Positions 1 through 32,339 of a stretch of 32,339 bases of DNA are shown in pieces. Under the pieces are notes generated by a model, which searched no databases, was not told where the DNA came from, and saw nothing but the letters and a program-made list of their open reading frames with translations. Made by a program: the position numbers and the translations under genes. Source of the stretch: Bacteroides sp. (GTDB taxonomy: Bacteria > Bacteroidota > Bacteroidia > Bacteroidales > Bacteroidaceae); contig JAGATY010000012.1 of NCBI GenBank assembly GCA_017621035.1, forward strand, positions 1-32,339, given 5' to 3'. Each line of letters opens with the position of its first letter. Position 1 is the stretch's first letter.

Positions 1-76
1 CATAATAATCCTTCAATACACTCAACTTGAATTGAAGGTCTAGTTTACGACGAGAACGTCGCTTCTTTTCTTCCAT
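1..76 (-). CDS. Partial N-terminus of a probable transposase orfA (IS3-like), cut by the window edge
   Basis: On the minus strand an ATG at position 76 opens a frame that runs without a stop to the window edge and gives 25 residues beginning MEEKKRRSRRKLDLQFK. The strongly basic start followed by an amphipathic segment resembles the N-terminal helix-turn-helix of Bacteroidetes IS3-type orfA proteins, which bind the ends of their own element. Upstream of the ATG, and so on the outer side of the element, lies an inverted repeat (80-111). Only a fragment is visible; it could instead belong to another small DNA-binding protein. The frame is clear, the family is a guess from composition. Confidence 0.4.
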   Translation of the reverse strand, partial: MEEKKRRSRRKLDLQFKLSVLKDYY

Positions 77-79
77 TTT

Positions 80-111
80 TTTACACGTTTTAATTGTTAA
101 ACACGTGTAAA
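80..111. repeat. Short inverted repeat next to the partial transposase-like gene
   Basis: TTTACACG at 80-87 is the exact reverse complement of CGTGTAAA at 104-111, with a 16-base A/T-rich loop. It lies immediately upstream of the partial orfA-like frame, where an insertion-sequence end or an operator would be expected. No target-site duplication can be checked because the other end is outside the window. Confidence 0.4.
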
Positions 112-211
112 GTAAATCTGTACTAAGTCATTGGGATTTGTGATTTTGGGAAAAAGATGAAGAGTTGAACGGGAATGAAGATTTTTATGTGAAAGAAAAG
201 AGAAAAATAGC

Positions 212-219
212 TATATTTG
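212..219 (+). promoter_or_regulatory. Candidate Bacteroidetes -7 box (TATATTTG)
   Basis: TATATTTG followed by CAG matches the Bacteroidetes -7 consensus TAnnTTTG. No clear TTG is seen at the expected upstream spacing, so the match is partial. If used, it would give the gene starting at 430 a leader of about 200 bases that contains the 11-bp repeat array. Confidence 0.4.
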
Positions 220-283
220 CAGACAGGAAAACTGAAAAGGAAGAAGTTGATGATACTTCCGAAAGTCACAAAAACAACCGAGA

Positions 284-327
284 CGTACCAACGCCGTATC
301 AACTCCGTACCAACGCCGTACCAAGGC
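284..327. repeat. 11-bp tandem repeat, four units
   Basis: Four consecutive 11-base units start at 284, 295, 306 and 317: CGTACCAACGC, CGTATCAACTC, CGTACCAACGC and CGTACCAAGGC. A decayed fifth unit follows. The array is in the 353-base stretch (77-429) between the partial transposase-like gene and the first complete gene; apart from it, the inverted repeat at 80-111 and the -7-like box at 212, I see nothing else there. Confidence 0.8.
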
Positions 328-429
328 CGTTCGCTTAGATACGGAGGAGACAGGGGGAGGGAATTTGGAGGGTAGTGAGTTGGCAAATAGATACAAATTG
401 CTTTTAACCTTTAAATTATAGTTTATTGT

Positions 430-1305
430 ATGAAACGAATAATCACATTATGCCTGCTGATATGGCTGGCGACCTTTGGAGCAATGGCGCAAAGAAAGAC
501 TCACGACATCAATGGTGTAGTTACTGACCAAAATCAGCAGCCGGTGATAGGTGCATTGGTTTCTGCAGAAGGAACTGATTTAACTACCTTAACCAACGAG
601 AAGGGTGAATTCGCTCTGAAAAGAGTACCCTTAGGAGTAAAGAAATTGATTATCCGTTCTGCAGCATTAGGAGTGCAGGAGATAGCAATTACCCCACCCA
701 CTCAAGAGGAGTTGAAAGCTCGCAGAAAAATCTTTGCTATAGTATCTGCCGGCGTTCACTTTAGTCGCTACACCAGATACGGTGGTAGTTTTATTCCCGG
801 TTATGAAGTGGGCGTCGGTGCTGAATTTCAGATTAACAAACGCTTTGCACTACGTCCCATGCTTCAGCTGAGTATGCGTGGCTCCAAATACACACACAGT
901 GAAGAAGGAATAGATTACAAGGAAACTTGGAAGCCTCTGTTTGTAGATTTTACTGTCAATTGTGTGCATCGTGTCAAGTTTTTGAATGAAACCAATCTAT
1001 TATTTTCTTATGGCCCGGCAGTATCGGTAGGTGTGGCCGGTAAGGTTTCATGGGAAACAAATGGAAATAAAATAGAACACAACATATTCACAAAAACAGA
1101 GGGTAACGATTCTGGGGACAAAGAACAATACATGCTTCCTGTAAACTTTGGATTAGCCTATGGGGTGGCTGTTGAGTACAAACAAATGACGGTTGGTATC
1201 AGTGGAAAGAATATGTTTTTGTTTTCTGATTCATACGGTATGGACGCTAATGACACCCATGAGCATAACTGGGTGCTAGGGATTAACACAAGTTATCGTT
1301 TCTAG
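430..1305 (+). CDS. Outer-membrane beta-barrel protein with N-terminal CarboxypepD_reg-like domain
   Basis: A 291-residue exported protein. Residues 1-20 form a signal peptide (basic MKR, hydrophobic core, AMAQ cleavage region). Residues about 25-85 look like a carboxypeptidase-regulatory-like Ig fold: NGVVTDQNQQPVIGALV, then a TNEKGEF turn, as in the N-terminal extension of many Bacteroidetes outer-membrane proteins. From about residue 95 the sequence alternates aromatic and polar residues in strand-like blocks and ends in YRF, the aromatic terminus typical of BAM-inserted barrels. No plug or TonB box is seen, so it is not a SusC-type transporter. Ligand and function are unknown. The next gene has its own promoter, so it is probably transcribed alone. 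Confidence 0.75.
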   Translation: MKRIITLCLLIWLATFGAMAQRKTHDINGVVTDQNQQPVIGALVSAEGTDLTTLTNEKGEFALKRVPLGVKKLIIRSAALGVQEIAITPPTQEELKARRKIFAIVSAGVHFSRYTRYGGSFIPGYEVGVGAEFQINKRFALRPMLQLSMRGSKYTHSEEGIDYKETWKPLFVDFTVNCVHRVKFLNETNLLFSYGPAVSVGVAGKVSWETNGNKIEHNIFTKTEGNDSGDKEQYMLPVNFGLAYGVAVEYKQMTVGISGKNMFLFSDSYGMDANDTHEHNWVLGINTSYRF

Positions 1306-1332
1306 AAGAAGTTAGATTTTAGCATCCACCTG

Positions 1333-1363
1333 TTGGAGTTTTCGATTCTTTCTCCTACTTTTG
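1333..1363 (+). promoter_or_regulatory. Bacteroidetes-type promoter (TTG-N20-TACTTTTG) for the M48 protease
   Basis: TTG at 1333-1335 and TACTTTTG at 1356-1363 are separated by 20 bases, the usual -33/-7 arrangement of the Bacteroidetes primary sigma factor. The -7 box overlaps an in-frame ATG at 1361, which argues that the real start of the following gene is the ATG at 1388. Confidence 0.7.
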
Positions 1364-1387
1364 CCTACCCATAATTATCTCAACAAC

Positions 1388-2179
1388 ATGAAAAAAGTAT
1401 TCATACCTTTGCTTTCACTGCTATTGATGTTGGCAGGATGTAGTTCTGTCCCGGTGACAGGACGGAAACAGATTTTGTTGGTATCCGATCAAGAGGTGTT
1501 GGCCTCCAGCCTTACGCAATACAACGACTATATGAAGTCGGCTCCAAAATCTTCCCAAAAGACACAATCAGCCATGGTTACCCGCGTTGGTAAGAAGATA
1601 GCAGCAGCTACCGAAGCGTATCTGCGTGCGAACGGTTTGGCATCGGAAATCAGCAATTTCTCCTGGGAGTTCAATTTGGTGAAAGATGATCAGGTGAATG
1701 CTTTTTGCATGCCCGGCGGTAAGATTGTGGTGTATGAAGGTTTGATGAAACTCGTCTCCTCTGACGATGAGCTAGCCGTAGTGATTGGTCACGAAGTGGC
1801 ACACGCTGTAGCCAAGCATAGTAATGAACGGATGAGCCAACAGATGCTTACACAATATGGTGCCAAGATTCTCTCGCAAAGCCTCTCGCAAAAGAGTAGT
1901 GCCATACAGGCTGTGGCCAATCAGGTGTATGGTATCGGTGCACAATATGGTGTCACCTTGCCTTTCTCTCGCAAGCATGAGACTGAAGCCGATTACATGG
2001 GGCTAATATTCATGTGCATGGCGGGTTACAATCCGGACGTAGCTATCAACTTTTGGCAAAAGATGTCAGCAGGAAGTACTTCTAAGGTTCCGGAAATAAT
2101 GAGCACGCACCCCAGTGACGCCCGCCGCATCAGTGACATTCAGCAGGCATTACCGGCAATCAAAGCCAAATACAAATAA
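1388..2179 (+). CDS. M48-family zinc metalloprotease, lipoprotein (BepA/LoiP-like)
   Basis: A 263-residue lipoprotein peptidase. The signal peptide ends in a lipobox with Cys18 (LAGC). The zinc site is HEVAH (His135, Glu136, His139), with the third ligand probably Glu198 in HETEAD, as in M48 enzymes. The protein has no membrane helices beyond the signal, so it is the short periplasmic type (E. coli BepA/YfgC and LoiP/YggG are relatives) that acts in quality control of envelope proteins. An upstream in-frame ATG at 1361 lies within the -7 promoter box; starting at 1388 (MKKVFIPLL) gives a proper lipoprotein signal. A glycine-zipper lipoprotein follows after 17 bases, suggesting one envelope-maintenance operon. 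Confidence 0.9.
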   Translation: MKKVFIPLLSLLLMLAGCSSVPVTGRKQILLVSDQEVLASSLTQYNDYMKSAPKSSQKTQSAMVTRVGKKIAAATEAYLRANGLASEISNFSWEFNLVKDDQVNAFCMPGGKIVVYEGLMKLVSSDDELAVVIGHEVAHAVAKHSNERMSQQMLTQYGAKILSQSLSQKSSAIQAVANQVYGIGAQYGVTLPFSRKHETEADYMGLIFMCMAGYNPDVAINFWQKMSAGSTSKVPEIMSTHPSDARRISDIQQALPAIKAKYK

Positions 2180-2196
2180 CTCATAACCAAGAACGG

Positions 2197-2841
2197 ATGA
2201 AATCTTTTCTCATTACAGCCATACTCATATTGCTACTCTTCAGTAGTTGTATCACTAGCAATCAAACACTGGGGAGTGGTGACCCTACAGCAACTATGGC
2301 CGGTGCTTCCATCGGTGGTAATCTTGGAGGTGCCATCGGTGGATTGATTGGTGAAGGAAACCGAGGTCCAAGAGGTGCTTTCAGAGGTTCAGCCATCGGA
2401 AGCATTATAGGAACCATTGCCGGAGCAGCTATTGGTAACGCTGTCACTGCTCCTAAGGCAGAACAAAACGAAGTGATTCCTTCCACAGCCAACAGTCACG
2501 ATGGATTACGCATCCGTAACATCCGATTCATCGACACCGACCGCAACCACATCATCTCTTCCGGTGAAAGTTGTAAAGTAATCTTCGAGATTATGAATGA
2601 AGGGACAGAGACAGCCTACAACATTGTACCCGTGGTGGAAGCTATCGGAACCAAACGACTCTACATTTCTCCCTCTGTGGTTATCGAACAGTTAGCTCCT
2701 GGCGATGGCGTGAAATACACTGCCAACATCAATGCCGGCAACCGCATGAAGAATGGTGAAATCACCATTCACGTTGCCGTTGCTGACGATTACGGTCAAG
2801 AATATGTTTGGCAAGAATTCAACTTGCAGACGGAGAGATAA
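2197..2841 (+). CDS. Glycine-zipper lipoprotein with CARDB-like C-terminal domain
   Basis: A 214-residue predicted lipoprotein: hydrophobic signal then Cys18 (LLFSSC). Residues about 28-88 are a glycine zipper rich in GGxxGG and AIGxxxG spacing (GGNLGGAIGGLIGEG, then AIGSIIGTIAGAAIG), which usually packs as a membrane-inserted helical hairpin. Residues about 100-214 resemble a CARDB/Ig-like domain: LRIRNIRFIDTDRN, SSGESCKVIFEIMNEG and a strand-rich end. Located 17 bases after the M48 protease and directly before the pseudouridine synthase, probably co-transcribed. Function unknown; pairing with an M48 lipoprotein suggests an outer-membrane role. Confidence 0.75.
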   Translation: MKSFLITAILILLLFSSCITSNQTLGSGDPTATMAGASIGGNLGGAIGGLIGEGNRGPRGAFRGSAIGSIIGTIAGAAIGNAVTAPKAEQNEVIPSTANSHDGLRIRNIRFIDTDRNHIISSGESCKVIFEIMNEGTETAYNIVPVVEAIGTKRLYISPSVVIEQLAPGDGVKYTANINAGNRMKNGEITIHVAVADDYGQEYVWQEFNLQTER

Positions 2842-2865
2842 CAACCCTTGATTTCCTTCTCGCTT

Positions 2866-4491
2866 ATGTTCCATCCCCTTACCGGAGAGATTGTTAGGCA
2901 ATTGCCACAAACTTTCACCTATCCATTTTGCTACACACCCCATCCGTTGTGCATTCATGCAGCCAAGCAGGTACAAGAGTACCTTGTACAACAAAAAGAG
3001 TGGCAAGAAGAATTAAGCAGGGGAAAGATGTTCGGTGTACTGATTGTACAGACGCAAAAGGGCGAGGTAGGTTACTTAGCTGCCTTCTCCGGCATCCTAG
3101 CCGGCAAGAATTTGCACGCTTTTTTTGTGCCACCGGTTTACGATTTATTGCAACCGGACGGTTTTTTCAAGCTAGAAGAGGAGCAAATCAGTGCCATCAA
3201 CCGCCGCATCCAAGCATTGGAGCTACACAGCACCTATTTGTCCTTGCAAGAAACTGTAAAAAGGTTGGAAACAGAGATGATAGAGGCTCTTTCTGACCTC
3301 AAGCAGCAAATGAAGATAGCCAAAGAGAAGCGGGAAACTGTAAGAAAGTCAGGAAGCCTCACTTCTGATGAAACTAAAGCACTCATCCGTGAGAGTCAGT
3401 TCCAAAAAGCCGAGTATAAACGGCAAGAAAGAGCCTGGAGAGAGCAATTAGAGCTGGCAAAAAAGAACCTCAATGACTACGAAACTGAGATTCTGCAGCT
3501 AAAAACTGAGCGAAAAGAGCGCTCTGCTACCTTGCAGCATCAACTTTTTGAGCAGTTCGTCCTGCTAAATGCCAACAGTGAACGCCGGAGCCTTTGTGAC
3601 ATCTTTATCAACACTCCTTCCCAAACGCCTCCGGCCGGTGCCGGTGAGTGTGCTGCCCCAAAGTTACTACAGTATGCCTACCTGCATCAGCTGAAACCCA
3701 TCGCTATGGCCGAATTCTGGTGGGGTGCTTCTCCTAAAGGTGAGATTCGTCATCACGGACACTTCTACCCTGCCTGCAAAGGCAAGTGTGGTCCTATCCT
3801 TGCCCACATGCTGCAGGGGCTTACGGTAGAAAAGAACCCACTGGCTACACAGCAACAACAAATGGTGGAACAGCTAAAAATCGTTTATGAAGACGAGTAC
3901 CTACTATTGGTAAACAAACCGGCAGGTATGCTGACTGTTCCGGGTAAAGAAAATGATATTCCCTCAGTCTACTCCCTCCTTCGCCACCAATATCCTGAAG
4001 CAGAAGAGCCAATGATTGTTCATCGCCTAGACATGGACACCTCCGGGCTGCTACTTATTGCCAAAAAGAGATGGATTCACAAAGCTTTGCAAGAGCAATT
4101 TGTCAATCACACCGTGCGTAAACGTTATGTGGCTCTGCTTTGCGGAGTTCCCAAACAGCTGACCGGGGAAATATCCCTACCTCTCTGCCCTAACGTATGG
4201 GATCGCCCTCATCAAATGGTCTCTTTTCAGCACGGGAAGCCTGCTGTGACTGAATTTCAAGTACTTTCCATCCAAGATGAGTACACTCGCATTGCCTTCT
4301 ATCCCCAAACCGGACGTACCCATCAGTTACGCCTTCACGCTGCCCACCCTGACGGACTGGGTTGTCCTATCCGAGGCGATATTCTTTACGGTCGCCGGGA
4401 AGAGCGTCTTTATCTTCATGCCGAATGGCTTTCTTTTATACACCCCGCCACAGGTAATCGACTGGAGTTTACCCAGGAAGCTGATTTTTGA
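2866..4491 (+). CDS. RluA-family RNA pseudouridine synthase with long N-terminal coiled-coil extension
   Basis: A 541-residue protein whose C-terminal third is an RluA-type pseudouridine synthase, converting specific uridines in rRNA or tRNA to pseudouridine. The catalytic motif HRLDMDTSG has the nucleophile Asp389; KPAGMLTVPG precedes it and a PQTGRTHQLRLHAA block follows. Residues about 125-225 are a long charged coiled coil, and residues 1-120 are an uncharacterised domain, making it much longer than E. coli RluA (about 220 residues). An upstream TTG at 2848 is in frame, but ATG at 2866 (MFHPLTGE) is preferred. The 3' end overlaps the convergent ECF ATPase gene by 23 bases. Target site unknown. 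Confidence 0.85.
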   Translation: MFHPLTGEIVRQLPQTFTYPFCYTPHPLCIHAAKQVQEYLVQQKEWQEELSRGKMFGVLIVQTQKGEVGYLAAFSGILAGKNLHAFFVPPVYDLLQPDGFFKLEEEQISAINRRIQALELHSTYLSLQETVKRLETEMIEALSDLKQQMKIAKEKRETVRKSGSLTSDETKALIRESQFQKAEYKRQERAWREQLELAKKNLNDYETEILQLKTERKERSATLQHQLFEQFVLLNANSERRSLCDIFINTPSQTPPAGAGECAAPKLLQYAYLHQLKPIAMAEFWWGASPKGEIRHHGHFYPACKGKCGPILAHMLQGLTVEKNPLATQQQQMVEQLKIVYEDEYLLLVNKPAGMLTVPGKENDIPSVYSLLRHQYPEAEEPMIVHRLDMDTSGLLLIAKKRWIHKALQEQFVNHTVRKRYVALLCGVPKQLTGEISLPLCPNVWDRPHQMVSFQHGKPAVTEFQVLSIQDEYTRIAFYPQTGRTHQLRLHAAHPDGLGCPIRGDILYGRREERLYLHAEWLSFIHPATGNRLEFTQEADF

Positions 4492-5152
4492 CCACTTTAC
4501 AATCACTTTGCAAGCATCCCTCCTCCAAATAAATAATCCGAGAACAGAGACGATGGGCTAAGGAGAGGTCATGCGTTGCAATGAGACAAGTGGTAGGCAG
4601 AGAAGCTACAATCTGAATGAAACATTCACGTGCTTCAGCATCCAATCCGGTAGCAGGTTCGTCCATTACCCACACTTCAGGTTGCATAGCCCACACACCG
4701 GCAATGGCTACCATCCGTTTTTGTCCACCGGAGAGACGATGACAAGCTCTATTGCGCAACGCTTCACTACCCACAGTATGCAAAGCCTCGGTCACACGCC
4801 TTTCAACCTCATCTTCCGGCAACTGCATGTTACGAGGTCCAAAAGCAACATCCTCTTCTACGGTAGGCATAAATAGCTGGTCATCTGCATTTTGAAACAA
4901 CATGCCCACTTTAGTCCTTACCTCTCGAAGAGTACTTTTCATAACCTCCATCTCCCCTACTCTCACCACACCTTTATTGGGCAACAGCAATCCATTACAG
5001 TGAAGCAAAAGAGTAGATTTCCCTGCTCCGTTGCTACCCATAAGGGCTACCTTCTCACCGGGGCAGATGCTGAAACTGACATCGCGCAATGCCTCAGTAC
5101 CGTCGGGATATGTGAAAGAAACATGGCTGAAAGTTAAGGTTGTAGCAGGCAT
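4469..5152 (-). CDS. cbiO: ECF transporter ATPase (CbiO/NikO type), probable nickel uptake
   Basis: A 227-residue ABC ATPase that powers the ECF-type nickel/cobalt importer. The Walker A motif is GSNGAGKST (residues 39-47), the Q-loop lies in MLFQNADDQLF, the signature is LSGGQ and Walker B is VWVMDEP, followed by the H-loop in ATHDLSLAH. DDQLF after the Q-loop is typical of the CbiO/EcfA group. It is the last gene of the urease/nickel cluster, 20 bases after the T component. Substrate assignment to nickel rests on context; cobalt homologues share the same motifs. No terminator is seen: the gene ends inside the convergent pseudouridine synthase gene. Confidence 0.88.
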   Translation of the reverse strand: MPATTLTFSHVSFTYPDGTEALRDVSFSICPGEKVALMGSNGAGKSTLLLHCNGLLLPNKGVVRVGEMEVMKSTLREVRTKVGMLFQNADDQLFMPTVEEDVAFGPRNMQLPEDEVERRVTEALHTVGSEALRNRACHRLSGGQKRMVAIAGVWAMQPEVWVMDEPATGLDAEARECFIQIVASLPTTCLIATHDLSLAHRLCSRIIYLEEGCLQSDCKVVKNQLPG

Positions 5153-5172
5153 AATGATAAGGAATTAAAGAT

Positions 5173-5817
5173 TTAGAAGGATGATTGTTTGCAAACAGTG
5201 AAATCTTCTCCGCGAGCCAGCATAGCCTGATGGACACGAGTGGCACGATCCAAGGAACGTAACAATAGCTGACCAACCAATATAGTCCAGAGTCTCACAG
5301 ATAATCGGCGTCGTCCGTATCCTCTGGCCATCACCGCGCGATGCATAGTCAGCATCTCGGTCAATAGTAGAGAAAGGTATCGGTAAATCAGCAACAGTTG
5401 CAAAGTAAGGAGTCGGGGAACCTTCAGTCTCTCCAGCGCATTACAGAGTGGTCGGAATCCGGTGGTCTCTATCAGCAGTAGAATGGTCTGCAACGACAAC
5501 ACAGCCCGTAGCAGAATACCTGCAACCTCCCTCATCGGACTGAAAAGAGCCACCAAACCGGCAAAAGGTAACGCCCAAAGTGAGAGACAGAAGAGTCTTC
5601 GGTAATTTACGTGTGCCCAAAAGGCTACAACAGCCGGCAATAGCAGTACCAGAAGGAACATCTGTGTTTGGTGTAAGGGTAGTGAGAGCACTCCACACAA
5701 GAATGTCAGTGCCAACAGTAGCTTCCATCGCCCATCCATCCGATGAACTGGACTTGCCGTAGCCGATACTTGTTCCAATCGTTCCAACTGCCAGATGGCT
5801 TTCTCCAATCTATTCAT
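5173..5817 (-). CDS. cbiQ: ECF transporter T component (CbiQ/NikQ family)
   Basis: A 214-residue integral membrane protein with several hydrophobic helices between residues 25 and 130 and a cytoplasmic coupling region near the C-terminus. Two ARG motifs are seen (VMARGYG and MLARGED), the hallmark of ECF T components, where they dock onto the ATPase. It starts 4 bases after the S-component stop and ends 20 bases before the ATPase, so the three are surely one transcript. Residues 1-20 (MNRLEKAIWQLERLE) form an amphipathic leader. Nickel rather than cobalt is inferred from the adjacent urease genes. Confidence 0.85.
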   Translation of the reverse strand: MNRLEKAIWQLERLEQVSATASPVHRMDGRWKLLLALTFLCGVLSLPLHQTQMFLLVLLLPAVVAFWAHVNYRRLFCLSLWALPFAGLVALFSPMREVAGILLRAVLSLQTILLLIETTGFRPLCNALERLKVPRLLTLQLLLIYRYLSLLLTEMLTMHRAVMARGYGRRRLSVRLWTILVGQLLLRSLDRATRVHQAMLARGEDFTVCKQSSF

Positions 5818-5821
5818 TCTT

Positions 5822-6610
5822 TCATCCTCCTTTCGCTTTCAAGATAGACCATTCCAGTCCGTCTGGCAGCGCCGAAGCCCAAAGCCACGCCACTGTTACC
5901 ACCAATACAGAGAAAGCCACCCCCAACCAGAGCATCCGAGAGGAAGAAGCCGAGTTTTGTTGTGATACAATACCCTCCGTCAGCATTTCCGGACGCATTC
6001 GGCGGACAAATAACAACACTCCTGCCGTAGCCAGTCCTTCTCCTATCCCAATAGGAAGATGAATCAGTAACATGAAACGAAGAAAGGGAAGAAATGGCAA
6101 AGAAGCCACTCCCGACACAGACGTTTCCAACGTCACCATCAGTGCTCCCACCTCTAGACCAATCACACACGCCAGCAAAGAAGCTATTGTCAGACGAGTA
6201 GCCGACAACATCTTTCCTGCTATCGGGCGAAACAGCAGTGGATAGGCCAACAGACAGCTGCAAGCCGCCATGTTGAATATGTTACATCCCAGTGCCATCA
6301 GCCCGCCATCGGCAAACAGCAGACATTGCACCAGCAAGACCGACGTGAGTACCAAGAATCCCGTCCATGGCCCCAACAAAGCGGCTAATAGGATGCCTCC
6401 AATAAGATGACCACTGGAACCTGTTCCGGGAATGGTGAAGTTCAGCATCTGAGCAGCCAGCACAAAGGCACCGGTAACGCCCATCAGCGGAACAATCCCC
6501 TCTTGCCCGCTCTTCCGGGTCTGACGAACGGCTACAGCTAAGAGTGAAGCCGACACTCCCCCCATTGTTCCTGCAACAGAGGGAGTGATAAGCAAATCTG
6601 CCATGTGCAT
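5822..6610 (-). CDS. cbiM: ECF transporter substrate-binding subunit CbiM/NikM fused to a PDGLE (NikN-like) tail
   Basis: A 262-residue membrane protein that captures Ni2+ or Co2+. The start is set by MHMADLL: CbiM/NikM proteins begin Met-His, and the amino terminus with His2 forms part of the metal site. An upstream in-frame ATG at 6784 would bury this and lies within the urea channel gene. The helical core (residues about 1-200) is followed by a final helix and ALPDGLEW, the PDGLE domain that in other bacteria is a separate NikN subunit; this is therefore a NikMN fusion. It begins 4 bases after the urea-channel stop codon, and the T and A components follow. Nickel is the likely substrate from the urease context. 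Confidence 0.87.
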   Translation of the reverse strand: MHMADLLITPSVAGTMGGVSASLLAVAVRQTRKSGQEGIVPLMGVTGAFVLAAQMLNFTIPGTGSSGHLIGGILLAALLGPWTGFLVLTSVLLVQCLLFADGGLMALGCNIFNMAACSCLLAYPLLFRPIAGKMLSATRLTIASLLACVIGLEVGALMVTLETSVSGVASLPFLPFLRFMLLIHLPIGIGEGLATAGVLLFVRRMRPEMLTEGIVSQQNSASSSRMLWLGVAFSVLVVTVAWLWASALPDGLEWSILKAKGG

Positions 6611-6614
6611 AACA

Positions 6615-7631
6615 TTACGATTTAGTAGACAAAACATCTTTCTTTTCTCGCCATTGGGGCAGATGCCAGTGAGTATGGTCTGCCTCAGTCGGTCCAAACT
6701 TATACATCGGCAAGAGGAACAACCAAGTGGCCAAACAGAACGGCATGGTAAGTGTGTGTAACGACAATGGTGCCAGCAAAGCATCCAAAGAAGCTTGAAT
6801 AAAGACAGTTGTCACTGTGGCCAATATTGCCCAAATAAAGCTCTTACGGTTCATTGGATAGAAAACGCTGCCCAACGCAATCGCTGTAAGAACAGGACTG
6901 AAGCCATACAAGCCCTCAGCAATATCGGTTTCGGGAGCACCATAGAGCCATGCTATCGCTATACCGATGGCTGAGCCCAAAGCTGCCCACATTGCCGCGG
7001 GACGATTGCTTATCAGTAGTCCAACAAGGAAACATAGACCGGCCATCCACGAGTTGAGTAGAAAGACCTGCCCTATTCCTTTCAACCAATAGACCCATAG
7101 CGAAGAGAAACTTAGTGATACAACACTCTGCGAGGCTGTCGATGTGGCAACTTCCTCTGTCACCATGCCACTGAAACGAAATGATGCAGCCACATATATC
7201 CATGTCAGCAAAATGAAGGGCAAGGTCAGAGAATTTATCTTCCACGGTTTCAGCATGCGGTTCAGTCCGGTACGAAGCCAGCAGGTGGATGCCGAACAAA
7301 GAACCAGTGCCACCCACATTTCCGGTCTGTTTCCTAAGAATGTGGGCAATGCACAACCAACCAAGATGCCATTGAATCCCCACAACCCCTCTTCCCCTTC
7401 AGAAATCGGTTCGGGAAGAAGATAGCCCGCCCATGTAGCAGATAACAGCCCCACTACGGCTCCCCATGCCACAACAGGCATTCCCTCTTGGTAAGCTCCA
7501 AGGAAGATGCCCAACAAAAAAAGCAGACCTGTCCACGCATTGCCTTGAAGCATCACCTGTGATGTTCCTTTCAGCAGAGAACGTACCGGCTGTACCGCAC
7601 AGCCCAATCGAACAATGTTTTTATCAATCAT
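6615..7631 (-). CDS. Urea transporter (UT/SLC14 family channel)
   Basis: A 338-residue membrane protein of the UT urea channel family, which lets urea move down its gradient to cytoplasmic urease. Two homologous halves are visible; each has a family-type motif (SLTLPF and TLTMPF, matching the LPxxTxPF region), and the repeated ISEGEEGLWGFNGILVG and IAEGLYGFSPVLTAI segments precede them. About ten hydrophobic segments fit the fold. It lies 72 bases after ureD and 4 bases before the ECF S component, on the same strand, so urea and metal uptake appear co-transcribed with urease. No pH-gated UreI-type channel is present. Confidence 0.9.
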   Translation of the reverse strand: MIDKNIVRLGCAVQPVRSLLKGTSQVMLQGNAWTGLLFLLGIFLGAYQEGMPVVAWGAVVGLLSATWAGYLLPEPISEGEEGLWGFNGILVGCALPTFLGNRPEMWVALVLCSASTCWLRTGLNRMLKPWKINSLTLPFILLTWIYVAASFRFSGMVTEEVATSTASQSVVSLSFSSLWVYWLKGIGQVFLLNSWMAGLCFLVGLLISNRPAAMWAALGSAIGIAIAWLYGAPETDIAEGLYGFSPVLTAIALGSVFYPMNRKSFIWAILATVTTVFIQASLDALLAPLSLHTLTMPFCLATWLFLLPMYKFGPTEADHTHWHLPQWREKKDVLSTKS

Positions 7632-7672
7632 AAGGTTAGTTTTTGATGGTTAATGATGCAAGTCCCGCCGAA

Positions 7673-7700
7673 GCAAAACTCGGTAGTTATAGCAAAACTC
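7673..7700. repeat. Degenerate copy of the 21-bp repeat family, just downstream of ureD
   Basis: On the minus strand this reads GAGTTTTGCTATAACTACC then GAGTTTTGC. It resembles the repeat family in ureD and at 17.4 kb (GAGGGTTTTGAGCGTAACACC) with losses. It begins three bases after the ureD stop codon. Confidence 0.45.
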
Positions 7701-7703
7701 TCC

Positions 7704-8711
7704 CTATCTCCATGGGAAATCGGGAGGTAACGGATATCCCTTTACTGTTTCTCTTACAGAAGAACTGAAACGCCTTACCTCCCGCTTCACCTGCTCCGTT
7801 TCATGGCCCAACACTTTGTACAGAATACCGGCCCGATTGGGGAGTTGTGTGATGCCTGCTACCAACGAATGAGCATTGCTGAAAAAACCCTCGGTGTTAC
7901 GCTCAAAACCCTCAGTGTTACGGCCAAAACCCTCAGTGTTTTTTGCAAAAGGCTCGGTGTTTCTGTAGAGGTGTTCAGCCTTGTCAGGAGGAGTAACTAC
8001 AAAGACGTTGGCAAGCACATCGAAACCGGCCATAATGCCTGTTACAGAGAGTGATTGCAAGTTTGGTCGGAGCGCCATCTTCTCCCGGAAGAGAGAAGTA
8101 CCGTCCGGCCGATTACCTTGTGTGGTAATGGAGAGCAGGTCGTAAGCAAAACGTTCACCCGTACCGTAGTACCTTCTTCCGGAAGTCAGCAGTTCCACAT
8201 AAAGCAGCGTTGCTGTGGGGTGAACCGTCAGCAGATTGAAAGCAGCATGGCGGGTGTGTCGGCACGGAATCAATGGTTCGGGCAAATACTCCAGGTATCC
8301 ATCCTCCTCCACTATCAGATGTTGCCACTGACCGGAATAGTTAGCACGCATCTCCGCCAATTTAGTTGCCGCACCGGTGGAGACGTGAGCAAAAGCACCG
8401 GCCTTCACCCGAATTTCCTGATAGTATCGGTCGCCATCTACCTGGGGACCACCCGAAGAGAGGATGTAGACGCAGGGTAACTCTTTCCAAGCCTCATCAA
8501 AGTAGAGTGCCTGCTGCACAATGAGCGGTGCACGTCTGTCCAAATCGGCCAAGTAAGAGCGTCCGCCGACATCTTTGGCAAACTCCATCCTGAGATAGCC
8601 CTGTTTCCCCACCGCTCCTGCCGGCATGGCGTTGGGCTGTTTGAGATAAGGCGCCAGCTCCGGCAGATGAGAAAAGTCGGTTTTCATCATGGCCTCTGCT
8701 ACTGTTCTCAT
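7704..8711 (-). CDS. ureD: Urease accessory protein UreD (UreH), carrying an in-frame 21-bp repeat insertion
   Basis: A 335-residue UreD/UreH homologue, the scaffold that binds apo-urease and with UreF and UreG delivers nickel to the active site. Family features include QGYLRMEF near residue 40, STGAATKLAEM (residues 111-121), EYLPEPLIPC (141-150) and RPDGTSLFRE (201-210). At 335 residues it is longer than the usual 260-280. Part of the excess is a block of four heptads at residues 251-278 (NTEPFAK, NTEGFGR, NTEGFER, NTEGFFS) encoded by a 21-bp tandem repeat, in the variable segment before the final helical region. It starts 3 bases after ureG; GGAGG lies 8 bases before the ATG. Frame and flanking conservation argue that it is functional. 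Confidence 0.92.
   Translation of the reverse strand: MRTVAEAMMKTDFSHLPELAPYLKQPNAMPAGAVGKQGYLRMEFAKDVGGRSYLADLDRRAPLIVQQALYFDEAWKELPCVYILSSGGPQVDGDRYYQEIRVKAGAFAHVSTGAATKLAEMRANYSGQWQHLIVEEDGYLEYLPEPLIPCRHTRHAAFNLLTVHPTATLLYVELLTSGRRYYGTGERFAYDLLSITTQGNRPDGTSLFREKMALRPNLQSLSVTGIMAGFDVLANVFVVTPPDKAEHLYRNTEPFAKNTEGFGRNTEGFERNTEGFFSNAHSLVAGITQLPNRAGILYKVLGHETEQVKREVRRFSSSVRETVKGYPLPPDFPWR
7884..7967. repeat. Four tandem 21-bp repeats inside ureD
   Basis: Units start at 7884, 7905, 7926 and 7947, each 21 bases. On the coding (minus) strand the core is AACACTGAGGGTTTTGAG, giving the heptad NTEGFxR. The unit length is a multiple of three, so copies keep the ureD frame. The same core is found outside genes at 17369-17453. 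Confidence 0.92.
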
Positions 8712-8714
8712 CTC

Positions 8715-9341
8715 CTACCCCTCCGTCTCTTTGTCGAACAATGCCATGCGACGAATCAATTCTACCAGTTCATCAATGCCTTGACCTGTAAAACAGTTCG
8801 TAAACAGGTAAGGTTTTCCTGGCCGCATACGCTCGGTATCTTCGCGCATCACGTCGAGAGAGGCGTGAACATAAGGAGCCAGGTCAGTCTTGTTGATGAC
8901 TAATATGTCCGACTGAGAGATACCCGGGCCATCTTTACGCGGAATCTTATCACCGGCTGCCACATCAATGACATAGATAAAGAAATCCACCAGCGCCGGA
9001 CTGAAAGTAAGCGTCAGGTTATCGCCACCGGACTCAATCAGCACAATATCTGCGTCTGGGAACTTTCGTTCCATCTCTTCCACAGCGGCAATGTTCATGG
9101 ATGGGTCTTCGCGCACTGCTGTATGTGGGCAAGCTCCGGTCTCTACGCCAATAATACGTTCCTCCATCAAGATGCCTTTCAGCATCTTTCTGACGTGTTT
9201 GGCATCTTCTGTGGTAACAATGTCGTTGGTTATAATCAGAACCTTCAGATTCATTTGCAACAACCTCGGTGTAATGGCCTCGATGATGGCTGTTTTGCCG
9301 GAACCAACCGGGCCGCCTATTCCAATTCTGCATGTACTCAT
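8715..9341 (-). CDS. ureG: Urease accessory GTPase UreG
   Basis: A 208-residue SIMIBI-class GTPase that carries Ni2+ to urease and couples GTP hydrolysis to metal release. The P-loop is GGPVGSGKT (residues 9-17), the invariant nickel-binding CPH motif is at 71-73, ESGGDN is at 103-108 and the guanine-recognition NKTD is at 150-153. Length matches the family (about 200-210). It lies 89 bases after ureF and 3 bases before ureD. UreG acts in the cytoplasm as a dimer in the UreD-UreF-UreG complex and receives nickel from UreE. Confidence 0.96.
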   Translation of the reverse strand: MSTCRIGIGGPVGSGKTAIIEAITPRLLQMNLKVLIITNDIVTTEDAKHVRKMLKGILMEERIIGVETGACPHTAVREDPSMNIAAVEEMERKFPDADIVLIESGGDNLTLTFSPALVDFFIYVIDVAAGDKIPRKDGPGISQSDILVINKTDLAPYVHASLDVMREDTERMRPGKPYLFTNCFTGQGIDELVELIRRMALFDKETEG

Positions 9342-9430
9342 AATTTCATTGTTTAATGTTTCTATTTGAATGGAATCGATACTGTTTTTCTCCTCTTCCT
9401 GCGCTTCATTCCTCGCAACACGGGGAGATT

Positions 9431-10123
9431 TTAGCTCATGAACATGCGCATGTTTCCCTTCTCATGCAACGAGGCCAACACATCGGCCTGAGGCGCAAAA
9501 GCAGCCATCTGTTCCAAAGAGAGAACACGCACGGAGGCAAACAGTTCATCCGTTTGTCGCGCTAAAGATGCCAGTATGGCCTGCGTATCGTAATGGGAAA
9601 CCTTAACAATGCGCAGAGCCGCGCTGAGCATCATATTCACCACACCGTACTGATGTGAGGCAAAGAGTTCTTCTTCCGACAAATCACTCCAGGCAAAAGC
9701 CACTCCTTGTGCTATCGGATAGCAACCGGGCGACTGTTCCTGACGTATCTCCTCCAACCATTGTTCCAACAGTGGAGAGGGGAACAAGAACTCTCCCAAC
9801 TCTGCCAGTTTTCGTCCCATGCGCTGAAGCATCTGTCTGGATTCCTCATTCATTTTGCACGCTATCAGTCGGCAATCGGCCTCCCGCAGGGCGGCATAAT
9901 CACCCTTTTTAGCAGCCCGAAATGCATGAAGGGCAGCAACGCCATCGGTATAAGCAGCTTGTAACGACACAGCCTCAACATATGCCTGTAACGATGCTGC
10001 ATCATACACCACACCGTATTGTACTGCTGCCTCCAAACCATTGGAAAAGGAAAAAGTTCCTACGGGAAAAGCCGAATCACTTAACTGAAGGAAACGCATC
10101 CGAGTAAGTAGTGGGGGTATCAT
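9431..10123 (-). CDS. ureF: Urease accessory protein UreF
   Basis: A 230-residue all-helical UreF homologue. It begins with the family signature region LQLSDSAFPVGTFSFSNGLEAAV (residues about 13-35), which forms part of the dimer core that bridges UreD and UreG. The C-terminal part (QTDELFASVRVLSLEQMAAFAP) is the conserved UreD-binding region. It starts 4 bases after the ureE stop, so the two are translationally close, and ureG follows after 89 bases. The role is to control UreG GTPase activity during nickel insertion into UreC. Confidence 0.94.
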   Translation of the reverse strand: MIPPLLTRMRFLQLSDSAFPVGTFSFSNGLEAAVQYGVVYDAASLQAYVEAVSLQAAYTDGVAALHAFRAAKKGDYAALREADCRLIACKMNEESRQMLQRMGRKLAELGEFLFPSPLLEQWLEEIRQEQSPGCYPIAQGVAFAWSDLSEEELFASHQYGVVNMMLSAALRIVKVSHYDTQAILASLARQTDELFASVRVLSLEQMAAFAPQADVLASLHEKGNMRMFMS

Positions 10124-10127
10124 AGCG

Positions 10128-10682
10128 TCAGTGCTGGTGAATGTGGCCGGATTGTCCTACACCTCCGAAGAGACGACGCACTTCGTGAGGAGCCAAGTAG
10201 GGAATCACCTCCTGACCGGTGCAAAATTCATACGACACATCTTCAAAATGATGGGTATCCATGACACTCTGCATCACTTTTTTGTCTACCGTCAGCGGGA
10301 CAAAGACTTTCGTCCCTTTTACAACGGCAGGCCAGTGCTGATTTCCCAAAGCATGTCCTAACTCTACCGAACGTCGGATAATCTCTTCCGCAGAGCGTTG
10401 CTGCAGATTCCCTAAATCGATGACCAATACCGGATTTAGCTCTAGACGTAGCACTATGGCACGTTTCTCCGCAGGATTGTAAAGGATGATATCCCCATCG
10501 GTTATCTGTGCGTGGCGGGTAAGTGCTACCGGAATCTCCTCGCCTCGGTCGGTTGTCAGCAGGAATCGACTTTTCTGTGCCGTCCATTGATCCAACATCA
10601 GATAGGTAACTTCCAGTTCTTGCAGGCGTTGTTTCCACTGTGGGTCGTGCATATTGCCGATGATTTCAGTGATTGTCTTCAT
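10128..10682 (-). CDS. ureE: Urease nickel metallochaperone UreE
   Basis: A 184-residue UreE, the cytoplasmic nickel chaperone that hands Ni2+ to UreG. The N-terminal domain (1-75) is the peptide-binding fold (RGEEIPVALTRHAQITDGD); the C-terminal domain contains GHALGNQHWP, with the family's central nickel-binding histidine. The tail ends GHIHQH, a short histidine-containing extension rather than the long His tail of Klebsiella UreE. An upstream in-frame start at 10733 would overlap ureC; ATG at 10682 (MKTITEIIGN) leaves a normal 23-base gap. ureF follows after 4 bases. Confidence 0.94.
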   Translation of the reverse strand: MKTITEIIGNMHDPQWKQRLQELEVTYLMLDQWTAQKSRFLLTTDRGEEIPVALTRHAQITDGDIILYNPAEKRAIVLRLELNPVLVIDLGNLQQRSAEEIIRRSVELGHALGNQHWPAVVKGTKVFVPLTVDKKVMQSVMDTHHFEDVSYEFCTGQEVIPYLAPHEVRRLFGGVGQSGHIHQH

Positions 10683-10705
10683 AACACTCCATGTTTTACT
10701 GAATA

Positions 10706-12424
10706 TTAACTGAAGAAGTAGAGCTGCCCCCAAGCGAAATCCTTAGCAGGTTCAATGTAAGCAGATGCGCCATCAATCAAAACCTCGAATGTCTCCGGAT
10801 TCACGTCAATCTTCGGTGTAGCACTGTTACGAAACATGTCTCTCTTAGTCAGTTGGCGGGTACGACTTACCGGATAGACCATACGTTGCAATCCCAAACG
10901 AGATTTTATATCCAAATCGTAGGCTGCTTTCGACACAAATGAGAAACATGTTCCCGGCATGGCCGTACCGAATGCACCAAACATCGGACGATAATAATCC
11001 GGTTGGGGAGTAGGAAGTGAAGCATTCGGGTCTCCCATGTTAGCCCAGCTGATTAAGCCACCTTTGATGACCAATTTAGGTTTAGCTCCGAAGAAGGCTG
11101 GCTCCCAAAGCACCAAGTCGGCAATTTTTCCTTTTTCCACTGAACCAAGTACGTCGGAGATGCCGTAAGTAATTGCGGGATTCAGGGTGATTTTGGCTAT
11201 ATAACGAAGCACACGAAAGTTATCGTTGCCATCAGCATCTTCAGCCAGTTTGCCACGAACGCTCTTCATATAAGAAGCCATTTGGAAAGTACGCATAAAG
11301 GATTCTCCTACACGTCCCATTGCTTGAGAATCGGAAGAAACCATCGACAATACGCCCAAATCATGCAATACATTCTCAGCTGCTTGCGTTTCCGGACGTA
11401 CACGGCTCTCTGCAAAGGCTACATCGAAGGGAATCTTCGGATTGAGGTTGTGACATACCATAATCATGTCGAACAATTCTGCTTGTGAATTGATTCCAAA
11501 GGGTAAAGTTGGATTGGTTGAAGAGGGTAACACGTTAGACATTGTGGCAACCTTCAGCAAATCGGGGGCATGACCGCCACCTGCCCCCTCTGTGTGGTAG
11601 GTGTGAATGGTTCTTCCGTCGATGGCTGCAATGGTATCTTCTACATATCCGCCTTCGTTCAGTGTATCGGTATGGATGGCCACTTGTACGTCGTAACGGT
11701 CGGCAACTTCCATGGCCACTCTGATAGATTCGGGTGTAGAGCCCCAATCTTCATGAATCTTCAAGCCACAAGCACCGGTTTCAATCTGTTCCTCGATAGG
11801 TTGTGCCACAGAACAGTTTCCTTTACCCAAGAAACCGACGTTAATAGGGAGTCCTTCCGAGGCTTGAAGCATCTTTGCCATGCTCCATTCGCCAGATGTA
11901 ATGGTAGTACCGTTGGCTCCGTCTGTAGGGCCGACACCTCCACCAATCAGAGTGGTAATTCCGTTAGATAAAGCCGCATAAGCCTGTTGAGGAGCGATAA
12001 AATGCACATGACCATCGATGCCGGCCGCTGTAAGAATGAGATGTTCCCCACTGATAGCGTCAGTAGAGGCTCCAATTACCAAGTTTGGATCCACTCCATC
12101 CATTGTATTCGGGTTACCAGCCTTACCAATTCCGGCAATACGACCGTCTTTTATACCCACATCTGCCTTCACTACTCCCAGCACAGCGTCGATAATAGTC
12201 ACATTAGTTATCACCAAGTCGAGCGAACCGTCTGCTGAGGTCATGGTATTAGCCAATCCCATGCCATCGCGCACGGTCTTTCCGCCACCATATACCGCTT
12301 CGTCACCATATGTCCGAAGGTCTTTCTCAATTTCCACATAAAGGTCAGAATTTCCTAGTCGGATTTTGTCTCCAACGGTCGGTCCGAAGAGGTTATTGTA
12401 TTCTTGTCTTGATATAGTTGCCAT
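10706..12424 (-). CDS. ureC: Urease catalytic subunit alpha UreC
   Basis: A 572-residue UreC, the amidohydrolase-fold subunit that hydrolyses urea to ammonia and carbamate at a dinickel site. All catalytic residues are present, at positions five higher than in Klebsiella: His139 and His141 (GHVHF), carbamylated Lys222 (GLKIHEDWG), His251 (AIHTDT), His277 (HTEGAGGGH), flap Cys324-His325 (MVCHNL) and Asp365 (SSDSQAMG). Length is normal for a bacterial three-subunit urease. It starts 2 bases after ureB and is followed by ureE. The protein should be active once loaded with nickel by the accessory proteins encoded downstream. Confidence 0.98.
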
Positions 12425-12426
12425 AG

Positions 12427-12861
12427 TCAGTTAGTTTTAAATCCATATTTCTCTATTTTCTTCATTGCTTTGGTGCGAATAGGGGTGTAACCCGGCAGAT
12501 TTTCTTCACCGGTATAACCCATTACCAGCCCATTGAAACCTATAATCCGACGTTTTCCGCCAAATGCCACCAGTTCCACCTCCTTTTCCTCACCCGGTTC
12601 AAAGCGAATAGCGGTGGTTGCCGGAATATTCAGGTGCATTCCGAAAGCAAGTTCCCGATTGAACTGCATATAACGGTTTACTTCAAAGAAATGAAAGTGG
12701 GAACCTACCTGAATGGGACGGTCTCCCGTGTTACGAACTTTGATTTTCACACTGCTTCGGCCGAGATTGTAAGTTATCGGAGAGTCTGCCAGTATCACAC
12801 CACCCACAGCGACCGGCGTATCGGGCACAAAACCCGTCACAATTTTCTCATTCTTATTCAT
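12427..12861 (-). CDS. ureB: Urease subunit beta UreB
   Basis: A 144-residue UreB, the small beta-barrel subunit of the (UreABC)3 trimer. Family features are [19 protein letters not shown] (residues about 44-62), [19 protein letters not shown] and [19 protein letters not shown]. The core is about 100 residues; the last 30 residues ([17 protein letters not shown]) form a basic C-terminal extension beyond the Klebsiella protein. It lies 25 bases after ureA and 2 bases before ureC, as expected for stoichiometric subunits. Confidence 0.96.
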
Positions 12862-12886
12862 ACTTAAAAGGTTTAGGTGTTACACT

Positions 12887-13189
12887 TCATTTGATGGGGT
12901 TGTGAATGCTCACCAATCGAGAGCCATCGGTAAATACGGCTTCCACTTGAATGAGCGGAATCATCTCTGCCACCCCTTCCATTACATCTTCTCTTTTCAA
13001 TACATTGGATGCTTCGTTCATTACTTCTTCCAATGTCTTTCCTTCCCTCGCTCCTTCCAGAGCTGCTGCACTGATGTAGGCAACGGCTTCCGGATGGTTC
13101 AGTTTCAGTCCCTTTTGCAAGCGTCTTTCGGCAATCATTCCCAACGACAGCAACATTAGTTTATCCATTTCTCTAGGTGTCAAATGCAT
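12887..13189 (-). CDS. ureA: Urease subunit gamma UreA
   Basis: A 100-residue UreA, the smallest urease structural subunit, full length for the family and beginning [17 protein letters not shown]. Conserved blocks include [31 protein letters not shown] and [18 protein letters not shown]. It is the first gene of the urease cluster and lies downstream of a 138-base leader with a long hairpin (13221-13287). AAAGAG lies a few bases before the ATG. A separate UreA and UreB, rather than the fused form seen in Helicobacter, is the common bacterial arrangement. Confidence 0.97.
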
Positions 13190-13220
13190 ACTCTTTCTAT
13201 TTAAAAGTTATTGATAGACA

Positions 13221-13287
13221 AATTCCCCGAACCTCCTTGCCCGGGTTGCTGTAATAACGACCGAGCCAAAGGAAGGTTCGAGGAATT
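13221..13287 (-). promoter_or_regulatory. Long hairpin in the ureA leader (candidate regulatory RNA)
   Basis: On the minus strand, AATTCCTCGAACCTTCCTT (from 13287) pairs with AAGGAGGTTCGGGGAATT (ending at 13221): 18 pairs, one bulged T, one G-T pair. The 30-base middle can extend the stem through GCTCGG/CCGGGC and then GUU/AAC around a small loop. No run of T follows, so it is not a typical terminator for crcB; the hairpin ends 31 bases before the ureA ATG. I could not match it to a known riboswitch class. Confidence 0.6.
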
Positions 13288-13327
13288 AGCGATAATAAAC
13301 TCTTTTTGAAAGAATATCGACGCTATT

Positions 13328-13708
13328 TCACGCCGGTTTCACCAAACTACGCCCCAACCAAACCATTACAAGGCCGAGAACGATGCTTAGCGAAAGGTAA
13401 AGAAGCAGATAGCCCCACTGTTTGTTTTGCATCTGCAGGAACATGTCGTTGGAAAATGAGGAAAAGGTGGTAAAACCTCCACAAAATCCGGTAATCAAAA
13501 AGACATTCATAGAGGAACTTATCAGTTGAGTGCGCTCCGCAAGTCCGAAAAACAGCCCAATCAAGAAGCAACCGACAAGATTGACGATAAAAGTCCCGTA
13601 AGGATAGGGCGATGTAAAGAGATAATGCGACAGTTTTCCTATCAGAAAGCGGCCACAAGTTCCCAAGAAACCGCCCAATCCGGCAATAAGCATTGTTTTG
13701 TACATCAT
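13328..13708 (-). CDS. crcB: Fluoride channel CrcB/Fluc
   Basis: A 126-residue Fluc-family protein that exports fluoride as a dual-topology dimer. Family motifs are GGFLGTCGRF at the N-terminus, GTFIVNLVGCFLIGL (the Asn/Gly polar-track helix) and GFCGGFTTFSSFSND, the signature with the phenylalanines lining the fluoride path. Four hydrophobic helices are seen, the normal topology. Start codons at 13708 and 13705 are adjacent (MM); the first is used here. The gene lies 39 bases after the TonB receptor and 138 bases before ureA on the same strand. No fluoride-riboswitch signature was recognised upstream. Confidence 0.93.
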   Translation of the reverse strand: MMYKTMLIAGLGGFLGTCGRFLIGKLSHYLFTSPYPYGTFIVNLVGCFLIGLFFGLAERTQLISSSMNVFLITGFCGGFTTFSSFSNDMFLQMQNKQWGYLLLYLSLSIVLGLVMVWLGRSLVKPA

Positions 13709-13747
13709 TGTTTCGTTTTAATTATTTCATTTATTGATAGCTATCTC

Positions 13748-15754
13748 TTAAAAACGCAAGGCAACGTAAGCTCTGGCACTGAATGGGGTTCCCGGTGTGA
13801 AGTGTATCTCCGTAATCGGGAGAGCTTCGTCTGCCAAACGGGTTTCTGTAGCGAATTGAGCCTCTTCCCAAGCGGTATTGAAGAGATTTTCTACTATACA
13901 ACCGACTGTTATCCGCCTATAGGTGTAAGCTGCATTGACATCAGTCACCCAATACCCCCGTGCAGTTAGTGTATATGACTCATCGGCCGGACGATTGCTC
14001 AGGAAACGAGTCTTAATGCCTGCTGTCCAGTCTTTGTTGGTATAAGTAACTCCTGCCGAAAGGGTATGAACTGGGGCTAAAGGTATGAAGTTTTCTCCAT
14101 CCGGTTCATCCATACTCCGAGCATGGCTGTAGGTATAGTCTGTTTGAGCATGGAAATAGGAAAGAAAGTCCCATCGCAGGCCAACATCTACCCCTAATCG
14201 GCGACTTCTGCCACCGGCTTCCACCACTGCTTCGTCACCCACGTAGACCATTTCCTGCTCCATCTGCAGATACCAAAGGGAAGCATTCAGTAACAACGTA
14301 GAAAGGGGTCTCCATTGTAGACCAAGGTCGGCACCATAGGCAGCAGGAAGGACATTTTTACCTGCTTCACTCACTACTACTCGGACATCATTACTGTGGA
14401 AGCCCTTACCCAGCTTGCAAAGGAAGAGCCACTGCGAGGAGGGACGGTAAACAAGGCTTAACTTGGGGCAAACAATCTGTTTCCTTACCTGAGAAGTGTG
14501 GAACTCTTGGTGAAGACGGTCGATGTAGTTGAAAGTAAAGCAGTCCAAGCGGAGAGCGGGATGGATAAGCCAGTTACCCCATTCGATGTCCACACCGGCA
14601 TAAGCGTAAAGATTACTTTCACGGGCATCGCCTCGGGCAAAAGCATCCAACGGCTGGCGTTGATAGGTATGAAAGAGACTCAAGTCATCCACACAATCAT
14701 AACGAAATCCCAAACCGCCTTGCCAACTCCAAGAGGTCTCACCCCAAGTGACCTGTTGCTTGTAAGCACTCTGAGCACCGGCCAGCAAACGTCCCTCCCG
14801 CTGGTTGATTTGGTCGCCATTATCGGCATCGTTCAGAAAGAAAGTGAAGTTGGAGTAGAGATTGAAACGGTAATGCGATAGCCAAGCATTACCACTCAGT
14901 TCTGCCCCGTTGCCAAACGTCTGTAAGTAGGTGATGTTGAGGTCGCTTCGTGCAGTATTACCCCCTTCTGTATCATCCAACGCACCAAAACGGCCGATGA
15001 GGCCACGCTTTACTGCCCGCCACGGAATCTGTCCCGAGGCGTTCCACTGGCTGTTGAAGTGAGAAAGCATGATACTGAAGCGAGAATCATCGTTTCTATA
15101 GGTGTATTTTCCCATCAGATTCAGGCGTTGAAACTGTTGGGGAGCATCAAAATAGCCGTCTGTCAGTAGCAATGCTGAACTAACATAGAGAGAGTTGCGC
15201 GGATTGTCCAGCAATGAGTAGGAGAAGCGCAGGCGTTGTGTCTTGTACTGTCCCACTTCTGCAGCAACCTCGTTGGGCATTCGGTCTTTGGTTCTGAAAT
15301 CCACATATCCGGCGGTAGAAAGATTGCCTTTGGAGGCGGTATAGGGGCCTTTATCGAAGTCTATGTGTCCGATGGCTTCCGGTTGCAGAAAGTGTAGGTC
15401 GGCATAGCCTTGTCCATGGGCGTGGGAGACCATATTGACAGGCATTCCATCCACCGTTATGCAGATGTCTGTCCCATGATCCAGGTCGAAGCCTCGCAGG
15501 AACAGCTGTTCTGCCTTGCCTCCTCCTGCATGTTGGGCAATAAACAGACCCGGCACTCGGCGTAACACCTCTTGGGAGGAATTTACCGGTGCAACTTTAA
15601 GGTCTATTTCCGCCATTTCGCTCAAGTGGTTGAGTGGTTTCACAATGATTACCTCATCCAATGCTACAGTTTTCAGTGTATCAGCCTCTTGCCCCAGTAC
15701 GGGAATCACCGATGAGAATAATAAGAAGAGCGTATTAGTTACAATCTTTTTCAT
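13748..15754 (-). CDS. TonB-dependent outer-membrane receptor, candidate metal (nickel) receptor
   Basis: A 668-residue TonB-dependent receptor. Residues 1-21 are a signal peptide (SVIPVLGQ); residues about 30-150 are the plug, with VLRRVPGLFIAQHAGGG, LFLRGFDLDHGTD and ITVDGMPVNMVSHAHGQG; the rest is a 22-strand-type barrel ending VALRF. There is no CarboxypepD_reg domain and no SusD partner, so it is not a glycan receptor. The plug segment HGTD...SHAHGQGYADLHF is histidine-rich, which together with urease and Ni-ECF genes downstream suggests a metal or metallophore substrate. This is inference: the family's substrate is not established. It is separated from nfo by 53 bases and may share its transcript. 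Confidence 0.85.
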   Translation of the reverse strand: MKKIVTNTLFLLFSSVIPVLGQEADTLKTVALDEVIIVKPLNHLSEMAEIDLKVAPVNSSQEVLRRVPGLFIAQHAGGGKAEQLFLRGFDLDHGTDICITVDGMPVNMVSHAHGQGYADLHFLQPEAIGHIDFDKGPYTASKGNLSTAGYVDFRTKDRMPNEVAAEVGQYKTQRLRFSYSLLDNPRNSLYVSSALLLTDGYFDAPQQFQRLNLMGKYTYRNDDSRFSIMLSHFNSQWNASGQIPWRAVKRGLIGRFGALDDTEGGNTARSDLNITYLQTFGNGAELSGNAWLSHYRFNLYSNFTFFLNDADNGDQINQREGRLLAGAQSAYKQQVTWGETSWSWQGGLGFRYDCVDDLSLFHTYQRQPLDAFARGDARESNLYAYAGVDIEWGNWLIHPALRLDCFTFNYIDRLHQEFHTSQVRKQIVCPKLSLVYRPSSQWLFLCKLGKGFHSNDVRVVVSEAGKNVLPAAYGADLGLQWRPLSTLLLNASLWYLQMEQEMVYVGDEAVVEAGGRSRRLGVDVGLRWDFLSYFHAQTDYTYSHARSMDEPDGENFIPLAPVHTLSAGVTYTNKDWTAGIKTRFLSNRPADESYTLTARGYWVTDVNAAYTYRRITVGCIVENLFNTAWEEAQFATETRLADEALPITEIHFTPGTPFSARAYVALRF

Positions 15755-15807
15755 ACCTATAGTTTTTTACAGGCATAACGCTCTTTCTTTCGGTTTTGTT
15801 CTTTCGG

Positions 15808-16641
15808 TTACTCGAAACTACGCAACAGTTTGATTTCTTCTGCCCAGAGCGTTTCGTCGGGTGTTTCCAGAATGATGGGCATGTCATTGAAACGTTCGTC
15901 TTTCATGAAGCGTTGGAAGAAAGAGAGGTCAATCAATCCCTTTCCAATGCTGTCATGGCGGTCAACACGGGTAGCCAAGGCTTTCTTGGAGTCGTTCAGG
16001 TGGATGGCACGCAGGTAACCGAAGCCAACCGATGCACCAAACTCTTCCAACACCTTGTCGTAGTTGTTCACCAGGTCGTAACCGGCAGTGTAGGTGTGAC
16101 AAGTGTCCAGACAGACACCTACGCGCGACTTATCATTCACGTGGTCGATGATGTATTTCAAGTGCCAGAACTCATTTCCCACGTTACTGCCCTGTCCGGC
16201 AGTGTTTTCAATCACGGCTGTCACGCCACTAGTGCGTTGCAGCACCATATTGATGGACTCTGCAATGCGTTCCAGGCAGATTTCCAACGGTATTTTGTTC
16301 AGATGGCTACCAGGATGGAAGTTCAGTAGTTTAAGACCCAACTGTTCGCAGCGTTGCATCTCGTCCAGAAAGGCCAAGCGACTTTTAGCCAGCCCTTCTG
16401 CCTCGGGATGCCCCAGGTTTATCAGATAACTGTCGTGCGGAAGTATGTATTGAGGCAGCAACTCATACTTTTCGCAGTTCTCCTTGAAGCGTTTGATACT
16501 CTCTGCCGGCAGAGGTTTGCTTACCCACTGACGTTGGTTCTTGGTGAACAGAGCAAAAGCGTTTGCTCCGATTTCGTTGGCATGTACGGGAGCCAATTCT
16601 ACCCCTCCACTTGCCGATACGTGTGCGCCTATGTATTTCAT
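15808..16641 (-). CDS. nfo: Endonuclease IV (AP endonuclease)
   Basis: A 277-residue AP-endonuclease of the Nfo family, which cleaves 5' of abasic sites in base-excision repair using three zinc ions. The TIM-barrel metal ligands are all found: His69, His109 (NFHPGSH), Glu145 (IENTAGQG), Asp179 and His182 (CLDTCHTY), His214 (HLNDSK), Asp227 and His229 (RVDRHDSIG) and Glu259 (ILETPDE). Length equals the E. coli enzyme (285) within a few residues. The start [13 protein letters not shown] is the family's typical N-terminus. It has its own -7 box at 16680-16687 and may carry the TonB receptor as a downstream gene. Confidence 0.96.
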
Positions 16642-16679
16642 ATCTTATGTATTTACGTGTTAAATGCTATTTTCACGCA

Positions 16680-16687
16680 CAAAGATA
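16680..16687 (-). promoter_or_regulatory. -7 box (TATCTTTG) upstream of nfo
   Basis: On the minus strand TATCTTTG matches the Bacteroidetes -7 consensus, 38 bases before the nfo ATG. The expected -33 TTG is not clear, so only half of the promoter is supported. Confidence 0.5.
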
Positions 16688-16718
16688 AAAGTTATTTCCA
16701 CACGCGCATACTTTTTGC

Positions 16719-17201
16719 CTACAAGAATGTGCTTGCACCGAGAAAATCTGACTGATTGGTAACGTTACGCACCCGTAACAAACGGCCGTTTGGGGTGTAG
16801 ATGAGTTGCATCTGTGTGTCCAGATTCTGTTCTCCAACCGTTACCGACACCAGGGGCTGCCAATGTGGGAACTCCACCCATACCACGTCCAGCACCTGCC
16901 ACGAAGCATACTCACCGGCGGCAAAAGCATTGTAAACGGCCGAGGGGACTTCATCCATCACCTGCCAGTCGGTCTGTTTCATCACCCACCTACCCGAATC
17001 GGTAAACCAAATCCTGACATCGAAACCATCGAACGGAAAATCGGCCACATAGTAGGCCTCATCGTGCGACCAAGCTACCCCATCGGCCTGCGGATAGAGG
17101 GCTTTTAGCGAGTCTTGTACGGCAACAGGTGCCCAATCGGCTCTGCAAAGCTGCGGCAAAGTCATGCAAAACAGCAGCAAAAAAGTCTGTAATTGTTTCA
17201 T
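16719..17201 (-). CDS. Exported PepSY-like (DUF2874-type) protein
   Basis: A 160-residue periplasmic protein. From ATG 17201 (MKQLQTFLLLFCMTLPQLCRA) there is a clear signal peptide; an ATG three codons upstream (17210) is possible. The mature part holds two PepSY-like segments: LKALYPQADGVAWSHDEAYYVADF, with WFTDSGRWVMKQTDW, then AFAAGEYASWQVLDVVWVEF with a strand-rich end. This arrangement is common in Bacteroides proteins labelled PepSY-like or beta-lactamase-inhibitor-like. Function is unknown. It lies upstream of nfo on the same strand but with a 77-base gap containing a promoter box. Confidence 0.7.
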   Translation of the reverse strand: MKQLQTFLLLFCMTLPQLCRADWAPVAVQDSLKALYPQADGVAWSHDEAYYVADFPFDGFDVRIWFTDSGRWVMKQTDWQVMDEVPSAVYNAFAAGEYASWQVLDVVWVEFPHWQPLVSVTVGEQNLDTQMQLIYTPNGRLLRVRNVTNQSDFLGASTFL

Positions 17202-17232
17202 AATACCCATTTTCTACTCATAACAAGGCAGA

Positions 17233-17480
17233 AAGGAAAAAGATTGAGGGGTTTTGAGTCAAAAGTGAGGCTTTTTGAGTGAAAACAGAGGGCTTTTTCG
17301 CTTTACAACCGCTCGTTCTTCCTCCCTCATTTTTCATTCTTCAATCAAAACAGCCCTCACCGAGCTCAGTAACACCGAGGGTTTTGGCCGAAACAGTGGG
17401 ACTTTTGAGCAAAACAGTGAGGGTTTTGAGCGTAATACCGAGCGTTTTTGAGCGTTTTTGAGCGTTTTTTGAGGGTTTTG
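17233..17480. repeat. Intergenic array of the 21-bp repeat family
   Basis: The best units are at 17369-17389, 17390-17410, 17411-17431 (21 bases each) and 17432-17453 (22 bases), with core AACANYGAGGGTTTTGAGC on the plus strand. Shortened units (GTTTTTGAGC and GAGGGTTTTG) follow to about 17480, and looser ones (GAGGGGTTTTGAG, GAGGCTTTTTGAG) precede from about 17245. No convincing gene is present between 17211 and 17770. Confidence 0.75.
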
Positions 17481-17564
17481 AAGGTAAAAATGGGGCGAAA
17501 ACGAGCGGAGAGTCTAAAAGAAAAAAACATTTAATATTGATAATCAAACGGTTAACAATCAAAC

Positions 17565-17699
17565 GTAACATTGTAACATTGTAACATGGGGTGTCTTTTT
17601 CGTTATAACCCCTACTATAATTCCAATTTAGATAATTATAAATATCTTTTACTGTATATATGTGTTTGCAGAAAAGACTACCGATGTTACAATGTTACA
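17565..17699. repeat. 16-bp inverted repeat upstream of the SDR gene, with 8-bp direct repeats
   Basis: TGTAACATTGTAACAT at 17572-17587 has its exact reverse complement ATGTTACAATGTTACA at 17684-17699, with 96 bases between. The left arm also contains three consecutive 8-base units (GTAACATT, GTAACATT, GTAACATG) from 17565. The arms flank A/T-rich DNA and end 41 bases before the SDR -7 box. Confidence 0.75.
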
Positions 17700-17739
17700 C
17701 TTAGAAAAATCTCGTAGTTCCCACAAACAAAAAAAGCCT

Positions 17740-17747
17740 TATATTTG
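17740..17747 (+). promoter_or_regulatory. -7 box (TATATTTG) of the SDR gene
   Basis: TATATTTG followed by CG is a full match to TAnnTTTG, 23 bases before the ATG at 17771. The -33 element is weak (GTTC at the expected distance). Confidence 0.55.
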
Positions 17748-17770
17748 CGCGAAATTAACGATTGGATGAA

Positions 17771-18496
17771 ATGAAAAAAGCCATCATCATAGGAGCCACA
17801 TCGGGCATAGGCAGAGAGGTTGCGCTGCTTCTGATTGAAAGAGGCTGGCAGATAGGAGTTGCCGGACGCAGAGAAGAGGCATTGCTAAGGCTGCAAACCA
17901 TTGCTCCTGAGCGAGTATTCCCTGCCGTAATAGACATTACTCGGGTAGAAGCGGCCGAGCAACTGGAAGCCCTTATAAATAAGGTGGGAGGCATGGATTT
18001 GTATTTCCATAGTTCAGGCATCGGCAGCCAAAATGCAGAGTTGAAACCGGATATCGAACTGAATACGGCACGCACCAACGTGGAGGGATTCATTCGTATG
18101 GTGGCAACTGCCTTCAACTTCTTCAAAAGGCAGGGAGGTGGCCACATTGCCGTCATCAGTTCCATTGCAGGCACCAAAGGCATCGGAGTTGCACCGGCCT
18201 ACTCGGCCACCAAACGCTTTCAAAACACTTACATCGATGCGTTGGCACAGCTGTCGCGCCTGCAAAAGCTGAACATCCGCTTCACAGACATCCGTCCGGG
18301 ATTCGTTGCTACCGACCTTTTGGGCGACCGCAACTACCCCATGCTGATGAAAACAGCCCCTGTTGCCAAAGACATCGTGCAATCGCTGCAAAAGAAACGG
18401 CGAATACGCATCATTGACGGACGCTATCGGCTGCTAGTCTTCTTCTGGCGACTGATTCCCCGCTGGTTGTGGGAACGACTGCCGGTGAAGAACTGA
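17771..18496 (+). CDS. Short-chain dehydrogenase/reductase (SDR) family oxidoreductase
   Basis: A 241-residue classical SDR with an NAD(P)-binding Rossmann fold. The N-terminus has the glycine motif IIIGATSGIGRE (residues 5-16); the catalytic Ser is in VISSIAG and the Tyr-Lys pair in AYSATKRF. The C-terminal part ends in a basic and aromatic segment (LLVFFWRLIPRWLWERL) that could contact the membrane. An in-frame TTG three codons upstream is rejected in favour of the ATG. The substrate cannot be told from the sequence. The lytic transglycosylase follows after about 110 bases. Confidence 0.88.
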   Translation: MKKAIIIGATSGIGREVALLLIERGWQIGVAGRREEALLRLQTIAPERVFPAVIDITRVEAAEQLEALINKVGGMDLYFHSSGIGSQNAELKPDIELNTARTNVEGFIRMVATAFNFFKRQGGGHIAVISSIAGTKGIGVAPAYSATKRFQNTYIDALAQLSRLQKLNIRFTDIRPGFVATDLLGDRNYPMLMKTAPVAKDIVQSLQKKRRIRIIDGRYRLLVFFWRLIPRWLWERLPVKN

Positions 18497-18606
18497 AAAA
18501 TGATGAAAATGAAAAGCCTCTCCCTACCCCTCTACGGAAGGAGAGGGAACTGAGATGCCCCATACAACTAATAACTGATAACTCATAACTGATAAACTCA
18601 TCAATA

Positions 18607-19587
18607 ATGAACAAACATAGAAAACAACTGCTTGCAACAGCCCTCATAGGCTTCGGAATAGGTATTTTCACTCCGTTTCTCATCAGTAACAGCACGCTCG
18701 ACCCTACACAACAGTCGGTTAAAAGCGAAGTTCCCTACTGTGTGAAGCCACTAACCGTCCCCGACAAAGCCACTTTTGCCGGAGAAACCATCGAATTGAA
18801 CCGATATGACCTGCGAGAACGCATGGACAGAGAACTGATGTCGTTCACTTACATGCACTCTACCACCATGTTGACCATCAAACGTGCCAATAGATACTTT
18901 CCCATCATTGAACCGATACTGAAAGAAGCCGGAATTCCGGACGATTTCAAATATTTGGCTGCCATTGAAAGCAATCTGAACCCACTTGCCAAATCGCCTG
19001 CCGGAGCTGTTGGCATGTGGCAGTTTATGCAAGCCACAGGCAGGCAGTATGGACTGGAAGTAAACAGATATATTGACGAACGTTACCACGTAGAGAAAGA
19101 GACACGTGCCGCTTGCAAGTATCTGAAAGAGGCTTATGAGAAGTACGGCAACTGGTTGAGCGTGGCTGCCGCTTACAATGCCGGACAAGCCCGCATCAGC
19201 AGTCAGTTGCAGCGTCAGCAAGTGGACAAAGCCATTGACCTTTGGCTGGTAGAAGAAACCGCCCGCTACATGTTTCGCCTACTGGCCGCCAAAGCCGTCA
19301 TCAGCAACCCGCAACAGTATGGTTTTCTGCTTACACGTGAGCAACTCTACCCCACTCTCTCCTACCGGGAAATCAGTATCAACACAGGTATCGCCAATTT
19401 GGCCGACTATGCACAAGAAAAAGGCGTCACTTATGCTCAGCTGAAAGATGCCAATCCCTGGATAAGAGACACACTGCTGATGAATAAAAGCGGACGAACC
19501 TACGTCATAAAGATACCTACCCGCGAAAGTCTATATTACAACCCCAAGAAAACGATTCCGCACAACCGTCAATGGGTAATTGACTGA
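18607..19587 (+). CDS. Lytic transglycosylase (SLT/MltD-type)
   Basis: A 326-residue murein hydrolase anchored or exported by an N-terminal hydrophobic segment (residues 9-27). The SLT domain spans about 95-215: the catalytic glutamate is Glu121 in AAIESNLNP, followed by AVGMWQFMQATG and AAAYNAG, the three family motifs. It cleaves peptidoglycan glycan strands with formation of 1,6-anhydro-MurNAc. The C-terminal 80 residues (SINTGIANLADYAQEKGVTYAQLKDANPWIR) look like one degenerate LysM-like module. The preceding 100 bases contain only short AACTGATAA repeats. Confidence 0.9.
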   Translation: MNKHRKQLLATALIGFGIGIFTPFLISNSTLDPTQQSVKSEVPYCVKPLTVPDKATFAGETIELNRYDLRERMDRELMSFTYMHSTTMLTIKRANRYFPIIEPILKEAGIPDDFKYLAAIESNLNPLAKSPAGAVGMWQFMQATGRQYGLEVNRYIDERYHVEKETRAACKYLKEAYEKYGNWLSVAAAYNAGQARISSQLQRQQVDKAIDLWLVEETARYMFRLLAAKAVISNPQQYGFLLTREQLYPTLSYREISINTGIANLADYAQEKGVTYAQLKDANPWIRDTLLMNKSGRTYVIKIPTRESLYYNPKKTIPHNRQWVID

Positions 19588-19620
19588 GAGGTTACCTTAA
19601 CAAACTTTCAAAGCGTTTGT

Positions 19621-20109
19621 TCAGGCTATAATCCGGCTCTTTCCAACCTCCGACAACAGTCTATCGGGAGAGGGTGCAAGGGCATATCCCTCTAACTGGA
19701 AGTAATCTTGCAACTCGTGTAGCTGGGTGATGCAGTTGTTTCCACGCATCCAGCCCTCTTTGGGCGCACGCATGTAGACAAAGAACGACTCCTCGCCCTC
19801 ACTTTTGAGTAGCGCAATGGAAGGAGCTACCCAATCGTCATCCGGGAACTCCGTCTTGTTCTTTTCCTCCTTTCTGACGTTATAAAGCTTCAGACACGGA
19901 GTTTCATAATAGGGATGTTCAGCTACCAGGAACCCGATAGCCAACAATAGAGAGGTGGAAAGCGTAACACCGGAGAGTTGAACCATCGGGACAACCTTTT
20001 CGGTATCGTCCAACTCCCTTACTACACAAGTACCATCGGCATTTACAGCCAAAACCTGCGCCAAATGCTTGTCACACTCAACAATGTGCGATTTTTTGTA
20101 CTTTCTCAT
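19621..20109 (-). CDS. Hypothetical protein, 162 residues
   Basis: Not recognised. The protein has no signal peptide or membrane helix when started at 20109 (MRKYKKSHIVECD); AGGAG lies 8 bases upstream of this ATG, whereas ATG 20115 is too close and the ATG at 20217 lies inside a terminator. The sequence begins basic, has a mixed alpha/beta middle (VVPMVQLSGVTLSTSLLLAIGFLV) and an acidic loop (EFPDDDW), and ends in HELQDYFQLEGYALAPSPDRL. It is convergent with the lytic transglycosylase, 33 bases away. Confidence 0.6.
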   Translation of the reverse strand: MRKYKKSHIVECDKHLAQVLAVNADGTCVVRELDDTEKVVPMVQLSGVTLSTSLLLAIGFLVAEHPYYETPCLKLYNVRKEEKNKTEFPDDDWVAPSIALLKSEGEESFFVYMRAPKEGWMRGNNCITQLHELQDYFQLEGYALAPSPDRLLSEVGKSRIIA

Positions 20110-20204
20110 ACGCATTTCTCCTTCTGTTATAAACTCTTTTGAAGAAGAAACAAACAAAACATTCGATTGTTTACCCCGGTAAGCGGCACATAGCATAAAG
20201 AGAC

Positions 20205-20243
20205 AAAAAAAGACCATCGGTATGTTTCCGACAGTCTTTTTTT
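20205..20243. terminator. Bidirectional intrinsic terminator after the histone-like gene
   Basis: Seven A's and GACCATCGG (20205-20220), a 7-base loop, then CCGACAGTC and seven T's (20228-20243) make a stem with two G-T pairs and T runs on both strands. It lies 22 bases beyond the stop codon of the histone-like gene (minus strand). Confidence 0.8.
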
Positions 20244-20265
20244 ATCCCTTACTGAGGCTTGCAAT

Positions 20266-20439
20266 TTATTTTGCAGCTTCCAATGATGCCTTGCGGAATT
20301 CTTTCATTGCCTTTTCGATAGCCAAAGAAGCCTTACGTGCACGAGTACCGGCAGCCTTGTTACCATTTTCCAACTGTGCTTTCGCATCTTTTTCAAACGC
20401 TGCATACAATTCAGCAACTTTCTCAACTAATTCTTTCAT
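20266..20439 (-). CDS. Histone H1-like DNA-binding protein (Hc1 family)
   Basis: A 57-residue protein read on the minus strand from ATG 20439 to TAA at 20266. It starts MKELVEKVAELYAAFEKD, has the family block ENGNKAAGTRARKAS in the middle and ends FRKASLEAAK. This matches the short Hc1/histone-H1-like proteins found throughout Bacteroidetes, thought to bind and compact DNA; it lacks a long Lys/Ala tail. It has its own -7 box (20476-20483) and a terminator, so it is a single-gene unit. Confidence 0.88.
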   Translation of the reverse strand: MKELVEKVAELYAAFEKDAKAQLENGNKAAGTRARKASLAIEKAMKEFRKASLEAAK

Positions 20440-20475
20440 AATCCTTTTTAAATTACTTTGTTAATAATGTTTCCG

Positions 20476-20483
20476 CAAAAATA
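20476..20483 (-). promoter_or_regulatory. -7 box (TATTTTTG) of the histone-like gene
   Basis: On the minus strand TATTTTTG followed by CGG matches the Bacteroidetes -7 box, 36 bases before the ATG at 20439. No convincing TTG lies at -33. Confidence 0.5.
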
Positions 20484-20550
20484 CATTCTTTCTTGAAATA
20501 AATACAGAAAAATGGTATTTTTTTTGAAATCAATAGCAAAATAGCTCTTT

Positions 20551-20585
20551 TTTGTGCCCCATAAGGGCTATTTTCTTTATTTTTG
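20551..20585 (+). promoter_or_regulatory. Promoter of the AlbA-type gene, nearly leaderless
   Basis: TTTG at 20551-20554 and TATTTTTG at 20578-20585 are 23 bases apart, slightly long for the -33/-7 arrangement. Transcription would begin within a few bases of the ATG at 20591, giving little or no leader. Confidence 0.5.
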
Positions 20586-20590
20586 CAAGC

Positions 20591-21235
20591 ATGAAAGCAG
20601 TAACAGACAGCGAATACATACATAGCCTCATTGCTGAAGGCGAACACCAGCAGCAAGATTTTAAATTTGAGATTTCTGATGCCAGAAAGATTGCAAAGAC
20701 ACTTTCAGCCTTTGCCAATACCGACGGAGGAAGGTTGCTCATCGGCGTGAAAGACAACGGCAAGATTGCAGGCGTTCGCTCGGACGAAGAGCAATACATG
20801 ATTGAAGCGGCAGCCTCATCGTTCTGTTTCCCGGAGGTCTCGTTCCGGATGAAGACTTATCTGGCTGATGGGCGAAGTGTGTTGTTGGTTGAGGTGGACG
20901 AAAGCCTCCAAAAACCTATCTATGCCAAAGATGAGAGCGGAAAACTGCTGGCTTACTTACGCATCAAAGACGAAAACATCTTGGCAACTCCTGTACATCT
21001 GCGGGTTTGGCAACAAAGTGGTAGCAATCAAGGTGAATTCATCGAATACACCGAGCGTGAACAGTTGTTGCTGGACTTGCTACAAAAGAATTCCCTGCTC
21101 TCACTGAACCAATATTGTCGATTGGCCAAACTATCGCGCAAGGCTGCAGAACATTTGTTGGCTAAATTCATCCGCTACGACATTGTTGAGCCTGTATTCG
21201 AGGGACACAAATTTCATTTCAGACTAAAAGAATAA
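20591..21235 (+). CDS. AlbA/Schlafen-type putative DNA-binding protein with winged-helix tail
   Basis: A 214-residue protein with an N-terminal AlbA_2 (Schlafen AlbA) domain: GEHQQQDFKFEISDARKIAK then LSAFANTDGGRLLIGVKDNG and IAGV, residues about 13-70. Proteins of this type bind nucleic acid and are often called putative transcriptional regulators. The C-terminal 65 residues (EREQLLLDLLQKNSLLS, then LSRKAAEHLLAKFIRYDIVEP) look like a winged helix-turn-helix. An upstream in-frame start at 20552 lies within the promoter, so ATG 20591 is used. The AGCS symporter follows after 33 bases, and the two may be co-transcribed. Confidence 0.8.
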   Translation: MKAVTDSEYIHSLIAEGEHQQQDFKFEISDARKIAKTLSAFANTDGGRLLIGVKDNGKIAGVRSDEEQYMIEAAASSFCFPEVSFRMKTYLADGRSVLLVEVDESLQKPIYAKDESGKLLAYLRIKDENILATPVHLRVWQQSGSNQGEFIEYTEREQLLLDLLQKNSLLSLNQYCRLAKLSRKAAEHLLAKFIRYDIVEPVFEGHKFHFRLKE

Positions 21236-21268
21236 GAGAGAAACTAACTATAAATAAACAGAAGCAAT

Positions 21269-22657
21269 ATGGAAATAATCACATTGGTCAACGATGTCCT
21301 CTGGACATACATCTTAATTGCCGTCCTACTGGGATGTGCCGCTTGGTTTACTTGGAAAACACGCTTCGTACAGTTCAGAATGTTCGGAGAAATGGTACGT
21401 TTGTTGGGCGATTCCGGAGGTAAGGGCAAGGATGGAGAAAAACATATATCTTCTTTTCAGGCCTATATCATTTCCATTGCCGGACGAGTAGGCACAGGAA
21501 ACTTGGCCGGAGTGGCTACAGCCATTGCTATTGGTGGCCCCGGAGCGGTATTCTGGATGTGGGTGATTGCCTTGTTCGGAGCAGCAAGTGCCTTCGTAGA
21601 ATCTACTTTGGCACAGCTCTACAAAGTGAAAGGAAAAGACTCTTTCATCGGTGGCCCGGCCTACTACATGCAACAGGGATTGAAGAAGCCCTGGATGGGA
21701 GCCTTGTTTGCCGTGCTATTGATTCTGACTTTTGGCTTTGCCTTCAACTCGGTGCAAAGCAACACCATCTGTGCAGCCTTCGAGAGTGCCTTTGGTTTCG
21801 ATACTACCACTACCGGCATCTACATTACCGTGGCAACACTGATTATCATTTTTGGCGGTGTGCAGCGTATTGCTCACGTCAGCAGTCTTATCGTCCCCAT
21901 CATGGCAGTAGGCTACGTGGGATTGGCACTGGTAGTCATTGTGATGAACATTACCGAGCTACCCAACGTGTTTGCACTGATTTTTAGTCACGCTTTTGGA
22001 TGGGAGCAGGTGTTTGGAGGCGGCATCGGTGCGGCCATGCTTCAAGGTATCCGAAGAGGATTGTACAGCAACGAGGCCGGTATGGGTTCGGCACCAAACG
22101 TTGCGGCTACGGCACAAACCAGCCATCCGGTGAAGCAGGGATTGATTCAGACACTGAGTGTGTTTACCGACACCTTACTTATATGTAGCTGCACAGCCTT
22201 CATCATTCTGTTCAGTGGTGCCCCATTGGATGGTAGTGCCAACGGTGTACAGCTCACCCAACTGGCACTTAGCAATGAGATTGGCTCGTGGGGAAGTGTG
22301 TTTGTGGCCATCACGTTGTTCTTCTTTGCCTACAGCAGTATTCTTGGAAACTATTACTACGGGGAGAGCAACGTCCGCTACCTCTTCTCCGGCAAATGGG
22401 CACTGTTCATCTATCGCTGCCTGGTAGGATTCATGGTGATGTTCGGCGCATTGGCTTCACTGGATTTGGCATGGAGCCTGGCAGACATCACAATGGGACT
22501 CATGGCACTCTGCAACCTGATAGCCATCACATTGTTGGGGAAATATGCGTTCAAACTGCTGGATGACTACCGCACGCAGAAACGTGCCGGCATCAAAGAC
22601 CCCGTATTTACCAAAGAGCGATTGCCGGAAGTGGAAAAAGAGGTTGAATGCTGGTAA
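21269..22657 (+). CDS. Sodium:alanine/glycine symporter (AGCS family)
   Basis: A 462-residue membrane transporter with about 11 hydrophobic segments. The AGCS signature lies near residues 75-100 (VGTGNLAGVATAIAIGGPGAVFWMW), and the later GIRRGLYSNEAGMGSAPN block is the other family hallmark. It imports alanine or glycine with sodium. The C-terminal 30 residues are cytoplasmic and charged. It follows the AlbA-type protein by 33 bases; the next gene has its own promoter. Confidence 0.93.
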   Translation: MEIITLVNDVLWTYILIAVLLGCAAWFTWKTRFVQFRMFGEMVRLLGDSGGKGKDGEKHISSFQAYIISIAGRVGTGNLAGVATAIAIGGPGAVFWMWVIALFGAASAFVESTLAQLYKVKGKDSFIGGPAYYMQQGLKKPWMGALFAVLLILTFGFAFNSVQSNTICAAFESAFGFDTTTTGIYITVATLIIIFGGVQRIAHVSSLIVPIMAVGYVGLALVVIVMNITELPNVFALIFSHAFGWEQVFGGGIGAAMLQGIRRGLYSNEAGMGSAPNVAATAQTSHPVKQGLIQTLSVFTDTLLICSCTAFIILFSGAPLDGSANGVQLTQLALSNEIGSWGSVFVAITLFFFAYSSILGNYYYGESNVRYLFSGKWALFIYRCLVGFMVMFGALASLDLAWSLADITMGLMALCNLIAITLLGKYAFKLLDDYRTQKRAGIKDPVFTKERLPEVEKEVECW

Positions 22658-22693
22658 AAGAGACCTCATTTCTGATTTATGACTCATAAATTG

Positions 22694-22724
22694 TTGGTGC
22701 AAAACGGGTTATTTCGTATTTTTG
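22694..22724 (+). promoter_or_regulatory. Bacteroidetes promoter (TTG-N20-TATTTTTG)
   Basis: TTG at 22694-22696, a 20-base spacer and TATTTTTG at 22717-22724, followed by CACC. It drives the gene at 22787 with a leader of about 55 bases. Confidence 0.7.
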
Positions 22725-22786
22725 CACCGCTTTAAGCGAACAACACTAAAAACATCATTCATAAATTACATTTCATAGTTCAAAAC

Positions 22787-23416
22787 ATGGGTATATTTTC
22801 TAAACTTTTGGGTAAGAAAGGCGAAGAGGTCTCTTCCAAGAATGTAGAAGACTTCGTTTCGCTTACACGTGTATATTTCCAATCGGTTATTGCCGCTAAT
22901 TTGGGCATCACCAACATTCGTTTCGTACCGGATGTTGCCAACTTCAAGCGCCTGTTCAAGGTTCCTACCCAAGGAGGAAGACTGGGCATTGGCGAGAAAA
23001 CTGCCAGCCGCAAGATGTTGATGCAGGATTACGGCTTGAGCGAGGGCTTCTTCAAAGAGATTGACAACTCCATCAAGAAGAACTGCCGCACACAGAACGA
23101 TGTACAAGCCTACCTCTTCATGTACCAAGGCTTCTCCAACGACTTGATGATGCTGATGGGAAACCTGATGCAGTGGAAGTTCCGCATGCCCTCCATCTTC
23201 AAAGGAGCATTGCGTGCCATGACAGAGAAGACCGTGCACGAAGTGTGCACCAAGCCGGTGTGGAAGAAAGATGACGTACACAAAACAGCCATGGCCGTGC
23301 GTCAATACAAAGAGCGCTTGGGTTATTCTGAGCAATGGATGACCGAATATGTCTACAACATCGTGATGCTGGCCAAGAAAGAGCCGAAGAAGAAAGCTGA
23401 AGACAACAAGAAGTAA
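22787..23416 (+). CDS. Conserved hypothetical protein, 209 residues
   Basis: Not assigned to a function. The protein is soluble and mostly helical, with a basic N-terminus (MGIFSKLLGKKGEE), several phenylalanine-rich helices (FMYQGFSNDLMMLMGNLMQWKF) and a lysine-rich tail (KKEPKKKAEDNKK). No signal peptide, membrane segment or catalytic motif is visible. It has a well-formed promoter 60 bases upstream and is followed by a long hairpin at 23440, so it is probably a single-gene transcript. Confidence 0.7.
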   Translation: MGIFSKLLGKKGEEVSSKNVEDFVSLTRVYFQSVIAANLGITNIRFVPDVANFKRLFKVPTQGGRLGIGEKTASRKMLMQDYGLSEGFFKEIDNSIKKNCRTQNDVQAYLFMYQGFSNDLMMLMGNLMQWKFRMPSIFKGALRAMTEKTVHEVCTKPVWKKDDVHKTAMAVRQYKERLGYSEQWMTEYVYNIVMLAKKEPKKKAEDNKK

Positions 23417-23439
23417 GACGATAGCTTCCCCTCATTTCC

Positions 23440-23512
23440 AAACGATTTATCATTAGCCGGCGCCGGCAACCTCTTTCAGCATAGCGCAGAAACAGTTAAT
23501 GATAAATCGTTT
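23440..23512. repeat. 16-bp perfect inverted repeat, possible terminator or structured RNA
   Basis: AAACGATTTATCATTA at 23440-23455 pairs exactly with TAATGATAAATCGTTT at 23497-23512. The 41-base loop begins with the 12-bp palindrome GCCGGCGCCGGC (23456-23467). The plus-strand run CCTATTTTTCC follows, so it could end the preceding transcript, although the loop is unusually large. Confidence 0.75.
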
Positions 23513-23531
23513 CCTATTTTTCCTTCCCCTG

Positions 23532-24107
23532 ATGATAATCGAGCAACACCCACTGCAACCATTCCTCCCCGCCAACGCACGTCTGCTGATGCTGGGCAGT
23601 TTTCCCCCGCAACAGAAGCGCTGGTCGATGGAATTTTACTACCCCAACTGGAACAACGACATGTGGCGCATCACCGGACAGATATTCTTTCAAGACAAAG
23701 AGCATTTTGCCGACAATGCACGGAAAGTTTTCCGCAAAGAACAACTCATCCGCTTCCTCCAAGAGAAAGGGATTGCCCTCTACGACACCGCCACCGCCGT
23801 TTGCCGACTGCAAGACAATGCCTCCGACAAATTCCTTCAGATTGTACAGCCCACCGATGTTGCCGCACTGCTCCACCAACTTCCGCACTGCCAGGCCATC
23901 GTCACCACCGGCGAAAAAGCCACCGAAACTCTGTGCGAACGCTTCTCCATCGCCGCTCCCCGCGTAGGCAGTTTTACCCCTTTTGTGTGGGAAGAGCGTA
24001 CCATGCGCCTCTATCGGATGCCCTCTTCCTCCCGCGCCTACCCGCTTGCCTTGGAGAAGAAAGCTGCGTTCTATCGCACTATGTATCAAGAGATAGGAAT
24101 GCTTTGA
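23532..24107 (+). CDS. Uracil-DNA glycosylase superfamily protein (Mug/UDG-like)
   Basis: A 191-residue protein with the UDG fold. Near the N-terminus LLMLGSFPPQQKRW matches the active-site loop of the Mug/UDG superfamily, followed by FYYPNWNNDMWRI. IVTTGEKATETL is a later conserved strand-loop, and RLYRMPSSSRAYP is the C-terminal DNA-contact loop. Homologues excise uracil or mismatched bases, but this branch is often annotated only as a superfamily member. The start at 23499 lies within the inverted-repeat arm; ATG at 23532 (MIIEQHPLQPF) is preferred. Confidence 0.78.
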   Translation: MIIEQHPLQPFLPANARLLMLGSFPPQQKRWSMEFYYPNWNNDMWRITGQIFFQDKEHFADNARKVFRKEQLIRFLQEKGIALYDTATAVCRLQDNASDKFLQIVQPTDVAALLHQLPHCQAIVTTGEKATETLCERFSIAAPRVGSFTPFVWEERTMRLYRMPSSSRAYPLALEKKAAFYRTMYQEIGML

Positions 24108-24165
24108 AGCCGCGCCGTCGTTGTCCGTCGACCGAATGCTTTGGAAAAATAACTCCTCCGAACGC

Positions 24166-24195
24166 TTGCCCATTAAAAAGTTTCTGTTACCTTTG
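24166..24195 (+). promoter_or_regulatory. Promoter of tRNA-Trp (TTG-N19-TACCTTTG)
   Basis: TTG at 24166-24168, 19-base spacer, TACCTTTG at 24188-24195, followed by CAGCC. The tRNA begins 11 bases after the box. Confidence 0.75.
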
Positions 24196-24206
24196 CAGCC
24201 GCAAAC

Positions 24207-24279
24207 ACGGGAGTAGCTCAGTTGGTAGAGCACCGGTCTCCAAAACCGGGTGTCGGGAGTTCGAGCCTCTCCTCCCGTG
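24207..24279 (+). tRNA. tRNA-Trp (anticodon CCA)
   Basis: The 73-base sequence folds fully: acceptor ACGGGAG/CTCCCGT, D stem GCTC/GAGC with AGTTGGTA loop, anticodon stem CCGGT/ACCGG with loop CTCCAAA (anticodon CCA), five-base variable loop and T loop TTCGAGC. The discriminator base is G; CCA is not encoded. A promoter precedes it and a terminator follows, so it is a single-tRNA unit. Confidence 0.96.
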
Positions 24280-24294
24280 CTAACAATTCCGAAG

Positions 24295-24335
24295 AACCAC
24301 TTCAGCAATCTAAAGCTGAGGTGGTTTTCTTTTTC
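24295..24335 (+). terminator. Intrinsic terminator after tRNA-Trp
   Basis: AACCACTTCAGC and GCTGAGGTGGTT form a 12-bp stem with one G-T pair around an 8-base loop, followed by TTCTTTTTC, 15 bases after the tRNA. Confidence 0.85.
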
Positions 24336-24437
24336 CGGCCTGCCGAAATACCGATGCAACGCCCCCGCCACTTGAGTGAAGAGCGCCACGATTGCCGGCA
24401 AAGAGTTGGCAGATGCTGTGGCGGGAGCAGGAGGCAT

Positions 24438-24479
24438 AAAAAACGAGGGGGAAGCGACCGTGTGGCTGCCTCCCCCTCG
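24438..24479 (-). terminator. Intrinsic terminator of groES-groEL
   Basis: On the minus strand CGAGGGGGA pairs with TCCCCCTCG and is followed by TTTTTT. It lies 25 bases past the groEL stop codon. Confidence 0.85.
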
Positions 24480-24503
24480 CGGGTTATGTCTGTAAGCAAT
24501 GAA

Positions 24504-26220
<1,717 letters not shown>

Positions 26221-26222
26221 CC

Positions 26223-26495
26223 TTATCCCACTACTGCGAGCACGTCGCTCTGACGCATGATGAGGTACTTGGTGCCTTCAATCTCCAGCTCGGTGCCGGC
26301 ATACTTGCCGTAGAGTACGGTGTCGCCCACCTTCAGCACCATTTCCTCGTCCTTTGTGCCATTGCCGGCTGCAACGACTTCGCCTTTCAGCGGTTTTTCC
26401 TTAGCGGTGTCGGGGATGATGATGCCACCGATTGTTTTTTCTTCTGCAGGTGCAGGGAGTATCAATACTCGGTCTGCCAACGGTTTAATGTTCAT
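26223..26495 (-). CDS. groS: Co-chaperonin GroES (10 kDa)
   Basis: A 90-residue GroES, the heptameric lid of GroEL. It starts [14 protein letters not shown], contains the mobile-loop region [16 protein letters not shown] and the [13 protein letters not shown] turn, and ends [22 protein letters not shown] at 26495 is preferred over an upstream TTG; AAAGGAA lies just before it. It is the first gene of the chaperonin operon. No CIRCE element is seen upstream; a sigma-54-like site and a 42-bp repeat array lie there instead. Confidence 0.97.
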
Positions 26496-26570
26496 GATAG
26501 TTCCTTTCAATTTTTATGTTATACACTTTATTTTTCTTGATTCTTGCTCGGTTGCAAGCACCGATGACAC

Positions 26571-26587
26571 TGCGAAAACCGTGCCAA
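26571..26587 (-). promoter_or_regulatory. Sigma-54-like promoter upstream of groES
   Basis: On the minus strand TTGGCACGGTTTTCGCA has GG and GC separated by 10 bases and differs from the sigma-54 consensus TTGGCACGrnnnTTGCw at one position. It is 76 bases upstream of the groES ATG. I saw no TAnnTTTG box in the same region. Confidence 0.35.
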
Positions 26588-26709
26588 AGGCAAAAACGCC
26601 CGTTGTGACAGTTGCGAACTGACATTTTGTCGCGACGGCTGACAGCGTGATGGGTAAATACGACAGGATGGAGGCCGTCGCCCCCTCCGCGGAGCCGCCG
26701 AAGTGGTTC

Positions 26710-26877
26710 GGAATAATCGCTTTCGTGAAGGTGATTATTAGCTGCCAGCCCGAAACCGTCGCCGTCACGAAGGCGATTATTAGCCACCGATAGGAAACCG
26801 TCGCCGTCATGAAGGCGATTATTCGCCATCGGTAAGAAATAATCTCGTTCACGAAGGCGATTATTTCGGGCGAAAAT
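26710..26877. repeat. Four tandem 42-bp units with internal palindromes
   Basis: Units start at 26710, 26752, 26794 and 26836, each 42 bases. All share the core CGAAGGCGATTATT or a close variant (GTGAAGGTGATTATT in the first). Units 1 and 4 contain AATAATC...GATTATT inverted repeats; units 2 and 3 contain GTCGCC...GGCGAT. The array lies between groES (minus) and the AraC-like gene (plus), in a 447-base intergenic stretch. Confidence 0.88.
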
Positions 26878-26893
26878 TTTGTGTTCAAAACAG

Positions 26894-26924
26894 TTGCGGA
26901 GACGGAGAAAAGCGTGTATCTTTG
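26894..26924 (+). promoter_or_regulatory. Bacteroidetes promoter (TTG-N20-TATCTTTG)
   Basis: TTG at 26894-26896, 20-base spacer, TATCTTTG at 26917-26924. It drives the AraC-like gene at 26943 with a very short leader (about 12 bases). Confidence 0.75.
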
Positions 26925-26942
26925 CCCCAAAACTCAGGAAAT

Positions 26943-27491
26943 ATGACAAGAGCAGGGTCAGGCAACGCCTGGAAACATCGAAATTACGACAGCGACTTTC
27001 CGCGCACCTTTAAAACGCGCAAGTTGAAGAGTGTGCCGCAATACACGGTGGACGACCTCTACATTTCGCCCCTCTGCCGCCGCCGGCGCTACAACGAGGA
27101 GGACGGGAGGGCCTACTACGAGCCGATGGAGCGGCGACTGAAGCCCTCGGGCATACACATCTTGGACGAATTGCTGCTGCGGCTGACGCAGGGCAAGAGC
27201 AGCATGAGGGAGTTTGTGAACTTGCACGGGTTGCGGACGGAGGATGTGGACTCGCTCATCTTCCTGCTGACCGGCATGCGGGGCATCGACTTCAGGCAGG
27301 CGTACCAGTCGCGGCTGGTGGACGAATTGCTGCGCTACACCGACCTGGAGCAGGCCGACGTGGCGCGACTGAGCGGACTGGGCACGGCCTACAACCTCTA
27401 CCTGGTGTGTAAGCGCGACCACGGCGTGGCACCCGGCGTCCGCCGCAAGCAGCTGCAGAAGGAGGGCGACGTGGGACGATTCGCCCTGTAG
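26943..27491 (+). CDS. AraC-like helix-turn-helix protein of unknown target
   Basis: A 182-residue protein. The N-terminal half is basic (GNAWKHRNYDSDFPRTFKTRKLK) and has no ligand-binding cupin fold that I recognise. The C-terminal region, about residues 100-170, resembles the double helix-turn-helix of AraC regulators: QSRLVDELLRYTDLEQADVA, LSGLGTAYNLYLVCKRDHG, VAPGVRRKQL. It could bind DNA; the target is unknown. ATG 26943 has AGGAAAT just upstream. It is 44 bases before the menaquinone methyltransferase gene, so the two may share a transcript. Confidence 0.65.
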   Translation: MTRAGSGNAWKHRNYDSDFPRTFKTRKLKSVPQYTVDDLYISPLCRRRRYNEEDGRAYYEPMERRLKPSGIHILDELLLRLTQGKSSMREFVNLHGLRTEDVDSLIFLLTGMRGIDFRQAYQSRLVDELLRYTDLEQADVARLSGLGTAYNLYLVCKRDHGVAPGVRRKQLQKEGDVGRFAL

Positions 27492-27535
27492 ACCTCAGTC
27501 CCAAGCATCATTGTTACACAACTAAATATACAACC

Positions 27536-28246
27536 ATGGCTAATAAAGAAGGTATCAGAAAACTGTTTAACAACATTGCGGCGGATTATGACCGCCTAAA
27601 CCACTTGCTTTCGCTGAACATCGACAAGATATGGCGGCGCAAAGCGGTGCGACAGATTGTTGACGTGCGCAAACCGCTGCGCGTGCTGGACGTGGCGTGC
27701 GGAACGGGCGACCTTACGATTGAAATTGCGCGCCGCGTGGCGCCGGGCAGCCAAGTGACGGGCATCGACCTGTCGGAGGGCATGATGGCCATCGGCCGCG
27801 AAAAGATTGCCCGCGCGGGCGTGACGGCGGAGATGGTGCTGGGCGACTGCGAGGCACTGCCCTACGAGGCGAATCAGTTCGACCGCATCGCCGTGGGCTT
27901 CGGGGTGCGTAACTTCGAGCATATGGAGCGAAGCATACGCGAGATGTTCCGCGTGCTGGTGCCGGGCGGACGGCTGCTCATCCTGGAGCTGTCGCTGCCG
28001 ACCAACACCTTCATCCGCCGGTGCTACAAGTTCTATTTCCAGAAGATTCTGCCCATCGTGGGAGGAATGATTTCCGGCAACTACGGTGCCTACGACTATC
28101 TGCCGGCCTCGGTGATTAACTTTCCCGTCCCCAAACGCTTCCTGGAAATGATGGAGCAGGCGGGATTCTGCGAACTGAAGCAAAAGCCGCTGACGTTTGG
28201 CATCTGCCGGATATACATCGGCACCAAACCGCTGCAGCATGACTAA
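27536..28246 (+). CDS. ubiE: Demethylmenaquinone methyltransferase (MenG/UbiE)
   Basis: A 236-residue class I SAM-dependent methyltransferase that makes the last step of menaquinone synthesis. Family features: NNIAADYDRLNHLLSLNID near the N-terminus, the SAM motif VLDVACGTGDLTIEI (residues about 50-64), GIDLSEGMM, and ERSIREMFRVLVPGGRLLILELSLP. The end (GICRIYIGTKP) is the conserved C-terminus. In anaerobic Bacteroides menaquinone feeds fumarate reductase. No following biosynthetic gene is present; the next 180 bases hold the convergent terminator of the GH9 gene. Confidence 0.95.
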   Translation: MANKEGIRKLFNNIAADYDRLNHLLSLNIDKIWRRKAVRQIVDVRKPLRVLDVACGTGDLTIEIARRVAPGSQVTGIDLSEGMMAIGREKIARAGVTAEMVLGDCEALPYEANQFDRIAVGFGVRNFEHMERSIREMFRVLVPGGRLLILELSLPTNTFIRRCYKFYFQKILPIVGGMISGNYGAYDYLPASVINFPVPKRFLEMMEQAGFCELKQKPLTFGICRIYIGTKPLQHD

Positions 28247-28339
28247 AAGTTGAATTGAGGCCATGCGCCTGCGGACGCTGCCCGTCAGTGTGTGGCGGGG
28301 GTGATAGCGGGCACGGGATGCGCTTCGGTGCCGGTGCAG

Positions 28340-28379
28340 AAAAAAGCAAAGCCCTCGACCTTCGCAGGCGGAGAGCTTT
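28340..28379 (-). terminator. Intrinsic terminator of the GH9/deacetylase gene
   Basis: On the minus strand AAAGCTCTC pairs with GAGGGCTTT (one mismatch), with an inner CCT/AGG pairing, and is followed by GC and TTTTTT. It is about 50 bases past the stop codon at 28429. Confidence 0.7.
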
Positions 28380-28428
28380 ACCGAAACACCGTTGTGTTTC
28401 TGAAACCGATTGAATATCTTTAATATCT

Positions 28429-30936
28429 TTAGATGCCGACAGCCTCGCGCAGAGGGGCAAATCGGTAGCCCTTGCGTTTGAGGGTCTTCATCATTTTGTC
28501 TAAGTATCCGTTGTAGAATTTGTCCGTGCGGTCGTCGTGCGTGCCGAAGTGTATCAGCATGAGGTGACCGTTGAGGGATTCTTTCTTTTCCACTTCCATG
28601 ATTTTGTTGTAGATGACCTTGCTGCTCCGGTAGTTCTTCATGTCGGGCGTGGTGTAGTCGGCGTTGCTCATGGTGCCCGGGGTGTAGTTGACAACCTGGA
28701 TGCCCATGCTCTTGGCCCAGGCGGCTATCTCACGGTTGTAGTACTCGTAGGGCGGAATGTAGAGGGGTGCATCTTGATAGCTGATGCCGCACCGGCGCAT
28801 GGCTTCGTAACTCTTCTGCATGTCGGCCTCAAATTCTTGGCGGGTGACGAGCAGGGAGTCTCGATTTTCCCACGGCATGTAGAGCAGGTGGCCGTAGCTA
28901 TGGCTGCCTACGTAGTGTCCCTCGGCCAGGAGTCGCTTCACCACGTCGGGGTAGAGCTCGAAGAACTTTCCGGTGAAGAAGAAGGCACCCTTCACCCCGT
29001 GCTTCTTCAGGGTGGCGATGATGGCATCGGCTCCATCAGCCTTGTCGTGGGCGGTGAAGACGAGGGTGAGCTGCTTCTTGGTGGGGTCGGTGCGCACAAT
29101 GCCGTCGTTGACGTAGATGTTGCGGTCGGCTTGGATGCCGCTCTGCTTCATGCCCTCGGCCTGCATGGAGGAGAGGTAGTAGGTGAGGCAGGCCACACCG
29201 TCCATGGTAGGCTCGTTGGTGGCATAGTCGCCGATGACGTCGTGATAGACCATCTCGGCATGGAAGCGTTCATAGTCTTGTCCGGTCTTACCCGCTGCTT
29301 CGCGCAGACTAACGCCTTGTTGCTTGGCAAAGATGGTGGCATAAACGGGACCATCGACCAATCCGCCGGGGGTGGTTCCGACGTTCTCATTCAGGTAAGA
29401 GGAGTGCGGCTGGATGGGATAGTCGCCATGCAGCGGCAATTCAACCACCATGCTCGTGCCCCAGGGGTTGCAACCGAAGAGCCAGTCGAGCATGGCTGCT
29501 TCCATCTCGGCATATGTCTGGTCGCCCGTAGTCTCGCGATAGAGACGGCACTGGGTCAGCATGGCGGTGGTCAGGTTGTTGGAGCACCAGATGTAGGGTA
29601 TTCCGTGGAGGAAGGGGTTTTGAACAGCCTTCTCGTAGGTGCGACGGATGCCGGCGTGCATGTTGCGAATGAACTCGCGATTGAGACGATTGTCGCCCTT
29701 CACCGTGGCCAGGTGGTAGTGTCCCATGTTCATGAAGGGGTACCACTGGTAGTGTCTGGCACTATCGGCACCCATCCAGGGCGTTACCGGCTCGCGTCGG
29801 CCATACTCTACGGCCTGCTCCAGGTAGCGCTTCTCGCCCGTCATGTTGTAAAGCTCGACGGCTCCCAGCTCCATGTCGTCCACCCAGTTGTCTTCTTCAT
29901 ATATATAAGGAGAGAGGACGGAGGCGGTTTGGCAAGCGCCGGGCTTCTTCACACCTTCTTGATAGGCAGCATCAGCCTTGGCACCGATGGTAGCGGCATA
30001 GTCGGGATAGAAATCTTTCAGCACGCGGGCACCGAGGGCAAAGCAGGAGGCGAACTTGCCGGCCGTGCTGGCCACTCCGGTAGTGGCGTTCATGAACTTG
30101 CCTCGCACCTGCGGCTCTCCGCTACAGAAGTAGACGGGACGTCCTTTTCCGGGGCCGTAGCCATAGTCCACCGTGTCGTTCTGCGGTTGGCGCATGCCGG
30201 CATGGTCGCGGTCGTCGGCAATCTGGTTATAGAGTTCGCCGGGCTCGGGATTCATGCGACAGAGCCAGTCCATTCCCCACTTGATTTCGTCTACGATGTC
30301 GGGAATTCCGTTGGCGCCCGGGTGGCCATCCTTGTCGTAGGCATCGCCAAAGGCTTCGGGATTCTGCTGATAGGCAAACATCATCTGGTAGACGGCATTG
30401 GCCGAGGTGGTGGTGTATTGCAAGTAGTCGGTAGCGTCGTGCCATCCGCCGCGCACGTCGATGTGCTGACCGGTCTTGGTGGGATGGTAGAGGATGTATC
30501 CATCGTGCACGTGGCAACTATCTTTGGTGAAGGGATTGTATCCGCAACGCTGCTGGCGCATGTAGTTCAGCAGGAAGTCAGCCGTACCGTTATACACCTG
30601 TGCGTTGATGGCAAAGCGTGGTGAGGTGGTCTTGCCCGCCTTCAGGTAATAGGTTCCGCTGGTGGTGAAGTCGCTGAAGTCCAGTCGGTAGGTACTCTTC
30701 ATTCCGCCCATCGCTCCGGTGGCCTTGGGGGTGCTGAAGGTGCGGACGGTTTCTCCGGTAAAGGCATCCACCAGTGCGTACTCTTTCACGTTGGTTCCCT
30801 CTTCGCTCATAAACACTGCTACCTTGATGGATTGAGGCAGATAGCCGAGCTGGTTGATTCTGATCCATTCGTCGGCCTGCAAGGGCAATGCCATCAAGGA
30901 GGCCAGGGCTATAAATAGCCAAAGATTCTTTTTCAT
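28429..30936 (-). CDS. GH9 glycoside hydrolase fused to a divergent polysaccharide deacetylase (CE4/NodB-like) domain
   Basis: An 835-residue exported protein. Residues 1-21 are a signal peptide; 22-110 are an Ig-like CelD_N domain (IRINQLGYLPQSIKVAVF); about 115-600 are the GH9 catalytic domain, with GGWHDATDY (Asp167 and Asp170, base) and YATNEPTMDG (Glu575, acid), so it should hydrolyse beta-glucan. Residues about 620-835 resemble a NodB deacetylase: HSYGH (His679, His683) and Asp631 keep a metal triad, and LMLIHFGTH is the last motif. However, the usual DD of motif 1 is His630-Asp631 and the RxPY arginine is Ile727, so activity is uncertain. It has its own promoter and terminator; no SusC/SusD pair is near. 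Confidence 0.85.
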   Translation of the reverse strand: MKKNLWLFIALASLMALPLQADEWIRINQLGYLPQSIKVAVFMSEEGTNVKEYALVDAFTGETVRTFSTPKATGAMGGMKSTYRLDFSDFTTSGTYYLKAGKTTSPRFAINAQVYNGTADFLLNYMRQQRCGYNPFTKDSCHVHDGYILYHPTKTGQHIDVRGGWHDATDYLQYTTTSANAVYQMMFAYQQNPEAFGDAYDKDGHPGANGIPDIVDEIKWGMDWLCRMNPEPGELYNQIADDRDHAGMRQPQNDTVDYGYGPGKGRPVYFCSGEPQVRGKFMNATTGVASTAGKFASCFALGARVLKDFYPDYAATIGAKADAAYQEGVKKPGACQTASVLSPYIYEEDNWVDDMELGAVELYNMTGEKRYLEQAVEYGRREPVTPWMGADSARHYQWYPFMNMGHYHLATVKGDNRLNREFIRNMHAGIRRTYEKAVQNPFLHGIPYIWCSNNLTTAMLTQCRLYRETTGDQTYAEMEAAMLDWLFGCNPWGTSMVVELPLHGDYPIQPHSSYLNENVGTTPGGLVDGPVYATIFAKQQGVSLREAAGKTGQDYERFHAEMVYHDVIGDYATNEPTMDGVACLTYYLSSMQAEGMKQSGIQADRNIYVNDGIVRTDPTKKQLTLVFTAHDKADGADAIIATLKKHGVKGAFFFTGKFFELYPDVVKRLLAEGHYVGSHSYGHLLYMPWENRDSLLVTRQEFEADMQKSYEAMRRCGISYQDAPLYIPPYEYYNREIAAWAKSMGIQVVNYTPGTMSNADYTTPDMKNYRSSKVIYNKIMEVEKKESLNGHLMLIHFGTHDDRTDKFYNGYLDKMMKTLKRKGYRFAPLREAVGI

Positions 30937-30984
30937 AAAGAACTAGATTTTAAAGTTTATATTCTCAACTTTTATTTGTGCTGA

Positions 30985-31014
30985 CAAAGATAGTGCGATT
31001 TCTGCTAAGAACAA
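30985..31014 (-). promoter_or_regulatory. Promoter of the GH9/deacetylase gene (TTG-N19-TATCTTTG)
   Basis: On the minus strand TTG at 31014-31012 and TATCTTTG at 30992-30985 are separated by 19 bases, 49 bases before the ATG at 30936. Confidence 0.7.
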
Positions 31015-31019
31015 AACGG

Positions 31020-31208
31020 AGGGAATGAAGAATGAGGAAATGAAGAATAAGGGAATGAAGAATGAAGAATGAAGAATTAAGAATTAAGAATGAGGAATGA
31101 AGAATGAGGAATGAAGAGGGGTTGTTGAGCGAAAGCGAAAAATTTCCATCCGAACGGTATTCTTCATTTCCCGAGCGAAGCGAAGGTATTCTTCATTCTT
31201 CATTTCCC
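31020..31208. repeat. GAATGAA-rich simple repeats with an inverted copy
   Basis: From 31020 to about 31116 the sequence is an irregular run of GAATGAA and GAATTAA units. The complementary ATTCTTCATTCTTCATTTCCC lies at 31188-31208 and TATTCTTCATTTCCC at 31159-31173. GGGAATGAAGAATGAAGAAT (31051-31070) would pair with the right copy, giving a hairpin of about 20 bp. No gene is seen between 30937 and 31212. Confidence 0.75.
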
Positions 31209-31212
31209 TGAA

Positions 31213-32037
31213 TCAGTTGCATTGTTTCAGCAAGTCGCGCAACTCACTATAGGGGACGCCCAACTTCATGGCCTGCTCGAAGTCTTGCTTGGCTTGCACC
31301 TTCTTCTTCTGAGTCAGATAGAGCTGTCCACGCATCAGGTAGGCCTCCACACGTGTGGCATCCAGGCGGATGGCCTCATCCAAATCCACCAGCGCTGCAT
31401 CCGTCCGATTCAAGTCCTGCTCCACACCGGCTCGTGCCGTCAGCAGAAGCGCGTCGGAGGGCGACTCTTCCAGCATCTCATTCAGCACGTTCAGAGCCTC
31501 TTCGGGCTTCTTCTCCCGCTGGCACAGCGTGGCCAGTCCGAGGCGAGCGTTGTAGTGCTTTGCATCCAGCTTGAGCAGACGCTGGTAGTCGGCACGTGCA
31601 AAGGGGTAGTTGCGTTGTTGCATATAGATGTAGGCTCGCATCAGCAATGCCTCGATGTTGGTCGGCTCCACGTCCAAGGCCTGCGAGTAGTCCACCCGCG
31701 CCAAATCATCCTTCCCCAACTCCATGTAGAGCGTGGCTCGACTCAGCAAGATAGGTACCGCATTGGGTTGGGCATTCAGGGCAAAGGAGTAAGACTGCAA
31801 AGCTTCGTCATACCTGCGCTGACGACGTTGGATAGTGCCCAGGTTGGAGAACAACATGGCATTGCGCTCGTTGGCAGGGTCTAACTTCAGTGCCTGCTTG
31901 ATGTACTCTTCTGCCAGCAACAAGCTATCTTGCCCGATGGCTGTTGCTGCACGCTCACACAACGCATCGTAACTCTGTGCCGAGGCGGCAACCATCCACA
32001 TTGTAAGACATACAAAGACTATAAACAATCTCTTCAT
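31213..32037 (-). CDS. Exported tetratricopeptide-repeat (TPR) protein
   Basis: A 274-residue protein with an N-terminal signal peptide (MKRLFIVFVCLTMWMVAASAQ) and about six consecutive TPR units of 34 residues filling the rest. Examples are NLGTIQRRQRRYDEALQSYS, LLMRAYIYMQQRNYPFARAD and YLMRGQLYLTQKKKVQAKQD. TPR arrays act as binding scaffolds; the partner is unknown. It has its own promoter (32139-32169) and is followed by the GAATGAA repeat region. Confidence 0.85.
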   Translation of the reverse strand: MKRLFIVFVCLTMWMVAASAQSYDALCERAATAIGQDSLLLAEEYIKQALKLDPANERNAMLFSNLGTIQRRQRRYDEALQSYSFALNAQPNAVPILLSRATLYMELGKDDLARVDYSQALDVEPTNIEALLMRAYIYMQQRNYPFARADYQRLLKLDAKHYNARLGLATLCQREKKPEEALNVLNEMLEESPSDALLLTARAGVEQDLNRTDAALVDLDEAIRLDATRVEAYLMRGQLYLTQKKKVQAKQDFEQAMKLGVPYSELRDLLKQCN

Positions 32038-32138
32038 ACTTAATCCGTTTCTTAGTTAAATCCAGTATTATAAATGAGGTAAAACATCGCTTTCTTTTGG
32101 TAAAGCCCAAGGCCCCGCCTTGCTAACTCGTAACATTG

Positions 32139-32169
32139 CAAAGATACAACATTGGCATGGGATTATCAA
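32139..32169 (-). promoter_or_regulatory. Promoter of the TPR gene (TTG-N20-TATCTTTG)
   Basis: On the minus strand TTG at 32169-32167, a 20-base spacer and TATCTTTG at 32146-32139, about 100 bases before the ATG at 32037. Confidence 0.7.
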
Positions 32170-32228
32170 GCTTTTAAACAATCATTTTTCAATTAAAAGA
32201 AAACTTTGATATATTTTCAAATACACCT

Positions 32229-32262
32229 ATGACAGATGACAGTAATGACAGTTATGACAGTT
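32229..32262. repeat. Four ATGACAG repeats near the right edge
   Basis: ATGACAG occurs at 32229-32235, 32236-32242, 32245-32251 and 32254-32260, with spacings 7, 9 and 9. The last 300 bases of the window are otherwise A/T-rich with no gene. Confidence 0.85.
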
Positions 32263-32339
32263 ATTTTTTTGCTACTATTTGTACCGTACTAATGATAGGC
32301 TTTATTGTGTAAATATATTTTACTATTATATATATAATA

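Follow-up and report, generated by a model that had tools for sequence, protein, structure and literature searches.

A dispersed 21-base tandem repeat in frame within ureD of a Bacteroides genome, at a site that resembles the repeat in array-less relatives

Dispersed minisatellites and in-frame repeats are already known, from BrickBuilt, the Rickettsia palindromic elements, and the TAACTGA heptamers. BrickBuilt of Porphyromonas gingivalis is described as a minisatellite/MITE with 23 nt units, present at 19 places in strain ATCC 33277 (PMC4596501). It shares with a 21-base family in the genome of a Bacteroides sp. (here G000) a host in the Bacteroidales, short head-to-tail units without spacers, presence at about twenty places, and confinement to a single species and its close kin; it differs in having a leader and a tail with inverted-repeat ends and in being reported always as intergenic, whereas the G000 arrays showed no common ends and include one that lies in frame within a conserved gene, the urease accessory gene ureD. 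The Rickettsia palindromic elements are like the ureD array in being repeat DNA that lies in frame in conserved genes and is translated, but are about 150 bp long and occur as one copy per site, not in tandem (PMC10969869); we rejected such an element for ureD, where the 84 bases are made of 21-base tandem units rather than a palindrome of about 150 bp. The TAACTGA heptamers are likewise short direct repeats in some Bacteroidetes, mostly intergenic with a minority within open frames near protein ends, but they have a 7-base unit of fixed sequence across distant phyla (PMC4679880), as against a 21-base unit in one species for G000. In Mycobacterium tuberculosis, leuA carries a coding VNTR, likewise a tandem repeat within a metabolic gene; its unit is 57 bp as opposed to 21 bases in ureD, and no mention of a resembling empty site was noticed in the text covered (PMC2704214). 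Word searches of open PMC papers brought up nothing that describes a 21-base family in Bacteroides or repeats within UreD, and nothing on a dispersed minisatellite in ureD or on entry of a repeat at a pre-existing near-match.

The window, by which we mean the whole 32,339-nucleotide stretch analysed (contig JAGATY010000012.1, forward strand), carries ureD at 7704..8711 on the minus strand; a urea transporter gene (PF03253, 6615–7631) lies directly downstream on the same strand. The array-bearing protein has the UreD/UreH fold, and its match to the PF01774 profile (133.3 bits against a curated cut-off of 27) covers the whole profile (1–201). The array consists of 84 bases in four in-frame 21-base units, NTEPFAK, NTEGFGR, NTEGFER, and NTEGFFS, at UreD residues 251–278, and spans 7878..7961 on the minus strand. 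The original prediction had described the same four units and the same residues, and in these it was correct, as it was in proposing that the unit length preserves the reading frame, which is kept across the array with the remainder of UreD intact; its bounds of 7884..7967 are replaced by the span given here.

The same repeat DNA is dispersed in the genome; the original prediction had noted its core outside genes elsewhere in the window. The family unit comprises a 13-base core, AACACYGAGNGTT, and eight variable bases, arranged head-to-tail in short arrays. Allowing up to one mismatch, the core has 23 matches in the G000 genome and a reversed control pattern has none. A sequence-only model built from 30 two-unit pieces of the family finds at least 40 matches at E≤1e-3, which we grouped into 23 places, so that the family is a dispersed minisatellite in the sense of head-to-tail units of 10–60 bp at several loci; because the model scored no more than 150 first-look candidates in each genome, its counts are minimum values and a lack of matches is not absolute. 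Four units is the commonest array size (12 of 18 arrays compared), and includes an intergenic array within the window at 17371..17454 on the plus strand, beside which weaker, diverged units lie at 17240..17302 (plus strand); one further, weaker array is present at about C36:19161–19244. Slippage alone does not explain this dispersal.

Nearly all of the G000 arrays are intergenic, as judged by inspection of open frames rather than from annotation, the exceptions being ureD and one orphan open frame of 300 residues. The orphan frame (G000:C36:18754–19653, L071:2555–3457) reads the array in another frame (AETPTLS AETPRVW EETPRSL), its linker is composed of the 21-base array and another dispersed repeat, for which C37 and C56 have matches, and it has no match among the other 157 genus genomes. 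Arrays also overlap several further open frames, 60 to 195 residues long, and the first codons of a frame of 394 residues; in our judgement these are spurious or start after the array.

The internal spacers have non-random ends (AC..AA 12, TT..GT 12, TT..AA 7, and AC..GT 1, among 50 spacers in 17 arrays). The core is near-palindromic and its 21-base spacing is about two helical turns, features of the sequence that would suit arrays binding a DNA-organising protein, with the ureD copy there by chance or for that role. We consider this the least probable of the explanations weighed here, as the core arms, the only part so tested, show no covariation and close congeners lack the family. RNA structure with covarying arms was rejected: the arms have 254 matched pairs, shuffled arms average 251.9, and 34% of 2000 shuffles reach 254, with array bounds set by us from the array layouts and two arrays out of register (L069 throughout, L072 in its first unit).

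The dispersal of the family would also be expected of a miniature element (MITE) inserted in ureD by a transposase, and three arrays (L066, L068, and L078) have long right flanks in common. However, neither common ends nor common terminal inverted repeats of the kind found in a BrickBuilt-like MITE were seen by eye in 23 array flank pairs, and relative to a close congener (G475, below) ureD has gained 21 residues of units alone; transposition in this form is very improbable. The flanks common to L066, L068, and L078 include AATTGTA-type heptads, and L077 and L162 also have long flanks in common, so some copying carries flanks along and composite repeats are copied together.

As far as the genomes show, the G000 family is restricted to one species among those compared. 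A loose tandem pattern matches in 10 of 158 genus genomes and exceeds two matches only in G000 (28), G033 (39), and G460 (41); the other seven have one or two matches each, apparently by chance, and we reject a genus-wide repeat. The nearest congener by groEL DNA is G475, at 90% identity in a ranking of the 141 of 158 genus genomes with a groEL match, and its assembly is 89% complete. Neither the sequence-only model nor the tandem pattern finds a match in G475, G530, G450, G518, or G516, and G007 has one marginal model match (E 0.04). In a named genome collection an exact pattern occurs in 15 stretches: two Bacteroides pyogenes strains account for eight, and the others are scattered across other taxa. 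For the intergenic arrays, alignments with G475, G007, and G516 extend no further than the flanking genes or the bases immediately beyond them, so among the G000 arrays the seeding proposed below is read from ureD.

The ureD array can be compared with array-less counterparts in relatives, so the entry step becomes visible. PF01774 matches are present in 11 of 393 order genomes and 5 of 158 genus genomes, both counts including G000, which gives 14 other UreDs, two of which (L020 and L175) lack the site. L175, the UreD of G484, has a frame that stops early at 245 residues with a family match to 1–135 of 201, and may be a disrupted gene or an artefact of assembly. The array is absent from all 12 informative other Bacteroidales UreDs, so heptad number is not equal everywhere, and the original prediction of an in-frame expansion of a dispersed repeat is supported in part, namely for the dispersed core, the frame, and the absence from other UreDs. 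The compared UreDs are 22–61% identical, such that the array-less site is read from relatives and not from the same species; 45 plasmid records of UreD are every one below 60% identity, and a peptide-pattern search of genome contigs yielded no confirmed UreD relatives. The UreDs of G475 and G000 are identical at 183 of 301 aligned residues and differ by one internal gap of 21 residues (63 nt), with a single heptad, QTEAFID, in G475 opposite the four in G000.

A point beyond the original prediction is that array-less UreDs resemble the repeat at the array's place of entry. The G475 site, CAGACCGAGGCTTTCATAGAC, scores 11 of 15 against the core, ranking first of 1796 positions on both strands of the gene; five of 20,000 shuffled cores match it equally well, and 0.028% of positions in 388 kb of G475 score 11 or more. 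The scores out of 15 in nine array-less UreDs, with the rank of the site within each gene, are 8 (27) in L011, 9 (9) in L012, 10 (2) in L014, 10 (1) in L016, 10 (1) in L017, 8 (11) in L019, 11 (1) in L172, 8 (30) in L173, and 9 (8) in L174. These nine UreDs, which are related to each other and hence not independent, have a mean score of 9.2 against 4.4 for shuffled cores, a mean reached by one of 20,000 shuffles; the set is the 14 others less L018 (which has an insertion of its own), the distant L010 and L013, and the two with the site missing, and the left-out L018, L010, and L013 score 10, 4, and 6. The protein alignment itself puts the gap beside a similar heptad, whereas the length agreement, exactly one unit between matching flanks, is independent of gap placing. 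The array probably sits where ureD already looked most like the repeat.

The units themselves are not alike in their affinities, using the array bounds we set. The inner two ureD units most resemble family units elsewhere, unit 3 having an identical counterpart in L079, and the outer two lie nearer the G475 segment, at 13 as against 10 of 21 bases, a nearness equalled by 8 of 58 intergenic units. These data bear on the alternative that the family was founded in ureD, with 21 resident bases duplicated there by slippage and later spread to intergenic sites. A ureD founder would explain the core resemblance of array-less UreDs without further assumption and agrees with the absence of the family from the closest congeners compared, but the ureD flanks are not seen beside the other arrays compared, it is the inner ureD units that are typical of the family and the outer ones that are atypical, and divergence in the intergenic arrays matches that in the ureD array. 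We regard such an origin as unlikely, though less so than any of the other alternatives.

We favour, with a probability of roughly 0.6, the reading that the ureD block is one coding copy from a dispersed minisatellite whose arrays enter sites with a prior resemblance to the unit, and that it lengthened a flexible loop. Ectopic template switching or gene conversion, starting at the near-match, would have brought the units into ureD, and because entry began there, register and frame would have been kept, with no ends required. More tentatively, an array may take over a near-match target unit by unit and in register, and homology seeding in genes may write in-frame heptads exactly where the protein had a similar heptad. 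The rule suggested is that arrays arise at targets already resembling the unit.

In the predicted UreD structure a helix occupies residues 242–257, residues 259–280 have pLDDT below 50, and a strand begins at 284, which suggests that the array region is a long flexible loop; on this model, a conserved metal-enzyme chaperone would have taken up genome repeat DNA as such a loop. The UreD of G113 (L018, locus 1408–2475, minus strand) has an unrelated acidic insertion at the array site, so the loop tolerates insertions, and we infer that the longer loop in G000 is tolerated rather than selected. The original prediction had suggested that copy number could vary between strains and tune the UreD-UreF interface; the corresponding alternative is that the heptads were selected for tuning UreD binding to UreF or urease, with unit number varying accordingly. 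The kept frame and the intact remainder of UreD are compatible with selection, and nickel travels through UreD en route to urease (PMC10121161), placing UreD on the nickel path. Adaptive insertion is nonetheless improbable given the low confidence of the predicted loop, the unrelated insertion that L018 carries at this position, and the mostly intergenic location of the same repeat DNA. Passages of PMC3792862, PMC10121161, and PMC7355429 did not show where the loop lies with respect to UreF.

A weaker parallel to the site resemblance in ureD is present in B. pyogenes. We took G033 to be B. pyogenes DSM 19673 and, by inference, G460 to be the other strain. Their unit, AACACGGCGGGCTTTGAAAAA, gives no match to the G000 model in G033 and one marginal match in G460, and we treat the repeat as a separate 21-base family. 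It is dispersed and has one coding array (L050 in G460, L158 in G033), in a gene whose protein has matches in 131 of 158 genus genomes. The coding arrays differ in their units between the two strains: that of G460 has five, one NTAGFEK and four KAAGFEK-like, and that of G033 has at least five complete NTAGFEK units, then a partial sixth followed by a run of N. Among the best 28 of 129 other genomes with a match, whose orthologues were aligned, 16 have an NTG/NIG-like motif at the array's place, with a mean DNA score of 8.7 out of 15, a value reached by 31 of 20,000 shuffled cores; the closest match, L195, agrees with the B. pyogenes unit at 16 of 21 bases. The motif is absent in the other 12, and scores of 9 or 10 are frequent on the minus strand of these genes as well. 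More tentatively than for ureD by itself, bacterial minisatellites may spread as homology-seeded templates that require a near-match of about ten bases and neither ends nor a transposase, in ureD and, independently, in the B. pyogenes gene.

The G000 genome is rich in tandem repeats. Many have a period of 7, 14, 21, or 22, and the unit is palindromic in some, as in GCACAAGATGCCATCTTGTGCA. Tandem Repeats Finder (TRF) gives 161 rows in 258 kb of G000 (L108–L127), compared with 93 in 388 kb of G475 (L128–L147). Within the window itself, a long array of GAATGAA-type heptads lies at 31022–31117 and a tandem array with a 42-base unit at 26752–26865.
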